From Mycobacterium sp. SMC-2 (lineage in GTDB: Bacteria; Actinomycetota; Actinomycetes; Mycobacteriales; Mycobacteriaceae), in the NCBI RefSeq assembly GCF_025263485.1, contig NZ_CP079863.1, positions 4,154,001 to 4,218,000 on the forward strand: a stretch of 64,000 bases of DNA, read 5' to 3'. The notes under the pieces were generated by a model. The model saw only the letters and a list, made by a program, of their open reading frames with translations. It ran no database searches and was not told where the DNA came from. Below are positions 1 through 64,000 of the stretch, one piece after another (position 1 is the stretch's first letter; the number at the start of each line of letters is the position of its first letter). The position numbers were made by a program, and so were the translations under genes.

Positions 1-381
1 GGCAAGTGGAACCCGTTGGCCGCCACCGCAACTCCCGTCGCGGCCGCCCGTGCTCTGTGTGACGACGCGGTCTTGGGCATCGAGCTGGCGCTGGCCGACG
101 TGTCGTTTACCGACAGGCGTTTGGTCGATCGGCTGTTGATCGGCGAGGTGCGCCGCGCGATCAACCGCACTTTCGCGCAGGCCGGTTACCGCGCACAAAG
201 CGGAACGCCGCACGGCCAGCAGGGACCGATCAACTTCGGCGACCAACCGTTTGAGCCCGCGGTCGGGGAGGGAATTCCGGGCCGCAAGCGGCGCGGAGGC
301 GGCACCGGCAGCTGCTGGTGCTGCTGCGATGGCTGCGATTGCTGCTGCGAGTGCGACGACTGCTGCTGCGATTGCACTTGA
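1..381 (+). CDS. C-terminal part of a Cys-rich protein (DUF5685-like)
   Basis: The gene enters from the left edge in frame 1, so its start is outside the window; the TTG at 16 is not a convincing start. The visible 126 residues have a helical part (around LALADVSFTDRRLVDRL) and a Gly-rich linker. They end in a tail with 13 cysteines in about 24 residues, arranged as CCC clusters separated by Asp, Glu and Gly. The arrangement recalls actinobacterial DUF5685 proteins, which I name from memory. Such a tail could bind metal, but no function can be assigned. The stop is TGA at 379-381. The next gene starts 178 bp downstream and the gap holds nothing recognisable. Confidence 0.6.
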   Translation, partial: GKWNPLAATATPVAAARALCDDAVLGIELALADVSFTDRRLVDRLLIGEVRRAINRTFAQAGYRAQSGTPHGQQGPINFGDQPFEPAVGEGIPGRKRRGGGTGSCWCCCDGCDCCCECDDCCCDCT

Positions 382-559
382 GGCCCGGCTAAGGGCTCAT
401 CCTCGACCATCACACGACCGTCGAATTTGATATCGCGGGCGCTATCAGTTTTGAGCTTCGGGTGGCTCCCCGCACACGGGGCTGAAATGACCCAAGTGAC
501 AACGCTCTGCACCCGCGCCCCGCTCGGCGCACACCGGACGTGTCCGGCAGGATGGGCTG

Positions 560-2152
560 GTGTTTGGCCTCGTCCTGATCGTTGCGCTCGTCTCCACCGT
601 CATCGTCGGGACGGTCCTGGGGCGGCGCTATCGCGTTGGTCCCCCGGTGCTGCTGATCGTGCTCGGCACGTTGCTGGGTTTGATCCCAAGCTTCGGCCAC
701 GTGCACATCAACGGTGAGATCGTGCTGCTGCTGTTCCTGCCGGCCATCCTCTACTGGGAGGGCCTGAACACCAGCTTCCGCGAGATCCGGGCGAACGCAC
801 GCATCATCGTGTTCCTGAGCGTGGCGCTGGTGATCGCGACGGCCGTCGCGGTGTCGTGGACGGCGCGGGCGCTGGGCATGGACTCCCACGCGGCGGCCGT
901 GCTGGGCGCGGTGCTGTCCCCCACCGACGCCGCCGCCGTGGCCGGCTTGGCGAAGAAGTTGCCCCGCCGGTCGGTCACCGTGCTCAAGGCCGAGAGTCTG
1001 ATCAACGACGGCACGGCCCTGGTCCTGTTCGCGGTCACGGTCCACGTCGCGATCGGCGGATCCGCGATCACCCCGGCCGACCTGGTCGGCCGGTTCGTCG
1101 GCTCCTACCTCGGCGGGATCGCCGCCGGGCTCTTGGTCGGTGGCGCGGTTACGTTGCTGCGCAAGAGACTTGACGCGCCCCAAGAGGAAGGGGCGTTGAG
1201 CCTGCTGACGCCGTTCGCGGCGTTCCTGCTGGCGCAGAGCATGGACTGCAGCGGGGTTGTCGCGGTCATGGTCGCCGCCCTGATGCTCGCCTACGCCGGG
1301 CCGGTGGTGATCCGCGCGCGATCCCGCCTGCAGGCGTACGCGTTCTGGGACAGCGCGACCTTCCTGCTCAACGGCTCGTTGTGGGTGTTCGTCGGCGTCC
1401 AGATACCGGGAGCGCTGCGCGGCATCGCCGGCGTGGGCGGCGGGGTTCGCCACGCGCTGTTCATTGCGCTCGCCGTCACCGGCGTGGTGATCCTGTCGCG
1501 GATTTTCTGGGGCGAGATCACGGTGCTGCTGATCCGGCTGATCGACCGCCGGGAGGCGCAGCGCGAACGTCGCGTCAGCTGGCGTCAGCGCTTCGTCACC
1601 GCGTGGGCGGGGTTCCGCGGGGCCGTGTCGCTGGCCGCCGCGCTTGCCGTCCCGGCGACCACGCTCGGCGGCGCGCCGTTCCCCGACCGCAGCCTGCTCA
1701 TTTTCGTCGTGGTTTTCGTGATTCTGACGACCGTCCTGGTTCAGGGCACCACGCTGCCGGCCGTGGTCCGCTGGGCCAAGATGCCCGAGGACGTTGCCCA
1801 CGCCGAGGAATTGCAGCTGGCCCGCACCCGGGGCGTCCGAGCCGCCCTCGACGCGCTGCCGTCCGTTGCCGACGAGGTCGGCATCAGTGACGACCTGCGG
1901 CGGCGGCTGCAGAAGGAGTACGAGGAAAAGGCCGCGCTGACCCTGGCCACCGAGGGCGACTCGACGAACAGCCACCTGGTCAAGCGCAAGGAGCTGGTCC
2001 GCCGGGTGCGACTGGGTGTGCTGGAGAGCAAACGCCGCGAGATCACCGCGCTGCGCAACCAAAACCTGATCGACGACATCGTGCTGCGCGAGCTGCAGAA
2101 CGAAATGGACCTCGAGGAGATCCAACTGCTCGGCGCCGCCGAGAACGAGTAA
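560..2152 (+). CDS. yjcE: Na+/H+ antiporter, CPA1 family (YjcE-like)
   Basis: A 530-residue membrane protein. About the first 400 residues hold the transmembrane helices of a monovalent cation/proton antiporter, followed by a charged cytoplasmic tail of about 120 residues. Family motifs are visible: SPTDAAAVAGL, and ESLINDGTALVLF, which carries the ion-binding Asp. It probably exchanges Na+ or K+ for protons across the plasma membrane. The start is GTG at 560; the nearby ATG at 552 is out of frame. It corresponds in family and position to M. tuberculosis Rv2287. The AAA ATPase gene begins 6 bp after its stop, so the two are probably cotranscribed. Confidence 0.9.
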   Translation: MFGLVLIVALVSTVIVGTVLGRRYRVGPPVLLIVLGTLLGLIPSFGHVHINGEIVLLLFLPAILYWEGLNTSFREIRANARIIVFLSVALVIATAVAVSWTARALGMDSHAAAVLGAVLSPTDAAAVAGLAKKLPRRSVTVLKAESLINDGTALVLFAVTVHVAIGGSAITPADLVGRFVGSYLGGIAAGLLVGGAVTLLRKRLDAPQEEGALSLLTPFAAFLLAQSMDCSGVVAVMVAALMLAYAGPVVIRARSRLQAYAFWDSATFLLNGSLWVFVGVQIPGALRGIAGVGGGVRHALFIALAVTGVVILSRIFWGEITVLLIRLIDRREAQRERRVSWRQRFVTAWAGFRGAVSLAAALAVPATTLGGAPFPDRSLLIFVVVFVILTTVLVQGTTLPAVVRWAKMPEDVAHAEELQLARTRGVRAALDALPSVADEVGISDDLRRRLQKEYEEKAALTLATEGDSTNSHLVKRKELVRRVRLGVLESKRREITALRNQNLIDDIVLRELQNEMDLEEIQLLGAAENE

Positions 2153-2158
2153 GCCACC

Positions 2159-3346
2159 ATGTTGCAGACGGTGGCGATCCGCGGGTATCGCTCGCTGCGC
2201 GAGGTGATCCTGCCGGTGGGTCGGCTATCGGTGGTTACCGGCGCCAACGGGGCCGGCAAGTCGTCGCTATACCGTGCGTTGCGGCTGCTGGCCGATTGCG
2301 GCCGCGGCGAGGTGATCGCGTCGCTCGCCCGCGAGGGCGGGCTGCAGTCCGCGCTGTGGGCCGGACCCGAGGAGCTCAAGGGCGCCCGCCGGACCGGGAG
2401 GGTTGAGGGCACGGTGCGCACCCGGCCGGTCTCCCTCGAATTGGGCTTCGCCTCAGACGATTTCGGCTATCTCGTCGACCTGGGCATGCCGCAGATGGCG
2501 GGGCCGAAGTCGGCCTTCGGCCGTGACCCCGAGATCAAGCGGGAAGCGTTGTTCGCCGGCCCGGTGCTGCGCGCCGGCACGACGCTCGTGCGCCGCACGC
2601 GCGATTTCGCCGAGGTGAGCGCGGACTCCGGCCGCGGGTTCGACGAGTTGTCCCACTCGCTGCCGTCGTACCGCAGCGTGTTGGCCGAGTACGCCCACCC
2701 GCACGCGCTCCCCGAACTCGCGGCCGTCCGGGAGCGGTTGCGCGGGTGGCGGTTCTACGACGGCTTCCGCGTCGACGCGGGGGCGCCGGCGCGGCACCCG
2801 CAGGTGGGGACGCGCACCCCGGTGCTCTCCGATGACGGCAGCGACTTGGCCGCAGCGATCCAGACCATCATCGAGGCCGGTTTCGACGACCTGAGCCGCG
2901 CCGTCGCCGACGCGTTCGACGGCGCAACGGTTTCCGTCGCCGTCCACGACGGGCTCTTCGATCTGCAGCTGCGTCAGCGGGGCATGCTGCGACCGCTGCG
3001 GTCTGCCGAATTGTCCGACGGCACACTGCGACTCCTGCTGTGGGCCGCCGCGCTGTCGAGCCCGCAGGCGCCGTCGCTGATGGTGCTCAACGAACCCGAG
3101 ACCTCACTGCATCCCGATCTGGTGCATCCGCTCGCGGGGCTGATCCGCACCGCCGCAGCGCGCACACAGGTCCTGGTGGTCACCCATTCGCGTGCTCTGC
3201 TCGAATTCCTGGACACCGTGCCGGTGGCCGACGCCGACGGGAGCGACCGAGCCGTCGAGATCGAGCTGTGCAAAGAGTGGGGCGAGACGCGCGTCGCCGG
3301 TCAGGAATTGGTGACCACGCCGCCCTGGGACTGGGGCAAGCGGTAG
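2159..3346 (+). CDS. AAA family ATPase (RecF/SMC-like, COG4637 type)
   Basis: A 395-residue predicted ATPase. The Walker A motif GANGAGKSS lies near residues 29-37, the Walker B region is MVLNEPETSLHPDL near residue 307, and the H-loop-like VVTHSRALLEFLD follows. This matches the stand-alone ABC/SMC-type ATPases of the RecF/OLD superfamily, which usually act on DNA or in stress or defence functions. There is no nuclease domain and no defence partner next to it. Its tight coupling to the antiporter is the only contextual clue, so the role is unknown. A 19-bp perfect hairpin follows 26 bp after the stop. Confidence 0.85.
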   Translation: MLQTVAIRGYRSLREVILPVGRLSVVTGANGAGKSSLYRALRLLADCGRGEVIASLAREGGLQSALWAGPEELKGARRTGRVEGTVRTRPVSLELGFASDDFGYLVDLGMPQMAGPKSAFGRDPEIKREALFAGPVLRAGTTLVRRTRDFAEVSADSGRGFDELSHSLPSYRSVLAEYAHPHALPELAAVRERLRGWRFYDGFRVDAGAPARHPQVGTRTPVLSDDGSDLAAAIQTIIEAGFDDLSRAVADAFDGATVSVAVHDGLFDLQLRQRGMLRPLRSAELSDGTLRLLLWAAALSSPQAPSLMVLNEPETSLHPDLVHPLAGLIRTAAARTQVLVVTHSRALLEFLDTVPVADADGSDRAVEIELCKEWGETRVAGQELVTTPPWDWGKR

Positions 3347-3372
3347 TTTCGCGCGCCCGCCGACCCCGTTGC

Positions 3373-3423
3373 GTGTGCGCCCAGGGCGGCGCCACTCGGC
3401 GTGTCGCCGCCCTGGGCGCACAC
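3373..3423 (+). terminator. Perfect 19-bp inverted repeat downstream of the ATPase
   Basis: The arms GTGTGCGCCCAGGGCGGCG (3373-3391) and its exact complement (3405-3423) flank a 13-nt loop. It lies after the antiporter-ATPase unit and 136 bp before the mannosyltransferase. There is no U-tract, which is common for mycobacterial terminators. It is one of several long hairpins in this window. Confidence 0.6.
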
Positions 3424-3558
3424 CCAAAGCCCTGAGCGCACGCTCGACGCGGGCCGAGCGTCCCCAGATGCCGGCCCTTCGGCGGAATTCATGGACTGTT
3501 CAGGCCAGCGCCAATTCCCCATTGTTGAGTGCACACGCGCGCCGCGTGTCCTCACCTT

Positions 3559-4704
3559 ATGCGCGTTGCACAGGTCGCCAATTTCTACGGCCCTCGCTCC
3601 GGCGGCCTTCGCACCGCGGTGGATCGACTGGGCGCCGAATATTGCGCCGGCGGGCACGAGGTGTTCCTGATCGTTCCCGGTCAGCGCGCCGAGCGCAGCC
3701 GGCTGCACACCGGCGTGGTGCGAATCACCCTGCCGGCCCGGCTGATTCCCCTCACCGGTGGCTATCGCGCGGTTATGCCCGGCCCGGTCAAGGCGCTGCT
3801 GCGGGCTTTGCGGCCCGACGCGCTGGAGGTCTCCGACCGGCTCACGCTGCGCTCACTGGGCAAGTGGGGTCGCGACCATGGCGCCACGACCGTGATGATC
3901 TCCCACGAGCGGTTGGATCGGCTTGTGGGACAAATACTTCCGCACCGGGCCGCGGTAAAGTTCGCCGATCTGGCCAACGCGCGCACCGCGGCCGATTACG
4001 ACACAGTGGTGTGCACCACCGGTTTCGCGCGCGAGGAATTCGACCGAATCGGTGCGACCAACACCGTGACCGTCCCGCTGGGTGTGGACCTGCAGACCTT
4101 TCACCCGCGCCGGCACTCGTACCTGCTGCGGCGACGCTGGGCCGCACCGACGCAGCTGCTGGTGGTTCATTGCGGCCGGCTGTCGGTGGAAAAGCGCGTC
4201 GACCGCAGCATCGACGCGATCGGCGAGTTGCGCCACGCCGGGGTCGATGCCCGGCTCGTCGTGGTGGGCGAGGGTCCGTTGCGGGCCCGGCTGGAGCGAC
4301 AGGCCGCCCGGCTGCCGGTTGACTTCACCGGCTTCGTCTCCGACCGGCGCACGGTGGCCGGGCTTCTAGCGTCGGCCGACGTGACGCTGGCGCCCGGGCC
4401 GCACGAGACGTTCGGGCTGGCCGCGCTGGAGTCGCTGGCCTGCGGGACGCCGGCCGTGGTCTCGCGCACCTCGGCGCTGACCGAGATCATCACCCCGGAC
4501 AGCGGCGCTTCGGCGGACAACCACCCGGCCGCGATCGCGCGTGCGGTCAGCGCCGTCACCAGTCGTCCCGAACACCACCGCCGCGTCTCCGCTCGACGCC
4601 GCGCCGAGGACTTCACCTGGCATCGCGCGGCGACGGGCATGCTGGCCTCGTTGGGGGCGCCGGCACTGCCCGATCACCGCGGCGATTCCGAACACACCGC
4701 ATAA
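3559..4704 (+). CDS. mgtA: GT4 glycosyltransferase, MgtA/PimB-like mannosyltransferase
   Basis: A 381-residue retaining glycosyltransferase of the GT-B fold. The N-terminal acceptor domain begins MRVAQVANFYGPRSGGLRTA. The C-terminal nucleotide-sugar domain has VVHCGRLSVEKRVDRSI and the E-x7-E signature in HETFGLAALESLACGTP, around residue 281. Sequence and length resemble M. tuberculosis Rv0557 (MgtA, formerly PimB). That enzyme transfers mannose from GDP-mannose to a glycolipid acceptor for lipomannan-like cell envelope lipids. I chose ATG 3559 because the family begins MRVAQVANFYGP; an in-frame start at 3529 would add 10 residues unlike the family. The neighbourhood differs from that of Rv0557, so it could be a paralogue. 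Confidence 0.75.
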   Translation: MRVAQVANFYGPRSGGLRTAVDRLGAEYCAGGHEVFLIVPGQRAERSRLHTGVVRITLPARLIPLTGGYRAVMPGPVKALLRALRPDALEVSDRLTLRSLGKWGRDHGATTVMISHERLDRLVGQILPHRAAVKFADLANARTAADYDTVVCTTGFAREEFDRIGATNTVTVPLGVDLQTFHPRRHSYLLRRRWAAPTQLLVVHCGRLSVEKRVDRSIDAIGELRHAGVDARLVVVGEGPLRARLERQAARLPVDFTGFVSDRRTVAGLLASADVTLAPGPHETFGLAALESLACGTPAVVSRTSALTEIITPDSGASADNHPAAIARAVSAVTSRPEHHRRVSARRRAEDFTWHRAATGMLASLGAPALPDHRGDSEHTA

Positions 4705-4715
4705 CCATTCCCGCC

Positions 4716-4739
4716 TATTCGCCATGAAGCGGGCGAATA
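4716..4739. terminator. 8-bp hairpin between convergent genes
   Basis: TATTCGCC (4716-4723) and GGCGAATA (4732-4739) form a perfect stem with an 8-nt loop. It lies between the convergent mannosyltransferase and MPT63 genes and could terminate both. Confidence 0.5.
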
Positions 4740-4768
4740 CGCTGGGGTCGCGTGTTAGCTCCGAGGGC

Positions 4769-5245
4769 TTACGGTCCCCAAATGAGCAGGTCTTCCATCC
4801 CGTTGTTCATCGTCACTGTGGTCGGCGCCGGACCCGTGACGTCGAAGTGGATTTTGCCGGTCGCCTGCGCGCCGTCGGGAATGGTTGCCCCACTGATGTT
4901 CGTCGGGCTCGCGACGTACCACAGGACCCGATAGGCGGCCGCATTCGGGGCGACGGCATTGAACTGCGAAATTGCTGGAGTAACAGTGCCCCGGATCGAC
5001 CTGACGGTAGCCGTGGCTTCCCATAGCTTGCCCGTCGGGGTGTAGCCGGGGGTTGCGTCGGTGCTGGGCTGGAGGTTGCTGACCGTCCACGCAAGGACAA
5101 CCTGGCCGACGCTGTCGGTCATCGTCAGTTCGCTACCCAGTTTGCCGACAACGGGATAGGTGGCCGATGCAGTCGGCACGCCGCTCACACCAATCGCGGT
5201 CATTACGACGGCTGCTACCGTCATGATCATCGTGGTGATTTTCAC
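4769..5245 (-). CDS. mpt63: Immunogenic secreted protein MPT63
   Basis: A 158-residue secreted protein closely resembling the immunoglobulin-fold antigen MPT63 (M. tuberculosis Rv1926c, 159 residues). A signal peptide (VKITTMIMTVAAVVM to TASA) precedes the mature YPVVGKLGSELTMTDSVGQ. The family ending, MNNGMEDLLIWGP, is conserved. The start is GTG at 5245: an AGGAGGA ribosome site lies about 6 bases upstream, and the family N-terminus is MKLTTMIK. The reading frame extends 14 codons further, but those are not needed. The function of MPT63 is unknown. Confidence 0.93.
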   Translation of the reverse strand: MKITTMIMTVAAVVMTAIGVSGVPTASATYPVVGKLGSELTMTDSVGQVVLAWTVSNLQPSTDATPGYTPTGKLWEATATVRSIRGTVTPAISQFNAVAPNAAAYRVLWYVASPTNISGATIPDGAQATGKIHFDVTGPAPTTVTMNNGMEDLLIWGP

Positions 5246-5428
5246 TGTATTCCTCCTCGTTTGAGCGGCCAAGCCATTTGCCGCCAATCGATCCGAAGGA
5301 TTAATTGTGTCTCCCGCATTGTCCTTTCGCTAGGGCCATTCGACCCATTAGTTCTCCGGGGCTACCCGGCACCAAATGGCCCGGCATTCGGCGCCCGCGG
5401 CGGAAATGGAAAATGGTCGCGAGCTTTA

Positions 5429-5857
5429 CTATCCGCCGGCGCGCTCCGGCTTCCAGCCGACATACGTCAGGTAAAGCCCGGCGGACGCGAGGCAGGCGAA
5501 TAACACCCATATCACCGCGGACATACCCGAGCCTTGCACCGCGTCGCCGGCCGCGTCGTAGGCCCGGGGCACGGTCAACAACAGCACTCCACGTATCAGG
5601 AAAAACCAGCCCACGGTCGACACGATGACCGCCGCCAGGCTGCGCCAGTACTGGTGGAACGCGATGATGAAGATCCCACCCATCAACAGGATGGCCCCAT
5701 AAAGCCACGGCCACATGGGATTTGCCTTGAACTCCGTGAACAGCGTCTGCATGTACGAGCGGCGCACCGCGACCGTGATCGGCACGATGGTGAGGTAGGG
5801 GCCCAGCACACGGGCGAACATGCGGGTACGGGTCTGCGATTGCTCGGATGAACTCAT
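5429..5857 (-). CDS. Small integral membrane protein, four predicted helices
   Basis: A 142-residue protein with a short hydrophilic N-terminus and about four hydrophobic segments: VLGPYLTIVPITV, WPWLYGAILLMGGIFIIAF, AAVIVSTVGWFFLIRGVLLL and AVIWVLFACLASAGLYL. I recognise no family motif with a known function; similar small proteins occur in other mycobacteria. I chose ATG 5857 because upstream in-frame codons overlap the preceding gene. It follows the exported-protein gene at 5869-6348 by 11 bp on the same strand, so the two are probably one operon. Confidence 0.75.
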   Translation of the reverse strand: MSSSEQSQTRTRMFARVLGPYLTIVPITVAVRRSYMQTLFTEFKANPMWPWLYGAILLMGGIFIIAFHQYWRSLAAVIVSTVGWFFLIRGVLLLTVPRAYDAAGDAVQGSGMSAVIWVLFACLASAGLYLTYVGWKPERAGG

Positions 5858-5868
5858 CGATGAAGTCC

Positions 5869-6348
5869 TTAGAAGCCGGATGCCGCCCATGATCCGGGCG
5901 GGTAAGGCGGAACCGTGCCGGCGAAGGCGCCATCGGTGATCCTGCACAGGGTGTCGGAAATCGTTCCGGCGTTGGCCAATACCTTCGGGTCGCTGCCCGG
6001 CACGACGCGCGCGACCACCGCCTGCCAAAAGTAGCCGATACCGCCGTGCTCGTACCAGACGAACCAATCGCCGTCGTGATTGCCGGCCCGAATCAGCCGG
6101 CGGAACGGCAACGTCGGATCGCTGACCGAGTCGGTCGCGTTGAACGGCGCGCCGACGTCGGCGATGGGCGGAAGAAGCTTGAGGAGCTCCGGGGGCACCT
6201 GGGACAAATGCTGCACTTCCTGAACGGGTGTCGTCAGCGCGCACTGGGTATTTGGCATCGCTTCGGCGGGAACCGCGGTCACCAGAGCCGACGCGACCGC
6301 GAGACACCCGGTGAATCCATAGCTGATGCGCGTCACGATCTGCTCCAT
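5869..6348 (-). CDS. Exported hypothetical protein
   Basis: A 159-residue protein with a clear signal peptide from ATG 6348: MEQIVTRISYGFTG, a hydrophobic core, and a probable cleavage after VPAEA. The mature part has two cysteines (QCAL and LCRI) that may form a disulfide, and an aromatic stretch HDGDWFVWYEHGGIGYFWQAV. The frame is open to 6432, but those codons run into the region upstream of sseB and would bury the signal peptide. Function is not recognised. It is divergent from sseB and upstream of a small membrane protein gene. Confidence 0.75.
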   Translation of the reverse strand: MEQIVTRISYGFTGCLAVASALVTAVPAEAMPNTQCALTTPVQEVQHLSQVPPELLKLLPPIADVGAPFNATDSVSDPTLPFRRLIRAGNHDGDWFVWYEHGGIGYFWQAVVARVVPGSDPKVLANAGTISDTLCRITDGAFAGTVPPYPPGSWAASGF

Positions 6349-6446
6349 CTGCCCTATCGCCCACCAGGACACTACGCCGCGGTTTGCTGATGAGAAGCGA
6401 AATCGCGCGGTCGCTAGGCTCGCTGAAAACATGAGGAGGCGAATCG

Positions 6447-7301
6447 GTGGAAGCCCGAGACCAGGTTTTGATCACCGTCGCGGAGTTGGCTGAGCTCATC
6501 GAGGCCGGCGATCCGTTAGCCATCCTTGACGTCCGTTGGCGGCTCGACGAGCCCGACGGGCGGCCGGCCTACCTGCGGGGCCACCTCCCGGGCGCGGTGT
6601 ACGCGTCCCTCGAGGACGAACTGAGCGATCACACGGTCGCCGGACGCGGCCGCCACCCGCTGCCGTCGGGGAGCGAGCTCCAGGCCGCCGCCCGCCGATG
6701 GGGGGTCCGGCGGGACTCGCCGGTGGTGGTCTATGACGACTGGAATCGCGCCGGTTCGGCGCGCGCCTGGTGGGTGTTGACGGCCGCCGGCCTGCCGAAC
6801 GTCCGCATTCTGGACGGTGGGCTGGCCGCCTGGCGCTCGGCCGGCCGTGGCCTCGAAACCGGCCCTGTCACACCGCAACCCGGAAATGTGACTGTGCTGC
6901 ACGATGATCTGTATGCCGGATGCCGACCCACCCTGACGGCCGAGCAAGCCGGCACCGGCGACGTGACGTTGCTCGATGCGCGAGCGCCCGAGCGCTTCCG
7001 CGGCGAGGTCGAACCGCTCGACCCCGCCGCCGGGCACATCCCCGGGGCCACGAACCTGCCGAGCACCGCCGTCCTGGCCGCCGACGGCACGTTCGTCGGC
7101 GGCGACGCGCTCGTCCGACTGCTGGCCGACTGCGGGATCGAGTCTGACGGCGCGCTGGCCGCCTACTGCGGCTCGGGCGTGACCGCCAGCGTCACGATCG
7201 CCGCGCTCGCGGCGCTGGGCCGGGAAGCAGCCCTTTTTCCCGGGTCGTGGTCCGAGTGGTGTTCGGACCCGGGCCGCGCGGTCGCCGTCGGACCCGGATA
7301 A
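6447..7301 (+). CDS. sseB: Thiosulfate sulfurtransferase (rhodanese), SseB
   Basis: A 284-residue two-domain rhodanese. The N-terminal domain (ILDVRWRLDEPDG...VVVYDDWNRAGSARAWW) has Asp instead of the catalytic Cys. The C-terminal domain carries the active loop YCGSGVTA with Cys241. It transfers sulfane sulfur to acceptors such as cyanide or thiols in the cytosol. Length and sequence match M. tuberculosis SseB (Rv2291). The start is GTG 6447, with AGGAGG 7 bases upstream. Its stop is 3 bp from the stop of the convergent nucleosidase gene. Confidence 0.92.
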   Translation: MEARDQVLITVAELAELIEAGDPLAILDVRWRLDEPDGRPAYLRGHLPGAVYASLEDELSDHTVAGRGRHPLPSGSELQAAARRWGVRRDSPVVVYDDWNRAGSARAWWVLTAAGLPNVRILDGGLAAWRSAGRGLETGPVTPQPGNVTVLHDDLYAGCRPTLTAEQAGTGDVTLLDARAPERFRGEVEPLDPAAGHIPGATNLPSTAVLAADGTFVGGDALVRLLADCGIESDGALAAYCGSGVTASVTIAALAALGREAALFPGSWSEWCSDPGRAVAVGPG

Positions 7302-7304
7302 CGG

Positions 7305-8258
7305 TCAGGCACCCGTCCAGCTCCGCAGGAAGGCAGCGGTCACCCGCGCGGCGTTGTTGGCGGCGATCCGCTTGTAGCGGAAGAACTGGACGGGGAAGCC
7401 CGGCAGGTGAAGTGGGTCGCCCGGGCCGTCCGTAATGCCCCGGATGCCAAGGAACGGGATACCGTGCGCGTCGGCCACGCCCTGCGCGGCCGCGGTCTCC
7501 ATGTCCGTCGCGTCAAAGGCCGGGTCCGCCGTCGAGACGACGTTCAGGTTGCTGATCAGGGCGCTTCTCAGCCAGGGGCCCGCCGCCCGCCGGAAGTTGC
7601 CGGTATAGCGGAGCGATCGGTCCGGCGCGCTGCGGGGCTGGCAGCCGAAAACGTCGCCGCCGTTCGGGATGCACGGGAACGCCACGCCGTTGTTGTTGTC
7701 CCAGCTGCAACCGTCACCGCCGACCACGACTTGCGGCCGGCGTCGCAGATCGATCCTCCGGACGACGCTTTCCAGTGGGACAGAGAGCTTCTCGGCCGTC
7801 GCCAGCATGGCGGGATCCACCGGGTGAAACGTGTTGCCGTTGTCCAGTGTCCAGCGCGCCGGTACGGCCACGTCCGCGATGCTGGTGCGCCCCGCCCCGC
7901 CGGCGACGCCCGAAAATACCACCGCGCCAAGGGCGAATCGGGCGCAGGCTACCGCGGTGGTGTCGACGGCGTTCACCAGGCCGATGCCGGTCATCGCCAC
8001 GATCACCTTCGTGCCGGCGATCGCGCCGAGATAGAAGTGCCGACGGTCGGCGATCACCACCGGATCGGGATCGAGCGTGGTGTGCGACAGCACCGCGTCG
8101 GCCTCGGCCGGAAACGCGGACAACACCAGCGTGCGTCGTGCCACACCCACCGCCCCAGTAAACGCCACCACGGCCGCGTCCGGACACAGCGGCTTTGCTG
8201 ATTCCGGCCCTGCACCGGCAGGCCAGCGGTTAGTCTCAGCGGCGTTGCAGCCAGGCAC
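7305..8258 (-). CDS. Phosphorylase-superfamily nucleosidase (MTA/SAH nucleosidase-like)
   Basis: Up to 317 residues of the PNP/UDP phosphorylase fold. Visible motifs are [25 protein letters not shown], the nucleoside-binding DMETAA, and the catalytic-Asp region [12 protein letters not shown]. These are features of 5'-methylthioadenosine/S-adenosylhomocysteine nucleosidases. An insert around [23 protein letters not shown] carries three cysteines and is unlike compact bacterial enzymes, so the substrate may differ. The start is uncertain: GTG 8258 gives a 30-residue leader with no clear signal, while GTG 8171 or 8168 begins just before the first beta strand. Confidence 0.75.
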
Positions 8259-8396
8259 GGAGGAGCACCTACGCCACCGACGCGGAGATCTTCCCTAAGA
8301 TGAGCCATGACATGATGCTCGATCCCGGGTGGCGCGCCGTCGCCGAACGAATCCACGCGTGGCTCGAAATATGTGTGCCCGCAGGCTGACTCCGCG

Positions 8397-9179
8397 ATGA
8401 CGGGCCGACTGGACGGCAAGGTCGCGATCATCACCGGGGCCAGCACCGGCCTGGGACCGGTGCTGGGTTCGGTGTTCGTCCGGGAGGGGGCCAAGGTGCT
8501 GCTGGCCGCGCGGCGCGAAGAGCTCGTCCGCGATGCCGCCACCGCGGCCGGTCCCGGAGCCGTCGCGATGCGCGCGGATGTGACCGACGAGCATGACGTC
8601 GCTGCCATGGTGGCCCGAGCCGTCGACGAATTCGGCCATGTCGACGTCCTGTGCAACAACGCCGCCGCCCCGGGACAGGACCGCTGGATCTGGGAGCAGA
8701 CGCTGGACAACTGGAACGCCACGATCGCCATCGACGTCACCGCGGCGATGCTGTGCACCCGGGAAGTGCTCAACCAGTCGATGTTGGCGCGCCGTCGCGG
8801 CGTCATCCTCAACTTCTCCTCCACGGCGGGCTATTCCGGCGTCGTCCGCAAGAGCCACTACGTCACCGCCAAGGCGTCCCTTCGGGCGTTCACCAAGGCC
8901 GTGGCGCTGGAGGTCGGCCCCTACGGCATCCGGTGCAACTGCATCGTGCCCGGAGCCATCGACACTGAGCTGTGGCGTCGGTGGGTGCAGCGCACGGCCG
9001 ACGAGCAAGGGGTCGATTTCGCCACCCAGCGGGCCAAAGCCCTCAAAGGGGTTGCGCTGCAGGATATCTCCACGACCAACGATGTCGCCAACTTGGCGCT
9101 GTTCCTGGCCAGTGACGAAAGCCGGACCATCACCGGCCAATCGATCCCCGTCGACGCCGGAGGGTACATGCAGGGATGA
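8397..9179 (+). CDS. SDR family oxidoreductase
   Basis: A 260-residue classical short-chain dehydrogenase. The cofactor motif TGASTGLG is near the N-terminus, NNAA follows, the catalytic Ser is in NFSSTAG, and Tyr and Lys are in SHYVTAK. The C-terminal IPVDAGGYMQG is typical. It would oxidise or reduce a hydroxyl/keto substrate with NAD(P). ATG 8397 is preferred to the in-frame 8373 because family members begin about ten residues before the first glycine motif. It overlaps the next gene by 4 bases (ATGA), the first of three coupled genes. Confidence 0.88.
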   Translation: MTGRLDGKVAIITGASTGLGPVLGSVFVREGAKVLLAARREELVRDAATAAGPGAVAMRADVTDEHDVAAMVARAVDEFGHVDVLCNNAAAPGQDRWIWEQTLDNWNATIAIDVTAAMLCTREVLNQSMLARRRGVILNFSSTAGYSGVVRKSHYVTAKASLRAFTKAVALEVGPYGIRCNCIVPGAIDTELWRRWVQRTADEQGVDFATQRAKALKGVALQDISTTNDVANLALFLASDESRTITGQSIPVDAGGYMQG

Positions 9180-10048
9180 GCACCGTTCGACTCTCGGTGG
9201 CCACACCCGTGGTGACGATGTTCCCAAAGTCCAGCGGCGACTGGGAGAAACACGCCTCCATCGAGGACCTGGCGCGCATCGCCGAAGCCGCCGATCGGCT
9301 CGGCTACCACCACCTGACCTGCAGCGAGCACATCGCGCTGCCCGCCGCCGAGACGCACCGCCGCGGCACCCGCTATTGGGATCCGCTGGCCACCTTCGGC
9401 TACTTGGCCGCGCGCACCCGGCGAATTCGGTTGGCCACCAACGTGCTGGTGCTCGGGTACCACCATCCACTCGAGGTCGCCAAGCGCTACGGCACGCTGG
9501 ACAAGGTCAGCGGCGGCAGGCTCATCCTCGGGGTCGGCGTCGGCAGCCTCAAAGAAGAGTTCGAGCTCATCGGCGCGCCGTTCGACGACCGCGGACCGCG
9601 CGGCGACGACGCCCTCAGGGCCCTGCGCGCCTCGCTGTCCGTGCCCGAACCCGCCTACCACGGCGAGTTCTATTCGTTCGACGGCATGGTCGTCGATCCG
9701 TGCGCGGTGCAGGAGCATGTCCCGATCTGGATCGGTGGGCGCACGCTACGGTCGCTGCGCCGCGCCGTGGCCCTGGCCGACGGCTGGGCGCCCTTCAGCG
9801 TGACCCTGGAGCAAGCGCGGGACTGGTTGCGCCGCTTCGACCTTCGGCCGGGATTCGAGGTCGTGCTGCCCCCACCGGCGCCGCTGGACCCGATCGACGA
9901 GCCGGAGCGCACCCGCGACGCGGTCGGCCAAGCGGCCGCGCACGGCGCCACCATCGTGCCCGCCGTCTTCAACCACACCTCGCTGCAGCACTACCTGGAC
10001 AACCTGCAGGCGCTGGCCGAGCTGCACTCCCCCGCGGGTGCCGCGTGA
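9176..10048 (+). CDS. LLM class (F420-dependent type) oxidoreductase
   Basis: A 290-residue luciferase-like monooxygenase fold protein. The N-terminal part is typical: LTCSEHIALP, a conserved RIRLATNVLVLGYHHPLEVAKRY segment and GRLILGVGVGSLKEEF. VPIWIGGRT follows. In mycobacteria this family usually uses coenzyme F420, sometimes FMN. It overlaps the SDR gene upstream (ATGA) and the next gene downstream (GTGA), so the three proteins are probably made together and act on one substrate. Substrate unknown. Confidence 0.85.
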   Translation: MSTVRLSVATPVVTMFPKSSGDWEKHASIEDLARIAEAADRLGYHHLTCSEHIALPAAETHRRGTRYWDPLATFGYLAARTRRIRLATNVLVLGYHHPLEVAKRYGTLDKVSGGRLILGVGVGSLKEEFELIGAPFDDRGPRGDDALRALRASLSVPEPAYHGEFYSFDGMVVDPCAVQEHVPIWIGGRTLRSLRRAVALADGWAPFSVTLEQARDWLRRFDLRPGFEVVLPPPAPLDPIDEPERTRDAVGQAAAHGATIVPAVFNHTSLQHYLDNLQALAELHSPAGAA

Positions 10049-10779
10049 TACGCGTCAGGGCAGGCATATTCAGCCTTACCGCCCCCGCTCCGGCCGACGA
10101 CGACGGCAGCTACCTGCGTTGGCACCTGCTGGATCACATGCCGGAGCAGTATCAGCTGCCGGGCATCGTGCACGGGCTGCGCTGGATCGCCGACGGCGAC
10201 TACCCCGAGCATCGCCTGGCCGGAAACGGCCCCCTCGGTGAGATCGGCAACGCGGTGCACTACCTGGTGAGCGACCCCGTCGAGGAAACCTTCGACGACT
10301 TCGTCGCGCTCGGTCGCGCGCTGCGCGAGAACGGTCGGTTCCCCGTCGTCCGGCCGTCGCTGCAAGTGTGCGGCCTGCGGTTGCTGCAGTGGGAATCTTC
10401 GCCGCACGCGCTCGTTTCCGCCGAGGTGGTGCCGTTTCGGCCGCACCGCGGCATCGTGCTCATCGTCGAAGAACCCGTCGACGGACGCCGCCCGGACGAG
10501 TGGCTGCAATGGCTGCGTGCCGAGCACCATCCGGCGCTGCTCGCCGTGCCGGGCACGGCCGGCGCATGGACATTCGGTTCCAGCGCCGGCTGGAGCCACC
10601 TGCCGCAGGGCTGGCGAACGGGCCGACAGTACATCACCGTCGTCTACCTCGATGACGACCCGCTGACCACCTCGGGCGCGCTGGCACCCGTCCTGGAAGA
10701 GCGCTGGCGATGGGCCGCCGTGCGACCGTTGTTTGCCGGGCCGCTGCGGAGCATGGTGAATTGGGAAGCGTGGCGGTAA
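10045..10779 (+). CDS. Hypothetical protein with duplicated dimeric alpha/beta-barrel-like half
   Basis: A 244-residue protein translated from GTG 10045, which overlaps the LLM stop. It has two similar halves. YLRWHLLDHMPEQYQLPGIVHGLRWI recurs as WLQWLRAEHHPALLAVPGTAGAWTF, each with the H-x-P pattern of EthD/dimeric-barrel proteins. Such domains often bind small hydrophobic ligands or haem. With the SDR and LLM genes it forms a three-gene unit. The function is inferred only from this fold-level resemblance. Confidence 0.75.
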   Translation: MIRVRAGIFSLTAPAPADDDGSYLRWHLLDHMPEQYQLPGIVHGLRWIADGDYPEHRLAGNGPLGEIGNAVHYLVSDPVEETFDDFVALGRALRENGRFPVVRPSLQVCGLRLLQWESSPHALVSAEVVPFRPHRGIVLIVEEPVDGRRPDEWLQWLRAEHHPALLAVPGTAGAWTFGSSAGWSHLPQGWRTGRQYITVVYLDDDPLTTSGALAPVLEERWRWAAVRPLFAGPLRSMVNWEAWR

Positions 10780-10863
10780 ACCCCGCGGTTGGCCGGCCGT
10801 TAGGGAAATGAGGCCTTCCCGCAACGAATGGGCCCTATAGTCCCCGCTGGCAAAGGAGGTGAC

Positions 10864-11358
10864 ATGCGAAGCCCGTACGTCCTCGCGGCCACCGGGATCG
10901 TGCTGGCGGCCGGTCTGTCCGGCTGTTCCGGCAAGGGCGGGAAACCGGCGTCCGCCCCGAGTTCGACTCCGGCTCCGGTAACCACGACCGTCATGATCGA
11001 CGGGAACAAACACACCATGACCGCGCGAGTCGAATGCTCCAGTTCGGCGGCGCAACCGGACGCGTCGCCCCCGGAATCGGGGGACCTCACCACCCGCATC
11101 AACGTGCACGACGATACGGCGTCAGTGTCACTGGCGATTTCGGACGAGAATCCGCCCATGGTGGACGGATTCGCGGTCTCGCTCACTCTGGCGACCGGTC
11201 AATACCAACTCCCCTATCAGGCCACCAGGTCGGCAACCCAGGTCCAGGCAACCAGGCAGGGCAAGAGTTACACGGTGACCGGGACGGGCGAAGCGACAAC
11301 ACCCGGCCAAAGCGGCACGCGCCCGGTGACTTTCGGGGTGCACGTCACCTGCCCGTGA
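10864..11358 (+). CDS. Lipoprotein of the 19-kDa antigen (LpqH) type
   Basis: A 164-residue lipoprotein. The signal peptide ends in the lipobox LSGC (Cys about residue 21), followed by a Ser/Pro/Thr-rich linker. The mature domain contains VMIDGNKHTMTARVEC, a segment near VSLAISDENPPMVDGF, GKSYTVTGTGEA and a terminal VHVTCP. These match the LpqH family of envelope lipoproteins; LppO (Rv2290), encoded beside SseB in M. tuberculosis, may be the counterpart. The start ATG 10864 is fixed by AAAGGAGGTGA immediately upstream, an almost ideal ribosome site. An in-frame start at 10828 lacks these features. Confidence 0.85.
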   Translation: MRSPYVLAATGIVLAAGLSGCSGKGGKPASAPSSTPAPVTTTVMIDGNKHTMTARVECSSSAAQPDASPPESGDLTTRINVHDDTASVSLAISDENPPMVDGFAVSLTLATGQYQLPYQATRSATQVQATRQGKSYTVTGTGEATTPGQSGTRPVTFGVHVTCP

Positions 11359-11359
11359 G

Positions 11360-12130
11360 TCAGCGCAGAATGGTGCCGCCGTCGATGTTGATCACCTGTC
11401 CGTTGATCCAGGAGCCCTCCTCGGAGCACAGAAAGGCGACCAGCGCGGCGACGTCGTCGGGATCCCCCACGCGCGTTCCGCGGATTCGCTTCAGCGCGCC
11501 GGCTTGCAGCTCCGGCCATTGCGGTGCGGAGCGGATGGCGTCGGTGGCGGTGAATCCCGGTGCGACGGCGTTGCAGCGAATGCCTTCCTTCCCCCACCGG
11601 GACGCGACGTGCCTTGTCAGCGCGCCGATTCCGGCCTTTGCGGTGGCGTAGGCCGGTCGCGCGGGCTCTCCCTGAAAGGCCGCCGCCGAGGACATGTTGA
11701 CGATCACCCCGCCGCCGCGCTCCAACATTCGCGGGATGGTGTACTTCATCGCGGCCAGGTATCCGCGCAGGTTCACGGCCATCACGCGATCCCAGGTGCC
11801 GAAGTCGATATCCACCACGTCGGTGTCGACCCGGATGGTGCTCATGTCCGCGCCCACGTTGAACAGCAGGTCGACCCCGCCGTACGTGGTGGCCGCGCTG
11901 TCGACCAGGGCGGCAACCGATTCGGGATCCGACAGATCGAAGGCGAAGTGCGCCGCCGTTCCACCCGCAGTCACGATGCGCGCGGCCGTCTGCTCCGCGG
12001 CGTCGTCGGCGATGTCGCCGACGACCACCCGGCAGCCTTCGGCGCCGAGGCGAGCTGCCGTTGCCGCACCGATGCCGGTGGCACCGCCGACGACGATCGC
12101 GACCTTGTCGGCCAGACCGCGCAGCCCCAT
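11360..12130 (-). CDS. SDR family oxidoreductase
   Basis: A 256-residue classical SDR from ATG 12130, with GGAGG 6 bases upstream. Motifs are the cofactor loop GGATGIGAATA, NVGAD in place of NNAG, the catalytic Ser in NMSSAAA, Tyr and Lys in PAYATAKAG, and INGQVINIDGG near the end. The open frame continues far upstream, but that part is antisense to the dehydrogenase gene. It is divergent from the zinc dehydrogenase at 12233 and shares a short regulatory region with it, suggesting a two-enzyme pathway. Its stop lies 1 bp from the convergent lipoprotein stop. Confidence 0.88.
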   Translation of the reverse strand: MGLRGLADKVAIVVGGATGIGAATAARLGAEGCRVVVGDIADDAAEQTAARIVTAGGTAAHFAFDLSDPESVAALVDSAATTYGGVDLLFNVGADMSTIRVDTDVVDIDFGTWDRVMAVNLRGYLAAMKYTIPRMLERGGGVIVNMSSAAAFQGEPARPAYATAKAGIGALTRHVASRWGKEGIRCNAVAPGFTATDAIRSAPQWPELQAGALKRIRGTRVGDPDDVAALVAFLCSEEGSWINGQVINIDGGTILR

Positions 12131-12159
12131 GGCCGCCTCCTTCGGGACTGTTGACTTGA

Positions 12160-12177
12160 CCTCTACAGTTCTAGAGG
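12160..12177. promoter_or_regulatory. Candidate operator in the divergent SDR/ADH region
   Basis: CCTCTA (12160-12165) and TAGAGG (12172-12177) form a perfect 6-bp inverted repeat with a 6-base spacer. It lies in the 102-bp gap between the divergent genes. A regulator bound here could control both. Confidence 0.35.
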
Positions 12178-12232
12178 GTTGCGGGCGAGAAGGAAACCTC
12201 GGAGGCACGCCGCAAACCGCAAGGAGTGAGTC

Positions 12233-13243
12233 ATGAAGGTGGCAATGGTGACGGGCCCGGGTAAGGCCGAGGTCGTCGACGCCGACCGCCCCCAGATCGG
12301 CCCGCACGACGCGCTCGTCCGGATGCGCGCCTGCGGCATCTGCGGTTCCGACGCGTTCTACATCGCCATCGGCGGTATCCCGCCTCGTCACGGCCGGATG
12401 CCGCTGGGGCACGAGCCGGCCGGGGAGGTCGTCGAGGTCGGCGCCGACGTGTCCGGCATCGGGGTGGGTGATCACGTGGTGATCAACCCCATGGCCTCGG
12501 CCGGTGGGATCATCGGAAACGGCGGGGCCACTGGGGCACTCGGCGACTACCTGCTCATCGAGAACGCCGTCCGCGGAACCAGCCTGGAGGTCATCCCCGA
12601 CCACGTCCCGTGGGAGGTCGCCGCGCTCAACGAGCCGATGGCCGTCGCGCGCCACGGCGTCAACCGCTGCAAACCCAAACCGTCGGACAAGGTTGTGGTG
12701 TTTGGCGCCGGCCCGATCGGGTTGGGCGCGACGCTGGCCTTCAAATCCGTTGGGGTCAGCCACGTGGTGGTCGCCGATCTGATCCCGCCCCGCCTGGAGA
12801 AGGCGTTGCAGATCGGGGCCGACGCGGTCATCAACTCCGCCCAGGAGGACGTCGTCCGCCGCCTGATCGAGTTGCACGGCGAGGGCGAGTCGGTATTCCC
12901 TGGGAAGGCGGGCACCGACATCTACCTCGACGCAGCGGGCGCGCCAGCCGTCGTCAACACGGCGCTGGCCGCCGCGAAGAAGGGGGCCACTTTGGGAATC
13001 GTCGGGGTGCACAAGGAACCGGTCCCCGTGGAATTCGTCAACGTGATGAGCAATGAGATCAACATCATCGGCTGCATGGGCTACCCCGACGAAATCTTTC
13101 AGGTCACCGGCGATCTGGTGGCGAACTGGGAGAAATACGCGCTCATCGTCAGCCATACCATCCCGTTCGAAAACCTCGGCGAAGCGCTCGAGCTGGCCGG
13201 CTCCCCGGGCGCCGCCGACAAGGTGGTCGTCACCTTCCGGTAG
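12233..13243 (+). CDS. Zinc-type medium-chain alcohol dehydrogenase
   Basis: A 336-residue MDR-family dehydrogenase. Catalytic-zinc residues are visible in RACGICGSDAF and GHEPAGEV, and the NAD(P)-binding loop is VFGAGPIGLGATL. The four-cysteine structural-zinc lobe of classical alcohol dehydrogenases is absent: the segment after VINPMAS is Gly-rich instead. This places it nearer to threonine/sorbitol-type dehydrogenases lacking that lobe. The start ATG 12233 has AAGGAGTGAG upstream. It is divergently transcribed from an SDR gene. Substrate unknown. Confidence 0.85.
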   Translation: MKVAMVTGPGKAEVVDADRPQIGPHDALVRMRACGICGSDAFYIAIGGIPPRHGRMPLGHEPAGEVVEVGADVSGIGVGDHVVINPMASAGGIIGNGGATGALGDYLLIENAVRGTSLEVIPDHVPWEVAALNEPMAVARHGVNRCKPKPSDKVVVFGAGPIGLGATLAFKSVGVSHVVVADLIPPRLEKALQIGADAVINSAQEDVVRRLIELHGEGESVFPGKAGTDIYLDAAGAPAVVNTALAAAKKGATLGIVGVHKEPVPVEFVNVMSNEINIIGCMGYPDEIFQVTGDLVANWEKYALIVSHTIPFENLGEALELAGSPGAADKVVVTFR

Positions 13244-13278
13244 TTGTCTGCCGCGACCGCCTCTGCGATGCTGGCGGC

Positions 13279-14262
13279 TTGGACATCTTCGCGGAGTGGC
13301 AGGACGGCGGTACGGAACTGCGTTGGCGGTCAACGACCGCCGCCAACGACGGGCGCGAAGTCGCGGTGTTCTGTCGCCGCTGCGGGACACCGGGCGCACC
13401 CGCCTTGGTGCTCGTGCACGGCTTCCCGACGTCGAGCATCGACTTTTTCGCCCTGGCGGGTGAGCTGGGCTCGGAGTTCGACATGTACTTACTGGACTTT
13501 CCGGGTTACGGCCTGTCGGACAAACCGGCTGAGCCGTACGTCTATTCGCTCTACGACGACGCGCGTCTGCTCGTGTACGCGATCACCCAGGTGTGGAATC
13601 TGACCGACTTTCGCATGCTCACCCACGACCGCGGCAGCAGCGTCGGGATGATCGCGGTGGAGATGCTGGCGGCCCTGGATCCGCCTGCCGTACCCGTCGA
13701 TCTCATCGTGACGAATGCCAACATCTACCTGCCCCTGTCCAACCTGACCGCGTTCCAGACCGCGTTGCTCGACCCCGCGACCGGGCGGCCCACCGCCGCG
13801 GCGACGACGCCGGAGATGTTGGCCGCCGGCCTGGGGGCCAACACCTTCATGCCGCGGCGAACGCTCGACGACCCGGAGATCGCCGCGTTGGCGAAGTGCT
13901 TCGCCCACAACGACGGGATCCGCGTCCTGCCCGACACCATTCAATATCTCCACGAGCGTGCCGCGGACGAAACGGGTTGGCTGGAAGCGCTTTCCAAGAG
14001 CCCGGTCAATACCACCGTGGTGTGGGGGTTGCACGATGGTGTCGCGCCGCTGCGCGTCCCCAACCATGTCTGGCAGGCGTATCTGAAGACCAAGCCCGGC
14101 CGCAACCGCTACTGGGTGGTGCCCGGCGCCGACCACTACCTGCAATGCGACGCCCCCGGGCAACTCGCCCAGATCGTTCGTCTCACGGCTCGGGGTGGGG
14201 ACATTCCGCTGCAGACGCTCGGCGACCAACCCGACGGCGCGGTGCTGGTGGACCAGTCGTAG
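13279..14262 (+). CDS. Alpha/beta hydrolase (epoxide hydrolase/dehalogenase-like)
   Basis: A 327-residue alpha/beta hydrolase. The oxyanion region is VLVHGFPTSSIDF, the nucleophile elbow is probably THDRGSSVG with Asp as nucleophile, a loop is FPGYGLSDKP, and the catalytic His is in GADHYLQ. An Asp nucleophile points to epoxide hydrolase or haloalkane dehalogenase chemistry rather than esterase. The start is TTG 13279, 36 bp after the dehydrogenase stop, so the two may be cotranscribed. A 24-bp hairpin follows the gene. Confidence 0.8.
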   Translation: MDIFAEWQDGGTELRWRSTTAANDGREVAVFCRRCGTPGAPALVLVHGFPTSSIDFFALAGELGSEFDMYLLDFPGYGLSDKPAEPYVYSLYDDARLLVYAITQVWNLTDFRMLTHDRGSSVGMIAVEMLAALDPPAVPVDLIVTNANIYLPLSNLTAFQTALLDPATGRPTAAATTPEMLAAGLGANTFMPRRTLDDPEIAALAKCFAHNDGIRVLPDTIQYLHERAADETGWLEALSKSPVNTTVVWGLHDGVAPLRVPNHVWQAYLKTKPGRNRYWVVPGADHYLQCDAPGQLAQIVRLTARGGDIPLQTLGDQPDGAVLVDQS

Positions 14263-14277
14263 CCTCGCCGTTGCCGC

Positions 14278-14333
14278 CGAGTGTGACGCCACCGTCACGT
14301 TCGACGCCCAACGTGACGGTGGCGTCACGCTCG
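14278..14333. terminator. 24-bp hairpin between convergent hydrolase and P450 genes
   Basis: The arms 14278-14301 and 14310-14333 are complementary throughout, with one G-T wobble at 14282/14329; the inner 19 bp (GTGACGCCACCGTCACGTT) are perfect. The loop is 8 bases. It is the only structure in the 92-bp gap and could terminate both genes. Confidence 0.65.
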
Positions 14334-14354
14334 AGCCGGAAGGCCGAGAAGGCC

Positions 14355-15557
14355 TCAGCCCGTGACGACGGGCAGGCGCGCCCATCCGCGCACGCTCGCG
14401 GTGTGCGCCCGCTGGGCGTTGGCGTAGTCGACCTCCCAGTCGGGCCAGCGTTTCAAAACCTCTTCGAGGGCAACCCGGCCCTCCATCCGGGCCAGCGCCG
14501 AGCCGAGGCAGAAGTGCAGCCCCTGCCCGAAACTCAGGTGGCCGCCCTGGCGGTGGATGTCGTAGCGATCCGGATCGTCGAAGTGGCGGTCGTCGCGGTT
14601 GGCGGAACCGTTGAGCAGCAACATGTATGAGCCCTCGGGCACCGCCCGGCCGTAGAGTTCGGCATCCTGGGCCACGTACCGGGCCTGCACCGGCGACGGC
14701 GGCTCGTAGCGCAGGGTCTCCTCGACCGCGCCGGGAATCAGGGACGGGTCCGCGACGAGTTCGCGGCGCTGATCCGGGTGGTCCGACAGCAGCTGCCCCA
14801 TGAAGCCGATCAGCCGGGCCGTGGTCTCGTTCCCGGCGCCGGCGATCATGGCGGTGTACGCCAGCACCTCGGTCCGTGACAAGGGGCGTCGCGTGCCGTC
14901 GGGTTCTTCGATCTCGGCCCGCAGCAAGTCGGTCATCAGGTCGTCGGACGGGTGATTCGCCCGCCACTCGATGTACTCGGCGAACATCACGATGCTGTCC
15001 TCGAATAGCTTCGCGTTGACCTCAGCGGGGTCGCGGTCCTTGGACAACTCGATGTACGCCCCGCCGCGATCGCGAATCTTGGCCTGATCCTGCTCGGGAA
15101 TGCCCAACAGGTACCCGATGGTCCGCATCGGCATCATCGCCCCGAGGTCGGCGATGAAGTCGAAGCCGCCCGCACCGATCAGCGGATCCAACTCTCGAAC
15201 ACAGAAGCTGCGCACCAGGTCCTCCACCGCCAGCATGCGCCGTGGCGTGAAAACGCGGGACAGCAGGCGGCGGTGCAGGTCGTGCAGCGGGGGGTCCTCG
15301 AACAACAGAATGCCCGGCGGCACTTCGATATTGGCGAACAAGATGTCGGCCGTGGTCCCCCGCCCGGATCGGTAGGTCTGCCAGTTCGGCAGTTCACGCG
15401 CCACGTCCTCGTACCGGCTCAGGGCGTAGAAGTTGTACTTCTCGTTGTAGTACAGCGGCGCTTCTTCGCGCATGCGCCTCCACACCGGGTACGGGTTGTC
15501 GTCGATGTCGGAGTCGAACGGGTCGTAGTACAAGTCGATCGCGCTGGTGCCCACCAA
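14355..15557 (-). CDS. Cytochrome P450
   Basis: A 400-residue bacterial class I P450. The I-helix motif is AGAGNETT, the K-helix motif is ETLRYEPPSPVQARYV, and the haem loop is FGQGLHFCLGSALARME, in which Cys350 ligates the iron. It needs a ferredoxin and reductase, which are not encoded nearby. It lies directly downstream (16 bp) of the TetR gene on the same strand and is probably under its control. Substrate unknown; the island around it suggests a hydrophobic or lipid-like compound. Confidence 0.93.
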   Translation of the reverse strand: MVGTSAIDLYYDPFDSDIDDNPYPVWRRMREEAPLYYNEKYNFYALSRYEDVARELPNWQTYRSGRGTTADILFANIEVPPGILLFEDPPLHDLHRRLLSRVFTPRRMLAVEDLVRSFCVRELDPLIGAGGFDFIADLGAMMPMRTIGYLLGIPEQDQAKIRDRGGAYIELSKDRDPAEVNAKLFEDSIVMFAEYIEWRANHPSDDLMTDLLRAEIEEPDGTRRPLSRTEVLAYTAMIAGAGNETTARLIGFMGQLLSDHPDQRRELVADPSLIPGAVEETLRYEPPSPVQARYVAQDAELYGRAVPEGSYMLLLNGSANRDDRHFDDPDRYDIHRQGGHLSFGQGLHFCLGSALARMEGRVALEEVLKRWPDWEVDYANAQRAHTASVRGWARLPVVTG

Positions 15558-15573
15558 TGTAAAGTCCCTTCAG

Positions 15574-16227
15574 TCAGTCGTTTCGGTGTAGGAAGCCATG
15601 CAGGATCGCCTGGACGAGTTCGTCGACGATGACCTTCCTCGACGGCGGCCTGCTCCCGAAATACGCGGAACGCAACGCTGCCATCCCGGCGATCATCGCC
15701 ACCGTCGAATGGGCCGGCAGGTCCGGGTGTTGCGCCCGCAACCCCCGCAGGTTCATGCCCTCGGCGCTGATCTGGCCGAGCGTCGTGATCGCCCGCCTGA
15801 TCTCCGCGATGCCGGCGTCGGCCTTTTCCTCCTCGCTCAGCGCCTCCGACGCCATCAGCGTCAACAGCAGGCCCTGGTGCTCGACGAACACGTCGTAGAG
15901 CTGCCCGACGAAGTGGCGCGACAGCTCCTCCTCGTCGGTCTCCTCCGGGACCACCGACTGCCAGGTCCGGCCGAACTCCTCGACGAAGGTGGTGAAGGGC
16001 AACACGAGCGCCTCGCGGAACAGCGCCGCCTTCGAGCCGAAGTGCCGAAACAACAGATGCTCGGTAACACCTGCGGCCTGGGCGATTTCACGCGTCGTCG
16101 TGCTGCGGTAGTCCTGGCGGGCGAAGCGGGCACGGGCGGCGTCGAGCAGCAGTCCGCGCGGGGCGCCGCGGGGCCGGCGCGTCGTCGCAGCCGATGTGCT
16201 GCGCTTCGTGGGTGGCCGCTGGGGCAC
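15574..16227 (-). CDS. TetR family transcriptional regulator
   Basis: About 217 residues. A basic N-terminal extension precedes a TetR helix-turn-helix (YRSTTTREIAQAAGVTEHLLFRHFGSKAAL) and then a variable helical ligand domain. I chose GTG 16227, which has GAGGAG 8-13 bases upstream. The longer frame from GTG 16275 would start inside the palindrome proposed as its operator. It is divergent from the small peptide/AveC-like genes and upstream of the P450. It probably represses both directions and is released by a substrate or acyl-CoA of the pathway. Confidence 0.88.
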   Translation of the reverse strand: MPQRPPTKRSTSAATTRRPRGAPRGLLLDAARARFARQDYRSTTTREIAQAAGVTEHLLFRHFGSKAALFREALVLPFTTFVEEFGRTWQSVVPEETDEEELSRHFVGQLYDVFVEHQGLLLTLMASEALSEEEKADAGIAEIRRAITTLGQISAEGMNLRGLRAQHPDLPAHSTVAMIAGMAALRSAYFGSRPPSRKVIVDELVQAILHGFLHRND

Positions 16228-16263
16228 TGTCTCGCTCCTCGCCCGATGGTTGACTGCCTTTAG

Positions 16264-16279
16264 GATAGTGTGCACTATC
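16264..16279. promoter_or_regulatory. Probable TetR operator GATAGTG-TG-CACTATC
   Basis: A perfect 7-bp inverted repeat with a TG centre lies between the TetR start (16227) and the divergent peptide gene (16305). TetR regulators commonly bind such palindromes in their own promoter. A closely related site is at 21500-21525. Confidence 0.65.
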
Positions 16280-16304
16280 TACACAGTCGAGTATCGGAAG
16301 GGGT

Positions 16305-16421
16305 GTGACCGTGGGCGCTGTCATCATGCTGGGCACGTTGTTCGGGCTGATCGTGCTGATATTCGGGCTGGTGCTGCGCTTTGACCCGCAGGCACGCCGG
16401 ACTCCGGGTCCCGACCAGTGA
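16305..16421 (+). CDS. 38-residue single-span membrane peptide
   Basis: A short ORF from GTG 16305 (or GTG 16311) to TGA 16419-16421. It encodes one hydrophobic helix, roughly VIMLGTLFGLIVLIFGLVL, followed by a short polar tail RFDPQARRTPGPDQ. Its stop overlaps the GTG start of the AveC-like gene (GTGA), so translation of the two is probably coupled. It lies directly after the palindrome. Hydrophobic composition and coupling argue that it is real; it may be a small subunit of the downstream membrane protein. Confidence 0.6.
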   Translation: MTVGAVIMLGTLFGLIVLIFGLVLRFDPQARRTPGPDQ

Positions 16422-17203
16422 GCTCCCAGATGACGCCCGTGATGCAGGCGGCCAGCGACTTCGCGCTCGTCGGGGGCATCTCGTTCACCGCCCTCGGCGT
16501 GTACCTGAGCGTTCGCCGGCGCCGCCTGCACCCGCTCCTGCTGCTGTGCATCTCGGCGATGTCGTTCTCCTGGATCGAGGCGCCCTACGACTGGGCGATG
16601 TACGCGCAGTTCCCGCCGGCCATCCCCCGCATGCCGTCGTGGTGGCCGTTGAACGTGACGTGGGGCGGACTGCCCTTGTTCGTTCCCGTCGGCTACATCT
16701 CCTACTTCGTGCTGCCCGCCGTGACGGGCACGGCGCTCGGGCGATGGCTGAGCGCACGGTTCGGGTGGCGCAGGCCCCCAACATTATTGGTGGTCGGTCT
16801 CATCGTCGGCTTCTGCTGGGCGCTCTTCTTCAACGGGTTCCTGGGCGCCAAGCTCGGCGTATTCTATTACGGCCGGGTGATCCCCGGTCTGGCGATCCGC
16901 GAGGGCACGGTGCATCAGTACCCGCTCTACGACTCCCTCGCGATGGCCATCCAGATGATGGCCTTCACCTATCTGCTGGGACGCACCGACGCGCAAGGGC
17001 GAAACGTCATCGAGATGTGGGCCAAGCGCAGGTCGAAGGGCCGACTCGGCTCGTCACTGCTGTCCGTCCTGGCCGTCGTCGTGGTCGGAAACGTGCTCTA
17101 TGGCGCGGTTTTCGCACCGCACCTGGTGACGAAGCTGGGTGGTTGGGTGACCGCGGGGCCGACGGAACAGTTGTTCCCCGGCGTACCGAACCAACCGCGC
17201 TAG
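16418..17203 (+). CDS. Integral membrane protein, AveC-like (spirocyclase family)
   Basis: A 261-residue polytopic membrane protein with about six or seven hydrophobic segments. Characteristic aromatic motifs are SFSWIEAPYDWAMYAQFPP, PLNVTWGGLPLFVPVGYISYF and FNGFLGAKLGVFYYG. I recognise these as the AveC-like family, named for the avermectin spirocyclase/dehydratase. Most mycobacterial members have no proven activity. It may modify a lipophilic substrate together with the neighbouring P450 and LLM enzymes. The start is GTG 16418, overlapping the upstream peptide. Confidence 0.65.
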   Translation: MSSQMTPVMQAASDFALVGGISFTALGVYLSVRRRRLHPLLLLCISAMSFSWIEAPYDWAMYAQFPPAIPRMPSWWPLNVTWGGLPLFVPVGYISYFVLPAVTGTALGRWLSARFGWRRPPTLLVVGLIVGFCWALFFNGFLGAKLGVFYYGRVIPGLAIREGTVHQYPLYDSLAMAIQMMAFTYLLGRTDAQGRNVIEMWAKRRSKGRLGSSLLSVLAVVVVGNVLYGAVFAPHLVTKLGGWVTAGPTEQLFPGVPNQPR

Positions 17204-17210
17204 CCACGAA

Positions 17211-17259
17211 CGTCGAGTTGTTGCGCAGAATCGCGCACATTTCACCCAACAACTCGACG
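17211..17259 (+). terminator. 13-bp inverted repeat before the binding-protein gene
   Basis: CGTCGAGTTGTTG (17211-17223) pairs perfectly with 17247-17259 across a 23-base loop. It begins 8 bp after the AveC-like stop and ends 27 bp before the next start. It could terminate transcription or attenuate expression between the two tandem genes. Confidence 0.5.
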
Positions 17260-17285
17260 CTCAGCACGGAAACGGAGGGAGTCTC

Positions 17286-18398
17286 ATGGCTTACGAGAGC
17301 GGCGCCGAGCCGATCAAGATGGGCTACCTGATGGACTTTCGGCTGCCCGAGGGCTTTCCCAAGACGTACTTCGAGGATCTGACCCAGCCTTTCGACCTCG
17401 TCTTCGAGAAGGGTGTCGAGCAGGGGCTTATCGATCGGCCGATCGAGATCATCTACCGCGAGGTCGAAGGCCTGCCCAAGGGATCGGTCAAAGCGGTCGT
17501 GGACGCCTACGGCGAATTATGTGACGAGGGGTGCCTGGCCGTTTTCGGCCCGAATATCGGTGACAACGTGATCCCGGCCAGGGAAGCCATCGAGGAGCGT
17601 TTCAAGGTTCCGTGCATCAGCGTGACGGGATCGGACGCAGCGTTGGGTGAATGGGTTTTCGCGTTTCCGATGGGTTCGCACACCGACGAGCCGATCTTCT
17701 GGTCCGACCTACTGGCCAAGGGCGGTCACACCGAGGTCGGGGTGCTGGTGGAGCAGTCCCTGGTGGGCGAGGCATATCTCAAGAACTTCCGGGAGGCCGC
17801 CAAACGCAGGGGAATTCGCGTTGCCGCTGAAGCATCCATCGCACAGACGGCCGGCGACGTCACGGCCGCCGTCACCGCGCTGCACGACGCTAAGGTAGAG
17901 GCGATCGTGCACTGCGGCTTCGGCTTCGGGATAGTGTTCGTCAACCCGGCGCTGGAGGCGCTGGGGTGGGATCCGCCCCGGTTCTGCGGCACCGCCTTCC
18001 AGAACGCGTGGCTCAACCCCGTCATGTGGAACGCGCTCATGGGCTGGACCGGGGTCGACCAATACGACGAGGGCAACATGGTCGGGCAGCAATTCCTGGA
18101 CGAATACGACGAGGCCTACGGCAGGCGGCCGGAATGGTGCGTGCCGGTGGTCAATCGAGACGTGGCATGCACCCTGTTGCGGGCGCTCGCGGACGCCCAC
18201 CCGCTGAGCCCGCGCGGCGTGAAGGAGGCGCTCGAGCGCGTCAAGATGATGCCGGCCGCATCCGGCGCTCCCGGCACGCGGGTGTCATTCGGCAACTGGA
18301 CCCGCCGCGCCTGGATGGGTGCGGGCTACCTGGTGGCACGCCGGCTCGACGCCGACGGCGTCAATTCCCACCTCGTGGATCGTTTCGGCGTGGAGTAG
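17286..18398 (+). CDS. Periplasmic-binding-protein-like (type 1) protein without signal peptide
   Basis: A 370-residue protein of the Leu/Ile/Val-binding fold (type 1 periplasmic-binding superfamily). It begins PIKMGYLMDFRLPEG, contains CLAVFGPNIGDNVIPAREA and VPCISVTGSDAALGEWVFAFP, and ends with RVSFGNWTRRAWMGAGYLVARRL. No hydrophobic signal or lipobox precedes the first strand, and no ABC permease or ATPase gene is nearby. It therefore probably acts in the cytosol, for example as a ligand sensor or carrier. The ATG 17286 has GGAGGGAG upstream. It belongs to the P450/AveC island. Confidence 0.8.
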   Translation: MAYESGAEPIKMGYLMDFRLPEGFPKTYFEDLTQPFDLVFEKGVEQGLIDRPIEIIYREVEGLPKGSVKAVVDAYGELCDEGCLAVFGPNIGDNVIPAREAIEERFKVPCISVTGSDAALGEWVFAFPMGSHTDEPIFWSDLLAKGGHTEVGVLVEQSLVGEAYLKNFREAAKRRGIRVAAEASIAQTAGDVTAAVTALHDAKVEAIVHCGFGFGIVFVNPALEALGWDPPRFCGTAFQNAWLNPVMWNALMGWTGVDQYDEGNMVGQQFLDEYDEAYGRRPEWCVPVVNRDVACTLLRALADAHPLSPRGVKEALERVKMMPAASGAPGTRVSFGNWTRRAWMGAGYLVARRLDADGVNSHLVDRFGVE

Positions 18399-18402
18399 CG
18401 AT

Positions 18403-19377
18403 CTACCCGAGAGCCTCGGGCAGCACAACCTCGCCAACTCGCTTCAGGTACGGCCACGCAACGTCGGGTGGCAGCCCGCCACACAGCGGTGAGAGGTTGA
18501 GCACCTGACCATTGCGGACTCGCGAAACCGCTTCTGGCACTGAGATGATGATGTGCGAGGTGCCCGTCTCGCGCAACTCGTCGACGGTGTTCACGTGCGA
18601 GAAGCCGGCCGTCGTCTCGTCCCCGGGATTCCACGCGGCGTAGGTGCGCACGTCGTGCAGCAGGTGCTCGCCGATCTCCTTCCACGCCTGCTCCACGTCG
18701 TCGGCGACGAACACGACCGACGGCGTGTCGCGGCTGGGAAACATCGTCGGCCCGGGCTCGTGACCATGCTCGCGGCAGGCCTCCTCGTAGGCCTCCTGCA
18801 TGCCCGGTGCGTTGGCGTTGCCGAGCATCCCCAGGCCGTACCTGCCGGCCCGGCGGGCCGCGGCGACCGTTCCGCCGCCCCACATCAGTCCAGGCCCGCC
18901 GGCAGTCAGCGGACGCGGTGTCACGGTGATCCGTCGCCCGTCTTCGACGACGGTTTCACCGGCAAGCAGTCGCCGTAACAGCGCGAGTTTCTCGTCGCAG
19001 ACGCGGCCACGGGTCTTGATCGGCACGCCGAAGTGCTCGAACTCCTCGGGCCGGTAGCCCAAAGCCAGGATGTACGACGCCCGCCCGTTGCTGATGATGT
19101 CGAGAACCGCCATGTCCTCGGCGAGGCGCACGGTTTCGTAGAACGGGAGGATCAGGATCAGGCTCAGTGCCAGACGCTGGGTTCGCGCGGCCACCGCTGA
19201 GGCGAGCAAGAACGGTGACGGCAAATAGCCGTCCTCGGACCCGTGATGCTCACAAAGCACGGCGGCCAGACCGCCGTGTTCCTCTGCCCAGGCGGACATT
19301 TCGGGCGCCGCGGCGTACAGATCAGCGGGGGGCGCGGCCCACTCAGGATCGCGCATGTCGAAGCGCAATGTGTACAC
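18403..19377 (-). CDS. LLM class oxidoreductase, copy 1 of a duplicated pair
   Basis: A 324-residue luciferase-like monooxygenase beginning MYTLRFDMRDPEWAAPPADLY. Further motifs are CEHHGSEDGYLPSPFLLASA, GRASYILALGYRPEEFEHFGV and GPGLMWGGGTVAAARRAG. It is clearly paralogous to the gene at 20494-21471, with the same N-terminus, the EHHG motif and the DVAWxYL C-terminal motif. Coenzyme F420 or FMN is expected. It is transcribed after the reductase-like gene at 19423 with 45 bp between. Its stop is 4 bp from the convergent binding-protein stop. Confidence 0.85.
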   Translation of the reverse strand: MYTLRFDMRDPEWAAPPADLYAAAPEMSAWAEEHGGLAAVLCEHHGSEDGYLPSPFLLASAVAARTQRLALSLILILPFYETVRLAEDMAVLDIISNGRASYILALGYRPEEFEHFGVPIKTRGRVCDEKLALLRRLLAGETVVEDGRRITVTPRPLTAGGPGLMWGGGTVAAARRAGRYGLGMLGNANAPGMQEAYEEACREHGHEPGPTMFPSRDTPSVVFVADDVEQAWKEIGEHLLHDVRTYAAWNPGDETTAGFSHVNTVDELRETGTSHIIISVPEAVSRVRNGQVLNLSPLCGGLPPDVAWPYLKRVGEVVLPEALG

Positions 19378-19422
19378 GGCGAACTCCTAGGTGGCCTAAT
19401 CTTTGCGATGCACGTTACACGT

Positions 19423-20484
19423 TCAGTCGAAGGCGTAAAGCGGCAGCGTGGTCGGGATGTCCAGCGAGCTCAGCAGGCCCGCGGGCGCTCCCACGACATA
19501 GGGAATCGCGTTCACCACCCGCATCGCCGTGGCCGTCATCGCGGCGCGCCCCGCCGCATGGCCTTCGGCCGCACCTAGCGTCAGCACGCAGTGGATGTCG
19601 GGATCGCCTTCGATGTCGACCCGATACGTCGCGTCGGAGTCCGAGGTCGGCCAGTCGGGCGCGACATCGCGGGCCATCCGGATGACGTGCTCGATGACGA
19701 TGGCTTCCCGCCCGTTGACCACCCCCGCCGCCCGGGTCCGCACCGCACCGCAGGTCCCCGCCTTGATGGTGCCGAACGCGACCTCGATGTCGCAATGCGT
19801 CAACTCACGATCGAGCGAGCCGCGAATTTGTTCCACCTCGACCCCGAGGCCGTCTGCCATCAGGTATATCGGTGCTTTCCAAGCCATTTCGATGAATCCG
19901 GGCGTCTTCAGCATCGGCTCGAAATCCAGCGGCCGGCCAAACCCCATCCCGTCCATCATCACGTCGGCCACGGGATAGTGGTCGTTGAGAGCGACCTCGC
20001 TCGCCGTGATCCGGCGGATGCTCTTGGACTGTGTCGTCATCAGCAACGCCAGCTGATCGGAGGCGAAGCCGGGAAAAATGCCCGACACGTAGAACGACGC
20101 CCCGCCGGACGTGGCCGCCGCTTCCAGCTCGTCCCGCCAGTTGGGCGCGAAGTACGACGGCGGATACACCAGGCTCGTCGACGACGTCGATACCACGTTG
20201 ATGCCCGCCGCCAGCAGGCGCGCATAGTCGGGGACGGCGGCGCCGTCGCGCTCGGGGCCGCTCGCCGCGTACACCACGCAGTCGGGCTTCAACGCGATCA
20301 ACGCGTGGGCATCGTTGGTGGCTGGTAATCCCAGCGGCTCGCCGCCGGCCAATTCGCCGGCGTCCTTACCGATCTTGTCGGGCGAATGCACCCAGACGCC
20401 AACGAGTTCCAGATCGGGCCGGCGCCTGATGGCGTCGATCGCGATCGCGCCGACTCCCCCGGTGGCCCACACGACAACACGCAT
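19423..20484 (-). CDS. Dihydrodipicolinate-reductase-like oxidoreductase, copy 1
   Basis: A 353-residue NAD(P)-dependent protein. The N-terminal Rossmann part is VVVWATGGVGAIAIDAI with the sugar-edge segment LELVGVWVHSPDKIGKDAGEL. DCVVYAASGPERDG follows. The C-terminal part is unlike lysine-pathway DapB, so it belongs with the amine/diaminopentanoate-dehydrogenase-like relatives rather than lysine synthesis. It is paralogous to 21641-22735. It lies 9 bp after the LLM gene 20494-21471, forming a three-gene minus-strand unit. Substrate unknown. Confidence 0.8.
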   Translation of the reverse strand: MRVVVWATGGVGAIAIDAIRRRPDLELVGVWVHSPDKIGKDAGELAGGEPLGLPATNDAHALIALKPDCVVYAASGPERDGAAVPDYARLLAAGINVVSTSSTSLVYPPSYFAPNWRDELEAAATSGGASFYVSGIFPGFASDQLALLMTTQSKSIRRITASEVALNDHYPVADVMMDGMGFGRPLDFEPMLKTPGFIEMAWKAPIYLMADGLGVEVEQIRGSLDRELTHCDIEVAFGTIKAGTCGAVRTRAAGVVNGREAIVIEHVIRMARDVAPDWPTSDSDATYRVDIEGDPDIHCVLTLGAAEGHAAGRAAMTATAMRVVNAIPYVVGAPAGLLSSLDIPTTLPLYAFD

Positions 20485-20493
20485 AACCAGTCC

Positions 20494-21471
20494 TTACTCG
20501 TGGTGAGCTCGAGCGCTCGCGGCCGCGGCGCGCTCGAGATACGACCAGGCCACGTCGGGCGCAACGCCACCACAGAGCGGGTGCAAGGGCAGCGGTCGCC
20601 CGCTGCGCACAAAGTCCGCCGCCTCGTCGACGGTGAAGATGCGGTAAGGTCCGCCCTCTTCGCGCAACCCCGCCACGCTGGTGGCCCGGGTGATGCTGGC
20701 CACCGAGTCGTCGTGTGGCCGATAGGACGCCGCCGTCTGCGCGTCATGCAACAGGTTCGGCCCCAGCTCGTCCCACGCCTCGTCGATGTCGTCGGCGACG
20801 AAAACCGCTGTCGGGGAATCCGGTTGGGGAAACTGGATGATCCCGGGTTCGTGCCCGTGCGCGCGGCACTGGGCCTCGTAGTATTCCTTGAGGCCGGGCG
20901 ATGCGGTCTGCGAGATGAACCCCATCCCGTGCGCGCCGGCCCGCCGCGCCGCGGCCTTGCTACCGCCCGCAATCAGCACCATGGGCCCGTTCGGCGACGC
21001 GCACGGCGGCGTGACGCGCACCCGGCGGCCGCGATATTCGACCGGTTCGCCGCGCACCAGTGGGCCGAGCACAGCCAGCGTCTCGTCGGCGACTCGGCCG
21101 CGCGTGCCCATGTCGACGCCGAAGTGGTCGTATTCCTCGCGTCGATGCCCGACGCCGAACGCATAGGAGACCCGGCCGCGGCTGATCAGATCGAGCACGC
21201 TCATCTCCTCGGCGAGCCGGACGGGATCCCACAACGGAATCGGCACCGCCGCAAGCAGGATCGCCAGCGTGCGCGTCCTGGCCGCGATCGCCGAAGCCAG
21301 GGTCAGCGGCGCCGGCAGGTGGCCGTCGTCCGCGCCGTGATGCTCCGACAGCACCGCCAGCACGCCGCCGCGAGTTTCCGCCCAGGCGCACATGTCGATG
21401 GCCGCGGCGTACAGGTCGGCTGCCGGCGCGGCCCACGTCGGGGCGCGCATGTCGAACCTGAGGGTGAACAT
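20494..21471 (-). CDS. LLM class oxidoreductase, copy 2 of a duplicated pair
   Basis: A 325-residue LLM protein starting MFTLRFDMRAPTWAAPAADLYAAA from ATG 21471. The frame opens 4 codons earlier, but the paralogue at 18403 starts at the equivalent Met. Motifs are SEHHGADDGHLPAP, GRVSYAFGVGHRREEYDHFGV, GPMVLIAGGSKAAARRAG and DVAWSYLERA. It is first in the minus-strand unit LLM, reductase-like, LLM. A palindrome related to the TetR operator lies 28 bp upstream of its start. Confidence 0.85.
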   Translation of the reverse strand: MFTLRFDMRAPTWAAPAADLYAAAIDMCAWAETRGGVLAVLSEHHGADDGHLPAPLTLASAIAARTRTLAILLAAVPIPLWDPVRLAEEMSVLDLISRGRVSYAFGVGHRREEYDHFGVDMGTRGRVADETLAVLGPLVRGEPVEYRGRRVRVTPPCASPNGPMVLIAGGSKAAARRAGAHGMGFISQTASPGLKEYYEAQCRAHGHEPGIIQFPQPDSPTAVFVADDIDEAWDELGPNLLHDAQTAASYRPHDDSVASITRATSVAGLREEGGPYRIFTVDEAADFVRSGRPLPLHPLCGGVAPDVAWSYLERAAAASARAHHE

Positions 21472-21499
21472 CAGCAGCACCATAACCTAAAATTTGTTC

Positions 21500-21525
21500 G
21501 TTAAGATAGTGCGCGCTTTCCTAAC
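21500..21525. promoter_or_regulatory. Second GATAGTG-type palindrome between divergent LLM and reductase-like genes
   Basis: A 26-bp near-palindrome starts GTTAAGATAGTGC. Ten of 13 base pairs match, plus one G-T. Its 16-bp core GATAGTGCGCGCTTTC aligns with GATAGTGTGCACTATC at 16264, with 13 of 16 identical. It sits between the minus-strand LLM start (21471) and the plus-strand reductase-like start (21641). Confidence 0.55.
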
Positions 21526-21640
21526 CCCTTGACCGGGCGGGTTCGCGGCTGTTAGCTTCCGAATCGAACGTTGGGTAACCGCCTGCGTAAGGGCAACGGC
21601 CGCCTCGGCTTTCATCGCGCACGCACTGAGGAGGAACAAG

Positions 21641-22735
21641 ATGACAGCTCACCGCGTGGTGGTGTGGGCGACGGGCGGCATCGGGTCGATCGCCATCCGC
21701 ACCATTGCGCGTCGCCCCAATCTGGAATTGGTCGGCGTGTGGGTGCACTCGCCGGAAAAGGATGGCAAGGACGCCGGCGAACTCGCCAACGGCGAGCCGA
21801 TCGGTCTGGCCGCCACCACCGATGCCGACGCGCTCATCGCGCTGAAGCCCGACTGCGTCATCTACGCCGCCAGCGGCCCGGAGCGCGACGCGCTGGCCAT
21901 CCCGGATTACGTCAGGCTGCTCGAGTCCGGCATCAACGTCGTCACGACCAGCACCACCCGACTGGTCAACCCGCACGCCTACGAACCCGCCGAATGGCGC
22001 AACCAACTGATGGCCGCGGCCAAGCAGGGCCAGGTATCGCTGTACGCGTCGGGGATCGAGCCCGGCTTCGCCGCCGATTATTTGCCCCTGGTGCTGTCCA
22101 CCCAGTCGTCGTCCATCGACAAGATCCACGCGTACGAGATCGGCCTGTACGACGACTACGGCGTCCCCGACATCATGAGCGACGCACTGGGTTTCGGCCG
22201 GCCGCTGGACTACCGGCCCTGGATCGGCTTCCCCGGCGCCATCGCCGGCGAATGGCAGGGGCAGATCCGGTTGGTCGCCGACGCACTCGGCGTCGAAGTC
22301 CAAGAGGTGCGCGAATATTTCGACCGCGCGGTCACCAACCGGACGCTGGAGGTCGCCATGGGCACCGTCGAGGCCGGGACGTGCGGTGCGCTGCGGATAC
22401 GGGCGATCGGCGTGGTCGACGGCCGTGAGGCGATCGTCATCGAGCACGTGACCCGGCTCGCCCACGACGTCGCCCCGGACTGGCCGACCGGGATCGGCGA
22501 CCTGTCCTACCGTGTGATGATCAGCGGCGACCCCGACATCGATTGCACCCTGGCGGCGACGCTGAAGGATCCGCGCAAGGCCGGGGTGGCCGGAATGACT
22601 TCGGGGGCGGGCGCCATGGTCGCGACCGCGATGCGCGTCGTCAACGCAGTGCCGTATGTCGTTGCCGCAGAACCTGGGTTGTTGAGTTCGGTGGATCTAC
22701 CGCTGACGATTCCAAAGCACGCGTTTGCCACTTAG
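21641..22735 (+). CDS. Dihydrodipicolinate-reductase-like oxidoreductase, copy 2
   Basis: A 364-residue paralogue of 19423-20484, sharing VVVWATGGIGSIAIRTI, LELVGVWVHSPEKDGKDAGEL, DCVIYAASGPERD, DALGFGRPLDY and GREAIVIEHVTRLAHDVAPDWP. It has an NAD(P)-binding N-terminus and a different C-terminal domain from lysine-pathway DapB. The start ATG 21641 has GAGGA upstream. It is divergent from the LLM copy 2 gene, with the palindrome between them. It is followed 9 bp later by the aminotransferase gene, which belongs to the conserved block, so this gene may mark the island edge. Confidence 0.82.
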   Translation: MTAHRVVVWATGGIGSIAIRTIARRPNLELVGVWVHSPEKDGKDAGELANGEPIGLAATTDADALIALKPDCVIYAASGPERDALAIPDYVRLLESGINVVTTSTTRLVNPHAYEPAEWRNQLMAAAKQGQVSLYASGIEPGFAADYLPLVLSTQSSSIDKIHAYEIGLYDDYGVPDIMSDALGFGRPLDYRPWIGFPGAIAGEWQGQIRLVADALGVEVQEVREYFDRAVTNRTLEVAMGTVEAGTCGALRIRAIGVVDGREAIVIEHVTRLAHDVAPDWPTGIGDLSYRVMISGDPDIDCTLAATLKDPRKAGVAGMTSGAGAMVATAMRVVNAVPYVVAAEPGLLSSVDLPLTIPKHAFAT

Positions 22736-22744
22736 TCTGCCGGG

Positions 22745-23944
22745 GTGACGTTTAACCCACTCGAGGAAATCACGCTGCGGCAACTGCGGCTGCGCACCAG
22801 CATGAAGTGGCGCGCGCATCCGGCCGACGTCCTGCCGCTCTGGGTCGCGGAGATGGACGTCAACCTGGCGCCGACGGTGGCCGACGCCCTGCGCCGGGCG
22901 ATCGACATCGGTGACACCGGATACCCGTGCGGCACCGCGTTCGCCGAGGCGGTCAGTGAATTCGCCTCGCGGCGTTGGCAATGGCACGACCTGGCGGTCA
23001 GCCGCACCGCGATCGTCCCGGACGTGATGCTCGCCGCCGTCGAGGTGCTGCGTCTTCTCACCGACCGTGGCGACGCCGTCGTCGTCAACCCGCCGGTCTA
23101 TGCGCCGTTCTACGCGTTCGTGTCGCACGATGGCCGCCGAATCGTCGAAGCGCCGCTGGGCGCCGAGGGCCGAATTGACCTGGACGCCTTGGAGAATGCC
23201 TTCGCGCGTGCCGGCGCATCGGGCCGAAAGGTTGCGTACTTGCTGTGCAACCCGCACAACCCGACCGGTACCGTGCACACCGCCGAGGAACTGCGCCAGG
23301 TCGCCGAGCTTGCCCGCCGGTTCGCCGTCCGGGTGGTGTCGGATGAGATCCACTCGCCCGTCGTCTTGCCGGGGTCGCGTTTCACCCCGTACCTGACCGT
23401 GCCCGGAGCGGAGAACGCTTTCGCCCTCACGTCCGCCTCCAAGGCCTGGAACTTGTCCGGCCTCAAGGCGGCGTTGGCGATCGCCGGACCGGAGGCGGTC
23501 GCGGACCTGCACCGGATGCCCGAGGAGGTCAGTCATGGACCGAGCCACTTCGGCGTGATCGCCCACGCCGAAGCGTTCCGAACCGGCGGCGACTGGCTCG
23601 ACGACCTGCTGCGCGGCCTGGATCAAAATCGGGCGCTGCTCGGCGACCTGGTCGCCGAGCACCTGCCGAGGGTGAAATACCTTTGGCCGCAGGGGACTTA
23701 CCTCGCGTGGCTCGATTGCCGGGAGCTCGGGTTCGTCGAAGAAGCCGCCGACGGTCTTGCGGTGGTCGCCGACCTGTCCGGGCCCGCCCGGTGGTTCCTC
23801 GACCACGCCCGGGTGGCGCTCAGTTCCGGTCACGTCTTCGGAACCGGCGGCGCGGGGCACGTCAGATTGAACTTCGCGACCTCGCGGGCCATCCTCACCG
23901 AGGCGGTGTCGCGGATGGGCCGGGCCCTCGCCGACGCCGGCTAG
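22745..23944 (+). CDS. PLP-dependent aminotransferase, MalY/PatB (cystathionine beta-lyase) type
   Basis: A 399-residue fold-type I PLP enzyme. Motifs are [33 protein letters not shown], the DEIHSPV aspartate, and the PLP lysine in [13 protein letters not shown]. The pattern VAEMD...NPHNPxG...SASKxWNLxG is that of MalY/PatB enzymes, which cleave cystathionine-like C-S bonds or transaminate. It matches M. tuberculosis Rv2294 in family and context. The start is GTG 22745. Its last 4 bases overlap the convergent DUF2652 gene. Confidence 0.9.
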
Positions 23945-24669
23945 GCGGGTATCTCCTCGGCGCCCCGGCCCAAGTTGCGGAAGCCCTCCGCGGGCTCCTT
24001 GAAGCCAAGCACGAACGGCAGCGAACTCAACTCGAGCTTCATCGTCGCCCCGAGCCGGCGAAGGAAGCTGTACTCGGGCGGGGCAAGGGAAACCTGCGAC
24101 GTCGCGAGGTCGATGTAGTACGTCGGTGTCTCCCCGATGTCGTCGAAGATGTGGGTCAGCGGTTTGCAGAGCGAACGCACCGGCTCGTCGAGGCACGCCG
24201 CGACGGGATCGGTCATCAGCACGTATTCGGCCACGGGCACCAGGTTTTTCAGCATTCGATGCACCAGGATGACGTCGTAACCCGCGAGTTCGACGTGGCG
24301 CTTCACCCGTTGCTCGGCCACTTCACCCTGGTGGACGACGAACTTCAACGAGAGGTTGTCCAATTGCGCGCAACTCGCACACTCGCAGGCGAGATCCTTC
24401 TTGAAGCGCTCCCGCCGCGCGATGAACGCCTCCCGCATCCGGGACAGCCGGTCACACACCAGCACTTTGGCGTCGCCGTCGGGCGCCCAGAAGAACGCGG
24501 CGTCGCCCTCCAGCTTCGCCAGCTTCAGGCCTCTGCCCGCGTCGATCACCGACTCCAGCAGGCCCGCCACCGTCAACTGCGCGTGGGCCAGGTGGGTGCG
24601 GTTCCACTGCATGTAGCTGGTGTAGCCGCCGATGTCGGCAATGATCAGGACCGCGCGCCGAATCGCCAT
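23941..24669 (-). CDS. DUF2652 protein (degenerate cyclase-like)
   Basis: A 242-residue cytoplasmic protein of the DUF2652 family (Rv2295-like). [17 protein letters not shown] is reminiscent of the class III cyclase metal-binding strand, and [14 protein letters not shown] resembles the GDG loop. A short Cys motif CECASC is present. The cyclase residues are incomplete, so catalytic activity is doubtful. ATG 24669 is preferred over TTG 24675. It is divergent from the haloalkane dehalogenase gene and convergent with the aminotransferase gene. Confidence 0.82.
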
Positions 24670-24729
24670 GAGCAAGCCAGTTTACTGGCCACGCGACGTC
24701 TAGCCCAATGAAATCTCCCACTAGACGAA

Positions 24730-24745
24730 CTCGCGTTGTCGCGAG
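24730..24745. promoter_or_regulatory. CTCGCG-TTGT-CGCGAG palindrome upstream of the dehalogenase
   Basis: A perfect 6-bp inverted repeat with a 4-base spacer lies in the 114-bp gap between the divergent DUF2652 and dehalogenase genes. CTAG also occurs on both flanks. It is a candidate operator. Confidence 0.4.
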
Positions 24746-24783
24746 AGGCTAGCAGAGGCGCCCGCGCACCGGAGGAGCTGAGT

Positions 24784-25689
24784 ATGGATGTGCTACGAAC
24801 CCCGGATTCCCGATTCGAAAATTTGGAGGGCTATCCGTTCGTAGCGAACTACGTTGACGTCGCGGCAAGCGACACCCAGTCGGTACGCATGCATTTCCTG
24901 GACGAGGGGCCGGCCGACGGGCCGCCGATCGTGCTGCTGCACGGGGAGCCCACCTGGAGCTACCTCTACCGGACGATGATCCAGCCGCTCGCCGACGCCG
25001 GGAACCGCGTGCTGGCGCCTGACCTGATCGGCTTTGGCCGCTCGGACAAGCCCAGCCGGATCGAGGATTACACCTACCAGCGGCACGTCGACTGGGTGAC
25101 CTCCTGGTTCGAGCGGCTCAACCTCAAGGATGTGACGCTGTTCGTGCAGGACTGGGGCTCGCTGATCGGACTGCGCATCGCCGCCGAGCAGGGTGACCGC
25201 ATCGCGCGGCTCGTGGTGGCCAATGGTTTCCTGCCGACCGCGCAGCGACGCACCCCGCCCGCCTTCTATGTCTGGCGGGCGTTCGCGCGCTACTCCCCCG
25301 TGCTGCCCGCGGGCCGCATCGTGTCCGTGGGTACCGTGCGCCGGGTATCCGCCAGGGTGCGCGCGGGGTATGACGCCCCGTTTCCCGACAAGGCCTATCA
25401 GGCCGGGGCCCGCGCCTTCCCGCAGCTGGTGCCGACCTCACCGGATGATCCGGCGGTCCCCGCCAATAGGGCGGCATGGAAAGCACTGGGCCAATGGGAG
25501 AAACCCTTCCTCGCCATCTTCGGGGCCCGCGACCCCATCCTCGGACAGGCGGACCGTCCGCTCATCCAGCACATTCCCGGCGCCGCGGGGCAACCGCACG
25601 CCCGCATCAACGCCAGTCACTTCATCCAGGAAGACTCCGGACCCGAACTGGCCGAACGCGTTCTGTCCTGGCAGCAGGCGCTGCGCTGA
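24784..25689 (+). CDS. dhmA: Haloalkane dehalogenase (Rv2296/DhmA-like)
   Basis: A 301-residue alpha/beta hydrolase of the haloalkane dehalogenase class. The oxyanion motif is [11 protein letters not shown] (residues 53-63), the nucleophile Asp123 lies in VQDWGSLIG with Trp124 as a halide ligand, and the catalytic His is near residue 279 in NASHFIQED. It hydrolyses carbon-halogen bonds to alcohols in the cytosol. Sequence, length and neighbours match M. tuberculosis Rv2296. The start ATG 24784 has GGAGG 8 bases upstream; the open frame extends 16 codons further without support. Confidence 0.9.
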
Positions 25690-25702
25690 CCGCGCTTGGA
25701 AC

Positions 25703-25763
25703 GCCGAGATCGACGCCAGCGTGCGGCTCGCTCGCACTTCTTCGCACCAACATTGATCTCGGC
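25703..25763. terminator. Imperfect hairpin between convergent dehalogenase and CysQ-like genes
   Basis: GCCGAGATC (25703-25711) pairs with GATCTCGGC (25755-25763), extendable by one wobble and one more pair. A short inner stem GTGCG/CGCAC lies within the loop. It is in the 113-bp gap between two convergent genes. Confidence 0.4.
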
Positions 25764-25802
25764 AACCGCGCCGCGCACGAAATACGTTGCGTCGACTGAG
25801 AG

Positions 25803-26546
25803 TCAGCGCGTGACGGTCAGTACGGCTTCGGCCAACTCGGGCCGGCAGACCACCAGATCCGGCAACTTCGGATCCGAGCGGTTGTAGGCCAGCGCAGAAC
25901 CGTCGATGCGCGAGGTGTGCAGACCCGCGGCGCGGGCGACGGCCACCGGGGCGGCCGAGTCCCATTCGAATTGACCGCCCGCGTGCACATAGACGTCGGA
26001 CAACCCCTGCACGAGCGACGCCACCTTGGCCCCGGCGGATCCCATCTCCACCAGCACCCCGTCCAGCTGGTCGCGGACGGTCAGGGCGATGGCGGGCGGC
26101 CGGGTGCGCGATACCACGATGCGCGGCTTGCCCGGCGCGACGGGGGGCGAATCCACCTCAGGAGTGGCGAACGTGACGCCCTGCGCCGGCAGCGCTACCG
26201 CCCCGGCGACCAGCTCACCGGCCTCCCACAGGGCGACGTGCACCGCCCAGTCGTCGCGCCCGAGTTCGGAGAATTCCCGCGTCCCGTCCAGCGGGTCGAC
26301 GATCCACACCCGCTCCGAGCGCAGCCGGACCGGATCGTCGGCACCCTCCTCCGACAGCACCGCGTCGTCGGGCCGCTCATCGGCAAGCGCTGACATCAGA
26401 AAGTCGTGGGATCGCTTGTCCCCCGCGGCTTTCCGCTCGCTCGCGTCCACGTCGGCGAACTCTTCCCGAACCGTGAGCAGCAGCCGCCCCGCCTCGGTGG
26501 CCAACCGCGCGGCCAGTTCGTGGTCATCCGTCAGCTGCAAGGCCAT
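25803..26546 (-). CDS. Inositol monophosphatase family phosphatase, CysQ-like
   Basis: A 247-residue Mg2+-dependent phosphatase from ATG 26546. Metal-site motifs are AVLSEEGADD, WIVDPLDGTREFSELGRDDWAVHVAL, and GGQFEWDSAAPVAVARAAGL. The TREF variant of the DPLDGT loop is typical of CysQ, which removes the 3'-phosphate of PAP(S) in sulfur metabolism. M. tuberculosis CysQ (Rv2131c) is similar, but this copy is in a different context and may be a paralogue. The open frame extends 90 codons upstream without support. A strong palindrome lies 11 bp upstream. Confidence 0.88.
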   Translation of the reverse strand: MALQLTDDHELAARLATEAGRLLLTVREEFADVDASERKAAGDKRSHDFLMSALADERPDDAVLSEEGADDPVRLRSERVWIVDPLDGTREFSELGRDDWAVHVALWEAGELVAGAVALPAQGVTFATPEVDSPPVAPGKPRIVVSRTRPPAIALTVRDQLDGVLVEMGSAGAKVASLVQGLSDVYVHAGGQFEWDSAAPVAVARAAGLHTSRIDGSALAYNRSDPKLPDLVVCRPELAEAVLTVTR

Positions 26547-26556
26547 CACAATCCTT

Positions 26557-26579
26557 AAGTTGGTAGCGTTGACCAACTT
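26557..26579. promoter_or_regulatory. AAGTTGGT-N7-ACCAACTT operator-like palindrome
   Basis: A perfect 8-bp inverted repeat (26557-26564 and 26572-26579) with a 7-base spacer lies immediately upstream of the CysQ-like start. Size and symmetry fit the binding site of a dimeric repressor. The regulator gene is not obvious nearby. Confidence 0.5.
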
Positions 26580-26638
26580 TACCCTGCCAACTCCGGTGCT
26601 GACGGGCACCACCCCCGGGATGGTTTCGCCGTAATCTG

Positions 26639-27262
26639 GTGAACGTGAGCGGGGGCAACGTTCCATTGTTGAGCCGATTGCGACGCATTCCACGGGGACG
26701 TCTGATCGTGATCGGTATCGTCTCGGGCGTCGCGCTGGCCGGCGTGCTGGCGTTCGCGATACCGGAGCTGACACAGGGCGACCAGGGCGCCGGGCCACCC
26801 ACCGCCCAGCCACCACCGCCGCGGAGCTTCGCCATCCCGGGCTGCTACAACATGTCCGTTCCGCCGGTCGAGCGTCCGAAGCGGCTCAACGTGCTGGGCT
26901 GCGCGAGCGTTGCCGTTGCGCTGCAAGACATGTCGTGGGGCTCGTGGGGCCCACAGGGTGCCGACGGGACCGGCACGGCCGTGTTCAAGGTCTGCGACCC
27001 GAATTGCGCCGCCGGGTATCAGCTCACCGAGCCGGTCGTCGTCCACGCGTGGAATCCGCAGCCGCCGCGGCGCGAGGCCATCTGCCAGGCCGGCCTGAAC
27101 ATCTTCGCCGACATGATTTTGGCGTTCCCCAAAGGCGTCCCGCCACCGAACGTGCAGAAGATGAACACCCAGTACAACGGACAGCCGGCGGTGCACTTCG
27201 CCAACTACTCGAGCGGCGACACCCGCGGCACCCAATTCATCGGCTACACCTACTGCAACTAG
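26639..27262 (+). CDS. Membrane-anchored or secreted hypothetical protein
   Basis: A 207-residue protein from GTG 26639. A basic N-terminus (LSRLRRIPRGR) is followed by one hydrophobic span, VIGIVSGVALAGVLAFAI, a Pro-rich linker (TAQPPPPR), and an extracytoplasmic domain with several cysteines (GCYN, GCAS, VCDPNC, ICQ, TYCN). The topology is a signal anchor with the C-terminus outside. No family function is recognised. It is divergent from the CysQ-like gene, and its stop abuts the convergent thiolase stop with no gap. Confidence 0.75.
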   Translation: MNVSGGNVPLLSRLRRIPRGRLIVIGIVSGVALAGVLAFAIPELTQGDQGAGPPTAQPPPPRSFAIPGCYNMSVPPVERPKRLNVLGCASVAVALQDMSWGSWGPQGADGTGTAVFKVCDPNCAAGYQLTEPVVVHAWNPQPPRREAICQAGLNIFADMILAFPKGVPPPNVQKMNTQYNGQPAVHFANYSSGDTRGTQFIGYTYCN

Positions 27263-28438
27263 CTAGACCTCGATCACCACGGCGCCGCCCTGGCCGCCAC
27301 CCGCGCACATGGCCGCGACGCCGATGCCGCCGCCCCGGCGGGCCAGCTCGTAGGCCAGCGTGGTCACCATGCGCGCACCCGAGGCCGCGATGGGGTGGCC
27401 CAGGCTGCAGCCGCTGCCGGAGAAGTTCACTTTCTCCTCGTCGATGCCGTACTCCCGGCACGCCGCGATCGGCACGGAGGCGAACGCCTCGTTGATCTCC
27501 CACAGCGCCACGTCGTTGACGGAAAGGCCGGCCCGCTGCAACACCTTGCCGATGACCTTCACGGCCCCCAGACCGGTGTCCCTGGGGGCGACGCCGGCGG
27601 CGGCCCACGCGCGGACCGTGCCCATCACGTTGAGGTTCTCGGCGGCGGCGTAGTCGCGGTCGACGAGGGCCACGGCCGCCGCGGCGTCGTTGGTGCCACT
27701 GCTGTTCCCGGCGGTGATCGAGAATCCCTCGATCTCCGGGTGCAGCACCTTGAGCCCGGCGAGCTTTTCGACGGTCGTGTCGCGGCGAGGGTGCTCGTCG
27801 ACGCAAAACTCAGTCACCGAACCGTCGAATTGGGTGATCTTCAGCGGGATGATCTCGTCTACGAACTTGCCGGCGTCGATGGCCGCGATGGCGCGCTGAT
27901 GGGAGCGGGCCGCCCAGGCGTCCATCTCCTCGCGGGTGATGCCGACCGCCTGGGCGGTGTTCCAGCCCACCGTGATCGACATGTCCTTGGCGGGCGCATC
28001 GGGGGTTTCCACGTGGGTCGGCGGCATCCAGCGCTCCTCGAACTTGAGCTCCGGGCCGGGGATCCGCCAGTTGGTCAGCGGGGTCATCGACAAGGACTGC
28101 ACCCCACCCGCGATGAGCACGCGCTCCATTCCGGAGCCGATCTGGGCCGCGGCGTTGCCGATGGCGGTCAGGCTGCCCGCGCAGTGCCGGTTCACCGACT
28201 GGCCGGGAATGTCCTCCATGCCCGTCGCGGTGGCCGCGTACCGCGCCAAATCCCCTCCGCCATAATGTGATTCGGCGAAGATGATGTCGTCGATCGCGGA
28301 CGGGTCGACGCCGGACCTGCGCACCACCTCGGGAAGCACCGCGGTGATCAGCGTCTCGGGCGGCGTGTTGACGAGCGTGCCCTTGAAGGAGCGGCCGATC
28401 GCCGTCCTCACCGCTCCGACAATGACGGGTGTTGCCAT
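27263..28438 (-). CDS. Thiolase (acetyl-CoA C-acyltransferase)
   Basis: A 391-residue thiolase. The nucleophilic Cys86 lies in NRHCAGS, the NEAF motif follows in WEINEAFASVP, the catalytic His is in CSLGHPIAASGAR, and the second Cys is in AMCAGGGQGG. It would cleave 3-ketoacyl-CoA in beta-oxidation or condense acetyl-CoA units. It belongs to the FadA-like group common in mycobacterial lipid catabolism. A truncated alcohol dehydrogenase remnant lies divergently upstream. Confidence 0.92.
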   Translation of the reverse strand: MATPVIVGAVRTAIGRSFKGTLVNTPPETLITAVLPEVVRRSGVDPSAIDDIIFAESHYGGGDLARYAATATGMEDIPGQSVNRHCAGSLTAIGNAAAQIGSGMERVLIAGGVQSLSMTPLTNWRIPGPELKFEERWMPPTHVETPDAPAKDMSITVGWNTAQAVGITREEMDAWAARSHQRAIAAIDAGKFVDEIIPLKITQFDGSVTEFCVDEHPRRDTTVEKLAGLKVLHPEIEGFSITAGNSSGTNDAAAAVALVDRDYAAAENLNVMGTVRAWAAAGVAPRDTGLGAVKVIGKVLQRAGLSVNDVALWEINEAFASVPIAACREYGIDEEKVNFSGSGCSLGHPIAASGARMVTTLAYELARRGGGIGVAAMCAGGGQGGAVVIEV

Positions 28439-28576
28439 GTTCTCAACCTCGAACGGTCTGGCTGCGGTCGGCAGCGCGGATGTCAGCAGATGACGCGAAT
28501 CGTAACAAATACCGTATGGCCAATAGTAAATGGCCTGAGTTCACCTGGAGCAGCGGGCGACGGACAGGAGACCGAC

Positions 28577-28699
28577 GTGAAAACCAAAGGCGCTCTGGTC
28601 TGGGAGTTGAACCAACCGTGGTCGGTCGAGGAGATCGAGATCGGCGAACGGCGCCGCGGCGAGGTCATGGTGCAGCTCGACACCACCCGCGACAGCTGA
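28577..28699 (+). pseudogene. N-terminal remnant of an NDMA-dependent-type alcohol dehydrogenase
   Basis: GTG 28577 encodes 40 residues: VKTKGALVWELNQPWSVEEI, continuing to GERRRGEVMVQLDTTRDS and a stop at 28697-28699. The first half is almost the standard N-terminus of mycobacterial NDMA-dependent zinc alcohol dehydrogenases, and an AGGAG ribosome site is kept. The zinc-binding CRSDHH segment that should follow is missing. The sequence after the stop is not dehydrogenase-like and soon enters a long hairpin. It is best read as the stub left by a deletion. Confidence 0.75.
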
Positions 28700-28743
28700 G
28701 GTTCCGCGTCGCCGTCACTTGCGCCACAGCCGTCCCTGCCCGA

Positions 28744-28851
28744 GGGAATGCCCGGGGTGCCCGCCTTCGAGCGACAACGCGCGCGTTGGGTGGCCCCGAG
28801 CTTTCATCACCCGGTTTGTCGCTCGAAGGCGGGCAACTCAGGGCATTTCCC
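28744..28851. repeat. Long two-block inverted repeat after the ADH remnant
   Basis: The inner arms TGCCCGCCTTCGAGCGACAA (28758-28777) and its exact complement (28816-28835) enclose a 38-base loop. An outer block, GGGAATGCCC at 28744, pairs with GGGCATTTCCC at 28841 with one bulge. It lies between the remnant and the convergent gene at 28927. It may be a bidirectional terminator or a small palindromic element associated with the deletion. Confidence 0.6.
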
Positions 28852-28926
28852 GACGCGGGGGCTGATGGGGCAGCTGCGACCGGTGTGACAAGAGCCCCAG
28901 CAGAATCCGTTGCGCCGCAAACAAAG

Positions 28927-29508
28927 TCATACCCTGACGTCGACCGAGCGCCCCAGGTAGGCCATCAGCCGGGCGGTCGGCGTCGCATCATCCGGCGCGG
29001 CTTGGGCGGGCCCAAATCCGCCCGGTCGCCGCAACAGCTGCTCCGGCACCGACTCCACCAGCCGGCGGCACAGCCCCAGCAGCTCGACGGGCAGCTCGAT
29101 CAGCCGCCCTTGTGACCGATGGATGTCCCAGGCGTGCATGGCCAGGTCCGAGACCGGATAACTCAGCGCCCGGCGCACCGGAACCTCGCCTTCCGGCGAT
29201 GTCCGCATCCCGTCGAGGTCGGCGCCCGGCAGGGCCTCCTGCAGCCGCGTCGCCAACTCGCGAAGCCGCGCCGCCGGGTTGTCGCATAGCCAGTCGGAAG
29301 GCTGCGAGGGGCGGTCCCAGACCTCGCCGTTCTCAACGAGTGCGACGACTTTGGCCGCGCTGCCGGTGACATGACCCACCAGCTCGCGCAGGCTCCAGCC
29401 GTCCAGATTGGACGGCTGATCCCAGCGCTCCGGTGGAATCCGGTCGACGGCTTCGATGAGCAGACCGAGTGCCTCGGTGGCCATCACGCCGATCCGGGTG
29501 TCGTCCAT
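28927..29508 (-). CDS. TIGR03086-type protein (maleylpyruvate isomerase/DinB-like fold)
   Basis: A 193-residue protein with the mycothiol-dependent maleylpyruvate isomerase N-terminal helical fold. Visible features are WDQPSNLDGWSLRELVGHVTGSA with a potential metal-binding His, and the conserved SDLAMHAWDIHRSQG with two further His. The family is often thought to be a metal-dependent thiol transferase, but the substrate is unknown here. The start is ATG 29508. It is divergent from the DMT transporter gene. Confidence 0.78.
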   Translation of the reverse strand: MDDTRIGVMATEALGLLIEAVDRIPPERWDQPSNLDGWSLRELVGHVTGSAAKVVALVENGEVWDRPSQPSDWLCDNPAARLRELATRLQEALPGADLDGMRTSPEGEVPVRRALSYPVSDLAMHAWDIHRSQGRLIELPVELLGLCRRLVESVPEQLLRRPGGFGPAQAAPDDATPTARLMAYLGRSVDVRV

Positions 29509-29598
29509 GGCGCGGATCTCCTTGAAATGCCATATAGCGATGCGGTCGCGTACCGTCCAGAAGTCTAGGGTCGCAACGCCGGTTCACGGGAGGTCCGC

Positions 29599-30486
29599 TT
29601 GGGCAGGACAGACATCGCGGCGGTTCTCGCGGTCGCGGCCGCCCTGATGGTCGGCATCGGGGACGTCATCCAGCAGCGATCAGCCCAACAGGTCACCGAC
29701 AAGCCGGTTAGCACCCTCGCGCTGTTTCGCCGGCTGCTGCGCGACCGCCAATGGTGGACGGGCAGCCTGGTGGCCGGCGCGGGGTTCGGGTTCCAGGCCG
29801 CGGCGCTGGGCCTGGGTTCCGTGGTGCTCGTGCAGGCGATACTGGTGACGTCGTTGCTGTTCGCGTTGCTCATCAGCGCGCGGGTGGACCACCGGAGAAT
29901 CACGCCGCGGCAAGGGATTTGGGCCATATTGCTGGCGGCCGCGGTCGGGGTGGTGGTGACGGTCGGCGACCCTCAGGAGGGGACGCCGCGAGGGTCGGCG
30001 GAGACATGGACCATCGTGGCGTTGGTGATGGGTCCCGCGCTGATCCTGTGCGTGATCGGCGCGCGCATCTTCCCGGGCATGGTCGGCGCGCTGTTGCTGG
30101 GCCTGATGTCCGGCTCGCTGTGGGGATTGTTCTCGGTGCTCACCAAGGGCGTGGTCGACCAACTCGACCGCGGCATCCCCGCCCTCCTTCGCCTGCCCGA
30201 GCTGTACGTGTGGGTGGTGGTGGCGATCGCCGCCACCGCCTGGGAGCAGTCGGCGTTTCGGGCCGGCCCGCTCACCGCGTCGCTTCCGGCGGTGACCGTC
30301 GCCGAGCCCGTCGTCGGGTCGGTGCTCGGCGTCACGGTGCTCGGCGAGACGCTGCACACCAACGAGGTCGGCCTGGTGGCGCTGGGACTATCGGTCGCGG
30401 TGATGGCGGCGGCGACGCTGGCGCTGGCCCACAGCCAGGCCACTTCCGCCGCGCCGCCGGACGAAAAGCCGGCAGTACCAAGCTGA
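29599..30486 (+). CDS. DMT superfamily membrane transporter
   Basis: A 295-residue membrane protein with about ten hydrophobic segments in two repeats, as in EamA/drug-metabolite transporters. Visible features are an N-terminal AAALMVGIGDVIQQRSAQQ, a central VVVTVGDPQEG loop, and the late AEPVVGSVLGVTVLGETL motif. It probably exports or imports a small metabolite. The start is TTG 29599, about 90 bp from the divergent gene. Its stop abuts that of the convergent VOC gene. Confidence 0.82.
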   Translation: MGRTDIAAVLAVAAALMVGIGDVIQQRSAQQVTDKPVSTLALFRRLLRDRQWWTGSLVAGAGFGFQAAALGLGSVVLVQAILVTSLLFALLISARVDHRRITPRQGIWAILLAAAVGVVVTVGDPQEGTPRGSAETWTIVALVMGPALILCVIGARIFPGMVGALLLGLMSGSLWGLFSVLTKGVVDQLDRGIPALLRLPELYVWVVVAIAATAWEQSAFRAGPLTASLPAVTVAEPVVGSVLGVTVLGETLHTNEVGLVALGLSVAVMAAATLALAHSQATSAAPPDEKPAVPS

Positions 30487-30852
30487 TCAGACGCGCGAGC
30501 CGACTCGGTGCGCCGTGCCGTCCGGATCGACATAGGCGAACTCGCGCAGACCATATGGCGTGTCCTGCGGTGGGATCAGGCGGCCCTCAAGGCCTTCCAG
30601 CGCTTCCCACTCGGCATAGAGGGCGTCGGCGTCGCTGACGTAGAGGTAGACGCTGGCGGCCGTGCGCAGCGGGTCGTGCTCGTCCCATTCGATGAGGTGC
30701 ATAGACACGGCCCCGCGCTCCACGAAGCCGTAGCGGTCGGGGCCGTCGTATCTGCGTGCATCGAACCCGAGTCGCCGGTAGCGGTCCAGGGCGACGTCCA
30801 GATTTCGGACGGGGACGATCGGCGCCACCGAGGTGAAGTTCACTGCGGCCAC
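30487..30852 (-). CDS. VOC/glyoxalase family protein (bleomycin-resistance-like)
   Basis: A 121-residue vicinal-oxygen-chelate protein. It shows VAPIVPVRNLDVALDRYRRLGF, SMHLIEWDEHDP, SVYLYVSDADALYAEW and a terminal REFAYVDPDGTAHRVGSRV. The layout matches bleomycin-binding type resistance proteins, which dimerise and sequester a ligand. It starts 35 bp after the LLM gene on the same strand, so they may be cotranscribed. The intervening bases contain TATCGC/GCGATA arms (30863-30868 and 30878-30883). Confidence 0.82.
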   Translation of the reverse strand: MAAVNFTSVAPIVPVRNLDVALDRYRRLGFDARRYDGPDRYGFVERGAVSMHLIEWDEHDPLRTAASVYLYVSDADALYAEWEALEGLEGRLIPPQDTPYGLREFAYVDPDGTAHRVGSRV

Positions 30853-30887
30853 TCAGCGAACATATCGCTTAGTCAAGGCGATACAGC

Positions 30888-31913
30888 TCAGTGACTGGCC
30901 GCTTGTTGGATCTGTCGGGCCACCTCGCCGTATCGCTCGAAATGCTCCGGATCGCCAACGGCGTTGTAAAGCACCAGGCGCGTGGCTTTTCCGGCGTATT
31001 TCTCGATCAGGGCGTCGGCCAGCCCGTCCCATGTCGACTCTGTGGCGAAGGCGGCGATGTGGTCGTCGCTGACCTGCGCCGCCATGCCGGCGAAGTCGCC
31101 GGCCTTCTGCTTCTCACGAATCCGGGCGGTCGTGCCCTCGAACCCGGCCTGGTCCCAGATGAACGCGTAGTTGGGTGTGCTGCCGTAAAAGGCCATGCTG
31201 GCCCGCACCCCTTCTCGTTGTTTGTCGCGCTCTTCGTCGCTGTCGCCGACGATGGTCAACACCGGGACGATCACCGCGAGGTCCGACGGCGAGCGTCCCG
31301 CCTTGCCCGCTCCTTCGGCGATGTTCGGCAGGACATGCCGCGCGATGTAGCCCGGCTCACCGATCGGATGCACGTGCACGCCGTCGGCCACTTCGCCCGC
31401 CATCCGCAGCATCCACGGATTGACCGCTGCGATATCGACTTTCGGATTGGGCGCCTCGATCGGACCCGGGCTCCATTGCGGGGTGATGAAGTCGAGGTCG
31501 TAGAAGTCGCCGTGGTGCTCGAGCGTCCCGGAACGGAATGCCGCGAAGCACGCCTTGACCGCGAACAGGTAGTCGCGCAGCCGCGGGCCCGGCCGCTCGA
31601 ATGCCACGCCGTACCGCCGAACGACGTGGGTGCGCACCTGAGTGCCCAGACCCAGCCGGAAGTTTCCACCGGTCGCTTCCTGTAGCTCCCAGGCCGTGGC
31701 CGCCGTGATGAAGGGACTGCGCGGGAAGGCCACCGCCACCCCGGTGGACAACTCGAGGCCGGGCGCGGCCTGCGACGCCACGGCGGCGTTGAGATAGGCC
31801 GTGCGGCCGGTCTCGGTGAACAACAGACCGGAGAAGCCGGCGGATTGCGTTCGCCGGGCCAGGTCGCCGATCTGGTGTAGCGGCTGAGGGACCGTCATCG
31901 CGTCGACGTGCAT
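30888..31913 (-). CDS. LLM class (F420-dependent type) oxidoreductase
   Basis: A 341-residue luciferase-like monooxygenase of the TIGR03617-like group. Motifs are SGLLFTETGRTAYLNAAVA, ELSTGVAVAFPRSPFITAATAWELQEATGGNFRLGLGTQV, VDIAAVNPWMLRMAGEVADG, and a C-terminal DGLADALIEKYAG. It would reduce or oxidise an unknown substrate with F420 or FMN. It is not closely related to the duplicated pair at 18-21 kb. Confidence 0.85.
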   Translation of the reverse strand: MHVDAMTVPQPLHQIGDLARRTQSAGFSGLLFTETGRTAYLNAAVASQAAPGLELSTGVAVAFPRSPFITAATAWELQEATGGNFRLGLGTQVRTHVVRRYGVAFERPGPRLRDYLFAVKACFAAFRSGTLEHHGDFYDLDFITPQWSPGPIEAPNPKVDIAAVNPWMLRMAGEVADGVHVHPIGEPGYIARHVLPNIAEGAGKAGRSPSDLAVIVPVLTIVGDSDEERDKQREGVRASMAFYGSTPNYAFIWDQAGFEGTTARIREKQKAGDFAGMAAQVSDDHIAAFATESTWDGLADALIEKYAGKATRLVLYNAVGDPEHFERYGEVARQIQQAASH

Positions 31914-32020
31914 GAGCGGAGCCTACGTGGTATTTGCCTCTTGCTGGGCGACCGCATCACAGTGTTAGCTCTTTAGTCGTGAGCAACGAACGCCGCTTCG
32001 CTAACAGAAGACTTGCCAAC

Positions 32021-32272
32021 ATGCTTCGTGTGTTGCTCACGATCGGAGCAATCGTCGTGGGGATTGCGGGGAGCCCCGCGGCCCAAGCCGCTCCCCTGAC
32101 GGCGACAACCTCGCCCTCACCCGCCCCAACGGCGGGCGCCAGCGTTTACTACCCGGACTGCAAAGCGGCGTGTGCCGACGGGGTGGCTCCCCTCTACCGC
32201 GGGCAGCTGGGTTACCGGCCGGGTCTGGACCGCGACGGCGACGGGGTCGCCTGCGAAGTGTGCCCTCGATGA
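32021..32272 (+). CDS. Secreted excalibur-domain protein
   Basis: An 83-residue protein from ATG 32021, or 98 residues from GTG 31979. A signal peptide (MLRVLLTIGAIVVG to AAQA) precedes a short Thr/Pro linker and an excalibur calcium-binding domain: YYPDCKAACADGVAPLYRGQLGYRPGLDRDGDGVACE. The DRDGDGxxCE loop is the EF-hand-like signature. Such domains occur on surface proteins and nucleases; here it is alone. Its TGA overlaps the ATG of the next lipoprotein gene (ATGA). Confidence 0.85.
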   Translation: MLRVLLTIGAIVVGIAGSPAAQAAPLTATTSPSPAPTAGASVYYPDCKAACADGVAPLYRGQLGYRPGLDRDGDGVACEVCPR

Positions 32273-32790
32273 TCTCGAACTGGGTCCGCTCGACCGCCAT
32301 CCTCGCGACGGCCTGCGCCGGTCTGATGGCTTGCGGGTCGCAGCACGCCGCACCGCCCAACACCTTTAGTTCGAGCACGACGAAGCCGCCCACCTCGAGC
32401 ACACCGGCCAGCCCAGTCGTCTCGTCCACCACCACCAGCACCAGCACGGCGCCGTGCATCGGGTTATCCATCTGCCCGCCACCGCCGCCGGACGCCGAGG
32501 GAAATCCGGCGTGCTACTACGCCGACGGGTGGCGCGCCGACGACTCGGGCGCCGGGATCGAGGTGTGGTACTTCCGTGACCCGCAGATCCCGGCCAAGCC
32601 GGACAAGGTCACGGCGTTGGTGCGCAAGAAGGATGGCACCACCGAATCGCAGGACGCCGACATCGAGACCGGCCAACAGGTGCATCGCTTCGGGTTCCCC
32701 AACGTCGCGTCGTCCGCGGTTTCCGAGGTCTTGTTCACCAGCGGCGACGCCCGCTGCTTCGTCATCGGCCCCAACGGCGGGGAAACTTGA
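32269..32790 (+). CDS. Lipoprotein, hypothetical
   Basis: A 173-residue lipoprotein. The signal peptide ends in LMACG, a lipobox with Cys about residue 22. A Ser/Thr/Pro-rich spacer of about 45 residues, probably glycosylated, follows. The mature domain contains NPACYYADGWRADDSGAGIEVWYF and ends DARCFVIGPNGGET, with paired cysteines. The start ATG 32269 overlaps the excalibur gene stop, so the two extracytoplasmic proteins are translationally coupled. Function unknown. Its stop abuts the convergent small gene. Confidence 0.8.
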   Translation: MISNWVRSTAILATACAGLMACGSQHAAPPNTFSSSTTKPPTSSTPASPVVSSTTTSTSTAPCIGLSICPPPPPDAEGNPACYYADGWRADDSGAGIEVWYFRDPQIPAKPDKVTALVRKKDGTTESQDADIETGQQVHRFGFPNVASSAVSEVLFTSGDARCFVIGPNGGET

Positions 32791-33006
32791 TCAGCGCTTG
32801 CCAGGGCGGTGGCTCACCGGGGCGGTGAAGCCCTCGGTGTCGTCGAAGTGGGCCCACTGCCCGGCGTCGTTGACCTCCATGCGCCAGCCCAGCTCTGTGT
32901 CGCCGCCGATCGAATGGATGAACCATGCGTGCGCGGACTCCGCGTTGGCAAAATTCTTCGTCGCGACGACCCGCCCATGTGGGTCGATGACGCGAAACTC
33001 AACCAT
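32791..33006 (-). CDS. Small conserved hypothetical protein, 71 residues
   Basis: A compact cytoplasmic protein, MVEFRVIDPHGRVVATKNFAN...GWRMEVNDAGQWAHFDDTEG. The alternating strands and the helix ESAHAWFIHSI suggest a small beta-alpha-beta fold. I know no function. Codon use and the clean start after a non-coding gap support it as real. A 14-bp palindrome, TAGCGC-GG-GCGCTA, lies at 33116-33129 upstream. Confidence 0.65.
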   Translation of the reverse strand: MVEFRVIDPHGRVVATKNFANAESAHAWFIHSIGGDTELGWRMEVNDAGQWAHFDDTEGFTAPVSHRPGKR

Positions 33007-33206
33007 GGGATGTGATTATCCCCGTCGGAGGGTTTTCAAGCACTGCCGTTCGCCATTGTTCGCGTCAGTCACACCAGCCTCACCCTCGCCGGTATGTGGC
33101 AATCCGCAAACGTGATAGCGCGGGCGCTACCAATTTTCCAGCCGCAATGGTGCCCACCATCTCGTGACTGATGTGGCGGGTGTGAACGCTACGGCCGCCG
33201 CCGGGG

Positions 33207-35141
33207 TTACACCGTGCGGGTCAATCGGTCTGCGAGCAGCTCGGCGAACCTCGCCGGGTCTTCGAGCGCACCGCCTTCGGCCAGAAGTGCTGTGCCGTAG
33301 AGCAATTCGGCGGTCTCGGCGACCTCGGCGAGCGCGGCGTCGCCGTCCGCCTTCTTTTGCGCCTCACGCAGGCCGGTGACCAGCGGGTGGTTCGGATTGA
33401 GTTCCAGAATCCGCTTGCCGACCGGGATGTCCTGTCCGGACGCACGGTAGAGCCGTGCGAGCGCGGGGGTGATTCCGAAGGCGTCGGTGATCAGGCAGGC
33501 CGGGGACTCCGTCAGGCGGCTGGACAGCCGCACCTCCTTGACGTGGTCGCTCAAGGTCTCCTTCATCCAGGTCAGCAAGTCGGCGAAGTCCTTCTGCTGC
33601 TCCTCCCGCTCGGCCTCGCTCTCCTCGCCTTCGGAGCTGAGGTCCACCTCGCCCTTGGCGACCGACTGCAGCGGCTTGCCGTCGAACTCGGTCACCGTTC
33701 CCACCCAGACCTCGTCGACCGGGTCGGTGAGTAGCAACACCTCGTAGCCCTTGGCTTTGAAGGCCTCGAGGTGCGGCGACTTCAGGATCTGTTGCCGCGT
33801 CTCCCCCGTGGCGAAGAAGATCTGCTCCTGGCCCTCCTTCATGCGCTCCACGTACTCGGCGAGGGTGGTGGCCTCCTCCTCGCTGTGCGTCGAGGCGAAT
33901 GCGCAGATTTCCAGCAGGGTCTCGCGGTTGTCGAAGTCCGACAGCAGCCCCTCTTTGACGACTCTGCCGAATTGGGTCCAGAAGCTGCGGTAGTCGTCGG
34001 GCCGCTCGGACTGCAGCTCCTTGATGGTGGAGAGCACCTTCTTGGTGAGCCGGCGGCGGATCGCCTTGATCTGCCGATCCTGCTGCAGGATTTCGCGCGA
34101 CACATTGAGCGACATGTCCTGCGCGTCGACGACGCCTTTGACGAAGCGCAGGTATTCGGGCATGAGGTCGTCGCAATCGCCCATGATGAACACGCGCTTG
34201 ACGTAGAGCTGGATCCCGGTGTGGGCGTCGCGGTTGAACAGGTCGAACGGCGCGTGGGACGGGATGAACAGCAACGCCTGGTATTCGAAGGTGCCCTCGG
34301 CCTTCATCGCGATGATTTCCAGCGGGTCATCCCAGGCGTGCGCGATGTGCTTGTAGAACTCCTTGTACTCGTCCTCGGAGACCTCTTCTTTGGGCCTGGC
34401 CCAAAGAGCCTTCATCGAGTTGAGGGTCTCGATTTCTTTGGTGACGGTCTCCTCGCCGCCCTCCTCGGTCGCGGGCGTCCGGTGTTCGACCTCCATCCGG
34501 ATGGGCCAGGCGATGAAGTCGGAGTACTTCTTGACCAGGCCCCGGATCTTCCACTCCGACGTGTAGTCGTGCAGCTCATCCTCGGCGTCTTCGGGCTTGA
34601 GGTGCAGGGTGACCGACGTTCCCTGCGGAGCGCTCTCGACGGCTTCGATGGTGTAGGTGCCCTCGCCGCTCGATTCCCACCTGGTCGCTTCGCTCTCGCC
34701 GGCCTTGCGGGTGAGCAGTTCGACCTTGTCGGCGACCATGAAGCTCGAGTAGAAACCGATGCCGAACTGACCGATCAGCTCCTCCGACGCGGCCTCGTTC
34801 TTGGCCTCCCTCAATTGCTGACGCAGCTCGGCGGTGCCCGACTTGGCCAGCGTGCCGATCAACCCGACCACCTCGTCACGGGTCATACCGATCCCGTTGT
34901 CGCGGACGGTGAGCGTCCTTGCGCTCTTGTCGACCTCGATCTCGATGTGCAGGTCCGAGGTGTCGACGTGGAGCTCTTTGTTCCGGAACGCTTCCAGCCG
35001 CAGCTTGTCCAATGCGTCGGAAGCGTTCGAGATCAGCTCCCGCAGAAACGAATCCTTGTTGGAGTAGACGGAGTGGACCATCAGGTCCAGCAGTTGTCGT
35101 GCTTCCGCCTGAAACTCCAGCTGCTCGACACGCGCGTTCAT
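33207..35141 (-). CDS. htpG: Molecular chaperone HtpG (Hsp90)
   Basis: A 644-residue Hsp90 homologue. The N-terminal GHKL ATPase contains LRELISNASDALDKLR, TVRDNGIGMT and GQFGIGFYSSFMVADKV. The middle domain has the GVVDAQDMSLNVSREILQQ catalytic-loop region, and the C-terminal domain mediates dimerisation. It folds client proteins in the cytosol, using ATP. It matches M. tuberculosis HtpG (Rv2299c) in family and place. The start is ATG 35141. A 15-bp palindrome is at 35166-35180. The gene is divergent from the TIGR03085-type gene. Confidence 0.97.
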   Translation of the reverse strand: MNARVEQLEFQAEARQLLDLMVHSVYSNKDSFLRELISNASDALDKLRLEAFRNKELHVDTSDLHIEIEVDKSARTLTVRDNGIGMTRDEVVGLIGTLAKSGTAELRQQLREAKNEAASEELIGQFGIGFYSSFMVADKVELLTRKAGESEATRWESSGEGTYTIEAVESAPQGTSVTLHLKPEDAEDELHDYTSEWKIRGLVKKYSDFIAWPIRMEVEHRTPATEEGGEETVTKEIETLNSMKALWARPKEEVSEDEYKEFYKHIAHAWDDPLEIIAMKAEGTFEYQALLFIPSHAPFDLFNRDAHTGIQLYVKRVFIMGDCDDLMPEYLRFVKGVVDAQDMSLNVSREILQQDRQIKAIRRRLTKKVLSTIKELQSERPDDYRSFWTQFGRVVKEGLLSDFDNRETLLEICAFASTHSEEEATTLAEYVERMKEGQEQIFFATGETRQQILKSPHLEAFKAKGYEVLLLTDPVDEVWVGTVTEFDGKPLQSVAKGEVDLSSEGEESEAEREEQQKDFADLLTWMKETLSDHVKEVRLSSRLTESPACLITDAFGITPALARLYRASGQDIPVGKRILELNPNHPLVTGLREAQKKADGDAALAEVAETAELLYGTALLAEGGALEDPARFAELLADRLTRTV

Positions 35142-35165
35142 GCCATTCCCTATATCTCTTCCCAG

Positions 35166-35180
35166 GTCCTCTTCGAGGAC
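35166..35180 (-). promoter_or_regulatory. GTCCTC-TTC-GAGGAC palindrome in the htpG leader
   Basis: A perfect 6-bp inverted repeat with a 3-base centre lies 25-39 bp upstream of the htpG ATG. It is not the HspR (HAIR) consensus. It could be an operator or a leader hairpin. Confidence 0.35.
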
Positions 35181-35254
35181 ATTGACGTACCAAATTTACC
35201 GAGATGCGAGACACGCGTCGCCTGGGGCCGTCGCGGCGGGCCTAGGCTGAACGG

Positions 35255-35875
35255 ATGTCTGTAGCTCAACGCGAACGAGCCGCCCTCGTGGAGACCCTGC
35301 GTGCCGTCGGGCCGGAGGCACCCACCTTGTGCGAAGGGTGGAAGACGCGCGACCTCGCCGCCCACCTCGTCATCCGCGAGTACCGGCCCGACGCCGCTCC
35401 GGGCATCCTGATCCCCTTCTTCGCCTCGCACACCGAGAAGGTGCAGAACCAGGTGGCCGAGCAGGCCGAGTGGGACGAGCTGGTGGACAAGGTCGCGTCC
35501 GGCCCGCCGCTTTACTCGCCGTTCAAGCTTCTCGACCCGGTGGCCAATGTCGCCGAGATGTTCATCCACCACGAGGACGTGCGACGCGCGCAGCCCGCCT
35601 GGCAGCCGCGCGTCCTTGCCCCCGACCTGAGCGCCAGGCTGCGCCGCACCCTGCCGCTGATGGCCCGCCTCACGCTCGCCAAGGTGCCGGGCCGGGTGGC
35701 GCTGCGCACCCCGGAGGGCAAGACGCTGCTGACCGCGGGGCGTGGCCCGGCGGTTACGGTGACCGGTCCGCCCGAGGAGTTGCTGCTGTTCGCCGTCGGG
35801 CGAGCCGCCCAGGTCGAGTTCGACGGTGACGCCTCGGCGGTTCAGGCCGTCCGCGAGGCGCCCAAGGGGCTCTAG
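35255..35875 (+). CDS. TIGR03085-type metal-binding protein
   Basis: A 206-residue protein of the maleylpyruvate-isomerase/DinB-like helical superfamily. Features are APTLCEGWKTRDLAAHLVIREYRPDAAPG at the N-terminus, NVAEMFIHHEDVRRAQPAW with the conserved His pair, and a C-terminal small domain (VTGPPEELLLFAVGRAAQVEFDG). The family is common in actinobacteria and presumed to bind a metal; no reaction is established. It is divergent from htpG. Confidence 0.82.
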   Translation: MSVAQRERAALVETLRAVGPEAPTLCEGWKTRDLAAHLVIREYRPDAAPGILIPFFASHTEKVQNQVAEQAEWDELVDKVASGPPLYSPFKLLDPVANVAEMFIHHEDVRRAQPAWQPRVLAPDLSARLRRTLPLMARLTLAKVPGRVALRTPEGKTLLTAGRGPAVTVTGPPEELLLFAVGRAAQVEFDGDASAVQAVREAPKGL

Positions 35876-35883
35876 TCCCGGCC

Positions 35884-37434
35884 TCACCCGAAGGCTTCGC
35901 GAAGGTCCTTCTTGATCACCTTGCCGAACTGGTTGCGCGGCAGCGCATCAACGATCACCAGGCGCTCGGGATGTTTGTAGCGGCTCAACCCGCTTGAATG
36001 GCAATGCCGCACCAGCGATTCCAACGACACCGCTTCGGCCGGCGCGGGCACCACCACCGCGCAGACGCGTTCACCGGTGCGCGCGTCGGGGACGCCGATG
36101 ACCGCGATGTCGGCGACCGCGGGGTGGGTGGCGAGCACGTTCTCGACTTCGAGGGCCGAGACATTCTCCGCGTTGCGGATGATCGCATCCTTGCTGCGGC
36201 CGGTGACGTGGACGTTGCCATCCTCATCGACCAGCCCTAGGTCGCCGGTGCGGAGCCAGCCGTCCGCGTCGAACGCGTCGGCGTCCAGGGCGGGGTCCGC
36301 GTAGCCGAGAAAGCACTGCGGTCCCTTGAGCCGCAGCTCGCCTTCCTGCCCGGCTGGCAGTTCGGCTTCGTCGCCGCCGACCACCCGGACGCTGACTCCC
36401 GGGGTCGGCTTGCCGACGGTGTGGTCGAGCGAATCGGGGGTGTCGGTGAGCGACGGTGAAGCCGCCACGGGGAACTCGGTGAGCCCCCACGCGTTGGCGA
36501 TGCCCGGCAGGCCGAAAGCTTCCCGGATCTGGCGGCCGAGCTCGGCGGTGATGGGCGCGCCGCCGGCCAGGCAGCCGCGCAGGTGGGGGAACAGCGGCTG
36601 GTCGCCGTGGGCTTTTTGCGCCTCGAGGAAGCCGACGAAAAACGGCGTCGCGGTGCCGAGAAACGTCGGGTTGTGCGCCGCGATGGAAAACGGTGTCGTC
36701 GCGGGGTCGAACACGTCGAACAGCGCCAGCCGCATGCCGGTCTGCAGCGCGGCGGCGAGCATCACCGCCCCGCCGATGTGCGCGACCGGAAAGGCGATGG
36801 GGTCAACGTCGTCGCCGGTGATGCCGATCGCGCCGACCAGCCCGGTGGCGGCGGCGATCACCGATGCGTCGGTGTGGCGAATCCCTTTGGGGGCCGCGGT
36901 GGTTCCCGACGAGTAATAGGTCCATCGCGCGTCGCCGGCGGAACCCGGCGGCGACGCGAGCGCGTCCGTGCTTTCCTGGGGCAGCCGCAGCTGGCCGCCG
37001 AGCGGCGGCCTCGCCAGGTCGACGGTGATGACCTCGAAGCCTCGCCTCGCCGCCAGGGCGCGCGCCAGCGCGCCGTGATCGAATCCGCGCCAAACCCCGG
37101 GCACCACAAGGTATTCCGAGGACAGCTGCTCGGTTATGAAGCCGACCTCGTGTTCGCGCAGTATCGGGATGATCGGGTTTTGCACCGCACCGACCCGGGC
37201 CAGCGCCGCCATGACGACCATCGTCTCCAGCGTGGTCGGCAGCTGCCAGGACACGACGGTTCCCGCGCGTATTCCGCGGCCGGCGAACGCGGCGGCTGTC
37301 GCGCACGCGGCGTCGTGGAACTGACGCGCGGTCAGGCTGCGCCCGTAGTCGTCGGCGAGCAGCGGCCGGGGCGACGCCGCCCGCGCGGCGTCGGCGATCA
37401 ACGTCCAGTAGGTGACGTCACTTCCGGTCTTCAT
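35884..37434 (-). CDS. AMP-dependent acyl-CoA ligase
   Basis: A 516-residue ANL-family adenylating enzyme. The ATP-binding P-loop is YYSSGTTAAPKGIRHT, the A5-like motif is NAWGLTEFP, the hinge region is GWLRTGDLG, and the catalytic lysine is in PRNQFGKVIKKDL near the C-terminus. It activates a carboxylic acid as acyl-AMP and then acyl-CoA. Its overall form is near cyclohexanecarboxylate/long-chain type ligases (FadD-like). It overlaps the thioesterase-fold gene by 4 bases (ATGA). Confidence 0.9.
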   Translation of the reverse strand: MKTGSDVTYWTLIADAARAASPRPLLADDYGRSLTARQFHDAACATAAAFAGRGIRAGTVVSWQLPTTLETMVVMAALARVGAVQNPIIPILREHEVGFITEQLSSEYLVVPGVWRGFDHGALARALAARRGFEVITVDLARPPLGGQLRLPQESTDALASPPGSAGDARWTYYSSGTTAAPKGIRHTDASVIAAATGLVGAIGITGDDVDPIAFPVAHIGGAVMLAAALQTGMRLALFDVFDPATTPFSIAAHNPTFLGTATPFFVGFLEAQKAHGDQPLFPHLRGCLAGGAPITAELGRQIREAFGLPGIANAWGLTEFPVAASPSLTDTPDSLDHTVGKPTPGVSVRVVGGDEAELPAGQEGELRLKGPQCFLGYADPALDADAFDADGWLRTGDLGLVDEDGNVHVTGRSKDAIIRNAENVSALEVENVLATHPAVADIAVIGVPDARTGERVCAVVVPAPAEAVSLESLVRHCHSSGLSRYKHPERLVIVDALPRNQFGKVIKKDLREAFG

Positions 37435-38276
37435 TCGTTCGTCGAATTGACCTGCACCGGGCGGAATCCGGAGTGCGCTATCGCGACCGACACGCCGCTG
37501 CCGATGGGACCCTTCCGATCGACGAGCACGGCCGAACCGGTGGCCACCCCGTCATGGCTGTAATGCGTCAGCGAGGCCATGCCGATGTGGGGGCCTTCCG
37601 GCAGCCGGCTCAGCGTGAGCGTGTAGTCGGCATTGATGAATTGCAGACCGTTGGTGCCCCAATTCGCAAGGGACGCGGTGATATCGGCGGCCATGGCGGC
37701 GCGGGCGAAGGCGCTCAGCGGTTCGCCGTCGATCAGGGGGCGCGTCTCATACAGCCAGGTGTATTTCGGCCCTGCGACGTCGGCCCAATCGGGGTCGGGA
37801 TTCTGCAGTTCGGTGCCCCAGCCGTAGGTGCGCATGAACAGCGACGGTTGGGCGCCGTCCTCGATGGGCAGCGGCGGCATCTGCAACTTCGGGGACCACA
37901 CGTCGCCTTCGGGCTGGGGGCCGCGCCGCAGAAACAACGCGCTCCCCCGCGCGACGGGTGCGCCACGCTGGCTGAGGACGGCCTCGACGAGGCGCAGCCG
38001 CCGACGATCATGGTGCACGGTGGTGTGCACCTCGATGGGTTCCAGCGCGACCGGAGCGGGAAGGTCGACCGTCAGCCGGGCGGGTTGCAGCTCCGGGTCG
38101 TCGACCGCGCGTTCGACCGCCCAGCCCAGCAGTCCGCCGACCACGTGCCCGCTGAGCGAAGGACCCCATCCACCGCGCGCGATCCGGTTTGGCACGAAAC
38201 GGCTTTCGTCGCGCAAAAAGTACGGGGTCGACGCGGCCGAATCAACGTCATCCGGTACCAAATTCGTTTCGGTCAA
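37431..38276 (-). CDS. Acyl-CoA thioesterase-like, double hotdog fold
   Basis: A 281-residue protein with two hotdog halves. The first includes GWGPSLSGHVVGGLLGWAVERAV and RLTVDLPAPVALEPIEVHTTVHHDRRRLRLVEAVLSQ. The second contains FINADYTLTLSRLPEGPHIGMASLTHYSHDGVATGSAVLVD, the typical product-domain Asp/Ser/Gly pattern. It likely hydrolyses or binds an acyl-CoA. It is translationally coupled to the acyl-CoA ligase downstream, so ligase and thioesterase would act on the same acyl group. Confidence 0.8.
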   Translation of the reverse strand: MTETNLVPDDVDSAASTPYFLRDESRFVPNRIARGGWGPSLSGHVVGGLLGWAVERAVDDPELQPARLTVDLPAPVALEPIEVHTTVHHDRRRLRLVEAVLSQRGAPVARGSALFLRRGPQPEGDVWSPKLQMPPLPIEDGAQPSLFMRTYGWGTELQNPDPDWADVAGPKYTWLYETRPLIDGEPLSAFARAAMAADITASLANWGTNGLQFINADYTLTLSRLPEGPHIGMASLTHYSHDGVATGSAVLVDRKGPIGSGVSVAIAHSGFRPVQVNSTNE

Positions 38277-38378
38277 GGCGCTCCGCCCAGGGTTGGGATC
38301 TCTCGTATGAGGATGGCAACAGTAGATATTACAGTTCGAGTTGCAGTCCCAATGGGCCGAGCAATGGCGTTGGCGCCG

Positions 38379-39119
38379 TCAGGCGATCGCCGCACCCACC
38401 AAGTGGCCGATCATGTAGGTGATCGACAGTGCCAGACCACCGCCGATGACGTTGCGGAGCACTGCGCGGCCCCTGGGCGCCCCGCCCAAGCCCGCCGACA
38501 CCGCCCCGGTGATCACCAGCGCGACGAGTACCGCCGCGACGGTGACCGGGATTCGCCACGCCGCGGGCGGGGCCAAGATCGCGATCAACGGCAAGAGGGC
38601 CCCGATGGCGAACGACAGGGCCGAGGACGACGACGCCTGCCACGGGTTGGTCAGCTCCGCGGGATTGATACCGAGTTCGACTTCGGCATGGGCCAGTAGC
38701 GGATTGTGGTCGGTGAGTTCCTCGGCGACGGTGCGGGCGGTCGCCGCGGTCAAACCTTTCGCTTCGTACAGGGCCGCGAGCTCGTCCAACTCGGCGGCCG
38801 GTGCGTCACGCAGCTCTTGGCGCTCCTTGTGCAACAGCGCCTTCTCCGTGTCCCGCTGGGTGCTGACCGACACGTATTCCCCCAGCGCCATCGACACCGC
38901 TCCGGCGACCAGCCCGGCGCTGCCGGCGGTAAGTATCGGAGCGCGTTCCACCGTCGCCGCCGCGACTCCCACCACGATGCCCGCCGTGGACACGATTCCG
39001 TCGTTGGCGCCCAGGACGCCGGCGCGCAGCCAATTCAATCTCGACGACACCGAACCCACATGCGGTTCGGACGGATGCGGATGCGACGGACTCGACACGG
39101 CCGCAACGATATACACCAA
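38379..39119 (-). CDS. VIT family Fe/Mn transporter
   Basis: A 246-residue protein of the VIT1/CCC1 family. NWLRAGVLGANDGIVSTAGIVVGVAAA is the first transmembrane motif, and AGAVSMALGEYVSVSTQRDTEKALLHKE the second, followed by a cytoplasmic helical metal-binding region and three C-terminal helices. It probably exports Fe2+ or Mn2+. The start is uncertain: TTG 39119 or GTG 39116, with another GTG at 39098 just before the His-rich SPSHPHPSEPH segment. Confidence 0.88.
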   Translation of the reverse strand: MVYIVAAVSSPSHPHPSEPHVGSVSSRLNWLRAGVLGANDGIVSTAGIVVGVAAATVERAPILTAGSAGLVAGAVSMALGEYVSVSTQRDTEKALLHKERQELRDAPAAELDELAALYEAKGLTAATARTVAEELTDHNPLLAHAEVELGINPAELTNPWQASSSSALSFAIGALLPLIAILAPPAAWRIPVTVAAVLVALVITGAVSAGLGGAPRGRAVLRNVIGGGLALSITYMIGHLVGAAIA

Positions 39120-39264
39120 AGACCCGCGCGACTACTAAACCTAGCCTTGCCAAAGCGTCCGCGAGGGCCGCTCGGGCTCGTCGGGTCGCCTGAAGGTGCC
39201 GCACCCGGCCGCCGCCGACCGCGACACATAAACGCCTGCGACGACACGCCGGGTGGATTCATAC

Positions 39265-39281
39265 GGTCAGTGCAACATCTG
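39265..39281 (+). repeat. IS30-type left inverted repeat
   Basis: GGTCAGTGCAACATCTG matches the complement of the right end, GGTTGGTGCGACATCTG, at 14 of 17 positions. Confidence 0.6.
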
Positions 39282-39298
39282 TGATTCGGGAGGTTGCC

Positions 39299-40510
39299 GT
39301 GCCGAGTGGTTATCCGTTTGCGAGGTCGGTTCGACGCCAGTTTTTCGATCTGGTGTGCCAGGGCACCTCGGTGCTGCAGACCGAACGTGCTGTGGGTGTG
39401 TCGTTTCTGACCGGGTCGCGCTGGTGGCGCGAGGCTGGGGCGATGAACTGCGGGTCAACAGTTGGGGACGCGGTGGTTTGGCAAACCCCGGCGATGTGTC
39501 GCGGCCCGGCGGGCGTGGACACCGGCTCAGCGCCGACGAGCGGGTGATCAATCATGCGCGGGCGCGACGCTGGCCTTAGCCACGCCGACATCGGCAAGCA
39601 GATCGGCCGTGATCGCAGCGTGGTCTATCGCGAGATTCGACGCAACCAAAATGCCGACGGGGACTACCACGCGTTGATGGCCCATGGCCGTGCCGCAGAC
39701 AGAGCGCGTCGACCAAAGCCCTTCAAGCTCAAAGACAATCCGTTGTGCGCGCTCATCGAGGCATGGATGGATGATGGCTGGAGTCCCAAACTGATCGCCG
39801 ATATGTTGGCCCGCGATCACCCCGACAATAGGCAGGCGCGGGTGAGCCACGAAACCATCTACCAGAGTCTGTATGTGCAGACCCGCGGCAGTTTGCGTGC
39901 TGATTTGCACAAGTGCTTGTCCACCAAGCGGGCGGCACGCAAACCCCAGGGCCGCTACGTGAGCCGCGGCGTCTACAACGGCGAGGAGTTCATGATCAGC
40001 GATCGTCCTCCCGAAGCCGCGGATCGGGCCGTGCCCGGTCATTGGGAAGGCGACCTGATCGTCGGGCCTAACAACAGTGCGATAGGCACCCTGGTTGAAC
40101 GCAGCACACGGTTCACGCTCTTGTTGCACCTGCCCGCCGACCACAGTGCCCAGGCCGTGGCCACAGCGATGATCGAGGCGATGCGCGAGCTGCCCGAACA
40201 CCTACGGCGCTCCATTACCTGGGACCGGGGCAGCGAAATGGCCAAATGGCGCGACATCCAGCTACAGCTGGGCGCCCCGGTCTACTTCTGTAACCCCCAC
40301 TCACCCTGGCAGCGCGGCAGTAACGAAAACACCAACCGACTCTTGCGGTTCTGGTTCGAAAAGGGCACCGACCTGTCCGGCCACACCAAGACCGACCTCA
40401 AGCGCATCCAAGACACCCTCAACCGCCGGCCCAGACCCACACTCAACCTCGACACCCCCGCCCAACGGCTCGCCCAACGGCTCGCCCAACTCCTCGACCA
40501 AGCCGCCTAG
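39299..40510 (+). pseudogene. IS30 family transposase, frameshifted
   Basis: The first part starts near GTG 39299 (VPSGYPFARSVRRQFFDLV, then WWREAGAM) in the same frame as the main part, but hits TGA at 39545-39547. Between about 39446 and 39555 the family sequence (RGGLANPG, GHRLSADERVIN) runs in another frame. This implies a 1-base loss near 39445 and a 1-base gain near 39550-39565. From ATG 39554 the frame is open for 318 residues, with the helix-turn-helix (LSHADIGKQIGRDRSVVYREIRRN) and the DDE residues in GHWEGDLIVG, TWDRGSEMAK and SPWQRGSNENTNRLLR. The C-terminal fragment might be translated, but a full transposase is not encoded. Confidence 0.8.
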
Positions 40511-40511
40511 C

Positions 40512-40528
40512 CAGATGTCGCACCAACC
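40512..40528 (-). repeat. IS30-type right inverted repeat
   Basis: The complement of CAGATGTCGCACCAACC pairs with the left end, with three mismatches in 17. It begins two bases after the transposase stop. Confidence 0.6.
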
Positions 40529-40747
40529 GATTGACAATGCCCCGGCGTCCGTCGCAGTGGCTTATGTCCCGTGGTTCCCTCGCCGGCGCGCTGGTGGGAC
40601 TTTTGTCCTCTCAGCGGGAGCCCTACGCCACGCCACACGTGCCGTATGACCCTCCTTTGAAGTGTCTCGGTAACGAAACATTGAGGTCACGGTCGGGAGA
40701 TTCCGCCGTAAACGATTTGTGCCGATTGAACAGAAGGAGCCGCGGCA

Positions 40748-41059
40748 ATGCCTAGTATCCCGCCGCAAACCCGAGACCCCCGCGTAACCCTCCTCTACGT
40801 CGGCACACTGGTCCTCGCCGTGGTGTCGGGAATCTGCGCATTAGTTGCGCTCGCCGCCGGCTCGCCACTTCAGTTCGGTGTCGCGTTGGCATTATTCGGC
40901 GCCGGGTGGATCGTCACCGACTTCATCGAACGGTACCGGCAGGAGCGTTTCGCTCGGCGCCCGGTTCCGGCTTATCAGCGCTCCCGCGTCGTGCACACCG
41001 GTCGCTGCGAACACTTCTCGCGACCCGCACCGCGCGTCGTGAGCAAGTTGGCCGCCTGA
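40748..41059 (+). CDS. Small membrane protein with two helices
   Basis: A 103-residue protein from ATG 40748, with AAGGAG about 10 bases upstream. Two hydrophobic segments (LLYVGTLVLAVVSGICALVALA and FGVALALFGAGWIVTDFI) are followed by a basic cytoplasmic tail, RYRQERFARRPVPAYQRSR. No domain is recognised. The 218-bp stretch between the IS and this gene holds only its promoter region, with no other recognisable feature. Confidence 0.7.
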   Translation: MPSIPPQTRDPRVTLLYVGTLVLAVVSGICALVALAAGSPLQFGVALALFGAGWIVTDFIERYRQERFARRPVPAYQRSRVVHTGRCEHFSRPAPRVVSKLAA

Positions 41060-41066
41060 GGATCGA

Positions 41067-41702
41067 TCATCTTTTAATGCCGACCGTGATGAGGTCGGAA
41101 ATGACCCGCGTCCAAACCGGCCGCGGAATGCGGTGCTGATCGTTGACGACGAACCCGGCGCCTTCGAACAAAGTCCGCATCTCCGCCGGCGACGCATTGT
41201 GTTGCGGCTTCCACCGATTGGCCGAGGGTACTTGCAGCAGCGATTGCCGCGTACTGAGGGCCGCAACGGCCACCAACCCGCCGGGCGCCAGCACGCGGTG
41301 GAATTCTTGTAACGCCGCGGGCTGGTCGAAGAAGTGGAACGCCGAGGTGGTCACCACCGCGTCGAGCGCTCCGTCGTCGAATGGCAACTGCTCAGCCGGG
41401 CCGCGCAACCACTGCACCCGGTCGGTTCTGGCACGCGCCTGGGCGAGCATGCCGTCGGACATGTCGACGCCGTAGATCTCGTCGTGCTGCAGTTCCCGGG
41501 CGATCCGATCACTGAGAATGCCGGTGCCGCAGGCGATGTCAGCGATCTTGCGGGCTTTGTGGGCGCGCAGCTGCGCGATCACCTCATCGTGCGGGGGACG
41601 ATAGACCCACTGCTGCAGGAACGGCAGGTCGTACGCCGGGGCCAGGAAGCTCCACAACCGTGTCACCGCGTCGTTGAGGCCCCGGCGACTCGGTGCCGTC
41701 AT
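41067..41702 (-). CDS. Class I SAM-dependent methyltransferase
   Basis: A 211-residue methyltransferase. Motif I is [15 protein letters not shown], followed by [15 protein letters not shown], the motif-II-like [19 protein letters not shown], and [13 protein letters not shown]. It belongs to the UbiE/COQ5-like small-molecule methyltransferases. Its ATG at 41702 overlaps the stop of the upstream methyltransferase gene (ATGA), so the two are made together. Substrate unknown. Confidence 0.88.
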
Positions 41703-42631
41703 TTGCTCAGAACAGAGCTGTAGTAAACGGTGTCGGCGACGGATACCGAGTCGTTCGTCTGCGGGAGCGCCGCAAGCCCCCTGTCGGCCAGCAGCTCACT
41801 CATCTGGGTGCCCACCGTCTGCCAGCCGAAGTTCTTCAGGTAGTCGGCGACGTCGTTGCGCTCACCCTCGAAACCCAGCTCCTCCCAATCCAGCTCGAAG
41901 CCGTGGTCGCGCCACTTCGCGGTGGCCCTGCGCATCATTTCCCGCGCTTTCTCGACGTCCCGGTGCGGCCGGGCGGGGATGGCTTCGACAGCAAGCCTGC
42001 TGCCATCGGCGCTCAGCGCGGAAATGTTGTCCAGCAAGCGGTCCTGAGCGTCGGGTGGCAGATACCCGAAGAGCCCCTCCGCGATCCACGCGGTCGGGCG
42101 GTTGCCATCAAATCCCGCATCCACCAACGCCTTCGGCCAGTCACGGCGCAAGTCGATGGCGACCGTGCGCAGGTCCGCCCGCGGGGCGGCCCCCAGCTTC
42201 GCCAGGGTGGTGGTCTTGAACTCGATCACCTCCGGCTGGTCGATCTCGAACACCGTCATGTCGGCGGGCCACGCCAACCGGTAGGCGCGCGCGTCAAGGC
42301 CGGAAGCCAGGATTACCGCCTGACGGATCCCCGCCTGCGCAGCGTCGTGAAAGAAGGTGTCGAAGAACCGGGTCCGAGCGGCCATCGCCGCGGGCATGTG
42401 CTCGAGTTTCCAACCGGATTCGTGGTCGTCGACGTCAGCGGCGGCGAGGGCACCGTCGACCCATCGCGTGAAGAAGTCCACCCCGACCGCGCGAACCAGC
42501 GGTTCGGCAAACCGGTCCTCGATCAGCGGATTGTCGGCCTTGGTCGCGATCGCTCGGGCGGCGGCCACCATCGTGGCCGTCGCGCCCACACTGGTGGCCA
42601 GATCCCAGCTGTCGTCGTCTGTGCGTGGCAT
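41699..42631 (-). CDS. S-adenosylmethionine-dependent methyltransferase, TIGR00027 (LCMT-like) type
   Basis: A 310-residue protein of the mycobacterial TIGR00027 group, related to leucine carboxyl methyltransferases. It begins [27 protein letters not shown], with [35 protein letters not shown] (SAM motif), [13 protein letters not shown] and [11 protein letters not shown]. Many paralogues occur per mycobacterial genome; the targets are unknown. ATG 42631 matches the family start; the longer frame to 42721 does not. It is coupled to the methyltransferase gene downstream. Confidence 0.9.
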
Positions 42632-42751
42632 GCGCCTGTTCCCCCTCGGAGTGAAGCGATACTTAGCCACTATAACGACCGCAAGGGGCGGTTGGTTCCC
42701 GAGCGTTTCGCCGCAGGTCACCGCGCTGATCGCGGGTTGGACTGTTGCGCC

Positions 42752-43024
42752 CTAACGGCGCGGACAGGGAACGCCAGGTGCACCCGGGCCCACGGGCCCA
42801 CCCGTTGCACCGGGCCCACCCGGCCCAACGGGTGCAGCCGGCCCGTTCGCGGCAGGGACCCACAACACGCATTGACTCAAGGACCTGCTCCACACGAACC
42901 CCGGACCGCAATCGGGGTCGGCCCGGCCGATCGCCGGTGCCAAAATCGGCAACACCGCCAAAGCGAGCGAGACGGCGCCGAAGGCCCTGCCCCGCACCCG
43001 ACGCTTCACCGCCGCGATCGTCAT
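42752..43024 (-). CDS. Small secreted protein with Gly/Pro tail, copy 1
   Basis: A 90-residue protein from ATG 43024, with GGAGG upstream. The signal peptide MTIAAVKRRVRGRAFGAVSLALAV ends at IGRADP. A short disulfide-type core, PDCGPGFVWSRSLSQCVLWVPAANGP, is followed by a collagen-like tail of G-P-G-G and GA repeats ending VPCPRR. It is a tandem paralogue of 43151-43453. Related small mycobacterial secreted proteins have the same ADPxC...W...QC core. Function unknown. Confidence 0.75.
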   Translation of the reverse strand: MTIAAVKRRVRGRAFGAVSLALAVLPILAPAIGRADPDCGPGFVWSRSLSQCVLWVPAANGPAAPVGPGGPGATGGPVGPGAPGVPCPRR

Positions 43025-43150
43025 CTCGGCCTCCTCCCGGCCGGCGACGCGATGCACACGATTTTCCGCCATGCAACCCGTCGGCGCCAGCCGTGGTCGG
43101 TAACCAGTTCTCGCTCGCCGCGCGGGTTGGGGCTTTGGGCTAGCGCGCTA

Positions 43151-43453
43151 CTACGGACCGGAATAGCCAGGCAGGCCCGGTTCGCCGGGCACCTCGGGTG
43201 CGCCCGGTTCGCTAGATTGGGCGACTCCGCCCGGTGAGCTAGGTCCAGCGGGTCCGCCCGGTCCGTTCACGGCGGGGACCTCGGGCACGCATTGATGCAA
43301 GTCCACGCTCCACGCAAACCCCTCGGCGCAATTAGGGTCGGCCCGGCCGATCGCCGGCGCGGCAATCGCGATTGCCGACAACATCGCCAAAGCGAGCCAC
43401 AAGGCGCCGAATACCCTGCCCCGCAACAGGTCCTTCATCGCTGCGATCGTCAT
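43151..43453 (-). CDS. Small secreted protein with Gly/Pro tail, copy 2
   Basis: A 100-residue protein from ATG 43453, with GAGGAG upstream. The signal peptide MTIAAMKDLLRGRVFGALWLALAM ends at IGRADP. The core PNCAEGFAWSVDLHQCVPEVPAVNGP has two cysteines. The tail is Gly/Pro/Ser/Glu-rich (GGPAGPSSPGG, GEPGLPGYSGP). The signal peptide and core are nearly the same as in copy 1 while the tails diverge, so a local duplication was followed by tail drift. Confidence 0.75.
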   Translation of the reverse strand: MTIAAMKDLLRGRVFGALWLALAMLSAIAIAAPAIGRADPNCAEGFAWSVDLHQCVPEVPAVNGPGGPAGPSSPGGVAQSSEPGAPEVPGEPGLPGYSGP

Positions 43454-43519
43454 GTCGGTCTCCTCCCGGCCAGCGACACCCTATACATCATTTTGCGACT
43501 CGCAACCCGCCAGCGCTGC

Positions 43520-43740
43520 GGTTATCCGGTAACCAGTTCGAAGACCGGGAGACGCGGTCGGTGCGCTCCTGGTACTCGCCGAACCCGGCGCTCGCTCGAC
43601 GACGACAAGATAGACGGAATCGCGCTCGCCGCGCGGCAGTTCGCGCACCGTAGCCGGCATGGGGGCTTGCGAACCGATCTCCGCAGTCACCCGCGGATTG
43701 GCGCGGATGTTGTGGACCCACGGGGTTCTTGCCCCGGCCG
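43520..43740 (-). pseudogene. Remnant of a deazaflavin (F420)-dependent nitroreductase family gene
   Basis: One frame reads ARTPWVHNIRANPRVTAEIG and then RELPRGERDSVYLVVVERAPG (about 43732-43583), the C-terminal half of a Ddn-like protein. The expected continuation FGEYQERTDRVS is found in a different frame just downstream (about 43580-43540), so there is a frameshift after ERAPG. The N-terminal half is missing. The surrounding frame extends to 43924 only by overlapping the YihY gene. Confidence 0.65.
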
Positions 43741-43837
43741 GCCAGCGGCCCGCGATTGATCGCCGCCGGATCGGGGTATCACCTGGAAATCCCATCGGGG
43801 GGGGCATCCGCTTCCGTAGCAACGAAGTGAGCACGAG

Positions 43838-44842
43838 ATGGTCGGCTGGCTGGACAGGCTGCAGCGACGGAACCGCGCCGCCGGCGTGGTGATCGGCGTG
43901 GTTTACAAATACCTCGACGACCAAGGCGGTTACCTGTCCGCCCTGATCACCTATTACGGCTTCGTGTCGCTGTTCCCGCTATTGCTGCTGTTGACGACGG
44001 GCCTCGGAGTGGTCCTCGCCGGACACCCCGAACTGCAGCAGCAGGTGCTGCACAGCACGTTGAGCCAATTCCCGGTGATCGGCGGCCAACTGCATCAGCC
44101 CGCGGGGCTCAGCGGAGGGACCGTCGCCGTCGTCGTCGGCATTGCGGGCGCGCTCTACGGCGGTCTGGGCGTGGGCCAGGCGGTGCAGAATGCAATGGAC
44201 TCGGTATGGGCCGTCCCGAGGAACAAGCGTCCCGACCCGTTCCGCTCCCGCCTGCGCAGCCTGCTCTTGCTGCTGGTCCTTGGCTCCGCGGCCATCGCCG
44301 CCACCGCCCTGTCCGCGGCGGGCCAGGCCACCGGGGCGCTGGGCGTGTACGGAAAGATCGGTGTCGCACTGGTCGCCGTGGGCATCAATGCGTTGATTTG
44401 CCTGGTGGCGTTCCGGGTGACCACGGCGCGGGACCTCACCTATCGCCAAGTGCTGCCGGGAGCGCTTGCCGCGGCGGTGATTTGGCAGATTTTACAGTGG
44501 GGCGGAGCGGGATACATTCGGCACACGGTGAAGACGGCCAGCGCCACCAACAGCGTCTTCGCTCTGGTGCTTGGATTACTGGCCTTCCTTTTCCTGGTGT
44601 CGTCCACACTGGTTCTGTGCGCCGAGATCAATGTCGTTCTGGTGGAACGGCTTTACCCGCGCGCCTTGCTCACACCATTTACCGATGACGCCGAACTCAC
44701 ACCGGCGGACCGCAAGACGTATACCAAGAAGACAAAAGCCGAGCGGTTCAAGGGCTTTCAGCGCGTCAGCGTCCGGTTCGGCGACCTCGCCCGCAAGGCG
44801 AGCCGGCCGCGGACGCCGACGATCAGCCGGCCCGCCGGCTAG
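43838..44842 (+). CDS. YihY/BrkB family inner-membrane protein
   Basis: A 334-residue membrane protein with about six helices. Family features are a leading helix VVIGVVYKYLDDQGGYLSALITYYGFVSLFPLLLLLTTGLG, a central VVGIAGALYGGLGVGQAVQNAMDSVW segment, PGALAAAVIWQILQWGGAGYI and FLFLVSSTLVLCAEINVVLVER. The cytoplasmic tail is Lys/Arg-rich. The molecular role of YihY proteins is not settled; older links to RNase BN are withdrawn. Its stop abuts that of the convergent DUF3072 gene. Confidence 0.88.
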   Translation: MVGWLDRLQRRNRAAGVVIGVVYKYLDDQGGYLSALITYYGFVSLFPLLLLLTTGLGVVLAGHPELQQQVLHSTLSQFPVIGGQLHQPAGLSGGTVAVVVGIAGALYGGLGVGQAVQNAMDSVWAVPRNKRPDPFRSRLRSLLLLLVLGSAAIAATALSAAGQATGALGVYGKIGVALVAVGINALICLVAFRVTTARDLTYRQVLPGALAAAVIWQILQWGGAGYIRHTVKTASATNSVFALVLGLLAFLFLVSSTLVLCAEINVVLVERLYPRALLTPFTDDAELTPADRKTYTKKTKAERFKGFQRVSVRFGDLARKASRPRTPTISRPAG

Positions 44843-45055
44843 TCAGTTGCCGCGCCCCGTCTGCTGCTGCAGCTCGTCGATGAGCTCCGACGCCTGCGCC
44901 TTCGTCATATCGTCGGGGATATCGCGGCCGGCTTCCTGTGCGAGCGTGTGCACGTAGCTGCGCTGCGGACCGGTCATCGGTTCGTCGCCGGTCACCCAGT
45001 CGGACGTGTCCTTCTCGGGGTTTTCACTTGGCGCCTGTCGCGCGTCGTCAGTCAT
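44843..45055 (-). CDS. DUF3072 small protein
   Basis: A 70-residue hydrophilic protein. The core, MTGPQRSYVHTLAQEAGRDIPDDMTKAQASELIDELQQQTG, is the DUF3072 domain: a helical SAP-like element common in actinobacteria, sometimes appended to DNA-associated proteins. The N-terminal 25 residues are acidic and probably disordered. Function unknown. Confidence 0.8.
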   Translation of the reverse strand: MTDDARQAPSENPEKDTSDWVTGDEPMTGPQRSYVHTLAQEAGRDIPDDMTKAQASELIDELQQQTGRGN

Positions 45056-45153
45056 GTCTTTCCACCTCCGCCGCCACGGATAACCATCGCACGTACGTTC
45101 GAAACCTCGGGCACCCGGTCGTCGCGACCCACCCTTTGTAAGAATCGGTTGCT

Positions 45154-45657
45154 ATGTCGCGTTCCTTCGACATCCGAATCGAATCGCCCGCCAGCGTCGG
45201 ACAGATCCACGCGGCGTTCGGGCGCGAAGACTATTGGCTGGCCCGCCTTGCCGCCAGCAACGCGCCCACCACGCTGGATTCGTTGATTGTCGATGCCGAC
45301 GGCACGGTGACCATGCGCGCCACCCAACACGTGGGCCGCCAGGTGCTGCCGGCGCTGCTGGCCAAAGCCGTCCCCGGCGACCTGAAGATCTCCCACAGCG
45401 AGACGTGGCGACCTCTCGCTGACGGCGAGGTCCGCGGACAAATCAATGTGGTGACCTCCGGCGGGTTGGGATCGGGTCGTGCCGAAGCGTGGATGGCGGC
45501 AGCCGGCGACGGCGCCCGGTTGCGGTTCGCCGTGGAGGTGGCCGTGAAGATTCCGTTGGTGGGCCGCAAACTCGAGAAGTCGATGCAAGCCGACCTGGCC
45601 GAGAGCATCCCCGCGTTGCAGCGCTTCACCAGCACCTGGATCGCCGAGAACGCCTGA
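45154..45657 (+). CDS. DUF2505 (START-like) protein
   Basis: A 167-residue protein of the DUF2505 family, a likely START/SRPBCC-type lipid or ligand-binding fold. Features are FDIRIESPASVGQIHAAFGREDYWLARL, VTMRATQHVGRQVLPALLAKAVPGDLKISHSETW and a C-terminal IPLVGRKLEKSMQADLAESIPALQRFTSTWI helix. There is no signal peptide, so it is cytosolic. Function unknown. Confidence 0.8.
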   Translation: MSRSFDIRIESPASVGQIHAAFGREDYWLARLAASNAPTTLDSLIVDADGTVTMRATQHVGRQVLPALLAKAVPGDLKISHSETWRPLADGEVRGQINVVTSGGLGSGRAEAWMAAAGDGARLRFAVEVAVKIPLVGRKLEKSMQADLAESIPALQRFTSTWIAENA

Positions 45658-45672
45658 TACTCGGCCGGTTCG

Positions 45673-45996
45673 TCATGAGTCCGCTGAAGGTGCGGGCTCG
45701 ATGGCAACCAGTTCCGTGAGGCCGCTGATTGTCAGGACCGGCATCAGGATCGGATGGGCGATCAGCTGGATGTGGTTGGCGTGGGAGAACAACGCGTTGA
45801 TGGCGGCGCTGTCGAGGTACTCGACGCCGCTGAGGTCGACGGTGAGTGGCCCGTCGCCCGTAGCGTCACCGCTGGCGCTGGTGAGAGCTCGAACGAAGTC
45901 GTCGATGTTGCTCAGATCGATCTCGCCCGCCGCGACCAGCATCAGTTTTCCGTCGTTGCCGCGCGCGGTGTCCAGGGTGAGCGACGTGGGAATCAT
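45673..45996 (-). CDS. STAS-domain anti-sigma factor antagonist
   Basis: A 107-residue protein with a single STAS domain. GKLMLVAAGEIDLSNIDDFVRAL is the first strand-helix unit, and PLTVDLSGVEYLDSAAINALFSHA carries the probable phosphorylatable serine. In partner switching, the unphosphorylated antagonist binds a kinase/anti-sigma factor and frees a sigma factor. It overlaps the end of the upstream phosphatase-kinase gene by 4 bases, so the two are its likely partners. No sigma factor gene is present in the window. Confidence 0.88.
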   Translation of the reverse strand: MIPTSLTLDTARGNDGKLMLVAAGEIDLSNIDDFVRALTSASGDATGDGPLTVDLSGVEYLDSAAINALFSHANHIQLIAHPILMPVLTISGLTELVAIEPAPSADS

Positions 45997-48566
45997 GTGA
46001 TCCTCGCGGACAGGTGAACCGTGGTCCCAGCGGCGTCGGGGTCGATGGTGACGTCATGCATGAGCCCTCGCATGAGGGCGATGCCCCGGCCCCGGTGGGG
46101 ATAGCTGGCCGGTTGCGGAGGCTTCCACGATCCAGTGTCGGTGATGGTCAACTGCACGCGGTCGACCAGTGCCGTCGCGCCCAGGCTGATCGTGCCGCCC
46201 GGCTTGTCGCGGTGACCATGCTCGATGGCGTTGGCGACGGCTTCCCCGGCGGCGACGAGCACGTTCATCGCCTGTTCCGGGTCGAGGCGGGTCCGGGTCA
46301 ACCAGGTGCGCAACGCCGTTCGGGCGGGGGCGAGGTGGCTGACGTCCGCGGGGAACGTCAGCTCCAGGGGTGCGGGATGGCGGTAGAGCAGGAGGACAAC
46401 GTCGTCCTGATAGCCGCCGCTGGGGGCCAGACTTGACATGATGTGGTTCGCCAAATCGTCGAGCGTGGACCCGCGGCCGTCCTGCACGAGCTCGGTGGCC
46501 TGCGAGATGCCCTTCCCCAGAGCGGCGCGGCGACGTTCGACCAACCCGTCCGTGTAGAGCAGCAGGGTGGCGCGCGCCGGAATGGTCACCCGGGCCTCGG
46601 GACGCGACCAGTCGGCTCGCACTCCCAAGGCGATGGTGTGACCGTCGTCGAGCATCTGGGTGGTGCCGTCCGCGTGGACCAGGATGGGCGGTGGGTGCCC
46701 GGCACTGGAATACACCAGCTCGCCGGTCTCTGGGTCGAGCACGGCGCAGACCGCGGTGGTGCATTGAGCGCCGGCCAGCCGGGCAGCGAAGCGATCCAAT
46801 CCGGCGAGAGCGGCTGCGGGACTGGGGTTTTCGAACAGCAACGCGCGGCAGGCGCTGCGCACCTGCCCCATTACGGTGGCGGCGGCGAGACCATGCCCCA
46901 CACAGTCGCCGACGACCATCGCGATGCGCCCGTCGTCCAGGTCGACGACGTCGTACCAGTCACCGCCCACCTGTAGGGGCCGGCTGGCTGCCTGATAGCG
47001 CACCGTGAACCCCTGCGGCAGAACAGCGGGGCCGAGGATCGCGTGCTGTAGCGCCAATGCGGTTTCGCGCTGCTGGTCGACCTGATGGACCCGCTGCAGG
47101 CCCTGGCCGAGGCGGCCCGCCAGCACCGTGAGCAACGTCTGGTCTTCCAGGGTGAATGGCCGACGCTCGGCCAGATCGATCCAGACGACGAGCACGCCCT
47201 CGGGATGCTGCAGCGCGATGCCAGCCGTCCCGGGATCCCCGGTGCTGGGGGTGAGTAGGTCGCCGTCGCGCAACGAGCTGAGCACCCGTTGGGTACGGGG
47301 CGGTAGGTCGGCCCACTGCGCGGGCTCGCCGACCGACACGACTTGCGGTGCGCCATGGGCGGTTCCGTTGGAAGAACTCTGGGTCGGGAAGGTGACCGCG
47401 ACGACGCGGCGAGCCCGCCACAGCCGGCGCAGTTCCTCGGCCGCGGCGTTCACCGCGTCGTCGACGGTGTCCGCCTGGGCGAGTTCCTGGTTGAGCGCAT
47501 GTTCGCGGCCCGCCGCCAGCGCCAGGGCGATAGCCGCGTGCCGGGCGAAGTCGCTGACGAGCTCGAGGTAGTCGTTGCCGAAGGGTGACTGCTGCGGGTC
47601 GCGGGCAACAGCGATCACGCCGAGCACCGCGCCGTCGGCGATCAGCGGCATGACGATCGCCGAGCGCGCGCCGACGTCGGTGAATCCCTCGATCGGATAC
47701 TGGAAGGAATCGGTGATCTGCGGCAGGCCGCGCCGCGCCACCCCGCCCGTGGTGGAACCGTCCATCGGCACCTGGCGACCGATCACCTCCGAGGAGTACC
47801 GGCCCGCCGTGGCGGCCACGACGAGGGTGTCGACCTCGTCGGCCGGCAGGTCGGGCTCCTTCGGAACCAGCAGAATCGCCTGTTCGGCACCGGCCAACTC
47901 CAGTGCACGGTTCACGATGAGCTGCAGCGGCCCGGTCTGGGGGTCGCCGGACAGCAGGGCGGTGGTGATCTCGCGGCTGGCTTTCGTCCATTTCGCCGAT
48001 TCGCGTTCCCGCTCGAACAGGCGCGCGTTGTCGATGGCGGCCGCCGCGGCCGTCGCCAAGGCCCGCACGGCGGCGGCCTGGGAGTCCGAGAACACCCGCC
48101 CGGCAACGTCGTCGGCCAGGTACAGGCTTCCGAAGTCCGCTCCCCGTACCGTGATCGGTATCGCCAGGAGCGCCCGCATCGGCGGATCATGGGCAACCAG
48201 CGCGCCGGCCTGCGGATGCGCGCTCACATCGTCGAGTCGGAGGCCCTCGCCCACCGGTAGATCGCCGAGCCGCCGCGCCGTATCGTCGTCGATCCCCTCG
48301 CGCACGAACGAGGCCAGGGTGCCGTCGGAAGCTCGAATACCCAGGGCCCCGTAGGGGGAGCCGGTCAGCCCCATCGCCCCCTTGACGATTCGGTGGAGGG
48401 TCACGTCCAGGTCGAGGTCAGAACCGATTTCGCTGATGACTCGCACCAGTTGTTCCATCTGGTCGCGAGCTTCCACCAGCTCGTCGAGCTGCTCGTGTAT
48501 CTGGCTCACCAGCTCGCGCCGGCCCCGCCAGGTGAACGCCGATCCACCTCCTCCTTCATTGCCCAT
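45993..48566 (-). CDS. GAF-SpoIIE phosphatase-HATPase kinase fusion (RsbU/RsbW type)
   Basis: An 857-residue multidomain regulator. After an N-terminal coiled segment come two GAF domains (about 45-195 and 205-350) and a weaker third GAF-like region to about 505. A SpoIIE/PP2C phosphatase follows ([52 protein letters not shown]; about 515-725), then an RsbW-like GHKL kinase domain ([34 protein letters not shown]; about 735-857). It can thus both dephosphorylate and phosphorylate a STAS antagonist, presumably the coupled 45673-45996 product, in response to GAF ligands. M. tuberculosis Rv1364c is the known analogue. Confidence 0.92.
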
Positions 48567-48678
48567 GGCTACAAACCTAACCGCTCACCCTGGTGAGCCC
48601 TAGGGTGGCGCTGATATTCGGGCTGGATACGACGGGCTTTACTCGACTTTGACCATGCATTGAATCGCCGCACCGACG

Positions 48679-50064
48679 ATGGCCGATGTGAGTACGCTTC
48701 CATCGGTGGAACTGGGCGTTTTGGGACCTCTCCAGGTCCGGCAAGGCGGGGCGCCCGTCACTATCCCGGGCGCCAAGCCTCGCGCGATCCTGTCGATGCT
48801 CGGGCTGCACGGCGGTTCGGTCGTATCGGCCGACACGCTCGTCGAGCTGCTCTGGGGCGAAGACCCGCCACGCACCTCGGCCAAGGCCCTACAAACCCAT
48901 ATCTCCTCGTTGCGTCGCACCCTGGGCGACGGCTTTGTTCTGACGGCGGGCGCGGGTTGGACGCTGGCCGACACCAAGGTCGATGCCGCGCGCTACAAGT
49001 CGGCCGCCCGACTGGGACGCCACGCCGCCGCGGCCGGCGACACCAGCCAGGCGGTGGCCCGCTTCGAGGAGGCGCTCGCTCTGTGGCGTGGAATCCCCAA
49101 GCTGCCCGACGGCCGGCGAGGAACCTCCGAGAAGACACGGTGGATCGAGGGTCATGCCGCGCAGGTGGAGGATCGGGCCGATGCGCTGCTCGCGACGGGC
49201 CGGGCCGCGGAGCACATCGGTGAGCTCGAGGCCGCGGTCACCGATGCGCCGCTGCGCGAACGACGCTGGGGCCAGCTGATGCTCGCGCTCAATCGCGCCG
49301 GCAGGCAGGGCGAAGCGCTTGGCGCATACCAGCGTGCGCGCGCCCTGCTCGCCGAAGAACTGGGGGTGGACCCGGGACCGGATCTTCGCCGACTGGAGGC
49401 CGCGATCGTCGCGCAGGACTCCGCGCTGGAAATACCTGCCGTACAACAACTCTCGTCGGTGACGCGCGCCGTGACGTTCCTGCTGACCGACATCGAAGGG
49501 TCGACCGCCGCGTGGGAGGCAGACGCCGAAGCCATGGCGGTAGCGCTGGCGCGACACGACGAGCTCATCGAGCAGGTCGTGACGTCGCGTGGAGGGCGCC
49601 TGATCAAGACCCGCGGCGAGGGCGACGCCACGTTCTCGGTTTTCGAGCGGCCGTCGGCGGGTGCCGCCGCACGCACATGGTCGGTCATCGCACGGCAATG
49701 CGCAGCGTTCAATCGACATGAACCCCCCGCAGCGGACTGGGTCACCATCGACCACCGGCAGCTTGCTGTAATCGACGCGAGCGATCCGCAATCAGCCATG
49801 GCTATTTGGGATTCCACGCCGAACTTCAAGATTCACATCGAGGCAGTACATCGGCTCAGCAGTTTCGGAGCGGTCGCCACCTATGCGGCGCATGGGACCC
49901 CAGAAGGACTCGACGCCGAGTGGCGAGTGATCCAACTTTTGACCGTTCGCGGCGACCGGATGGACCGCTGCGAATTATTCGACGAGGCAGACCTCGACGC
50001 CGTGCTGGCGCGGTTCGACGAGCTCACCTCACCGAGGCCGCTACTTGGCAGCGCTAGTGAATGA
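48679..50064 (+). CDS. BTAD regulator with truncated cyclase domain and C-terminal SnoaL-like-associated domain
   Basis: A 461-residue chimeric protein. Residues 10-95 are an OmpR/AfsR-type winged helix (LGVLGPLQVRQGG...LQTHISSLRRTLG) and 100-250 are a BTAD TPR-like domain. Residues 262-326 are only the first half of a class III cyclase (TFLLTDIEGSTAAWE, KTRGEGDATFSVFERPS). At about residue 328 it passes directly to a C-terminal domain (RTWSVIARQCAAFNRHE...FDEADLDAVLARFDEL) which I recognise from the ends of large mycobacterial cyclase-BTAD-ATPase proteins. The missing half of the cyclase means no catalysis. It is divergent from the phosphatase-kinase gene and overlaps the S51-type gene. Confidence 0.8.
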   Translation: MADVSTLPSVELGVLGPLQVRQGGAPVTIPGAKPRAILSMLGLHGGSVVSADTLVELLWGEDPPRTSAKALQTHISSLRRTLGDGFVLTAGAGWTLADTKVDAARYKSAARLGRHAAAAGDTSQAVARFEEALALWRGIPKLPDGRRGTSEKTRWIEGHAAQVEDRADALLATGRAAEHIGELEAAVTDAPLRERRWGQLMLALNRAGRQGEALGAYQRARALLAEELGVDPGPDLRRLEAAIVAQDSALEIPAVQQLSSVTRAVTFLLTDIEGSTAAWEADAEAMAVALARHDELIEQVVTSRGGRLIKTRGEGDATFSVFERPSAGAAARTWSVIARQCAAFNRHEPPAADWVTIDHRQLAVIDASDPQSAMAIWDSTPNFKIHIEAVHRLSSFGAVATYAAHGTPEGLDAEWRVIQLLTVRGDRMDRCELFDEADLDAVLARFDELTSPRPLLGSASE

Positions 50065-50764
50065 GTCTGCCCCACAACATCAACCGCTCTATCTGCTGGC
50101 GGACAGTCAGCTGCTGTTTTGGAAACGGCGCGACCGACTGCTCCTCGAGGCGGCTCTCTACGAAGTAGCTTGCGACACACCAATTAGCGCGGCATACGTC
50201 GGCGCCTCCAACGGGGATTTGGCGGAGTTCTACGAAATCTTCGAGGCGGCAATGGATGCGATCGGAATCGCCGGCCGTCGCATGATCGTTTCGTCATTCG
50301 GCCAGGAGGACCGGGCCTTCCTGGAGACTGCCCAGTTGATCGTCCTGGCAGGCGGCGATGTGGTTCTCGGCTGGGACACGTTCGAGAGAACCGGCATGAC
50401 GGAGGTGATCCTGGCCCGTTACGCCAAGGGAGCGGTCCTGGTGGGCATTTCGGCCGGCGCGGTCCAGCTCGGACGCTACGGAATTGTCGGCACACCGGAG
50501 TCCGCCGCACCTGAGCTGCTCGATATGTTCAATCTCGTCCCCATGGTCATCGACGTGCACGACGAGCGGGCCGGGTGGGCGCGGCTATCCCGGACGATCG
50601 AATCCTTGCAGGGAATGACCACCGGGCTCGGAATCCCCTCTGGTGGCGGAGTCATCGTCCATGCAAATGGCACTGTCGAGTCTCTCCGGCATCCGGCGCA
50701 CGAGTTCCGCTACGACGGCACCCGCGTCGTGCACACGCTATTGCGTGCAGATGAGGGGGACTGA
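50057..50764 (+). CDS. Peptidase S51-like (cyanophycinase/dipeptidase E type) protein
   Basis: 235 residues from GTG 50057, or 239 from TTG 50045. Both starts overlap the end of the BTAD gene, which implies coupled translation. The protein has the class I glutamine-amidotransferase-like fold of S51 peptidases: AAYVGASNGDLAEFYEIF, LIVLAGGDVVLGW, and the nucleophile elbow VGISAGAVQLG with Ser. GLGIPSGGGVIVHANGTVE near the end is typical. It might hydrolyse Asp-containing peptides or act as a ligand-binding module. Coupling to a regulator suggests a joint function. Confidence 0.78.
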   Translation: MNESAPQHQPLYLLADSQLLFWKRRDRLLLEAALYEVACDTPISAAYVGASNGDLAEFYEIFEAAMDAIGIAGRRMIVSSFGQEDRAFLETAQLIVLAGGDVVLGWDTFERTGMTEVILARYAKGAVLVGISAGAVQLGRYGIVGTPESAAPELLDMFNLVPMVIDVHDERAGWARLSRTIESLQGMTTGLGIPSGGGVIVHANGTVESLRHPAHEFRYDGTRVVHTLLRADEGD

Positions 50765-51331
50765 CGGTTCGGCCAGCCCACGGGCTTTGGCTGGCGGACT
50801 CGAACCTCCAACGAGCCCCCCGGGTGTACCCGGCCCCCGGCCGCGTCCGCGCCAGGCCCGCCTGCCTGGCCGCGACGTTAGGCTGGAAGCCGGGGCGATA
50901 CGCGACAACCTGCGTGACCCGCACCCCGGGTTCCCGCGCCGGCCCCGCCGCTTCCGGCCGGGCCGCCCGGGCCCCCGATCCCGGCCATACGTCCCCCGAT
51001 ACCAGCCGGACCTCCGGTCGTGCCTATCCCGCACACCCCTCTGCCCGGCATCCCCCACCTTTAGCGGTGCTGGTCGACGGGGTGAGGGGTCTTGTCTTCT
51101 TTTGCCGCAATGCACTTCGCCATCTCTCAGCCCCGCTAGCATGCGACGCGCCAGTGTCGCCGAGCCATGGCTTGCAGCCGCACCTGAGGGCGACATCGAA
51201 ATCGGATGGTGACGCTTGGCCGTTGTGGTAGTGACTTTCGGCCCGCGTAGTGAACCCCGCTCTTGTCCACAGTTAATCCCATGTCAACTGCTCGACTCAG
51301 TCTGAACCGTGCCGTAACGAAGGGAGCCGTT
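50765..51331. other. 567-bp region without a recognisable intact gene
   Basis: It holds GC-rich, low-complexity sequence. On the minus strand, about 51052-50880, a frame reads Gly/Ala/Pro repeats (GGPAGIGG, MAGIGGPGGPAGSGGAGAG). This resembles a degraded PGRS or collagen-like tail, with no domain attached. At 50797-50812 the minus strand contains GGAGGTTCGAGTCC, which looks like a tRNA T-arm, but no matching acceptor or anticodon arm is found. The last part is the promoter region of the haemophore gene. Confidence 0.4.
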
Positions 51332-51724
51332 GTGTTCCTCGCAGATCTGATCCCGCGTCGGCTACTGCTCGGGGCCATCAGTGCCGGCGCGGTGACCGGC
51401 ACGCTGTTATGTGCTACGGCGGGGACCGCCGCGGCGGATCCCCCGCCCCGGCCGCCCAACTGCACAGCGGCAGACGTGGCCGGCGTCGCGGCCGGCGTCG
51501 CCGCGGCGCTGTCGGCCTACCTGTTCACCCATCCGGACCTCAACGGCTTCTACACCGACCTGCAGGATCGGCCCAAAGATCAGATTCGCGACGACGTGCA
51601 GTCGTACTTCAACGCCAACCCACAGGAGCAGGCAGATCTTGAGAACATCCGTCAGCCACTGGCTGACATCAGGCAACGCTGCCAGTGGACACCGCTGGTC
51701 GGGCAGGCCGGCGCGACTTCCTGA
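51332..51724 (+). CDS. Secreted haemophore-family (MHB) haem-binding protein
   Basis: A 130-residue protein from GTG 51332, with AGGGAG 5 bases upstream. Upstream in-frame starts (ATG 51281) would place a polar stretch before the signal. The signal peptide runs LIPRRLLLGAISAGAVTGTLLCA to TAAA. The mature all-helical domain has CTAADVAGVAAGVAAALSAYLFTHPDLNGFYTDLQ and ends IRQRCQW, the two cysteines of the mycobacterial haemophore domain (Rv0203 type). It probably binds haem outside the cell for iron uptake. Confidence 0.82.
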   Translation: MFLADLIPRRLLLGAISAGAVTGTLLCATAGTAAADPPPRPPNCTAADVAGVAAGVAAALSAYLFTHPDLNGFYTDLQDRPKDQIRDDVQSYFNANPQEQADLENIRQPLADIRQRCQWTPLVGQAGATS

Positions 51725-51758
51725 GCGATCAGACCCGCTGCGAGGGAAGGAGATCCCG

Positions 51759-52055
51759 ATGAATGCGTGGGTACGGTCGTGGACGGCCGGGGGGATTGCG
51801 ATGTTGGCCCTTGCCGCGATTCCCGAGCTCTATGCCGTGGTGCAGCCACCCGGCGTGGCCAACGCGGACGTGTGCGCAAGCGTCGGCAGGCGTGTTTCGG
51901 TGAGCGGGTGCACCAACATCGCCGACACAATCAACGCCAACGTGCCACCACCGGATGCGTATGCGCCACTGCCGCAAGACTTTCCGCCCCCACCGCCACC
52001 GGTGAATGTCTGCGTCGGAGGCGGCCGTCGAGTTCATGTAAGCGGGTGCTTCTAG
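51759..52055 (+). CDS. Small secreted protein with two VC-GRRV-VSGC repeats
   Basis: A 98-residue protein from ATG 51759, with GGAAGGAGA upstream. The signal peptide MNAWVRSWTAGGIAMLALAAIPELYAVV is followed by two copies of one motif: DVCASVGRRVSVSGC near residue 37 and NVCVGGGRRVHVSGC at the C-terminus. A Pro-rich spacer (LPQDFPPPPPPV) lies between them. Each repeat could form a disulfide hairpin. It lies 34 bp after the haemophore gene and is probably cotranscribed. No family is known to me. Confidence 0.72.
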   Translation: MNAWVRSWTAGGIAMLALAAIPELYAVVQPPGVANADVCASVGRRVSVSGCTNIADTINANVPPPDAYAPLPQDFPPPPPPVNVCVGGGRRVHVSGCF

Positions 52056-52076
52056 CAAGCCTAGCGGCCCCACCAA

Positions 52077-52979
52077 TCATCGCGGAGATGCAGTGCCTCG
52101 GCCCCGCCGCGTGCGGTGCGCCGCCAGCACGTCGGCGTTCGCCAACGTCTGCGCCTGAGCGGCCAGCGTCGACGCCCTGTTGGCGTAGGCGATTGCTTCG
52201 GCGCTATTTGTTGCTTCCTTGCCGCGCGCCGCTGCCAAATACCGTTTCGCCTCTTCGAACCGGTTCTGCGTCGGGGCGCCAACGCTGTCGCGATGCCTGG
52301 CGACATAGTCGGAGACTTGGCGCAGTCGGGCGTCCGCGGTGGATAACGCCTGCCCCAATGAAACGTCGCGCCCTTCAATGGTTACCCGCCCATCGCCAGC
52401 GTCGGCCCGCCGACGGCGGTATCGGCGATAGAGCAGGAAAAACACCGCGACGACGACCACAACGACGATGACGCCGATCACGATCCGCAACCCGGTCGGC
52501 TTTGACGAGCTTGCCGCTCGGTTCAGCCCGTCAGCTGCGGCGACCGCGGCACCGCTCCAATCTTTCGCGGCCACCGCAGGCTCAATTTGGTTACTCCGCA
52601 AACTGTTTAGCTCGGCTGCGGTGAGACCTTGCACCTGCGGCGGCACGGAGAACGCGTACAGCTTGGTGTTCGTGGCCACGGCCAGCAGCGCGTCGTGGTC
52701 GCCCATGCCGCTGGCACTGCGAGTTTGAGTGGCCCAGTTGTCGGGTTTGAACCGGGAGAAGTTGTCGACGTAGACCACCCACAGTTGAATGTGCCGATCG
52801 CGGTAAAGCCGGTCGATCGCCGAGCTGACCGCTGCCCGACCGGGATTCGTCAACACCCCGGTGCTGTCAGTGATGTGATCCGTGAGCTTGGACGGCGGTT
52901 GCGCGGCGGCGGGGTTTGCCAGCAGCAGCCCCGCTGTGAGGAATGCCGAGACGACTCCGAACAGGCGAACAACCCGCAT
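52077..52979 (-). CDS. TPM-domain membrane protein, short form
   Basis: A 300-residue protein. A signal peptide (MRVVRLFGVVSAFLTAGLLLANPAAA) precedes an extracytoplasmic TPM domain: ITDSTGVLTNPGRAAVSSAIDRLYRDRHIQLWVVYVDNFS, AVATNTKLYAF. One transmembrane helix follows (LRIVIGVIVVVVVVAVFFLLY), then a basic cytoplasmic tail ending in a helical part. Mycobacterial relatives with this head are often about twice as long; here the tail ends in RTRRGRGTASPR. TPM domains are linked to photosystem repair or acid phosphatase in other bacteria; the role here is unknown. Confidence 0.82.
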   Translation of the reverse strand: MRVVRLFGVVSAFLTAGLLLANPAAAQPPSKLTDHITDSTGVLTNPGRAAVSSAIDRLYRDRHIQLWVVYVDNFSRFKPDNWATQTRSASGMGDHDALLAVATNTKLYAFSVPPQVQGLTAAELNSLRSNQIEPAVAAKDWSGAAVAAADGLNRAASSSKPTGLRIVIGVIVVVVVVAVFFLLYRRYRRRRADAGDGRVTIEGRDVSLGQALSTADARLRQVSDYVARHRDSVGAPTQNRFEEAKRYLAAARGKEATNSAEAIAYANRASTLAAQAQTLANADVLAAHRTRRGRGTASPR

Positions 52980-53225
52980 AGGGCCAATCTAGCCGTCGAT
53001 CGTGCAGGGGCGGGCGGGTTCGAAGCCGCGGACCAAGTGCGGTTCTCCGCAAGCGTGTGTGCCGTACTTCTTGGCTTAGAAGACCGCGCCAGGACTAATG
53101 GCCCTAGTCGGGCCCCGCAGGTAAGCGATATGCCACATCAGACAACTTATTTCCGGGCGCAAGCAGGCAAAGGCCGCACCGAACCTGCCGCCGCTCTGTC
53201 GCCGCGAGAGGGAGGAATTCGCGTC

Positions 53226-53690
53226 ATGTTCAACCGCATCCAAGTCAACGCCGGGCCGGTTTACCGCATAGCGGGGGCGGTTGTCGCCGCCGCGATACTC
53301 GCGAGCCTTGGCTCAGCAGCAACGGCCAGTGCCGCGACATCCTGGCTTGACTGGTGGTCGCGAAGCAGCGTGCACGTGCATCAGATGCAGGACGCCTTCG
53401 AAGACGCGTCCATCGCGGCGCGAACCGGCGATCTGCCCGCCCTCCACGACGCCTGTGCGGCATTGCACGACGCGACGGAGGGTATGGCGGCTGACTTGCC
53501 TTCCCCCGACCCGGCTCTTACCAACGTGCTGCAAGCCGCTATGAACGACTATCACGCAGGAGCCGTGTACTGCGATGCAGCAGTGCACAGCGGAACCGCG
53601 AGCGACTTGAACCAGGCCTCGTCGTACCTGAGCCAAGGGGACACCCACATGCAACAAGCACTCGACATTCTGCGGAACATGCCGATCTGA
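53226..53690 (+). CDS. Secreted all-helical hypothetical protein
   Basis: A 154-residue protein from ATG 53226, with GGGAGG upstream. The signal peptide runs AGPVYRIAGAVVAAAILASLGSAATASA. The mature chain is helical and His/Asp-rich (SVHVHQMQDAFEDASIAARTGDLPALHDACAALHDATEGM), with two cysteines (DACAAL and YCDAAV) and a final QGDTHMQQALDILRNM helix. A four-helix bundle is likely. No characterised relative is known to me. It is convergent with the EmbR-like gene. Confidence 0.72.
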   Translation: MFNRIQVNAGPVYRIAGAVVAAAILASLGSAATASAATSWLDWWSRSSVHVHQMQDAFEDASIAARTGDLPALHDACAALHDATEGMAADLPSPDPALTNVLQAAMNDYHAGAVYCDAAVHSGTASDLNQASSYLSQGDTHMQQALDILRNMPI

Positions 53691-53775
53691 GGATCGGGGC
53701 ACTGGGGCAACGCCCGCTACGGAGTCGCCGGCAACGCCCCGCAAGCGCGGGCAGGCAATGTATCTCAGGGCTTCT

Positions 53776-54909
53776 TCAGCTGGCACCGACTTCGAACGTG
53801 AATTCGTGGTCGCAGATGCGAATGCGGTCGCCATCGGCCAGCGTCGCGCTGGTGCGGATCCGCCGGCCCGCTACATCGACTCCGTTGGCTGACTGCAGAT
53901 CTGTAATGACAAAGCTGTTACCGGTGTCGACGATCACCGCGTGGAAACGGCTGACGGTGTCATCGTCGAGTGCGATGTCATTCTCGGGAAGGCGCCCGAT
54001 CCTGGTGGCTGTCCCTACCAGCGGATAACGACGTCCGGCGGCGTCGCGCAGATGGCCAACGGTGGACCCGCGGCCGCGTCCGGTGCGCCACTGGAAGGTG
54101 CCGGCGGCACGCTTAGCGGTTGCGCGGGCCGCGTGCTTGACGTCCAGCGGCTCTTGGCGAAGGACCTTCTCATGCAGACTCCGCAACGTAGGCCCAGGGT
54201 CGATGCCCAGATCGTCGGCGAGCAAAGCCTTCAGCCGACCGTATGCGTCCAGTGCATCGTATTGGCGTTCCGCCAGATAGTAGCCGGTTATCAACTGTGC
54301 CCACAGCGGTTCTCGGTAGGGGTGCTCGGCCACGAGCCTTTCCAACTCTCCGATGATGGAGTGAGTTCGCCCGCAAGCGATTTCAGCCTCTGCCCGCACC
54401 GTCAGCGTCACCAGCTTGTCCTCCGCGAGCGCGGCGGCGAAGGCATCGACGAATTCAAAGTCCCGCAGATCCTCGAGCACCGGGCCGCGCCACTCGGCCA
54501 GTGCGGCCGATAGGTGGCCGCTGGCCTGTTCGAACCTGCCCGCCGCGGCCGCCTCAATTCCCGCTTTCTGCGCGATGGCGAAGCGGTCGACGTCGCAAGC
54601 CTCGTCGGGGACGTTCAGCCGATACCCCGGCTGGGCGCTGGCCAGAACGGCGGCGGCATCCACGCCGGCACTGCTGACCAATCGGCGGAGCCTGGACACG
54701 TGCGCGTGCAGGCTACCCCGAGCCTCCGGTGGTGGGCACTGGCGCCAGGCAGCGTCAATCAGCGAGTCAATCGAGACTGTGCGATTTCGGTTGATCAAGA
54801 GCGTGGCCAGCACCGCCCGTTGCTTTGCCGGTCCCAGTGGCAGCTCGTTGCCGTCGGCACTTATCTGCAACGGTCCCAACACTCCGAACCGGAGAGCGTT
54901 CTGGCCCAT
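53776..54909 (-). CDS. EmbR-like transcriptional regulator (DBD-BTAD-FHA)
   Basis: A 377-residue regulator from ATG 54909. Order: OmpR-type winged helix (FGVLGPLQISADGNELPLGPAKQRAVLATLLINRNRTVS), BTAD domain (about 105-260), and FHA domain (about 290-375) with IGRLPENDIALDD, VSRFHAVIVDTG and ANGVDVAGRRIR. The FHA motif residues (Gly-Arg, Ser-x-x-His, Asn-Gly) are all present. In M. tuberculosis, EmbR binds phosphothreonine on PknH through FHA and activates embCAB. This gene lies 62 bp after the kinase gene on the same strand, so the kinase is its probable partner. Confidence 0.9.
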   Translation of the reverse strand: MGQNALRFGVLGPLQISADGNELPLGPAKQRAVLATLLINRNRTVSIDSLIDAAWRQCPPPEARGSLHAHVSRLRRLVSSAGVDAAAVLASAQPGYRLNVPDEACDVDRFAIAQKAGIEAAAAGRFEQASGHLSAALAEWRGPVLEDLRDFEFVDAFAAALAEDKLVTLTVRAEAEIACGRTHSIIGELERLVAEHPYREPLWAQLITGYYLAERQYDALDAYGRLKALLADDLGIDPGPTLRSLHEKVLRQEPLDVKHAARATAKRAAGTFQWRTGRGRGSTVGHLRDAAGRRYPLVGTATRIGRLPENDIALDDDTVSRFHAVIVDTGNSFVITDLQSANGVDVAGRRIRTSATLADGDRIRICDHEFTFEVGAS

Positions 54910-54971
54910 CGCGGTGGTAATCCTTTCAGCTCGGTGGTGGTTGAAACCCATTGTCGTGCCGGCCCGCGCCG

Positions 54972-56357
54972 TCACCACAGGTATACGCGGGCGCTGCTGC
55001 CCCCGATGCAGGTGATCCAGCTTTCCGCGGGGCGCTGCTGGCAGTGCATGAGGAAGTTCGAGCCGGTGCACAGCGCACCGGGCACGGTCTTGCAGTCAAC
55101 CGCGCCGGGCGCCGAGACGGCGCGCGGCAGCGGGCTGGCGTCGCCGTATTCAGCCCAGTACGACGTCAGCACGCTATTGGCGAAAAGGCATGAGGTTTCG
55201 GGAGTCCCACGTCCGGCATGGGTGCCGAAGCCCGTAGCCGCCGGCAACGAGAACCCTTGGTCGCAGGACTGATGCAGGCTACTGAGGTCGGGTCCGGTGA
55301 TTAGGGGAGGCTGGACGGCGCGTGGCGGCGGTGCCTGCTGTTGCCCAGTCGACCGATGGGTGAGAAGTCCGATGACGGTGCCCGCGACAATCAGGCCCGC
55401 CGCGACCCCGATCACGGTCGGGAGCACCCAGCTGCGCCGGCGTTCTTCCCCATCGGTGCGTCGGTCTGTCGGGCCGTCGGACGGCACCACGGCGGTCGCG
55501 AACGGCCGCGTGCGGTCCCCGTCAGCCGACGAGCTTTCCAATGCGTGCTGCGCGGCGCTGGCAAGGTCACCCGCCGTTGCGTACCGCTCACCGGGGCGTT
55601 TGGCCATGCCGCGGGCGACGACTTCGTCGAACGCCGGGGGAACGCGCCTATTGGCGGCGCTCGGCCGCGGCGGCGGCACGGCGAGGTGGGCCGCCACCAC
55701 ATGCTCAAGGCTGTCACCGGCGAACGGGGCCTCAGCGGTCAGCGACTCGTACAAAACGCATGCCAGCGAGTAGACGTCTACAGCGCGTGTGGTCACCTTG
55801 TCGTTAAACCGTTCGGGCGCCATGTAATTCAACGTGCCGATCTGACTGCCGACCGTCGTCAGGCGGGGATCGGACATGGTCTGCGCGATGCCGAAGTCGA
55901 CGAGATACACGAAATCCGCAGGGGTGACGAGGATGTTCTGCGGCTTGACGTCGCGGTGGATCAATCCCTCGGCGTGTGCCGCGTCCAGCGCGGCGGCGAC
56001 TTGAGTGATGATGGCCACCGCCCGTGCGGGCGCCAGCGGTCCCTCCGCGATGAGGTCAAGAAGCGTCTGTCCCTGGACCAGCCGCATATCAATGTAAAGG
56101 TTGCCGTCGATCTCGCCCCAGTCGTGGATGGGAATGACGTGCGGCTCTTGCAGCATCGCCGCCGCCTCGGACTCCCGCTGGAACCTGGTCCGGAAGGTGG
56201 CGTTAGCTGAGGACTCTTCGGCGAGCACCTTGAGCGCGACGGTTCGCCTCTTGTCGGTGTCGTAGGCCTCGTACACCACCCCGCCGCCGCCCTTGCCGAT
56301 GCGGCGCGTGATGTCGTACTTGCCGAACGTCGTACCGACGCGCGCGTCCACCGCCAT
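54972..56357 (-). CDS. PknH-like receptor serine/threonine kinase
   Basis: A 461-residue transmembrane kinase from ATG 56357. The Gly-rich loop is IGKGGGGVVYE (20-30), Lys43 is in ALKVL, the catalytic loop is HRDVKPQN (134-141), DFG is at 154-156 and APE at 180-182. A juxtamembrane linker and a helix at about 311-333 (VLPTVIGVAAGLIVAGTVIGLL) lead to an extracytoplasmic domain of about 125 residues. That domain has six cysteines (SCDQ, SCLF, DCKT, LCTG, HCQQ, TCIG), as in PknH sensors. It probably phosphorylates the EmbR-like product encoded next. The secreted-protein run starts divergently 202 bp away. Confidence 0.9.
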   Translation of the reverse strand: MAVDARVGTTFGKYDITRRIGKGGGGVVYEAYDTDKRRTVALKVLAEESSANATFRTRFQRESEAAAMLQEPHVIPIHDWGEIDGNLYIDMRLVQGQTLLDLIAEGPLAPARAVAIITQVAAALDAAHAEGLIHRDVKPQNILVTPADFVYLVDFGIAQTMSDPRLTTVGSQIGTLNYMAPERFNDKVTTRAVDVYSLACVLYESLTAEAPFAGDSLEHVVAAHLAVPPPRPSAANRRVPPAFDEVVARGMAKRPGERYATAGDLASAAQHALESSSADGDRTRPFATAVVPSDGPTDRRTDGEERRRSWVLPTVIGVAAGLIVAGTVIGLLTHRSTGQQQAPPPRAVQPPLITGPDLSSLHQSCDQGFSLPAATGFGTHAGRGTPETSCLFANSVLTSYWAEYGDASPLPRAVSAPGAVDCKTVPGALCTGSNFLMHCQQRPAESWITCIGGSSARVYLW

Positions 56358-56559
56358 CCGCCTCGATTCCTCGGTTATCGAGGCAGTATCTCCCCTGGCG
56401 GCCAGCCGGTGCACATGTTTGCCGCAAAGCCACCACGACGGGGTCGGCAACCAGGCACAAGATCCGCGCAAGAAATGCGCAAGGCATCCGCCGCAGGCTT
56501 TGTGCGACCGGGCAGCGCGGCCCAGCGGAACCACGGCCCATTTACCGAAGGACACGAAG

Positions 56560-57780
56560 ATGGCCACAACGTCACGCCACCTGCGTCAGCGGACCCGGCT
56601 TGTACGACGAACGACGTCGATGACGCTCGCGCTGATGGCACTAGCGACAGGCTCGGCAACGATCACGCTCCCACCCACGGCACACGCGGGGCCCGAGGCG
56701 ATGGCGGCCCACGGCGTCGAGGCCCCGCTCGGGGCCGTCCCGTGGTCGCAGGTCGGTCCGGGTTGGATGCTCGCGATGTGGAGCCCGGTTCCCGGCTTGC
56801 ACCACGGCGAGTCACCGCCCCCCGGCTCACCAACATGGCGGACGGCCGCCACCACGCTGTATCTGGTCGACCCGGCGGGCGGCCGCTACCCGATTACCAC
56901 CTTCCCGCCTCCGGGCGACGGTGACAGCCCGAAGCTGGTCGACTGGTCGGGTGACGGGACCCGCGCCCTGTTCTCCAATATCGAGAAGGGCCAGACCGTC
57001 ATCACCGAGGTCAACTTGCGCAGCGGCACGCAGAAGACGTTCACCGTCGAAGGCACTCATCCAAACCCTCGGTACACCCGCCCCAGCGGCAAGGCGTTAT
57101 TCCTGGACAGGTGGGAGATGGCGGGGCCTGGGTCGCTTCAAAGAGTCGACCTTGCCGGCAACCATCAGCTGACGTACCCGGTCGGCCCGGACTACCGGGG
57201 ATATCTCGCCACACCAGACGGCACGCAGTTGGTGCTGGGGACGGCGTCCGGTCTGGGCCTCATGGGCAACGACGGCGTCCCAGGCAAAGCGCTGCCGATC
57301 GCCGGGCAGAAGGACTGCTCACCGACGCGGTGGTGGGACGCCGGCTCGACGATCGCCCTCACCCGCTGCGATAGCTCCGCCGGATCGCAGCTGTGGCTGG
57401 TGCCCATCGACGGCGGGAAACCGACCGCTCTCACCGCGCCGAACACCGGGCACGGCCCCGATTACGGCGACTTGAACGCGTGGCAACTCCCGGCCGGGAC
57501 GTACGTGCAGGCAGCCGGCGCGTGCGGCGTGGTCTATCTTGCCAAGCTCAACGACGACGGCACGACATCGAAGGTCTCGGTACCCGGCGTGAAAGGCGAC
57601 AGCGTCGTCGTGATCGGCGTCAACGGGGGCAACCTCGACCTCAAAGCCAGGGCGGGCTGCGGGGGCGGCCAGGCGCTCATCGACTACAACCCGGCGACCG
57701 GCACCTCAACCGTGCTGCTCGGTCCGCCCGTCAACGGCGGCGGCGTCATCAATGCGGTGCCCTACCCGGGCCAGCGGTAA
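56560..57780 (+). CDS. Secreted TolB-like beta-propeller protein
   Basis: A 406-residue protein from ATG 56560. The N-terminus has twin arginines (TRLVRRTTSMTLALMALATG) and a signal ending near AHAG, so Tat or Sec export is possible. The mature part shows repeated propeller strands (TTLYLVDPAGGRYPIT, KLVDWSGDGTRALFS, GYLATPDGTQLVL, SQLWLVPIDGGKPTAL) of WD40-like/TolB type. It is the first of five same-strand exported proteins. It may be a binding scaffold; no catalytic motif is seen. Confidence 0.75.
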   Translation: MATTSRHLRQRTRLVRRTTSMTLALMALATGSATITLPPTAHAGPEAMAAHGVEAPLGAVPWSQVGPGWMLAMWSPVPGLHHGESPPPGSPTWRTAATTLYLVDPAGGRYPITTFPPPGDGDSPKLVDWSGDGTRALFSNIEKGQTVITEVNLRSGTQKTFTVEGTHPNPRYTRPSGKALFLDRWEMAGPGSLQRVDLAGNHQLTYPVGPDYRGYLATPDGTQLVLGTASGLGLMGNDGVPGKALPIAGQKDCSPTRWWDAGSTIALTRCDSSAGSQLWLVPIDGGKPTALTAPNTGHGPDYGDLNAWQLPAGTYVQAAGACGVVYLAKLNDDGTTSKVSVPGVKGDSVVVIGVNGGNLDLKARAGCGGGQALIDYNPATGTSTVLLGPPVNGGGVINAVPYPGQR

Positions 57781-57795
57781 TCAGGAGCGATCAAC

Positions 57796-59214
57796 ATGAC
57801 CAAAACTACGCGCCGCCAACAACTTACGAGGCGCATTTTGATTGCGACGGCGACATTTGCGGCAACGATCTCGCTCGGCGCATGCTCGACGAGCGGACCC
57901 AACGCGGGGCCGTCTGGCGCGAGCCCCACCCGCTGCGCGGTCAACCCGTCCTCCGCGCCGGTGCCGAGCGTCGAAGAGTTAAGACCGGTGCCCGAGGTGG
58001 GTAGGGTCTCCGTCGCGCTGAGCGGCATCCCGTCGGGGACCGTCAAGCCCGGCGACCCACCAACCGAGGTCGATGTGACGCTATGCAACGACTCCCCCGT
58101 CGACTACCCGAAGGTCGGCGTCGTACTGGTGCTCGAGCGCTGCAGTTGCGCGACAAACAATTTGGGAATCACCGAGGGGAGCGTCGAGCGCTTCGACCCG
58201 GCCACCAACGCCTGGATCCAGTCCCACTATCCGTCCATGGGCACCGGAATGGACTACCTCATGGCGTACGACAACGTACAGGGGCTGCCGAAGGGCAAAT
58301 CCGTGACGCTGCGGTATCGGATCGCCCTCGACACCGCAATGACCGACGGCGCGGGCGGTGTGGAGGCCGTGGCCGTGACTCCTCATCCACTCGTTCAGAT
58401 CGGCAAGGCTGACTTGCCCTTCACCGTTTCGCATGACTCAACGGCTCCGTCGAATATGCCGACACCCCGACAAGCGGTGTTGCCTTTCAAAGGTCTCACC
58501 TATCCGAGCAACCTGGCGGCGGACGCGATCGGCAACGTCTATCTCACCGACTCATGGAATGACCGGGTGCTGAAGCTGCCGGCCGGATCGAACGAGCAGA
58601 CGGTACTGCCGTTCACGGGCCTGAATAGACCCGCCGGTGTCGCGGTGGACAGCGCCGGCGATGTGTTCGTCACCGATGCGGCCAACAACCGGGTGCTGAA
58701 GCTGCCGGCCGGATCGAACGAGCAAGCGGTGCTGCCGTTTACGGGCCTGGAGAATCCGCGCAATGTCGCGGTGGACGGCCGCGGCGACGTTTACGTCACC
58801 GACAGCAAGGTGCGGGTCGTCAAGCTGGCGGCAGGCTCCAACGAACAGACCGTGCTGCCGTTCACCGGCCTCAGGTGGCCCGGCGGCGTTGCGGTGGACG
58901 GCGCTGGCACTGTGTTCGTCTCGGACCCGAGCAACAAACGGATGCTTAAGCTGCCGGCCGGATCTCGCGACCAGACCGTGCTGCCGGTCGACGGCCATAA
59001 CGGCTCCATTGCGGTCGACTCCGCCGGTGACTTGTATGTCACGGACAGCGAAGGCAAGCAGGTGCTCAAGTTGCCGGCGGGGTCAAACGACGCGACCGTG
59101 CTGCCGTTCACCGGTCTCAACGGACCCAACGCTGTGGCGGTGGATGGCGGCGGCAATGTCTACGTCCTCGACCGCAGCGGCTTCGGCCGAGTCGTGAAGT
59201 TGGCAGCACGATGA
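57796..59214 (+). CDS. Lipoprotein with NHL beta-propeller (PknD-sensor-like)
   Basis: A 472-residue lipoprotein: the signal ends in the lipobox LGAC (Cys about residue 34). An N-terminal domain of about 190 residues follows (VEVDVTLCNDSPVDYPKVGVVLVLERCSC). Then come six or so NHL repeats of about 41 residues with the signature VLPFTGL...VAVD..GxVYVTD...VLKLPAGSN. The same repeat wording occurs in the extracellular sensor of PknD of M. tuberculosis, but here it is joined to a lipoprotein anchor rather than a kinase. It starts 15 bp after the TolB-like gene and overlaps the next gene by 4 bases. Confidence 0.85.
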   Translation: MTKTTRRQQLTRRILIATATFAATISLGACSTSGPNAGPSGASPTRCAVNPSSAPVPSVEELRPVPEVGRVSVALSGIPSGTVKPGDPPTEVDVTLCNDSPVDYPKVGVVLVLERCSCATNNLGITEGSVERFDPATNAWIQSHYPSMGTGMDYLMAYDNVQGLPKGKSVTLRYRIALDTAMTDGAGGVEAVAVTPHPLVQIGKADLPFTVSHDSTAPSNMPTPRQAVLPFKGLTYPSNLAADAIGNVYLTDSWNDRVLKLPAGSNEQTVLPFTGLNRPAGVAVDSAGDVFVTDAANNRVLKLPAGSNEQAVLPFTGLENPRNVAVDGRGDVYVTDSKVRVVKLAAGSNEQTVLPFTGLRWPGGVAVDGAGTVFVSDPSNKRMLKLPAGSRDQTVLPVDGHNGSIAVDSAGDLYVTDSEGKQVLKLPAGSNDATVLPFTGLNGPNAVAVDGGGNVYVLDRSGFGRVVKLAAR

Positions 59215-60131
59215 TGCGGCGCAAAATCGCGGCTTTGGTCCTACTAGCGGTCAGCGCCTTCGGCATGAGCGGATGCAGCGGAACACCACCGTCGCCGCGG
59301 GCGATGGCCCCGACGCCGGCACCGGCGCCCCGACAGACCCTGCTGCCCTTCACCGGCCTCGAGAGTCCCCGCGATCTGGCGGTGGACGCCGTGGGCAACG
59401 TGTACGTCGCCGACCTTCATCACTCCGAAGACGAAGCGGGACACCCCTACGTGACCACCCGCGTGATCAAGCTGCCGGCAGGATCGAACAACCCTACGGT
59501 GTTGCCGCAGTTCGTTCATGCCGACCTGGCGGCGGACTCCGCGGGCGCCGTGTGGGTCATCGACGCCGCAAACCAACAACTGGTGAAGCTGGCGGCCGGC
59601 TCGGACATCCAGACCGTGCTGCCGTTGCCCGATCTCGGCTTGCGCGGCGAGGTACTAGCAGTGAATACCGCCGGCGCCGCTTACGGTATCGACGGCGGTG
59701 GGGTGTACCCCGTTGGTGGGTGCTGTGTGCCCGTCCACGTGGTGAAGTCGGAACCCGGGTCGCACGCCCCGACGGTGTTGCCGTTCACCCACATCCTCGG
59801 CCTCGGCGGAATGGCGGTGGACGCCGCCGGAAACGTGTACGTGGGCGACTTCAACCGGGTGCTGAAGCTGACGGCGCGGGCCGACACCCCAACGGAGCTG
59901 CCGTTCGATCTCGGCAGCGTTGTAGGTGTGGCAGTGGATTCCGCCGGAAGCGTGTACGTGGTCGACGCCGAGCGCAAGCAGGTGCTGAAGTTGGCGCCCG
60001 GGGCGGACAAGCCAATCGTGCTTCCGTTCACCGGCCTCAATCAGCCTGTACGGGTGGCGGTGGACGCCGCGGGCAGTGTCTACGTCACCGACGTCGGCAA
60101 CCACAACGTGCTCAAACTTGCGGCTGCCTGA
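59211..60131 (+). CDS. Second lipoprotein with NHL beta-propeller
   Basis: A 306-residue lipoprotein: the signal MMRRKIAALVLLAVSAFGMSGC has the lipobox MSGC. A short Pro/Ala linker leads directly to five or six NHL repeats (LLPFTGLESPRDLAVDAVGNVYVAD, VAVDSAGSVYVVDAERKQVLKL, GLNQPVRVAVDAAGSVYVTDVGNHNVLKL). One blade is interrupted by GVYPVGGCCVPVHVV with two adjacent cysteines. It overlaps the upstream NHL gene (ATGA), so the two propellers are made together and may bind each other or one ligand. Confidence 0.85.
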   Translation: MMRRKIAALVLLAVSAFGMSGCSGTPPSPRAMAPTPAPAPRQTLLPFTGLESPRDLAVDAVGNVYVADLHHSEDEAGHPYVTTRVIKLPAGSNNPTVLPQFVHADLAADSAGAVWVIDAANQQLVKLAAGSDIQTVLPLPDLGLRGEVLAVNTAGAAYGIDGGGVYPVGGCCVPVHVVKSEPGSHAPTVLPFTHILGLGGMAVDAAGNVYVGDFNRVLKLTARADTPTELPFDLGSVVGVAVDSAGSVYVVDAERKQVLKLAPGADKPIVLPFTGLNQPVRVAVDAAGSVYVTDVGNHNVLKLAAA

Positions 60132-60226
60132 TGCTCGGCGGATAACGCTTGGCGACCAATCCTTTTCGCCGCATAACTGAAGGCCGTACCCAACGGGTTG
60201 AACCACACTCAAACAGGAGAACAAAG

Positions 60227-60889
60227 ATGAATCCAAAGCTTTCGGGTCTACTCGCCATCGCGATGGCGCCATTCGGTGTCGGCGTCGCGCCGCCCGCACT
60301 CGCGGACGCGGGGTGCGGGTCGGGCGGGCCACCGCCCGGCGCGGCGAGCAGAGATGTCAGCGATGTTTATGGCCAGCCCGCCACGCTGTGGCTCACCAAC
60401 ACGATCGTCGGCATCTCCACCGCCCACGGCTACGGCCAGGCAGAGATACACAGCCCCAGCCCCCTTCAGCGACCCGCGCTGCTGATCGACGCCCAACAGG
60501 ACGGCAACCACCAGATCATCGTCTACACCGGGCGGGAGGCAATCCTCCACGCGGTCTCGGGTTGCACCATCACCCCGGTCGTCGATCAGCGGGGCGCGTC
60601 GTTCCGTTTAGACATTGGGCACCGGATGGGCAACGGCGACGGCATCGGCTGCAGCGACTTGGGCGACGGCCGTCGCCTGGTCGGGTTGCTGCAAATGCGG
60701 GACGAACGCGACCAACCGCTGTTGAGTGTGCGCCGCACCGAGATCGTCCTGAATGGCGCGACGGCCACGATCGGCCGCTCCGATACGGTTTCCGCGACGT
60801 CGGATCAGGACCCAGCCTGGACCACGGCGGGCGACATCAGTTGCGGCGACCTGACCATGGCGCGGGACGGCGTCGAGGCACCTTACTGA
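60227..60889 (+). CDS. Secreted hypothetical protein
   Basis: A 220-residue protein from ATG 60227, with CAGGAG about 11 bases upstream. The signal peptide MNPKLSGLLAIAMAPFGVGVAPPALA is followed by a mature domain with four cysteines (AGCGSG, GCTITP, GCSDLG, SCGDL). Strand-rich segments include HQIIVYTGREAILHAVSGC and GDGIGCSDLGDGRRLVGLLQM. The layout recalls secreted FG-GAP/VCBS-like ligand-binding proteins, but no family is certain. It belongs to the exported-protein run. Confidence 0.72.
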   Translation: MNPKLSGLLAIAMAPFGVGVAPPALADAGCGSGGPPPGAASRDVSDVYGQPATLWLTNTIVGISTAHGYGQAEIHSPSPLQRPALLIDAQQDGNHQIIVYTGREAILHAVSGCTITPVVDQRGASFRLDIGHRMGNGDGIGCSDLGDGRRLVGLLQMRDERDQPLLSVRRTEIVLNGATATIGRSDTVSATSDQDPAWTTAGDISCGDLTMARDGVEAPY

Positions 60890-60963
60890 GACGCCGCGGC
60901 CCGTCACGCAAGATGTTCCCCAAGCACCCCGATATCTGACCCACCCCGAGAAGGAAACGCGAA

Positions 60964-61707
60964 ATGAAAGCGACAACCCACCGCCCATTTGTGGCCCTCG
61001 CCGCGACGGCGGTGATCGCCTGTGCGGCGGGGTGCGGTACGTCAAGCAACATTCGTCAGACCACGTCGACGGCGGCTACCACGTCCGTTGCGGCGCAAGG
61101 ACAGTCGATGTGCGTCGATCTCGGCGGAACCGTTGGTCCCGACGGCATCTGCCACGTGCGGAATGCGACATCCACCTACCAGACCGAGATGAGCTTTCCC
61201 ATCGACTACCCGGACATGTCGGCCGTCGGCGCATTCCTGAAACGGGACCGCGACGACTTCGTCGACTGGGTCGCCGAGGTGGGACCGCAACAGAAGCGTG
61301 GCCGGCCGTATCAATACATCGTCACCGCCAAGACGTTTCGGTCGGGAACCCCGGGCGCGGGCACCCAAAGCCTGGTGCTCAAGATCGACAACGACACCGG
61401 CCTGGCCCACGAAGGCCACCCAAACACCACTTTCCGGGCGTTCAACTTTGACCTCGCCAAGCACACCGCGATCACGTTCGACACGTTATTCAAGCCCGGT
61501 ACGAAACCGCTTGATGTCCTCAACCCGATCGTGCGGCGCGAGTTGGACGCGCCGACAGCCGAACTCGATGAGAAGACCTACCAAAACTTCGCGATCACGA
61601 ACGAGGCGGTGATCTTCTTCTTCGGCCAAGACCAGGTGGTCCAGGACAACGCCGGGCCACACCAAGTCAAGGTGCCCCGCGTCGACCTGGCAGCGCTGCT
61701 GGCCTGA
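60964..61707 (+). CDS. MPT64-family lipoprotein (DUF3298 domain)
   Basis: A 247-residue lipoprotein with lipobox AAGC (Cys about residue 24). After a Ser/Thr linker it resembles secreted MPT64: SFPIDYPDMSAVGAFLKRDRDDFVDWVAE, YQYIVTAKTFRSGTPGAGTQSLVLKI, TTFRAFNFDLAKHTAITFDTLF, and the conserved YQNFAITNEAVIFFFGQDQ...AGPHQVKVPR. Classical MPT64 is a soluble secreted antigen; this relative is anchored by a lipid. The ATG 60964 has AAGGAAA upstream. It is last in the exported run. Confidence 0.85.
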   Translation: MKATTHRPFVALAATAVIACAAGCGTSSNIRQTTSTAATTSVAAQGQSMCVDLGGTVGPDGICHVRNATSTYQTEMSFPIDYPDMSAVGAFLKRDRDDFVDWVAEVGPQQKRGRPYQYIVTAKTFRSGTPGAGTQSLVLKIDNDTGLAHEGHPNTTFRAFNFDLAKHTAITFDTLFKPGTKPLDVLNPIVRRELDAPTAELDEKTYQNFAITNEAVIFFFGQDQVVQDNAGPHQVKVPRVDLAALLA

Positions 61708-61767
61708 ACCGCTATTGACCAGCGGAATGACTGGGGCGGCGAGGCCCAGGCAGCGTAGTGTTTGGCC

Positions 61768-63105
61768 ATGAACGTCGCGGGCAGGGCACCGGACATTCAC
61801 TATGCCAAGAGCGGTGACCTGAACATCGCCTACTCCGTGACCGGGAAAGGGCCCGACCTCGTGGTCGCGCCCGGCTTCATCTCGCACCTCGAGATCATGT
61901 GGGAAGAGCCATCGGTCGTCCACTTCTTTTCCCGGCTTGCCTCCTTCCGGCGCGTGGTCACATTCGACAAGCGAGGCACAGGCCTCTCGGATCCGGCGAC
62001 CGACGCGCCGACGTTGGAAGAGTCCGTCGACGACCTGCGCGCCGTTATGGACGCGGCCGGATGTGAAAGTGCCGACCTGGTGGGCATTTCCGAAGGTGGC
62101 ACGATGGCGATGCTGATGACGGCCAGCCACCCCGACCGGGTGAAGGCGCTCGTCCTATACGGCACGTTCTCCCGGCTGCTCCGAGCGCCCGACTACCCGC
62201 TCGGCGTTACCGAGGAGCAGCTGTCGGCGTTGGTCGAGTTGAGCGCCAAGGGCTGGGGTGAGGGCATTGGACTGGGTGGTTGGGCTCCGAGCCGGCGGGG
62301 CGACGCCGAACTGCGGCGGTGGTGGGGCCGGCTGCAGCGCATGGCCGCCAGCCCGGGCATGGTCCGCAACATATTTGCGCTTTATCCGCAATTGGACATC
62401 CGCGACGTGCTGCCCGCGATCCAGGTGCCGACGCTCGTGGTCCATCGGCGGGACGACCGGATGGTGACTGTCGAGATGGGTCGCTACCTCGCCGACCGCA
62501 TCGCCGGGGCCAAATTCGTCGAGGTCGACGGCACCGACCACCTGTTCTTCACGGGCGACGCCGACGCCGTGCTCGACGAGATCGAGGAGTTTCTCACCGG
62601 TGTCCGGCCGTTGCCTGCGGTCGAGCGCGTCCTGGCCACCGTGCTGTTCACCGACATCGTCGACTCCACGAAGCGAGCCGTCGAGCTCGGAGACGAGCGA
62701 TGGAAGGAGTTGCTCGGCAGGCACGACGCCCAGGTCCGCCGCCAACTCGAGCGCTTCCGCGGCGATGAGGTCAACACGACGGGCGACGGCTTCCTCGCCC
62801 GGTTCGACGGACCCGCCCGAGCGATCCGCTGCGCCATGGCGATCCGCGACGTGCTGCGGAGCCTGGGTCTCGAAGTGCGGGCGGGCGTTCATACGGGCGA
62901 GGTCGAGCTGCGCGGCGACGACATCAGCGGCATCGCCGTCCATATCGCGGCGCGTGTGGCGGCAGCGGCCGGGGCCGGCGAGGTGCTCGTCTCGCGCACC
63001 GTCGTCGATCTGGTCGCCGGGTCGGGCCTGCGCTTTGCGGCTCGCGGCGAGCACACCCTCAAGGGTGTGGCGGGCGAGTGGCCGCTGTTCGCGGTCGAGG
63101 GTTGA
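61768..63105 (+). CDS. Alpha/beta hydrolase-class III cyclase fusion
   Basis: A 445-residue fusion. Residues about 1-275 are an alpha/beta hydrolase (GPDLVVAPGFISHLE, nucleophile elbow VGISEGGTMA with Ser, His in DGTDHLFF). Residues about 285-445 are a class III nucleotide cyclase: LFTDIVDSTKRA with the metal Asp, NTTGDGFLARFDGPARAIRCA with the second Asp, and GIAVHIAARVAAAAGAGEVLVS. The position before TTGDGF, often Lys for adenine recognition, is Asn here. ATG 61768 is preferred to TTG 61762. It may make cAMP in response to a hydrolase ligand, or be a non-canonical cyclase. Confidence 0.85.
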   Translation: MNVAGRAPDIHYAKSGDLNIAYSVTGKGPDLVVAPGFISHLEIMWEEPSVVHFFSRLASFRRVVTFDKRGTGLSDPATDAPTLEESVDDLRAVMDAAGCESADLVGISEGGTMAMLMTASHPDRVKALVLYGTFSRLLRAPDYPLGVTEEQLSALVELSAKGWGEGIGLGGWAPSRRGDAELRRWWGRLQRMAASPGMVRNIFALYPQLDIRDVLPAIQVPTLVVHRRDDRMVTVEMGRYLADRIAGAKFVEVDGTDHLFFTGDADAVLDEIEEFLTGVRPLPAVERVLATVLFTDIVDSTKRAVELGDERWKELLGRHDAQVRRQLERFRGDEVNTTGDGFLARFDGPARAIRCAMAIRDVLRSLGLEVRAGVHTGEVELRGDDISGIAVHIAARVAAAAGAGEVLVSRTVVDLVAGSGLRFAARGEHTLKGVAGEWPLFAVEG

Positions 63106-63261
63106 GGCTGTGGTCGCGAGAGATACGGATTCTCGGTAGGGCGGGTGCGGCTCGATCCCGGGAACATGGGATCTTTGCTCTTGTGATCCGGCCCAGATCA
63201 GCCGGTTCGACCAGAGTTGATGCGGTTGGCAAACGTTGGGACAGCTGACGAGGGTAGGTCA

Positions 63262-64000
63262 ATGAAGACGAGCGGAGACCCGAAGGCCGCAAGCGAGGAC
63301 CCCGAGGCGAGCGGCATAGACGCAACGGCCTCGAGCACGCCACCACAGGCCGGGCCCGAACGGCTGCGGCCGTCAGACGTCGAAAACAAACCCGAACGCC
63401 ACGGTGTGATGCAGTCCCTCACCGCGCTGTGTGTCCGGTATGTCGAACGATTGATGCCGGACCCTTATCTTTTCGCCGTCATCCTCACCGTCATCGTCGC
63501 CACGCTGGTCGCCCTTTTGGTGAAGGGCGCCTCCGTCAACGGCATGCTCAAGGCGTGGTATGGCGGTGTCTGGGGATCCCAGAACATCTTCACGTTCGCA
63601 TTCCAGATGGTCCTGATCCTGGTGACGGGATACACGCTCGCCGAGGCGCCGGTCCTCAAGCGCGCCATCGTCTCGCTCGCCAGCAAGCCGGGGAACCAGG
63701 TCCAGGGAGCCCTCCTCTGCTTCGGCGTGAGCGCTGTCCTCTCCCTGCTGAATTGGGGCCTCGGTCTGGTGGCCGGCGCGCTCGTCGCGCGGCAGGTCGC
63801 CAAGCGCTTCACCGACGCACATTTCGGCTACCTCATAGCGGCGGCGTTTATGGGCTTCATCGTCTGGACACAGGGGCTCTCGTCGTCGATCGCGCTGGCG
63901 AACACGGACACCGGCAGCCCAATCAACGTGATCCACAAGATAACCGGCAGTACCGTGCCGCTGAAGCTGACCATCTTCCAGCCCTATAGCTGGGTGTCGG
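63262..64000 (+). CDS. Short-chain fatty acid transporter AtoE-like, 3' truncated by window
   Basis: The frame is open from ATG 63262 to the right edge: 246 complete codons without a stop. After a hydrophilic N-terminus of about 50 residues, hydrophobic helices begin: VERLMPDPYLFAVILTVIVATLVALLV, IFTFAFQMVLILVTGYTLAEAP, and LSLLNWGLGLVAGALVARQVAKRF. The RLMPDP...NWGLGLVxGAxxAR...YLIAAAFMGF pattern is that of the AtoE/SCFA transporter family, which imports short-chain fatty acids such as acetoacetate or butyrate. The 156-bp gap upstream shows no other feature. Confidence 0.87.
   Translation, partial: MKTSGDPKAASEDPEASGIDATASSTPPQAGPERLRPSDVENKPERHGVMQSLTALCVRYVERLMPDPYLFAVILTVIVATLVALLVKGASVNGMLKAWYGGVWGSQNIFTFAFQMVLILVTGYTLAEAPVLKRAIVSLASKPGNQVQGALLCFGVSAVLSLLNWGLGLVAGALVARQVAKRFTDAHFGYLIAAAFMGFIVWTQGLSSSIALANTDTGSPINVIHKITGSTVPLKLTIFQPYSWVS

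What the first reader, a model, noticed from the sequence alone, without database searches (positions are those of the whole stretch)
53776..61707. PknH-like kinase/EmbR-like regulator divergent from a run of five exported propeller and antigen-type proteins
The kinase and its FHA regulator lie on one strand. Starting 202 bp away on the other strand are a TolB-like propeller, two NHL lipoproteins, an unknown secreted protein and an MPT64-type lipoprotein, with gaps of -4 to 95 bp. A surface-sensing kinase may control, or be controlled by, this exported set. The kinase-first order appears reversed from the M. tuberculosis embR-pknH pair. I know of no description of such a linked system.
Basis: partly seen in the sequence, partly recalled or inferred. 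Interest (0 to 1): 0.7.

Follow-up and report, generated by a model that had tools for sequence, protein, structure and literature searches.

The report
Kinase–EmbR switch for exported propellers
In some mycobacteria a surface-sensing kinase and its partner gene activator sit back to back with genes for exported propeller-shaped proteins, and a repeated DNA signal in front of those genes, also found before other exported-protein genes in related genomes, suggests that the pair switches on a set of cell-surface proteins.

Summary

New is the 202-bp gap. It carries three CRCAAG repeats at an 11-bp period, the only such site in 64 kb. Repeats, -10 and predicted start follow published AfsR (SARP) promoter geometry within about 1 bp. 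In 36 non-redundant copies from genomes with the block, the -10 A and T are present in 35, and 35 precede a gene with an export signal (random positions: 147 of 1500). Sixteen block genomes hold 39 sites against 2 for a reversed-pattern control; 141 block-less genomes hold 22 against 18.

EmbRs of the block carry Arg at a SARP base-contacting position in 17 of 18; 0 of 60 paralogs do. The exception lacks the operator.

I read this as a kinase→EmbR→exported-protein regulon, a new variant of PknH–EmbR/AfsK–AfsR. Phosphorylation, DNA binding and propeller–kinase contact are inferred. Against: genome G057 has operators without this EmbR; 12 of the 22 block-less sites also fit the -10, so other SARPs may share the code; 9 of 16 kinase orthologs lack a close EmbR.

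The parts
54972..56357 (-). Membrane Ser/Thr protein kinase: catalytic domain, one TM (by eye), ~110-aa ectodomain with six invariant Cys
   Evidence: Pkinase 1.6e-46; invariant K42, D135, N140, D153 and C364/389/421/429/438/449 in 32 aligned sequences (numbering from residue 2 of the protein); residues 335-460 are 74-94% identical in the listed homologs other than the window's own (120 of 323 listed)
53776..54909 (-). EmbR-type regulator: winged helix + BTAD (SARP) + FHA
   Evidence: FHA R306/S320/H323/N342 conserved in 87 of 87 EmbR sequences compared
56456..56483 (+). SARP-type operator, three CRCAAG hexamers with 11-bp period
   Evidence: only hit at ≤2 mismatches in the 64-kb window; PWM trained without the window's copy scores it 67.5, next best -7.9, maxima of 10 shuffles ≤ -1.7
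56494..56499 (+). Predicted -10 element CAGGCT of the exported operon
   Evidence: A and T at these positions in 35 of 36 operator copies
56507..56507 (+). Predicted transcription start (A)
   Evidence: A at this position in 32 of 36 copies; an ATG begins within 1 nt of it in 8 of 36 copies (my reading of strings)
56385..56390 (-). Likely -10 (GATACT) of the kinase promoter
   Evidence: conserved CGCAGTATCTC island in the 17-sequence alignment; assignment inferred
56560..57780 (+). Exported TolB-fold beta-propeller
   Evidence: export signal by heuristic
57796..59214 (+). NHL-propeller lipoprotein (PknD-sensor-like)
   Evidence: NHL 9.2e-29, 1rwi 294.5 bits, lipobox by eye
59211..60131 (+). 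Second NHL-propeller lipoprotein
   Evidence: NHL 1.8e-20, lipobox by eye
60227..60889 (+). Secreted protein of unknown family
   Evidence: signal sequence by eye; no Pfam hit at E ≤ 0.1; relatives in 20 of 148 genomes
60964..61707 (+). Rv3036c-type esterase lipoprotein (DUF3298)
   Evidence: NF043047 222.9 vs cut-off 200; lipobox by eye

Best explanation
A one-kinase signalling module. The kinase's six-Cys ectodomain senses an envelope signal; the kinase phosphorylates, or docks through pThr–FHA with, the neighbouring and probably co-transcribed EmbR-type activator. Two or three protomers of that activator sit side by side on the 11-bp repeats around the -35 region and recruit RNA polymerase, as AfsR does. 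This turns on the divergent operon and, in trans, other exported propeller/lipoprotein genes with the same promoter. Shown by sequence: gene order, operator, promoter geometry, regulon, and covariation with the regulator's recognition helix. Inferred: phosphorylation, binding, activation (rather than repression), and the signal.
For: Period-11 triple-hexamer score 16.82/18 over 17 divergent promoters against 13.6-14.2 at nine other periods and 13.84±0.20 for 100 shuffles. A/T of the -10 at fixed spacing in 35 of 36 copies; any other spacing ≤4 of 36. The hexamers start at -51, -40 and -29 from the predicted start, the published afs box being -40 to -19 in two 11-bp repeats. Operator hits in 16 block genomes 39 (some overlapping) vs 2 control; in 141 genomes without the block 22 vs 18. 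35 of 36 operators precede an export signal, random 147 of 1500. Arg at the AfsR-R92 position in the window and 17 of 18 block EmbRs, 0 of 60 paralogs, 0 of 9 further distant EmbRs (69 of the 121 non-orthologous rows tested); the exception L016 lacks the operator and its genome G162 has 0 hits. EmbR ≥76% identical occurs in 7 of 148 genomes, always next to the kinase ortholog. FHA phosphothreonine-site residues conserved in 87 of 87.
Against: G057 has four operator hits: two at a TolB-NHL-NHL cluster and two overlapping ones near, but not reading into, a small secreted-protein gene. It has no EmbR of this type (best 62%, Asn helix), so another reader may exist or the block was lost there. Of the 22 hits in block-less genomes 12 also show the -10 A/T, so the code is not exclusive to this EmbR. 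Four block genomes (G001, G037, G042, G162) have no hit at ≤1 mismatch; three of them have degenerate or respaced sites at the block, G162 none. One copy (L158) lacks the -10 A/T. One operator (L073) precedes a gene without an export signal. The repeat-to-(-10) gap is 10 bp by my hexamers, while the paper states 8 bp for SARPs in general; this depends on how a repeat is delimited. Nine of 16 kinase orthologs lack a close EmbR. Related genomes are not independent. No expression, binding or phosphorylation data.
Confidence: 0.72

Rival explanations
1. The operator is read by another SARP, for example the SARP-cyclase gene at 48679-50064 that lies near the block in several species; the kinase-EmbR pair is only a neighbour.
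For: That gene is near the block in 7 of 21 loci, is present in all 16 block genomes and in G057 at 88%. 12 of 22 block-less hits fit the -10, so other SARPs may read similar repeats.
Against: It is in 62 of 148 genomes, 56 of them without the block, where operators are at control level. G162 has two copies and no operator. G119 has the block and two operator hits but no such gene at E ≤ 1e-80. The recognition-helix change follows EmbR.
Confidence: 0.1
2. The EmbR-type protein controls the operon, but the kinase controls something else, or several kinases feed the regulator.
For: Nine of 16 kinase-ortholog genomes lack a close EmbR. In M. tuberculosis, EmbR is phosphorylated by several kinases in vitro, and pEmbR was not detected in normal growth but was under acid and hypoxia (PMC9239209 passages).
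Against: All 7 close EmbRs and all 16 lie next to the kinase ortholog (about 1 kb away in L006, L008, L016; 62 bp here); FHA site conserved.
Confidence: 0.25
3. The regulator represses the operon.
For: No expression data exclude it; the repeats lie around the -35 region.
Against: Position and period equal an activator's (AfsR).
Confidence: 0.08
4. Chance neighbours kept together by recent common descent in one clade.
For: All 16 block loci are Mycobacterium, with TolB 69-82% identical to the window's.
Against: Operators recur in trans before unrelated exported genes, and the operator stays when the first gene is a different one (G119).
Confidence: 0.05

Closest known systems
PknH–EmbR pair of M. 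tuberculosis
   Same: Membrane STPK next to a SARP-FHA regulator; full-length EmbR match
   Different: Order reversed: there embR is upstream of pknH, here the kinase is first; no PknH-type ectodomain hit; linked operator and exported targets; Arg/Ala instead of Asn/Ser at the SARP base-contact positions
AfsK–AfsR–afsS of Streptomyces (SARP activation)
   Same: Promoter geometry: 11-bp repeats from -40, poor -35 and -10 (PMC10936776 passages)
   Different: Regulator has FHA, not NOD/TPR; three repeats with a CRCAAG core; exported propellers as targets
PknD sensor propeller
   Same: NHL lipoproteins resemble its extracellular propeller (1rwi)
   Different: Free-standing lipoproteins, not fused to a kinase
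PknQ–MupFHA of the M. ulcerans plasmid
   Same: Neighbouring kinase and FHA protein; the kinase binds and phosphorylates it (PMC4238996 passages)
   Different: MupFHA is listed there as a relative of Rv3863, not of EmbR; 'direct repeat' does not occur in the main text

Membership tests
EmbR (SARP-FHA regulator) | Winged helix + BTAD + C-terminal FHA | tested here: met
   2fez full length, 498 bits
EmbR (SARP-FHA regulator) | FHA phosphothreonine-site residues | tested here: met
   R306, S320, H323, N342 present; 87 of 87 sequences; their role is recalled
EmbR (SARP-FHA regulator) | Identity with M. tuberculosis EmbR itself (same recognition helix, embR-first order) | tested here: not met
   Helix differs at two base-contact positions; order reversed. 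Filed as EmbR family, not as EmbR itself
SARP-controlled promoter | Direct repeats at 11 or 22 bp near the -10 | tested here: met
   definition from PMC10936776
SARP-controlled promoter | 3' repeat 8 bp from the -10 | tested here: inconclusive
   10 bp counted from the hexamer, 9 from an eight-base unit; same register as afsS within about a base
SARP-controlled promoter | Binding and activation by the SARP | not testable with these tools
   needs bench work
PknH | PknH-type extracellular sensor domain (Pfam PknH_C; name recalled) | tested here: not met
   No such hit at E ≤ 0.01 in Pfam; catalytic domain closest to PknE 2h34 among solved chains; ectodomain model unusable, pLDDT about 30
TolB | TolB-type propeller fold | tested here: met
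   (TM 0.43, 16% identity: fold-level only)
TolB | Pfam/NCBIfam TolB model | tested here: not met
   0 families at E ≤ 0.01
Rv3036c esterase (MPT64-related, recalled) | NCBIfam NF043047 above cut-off | tested here: met
   222.9 vs 200

The most novel reading that the evidence does not exclude
A closed outside-in-outside circuit: the exported propeller lipoproteins, free-standing relatives of the PknD sensor, are the ligands or feedback partners of the kinase's six-Cys ectodomain, so the module measures and resets its own surface coat. The CRCAAG code would then define a family of such mycobacterial SARP regulons.
Probability: 0.2. Interest if true: 0.82.

Novelty: new variant of a known kind. 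Interest (0 to 1): 0.66.

Why it matters
EmbR has long been studied (recalled), yet the passages I read of a 2022 study say that embCAB transcript levels were not reduced in the mutant, and 'motif' and 'direct repeat' do not occur in its main text. Here an EmbR-family protein comes with a predicted DNA code, start site, specificity residue and target list, so the mechanism becomes directly testable. It also links surface sensing by a mycobacterial kinase to a defined set of exported propeller proteins.

Tried and rejected
Kinase ectodomain structure: the model has pLDDT about 30 there, so I made no fold search with it. De novo period-11 repeats near 60 EmbR paralogs: no excess within 300 bp on either side, so I do not claim the code for all EmbRs; 3 of the 60 loci (EmbRs without a kinase hit, L136, L138, L139) do carry CRCAAG repeats (6 hits at ≤2 mismatches vs 0 reversed control). 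SARP-cyclase as operator reader: disfavoured. LipJ-like gene 61762-63105 as operon member: not found at that place in relatives. Control of the kinase promoter by the operator: their distance is not kept (about 45 bp shorter in L012 and L015), whereas the spacing to the TolB-side promoter core is. Paper PMC12455991: the five passages shown have 'embr' as the word embryo. Literature searches: none of the listed papers is, by title and abstract, about this block or an EmbR operator code; only open-licence papers are held, and the listings are capped.
Full report
What is there. The window is mycobacterial by its relatives; no whole genome is held for it. The kinase is 54972-56357 (-), the EmbR-type regulator 53776-54909 (-), with 62 bp between them. 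The plus-strand set starts at 56560 after 202 bp. The kinase's catalytic domain is closest to PknE among solved chains (327 bits). Its ectodomain has six invariant cysteines in 32 aligned sequences; a search with residues 335-460 found 323 proteins, of which the 120 listed are 74-100% identical. I could not assign its fold (pLDDT about 30). The regulator matches EmbR 2fez over its full length. The first exported protein folds as a TolB-like propeller; the NHL lipoproteins resemble the PknD sensor; the last protein is an Rv3036c-type esterase.

Conservation of the block. A scan of named genome contigs for the TolB-like protein gave 21 loci. Sixteen (L001-L016) hold EmbR and kinase divergent from TolB; in L006, L008 and L016 about 1 kb lies between EmbR and kinase, and in L005 the kinase match is in two frames. 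Of the other five, L017 is cut by the contig end on that side; L018-L021 have more distant TolBs (36-61%) without the pair (L019 has a 39% kinase nearby). Downstream content varies: NHL lipoproteins, the secreted protein and the esterase come and go. In an even draw of 148 Mycobacterium genomes, TolB relatives (E ≤ 1e-15) are in 23, kinase orthologs matched over the full length at ≥63% identity in 16 (G078 also, at 50%), and EmbR ≥76% identical in 7. In all 7 the EmbR is next to the kinase and a TolB is within about 5 kb (G119's is a 53% relative). TolB and kinase are also within about 5 kb in G010 and G142, so 9 of 23; in G010 the TolB match is in pieces with a stop inside. Fourteen TolB genomes lack the nearby kinase ortholog. 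The exported proteins are thus not bound to the pair in general, but the close versions are. Relatives of the esterase are in 136 of 148 genomes, so it is common on its own.

The operator. The gap holds CACAAG-N5-CGCAAG-N5-CGCAAG at 56456-56483, the only such site at ≤2 mismatches in the window. Aligned with the 16 loci, the repeats, a short promoter core after them and a kinase-side -10 island are the conserved parts. Triple repeats at ≤2 mismatches are present in 15 of 17 sequences; L007 has two plus one respaced; L016 has none. A sequence-blind score for triple hexamers gives 16.82 of 18 at period 11 and 13.6-14.2 at periods 7-10 and 12-16; 100 mononucleotide shuffles give 13.84±0.20, maximum 14.29. 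L012 and L015 lack about 45 bp between the kinase -10 and the operator, so the operator's place is fixed relative to the TolB side.

Promoter geometry. I collected 36 operator copies no more than 88% identical over 93 bases (dropping near-identical and register-shifted duplicates) from block genomes and the window. Counting from zero at the first base after the third hexamer, A at 11 and T at 15 occur together in 35 of 36; any other A/T pair at this spacing occurs in ≤4 of 36; A at 23 in 32 of 36. I read that as a -10 element and a start. In eight copies an ATG begins at 22 to 24, as in leaderless genes (my reading). The hexamers then begin at -51, -40 and -29. In the afsS promoter AfsR protomers hold two 11-bp repeats at -40 to -30 and -29 to -19, contacting the first eight bases of each (PMC10936776 passages). 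The register agrees within about a base; the general '8 bp from the -10' rule of that paper is 10 bp here if counted from the hexamer.

A regulon in trans. The pattern CRCAAG-N5-CRCAAG-N5-CRCAAG at ≤1 mismatch gives 39 hits (some overlapping) in 13 of 16 block genomes, against 2 for the reversed pattern. In the 148-genome draw it gives 32 hits vs 20 control; the 7 block genomes hold 10 vs 2 and the other 141 hold 22 vs 18. Targets outside the block: a second TolB-NHL-NHL cluster with its own operators (L168-L171), with no kinase or EmbR hit in the fetched stretch, and a small secreted protein found in 4 of 148 genomes. In three of these four (G023, G109, G122) the operator reads into that gene; in G057 the operators lie beside it on the other strand. 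By my own signal-sequence heuristic (not a published predictor) 35 of 36 operators precede an exported gene; random positions 147 of 1500. In G119 the operator and promoter core stay although the first gene is a different exported protein.

Regulator and operator vary together. AfsR contacts bases through T88 and R92, aligned here to A69 and R73 of the regulator. These 69 are part of the 121 non-orthologous rows. The exception, L016, has Asn, lacks the operator, and its genome has no hit.

Results against. G057 has operators, two of them at a TolB-NHL-NHL cluster (L041), without this EmbR. Of the 22 hits in block-less genomes 12 also show the -10 A/T, among them one promoter shared by five genomes (L058, L063, L065, L070, L071); other SARPs may therefore use a similar CAAG code, and I did not test the control hits for the same A/T. 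G001, G037, G042 and G162 have no hit at ≤1 mismatch. Nine of 16 kinase orthologs have no close EmbR. The genomes are related, so counts are not independent.

Rival reader. The SARP-cyclase gene at 48679-50064 has relatives in 62 of 148 genomes, 56 without the block, and in 16 of 16 block genomes; but G162 has two and no operator, and G119 has operators and none at E ≤ 1e-80.

Mechanism and standing. Most likely: signal → kinase → FHA-docked, phosphorylated EmbR-type activator → RNA polymerase at SARP promoters → exported propeller set. DNA-level steps are well supported by comparison; phosphorylation rests on family knowledge. It works like PknH–EmbR and AfsK–AfsR. It is a member of the EmbR family but not EmbR itself, and the kinase fails the PknH ectodomain test. 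I found no description of it in the listings.

Noticed in passing
window 48679-50064: SARP-cyclase gene (BTAD plus weak guanylate-cyclase hit), near the block in 7 of 21 loci, there on the other side; relatives in 62 of 148 genomes.
   Followed up: partly
L058, L063, L065, L070, L071: A shared CAAG triple repeat with the same -10 spacing in five genomes without the block; in L058 the gene after it looks like a hemerythrin-type protein by eye: possibly another SARP regulon.
   Followed up: partly
L055, L057, L072: A further shared CAAG triple repeat fitting the -10 in three block-less genomes; gene not identified.
   Followed up: no
L136, L138, L139: EmbR paralogs (58-59%) without a kinase hit, with CRCAAG repeats nearby, upstream of small ORFs that look exported.
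   Followed up: partly
L006 7228-8301, L008 7268-8251, L016 7398-8376: About 1 kb between EmbR and kinase holds an ORF on the opposite strand that looks like an exported serine hydrolase by eye (clearest in L016).
   Followed up: no
L028, L030: Kinase ortholog and a 63-64% EmbR lie tail to tail, with esterase and NHL genes about 3-6 kb away and no operator hit: a rearranged version.
   Followed up: partly
L073 (G119:C86:80118): Operator directly before a 492-aa protein with no export signal (cupin-like by eye), the only such target among 36.
   Followed up: no
L005 8513-9857: The kinase match is in two frames, so the gene looks interrupted in this draft contig.
   Followed up: no
window 61762-63105: LipJ-like lipase/cyclase gene 54 bp after the esterase; not found at that place in relatives.
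   Followed up: yes
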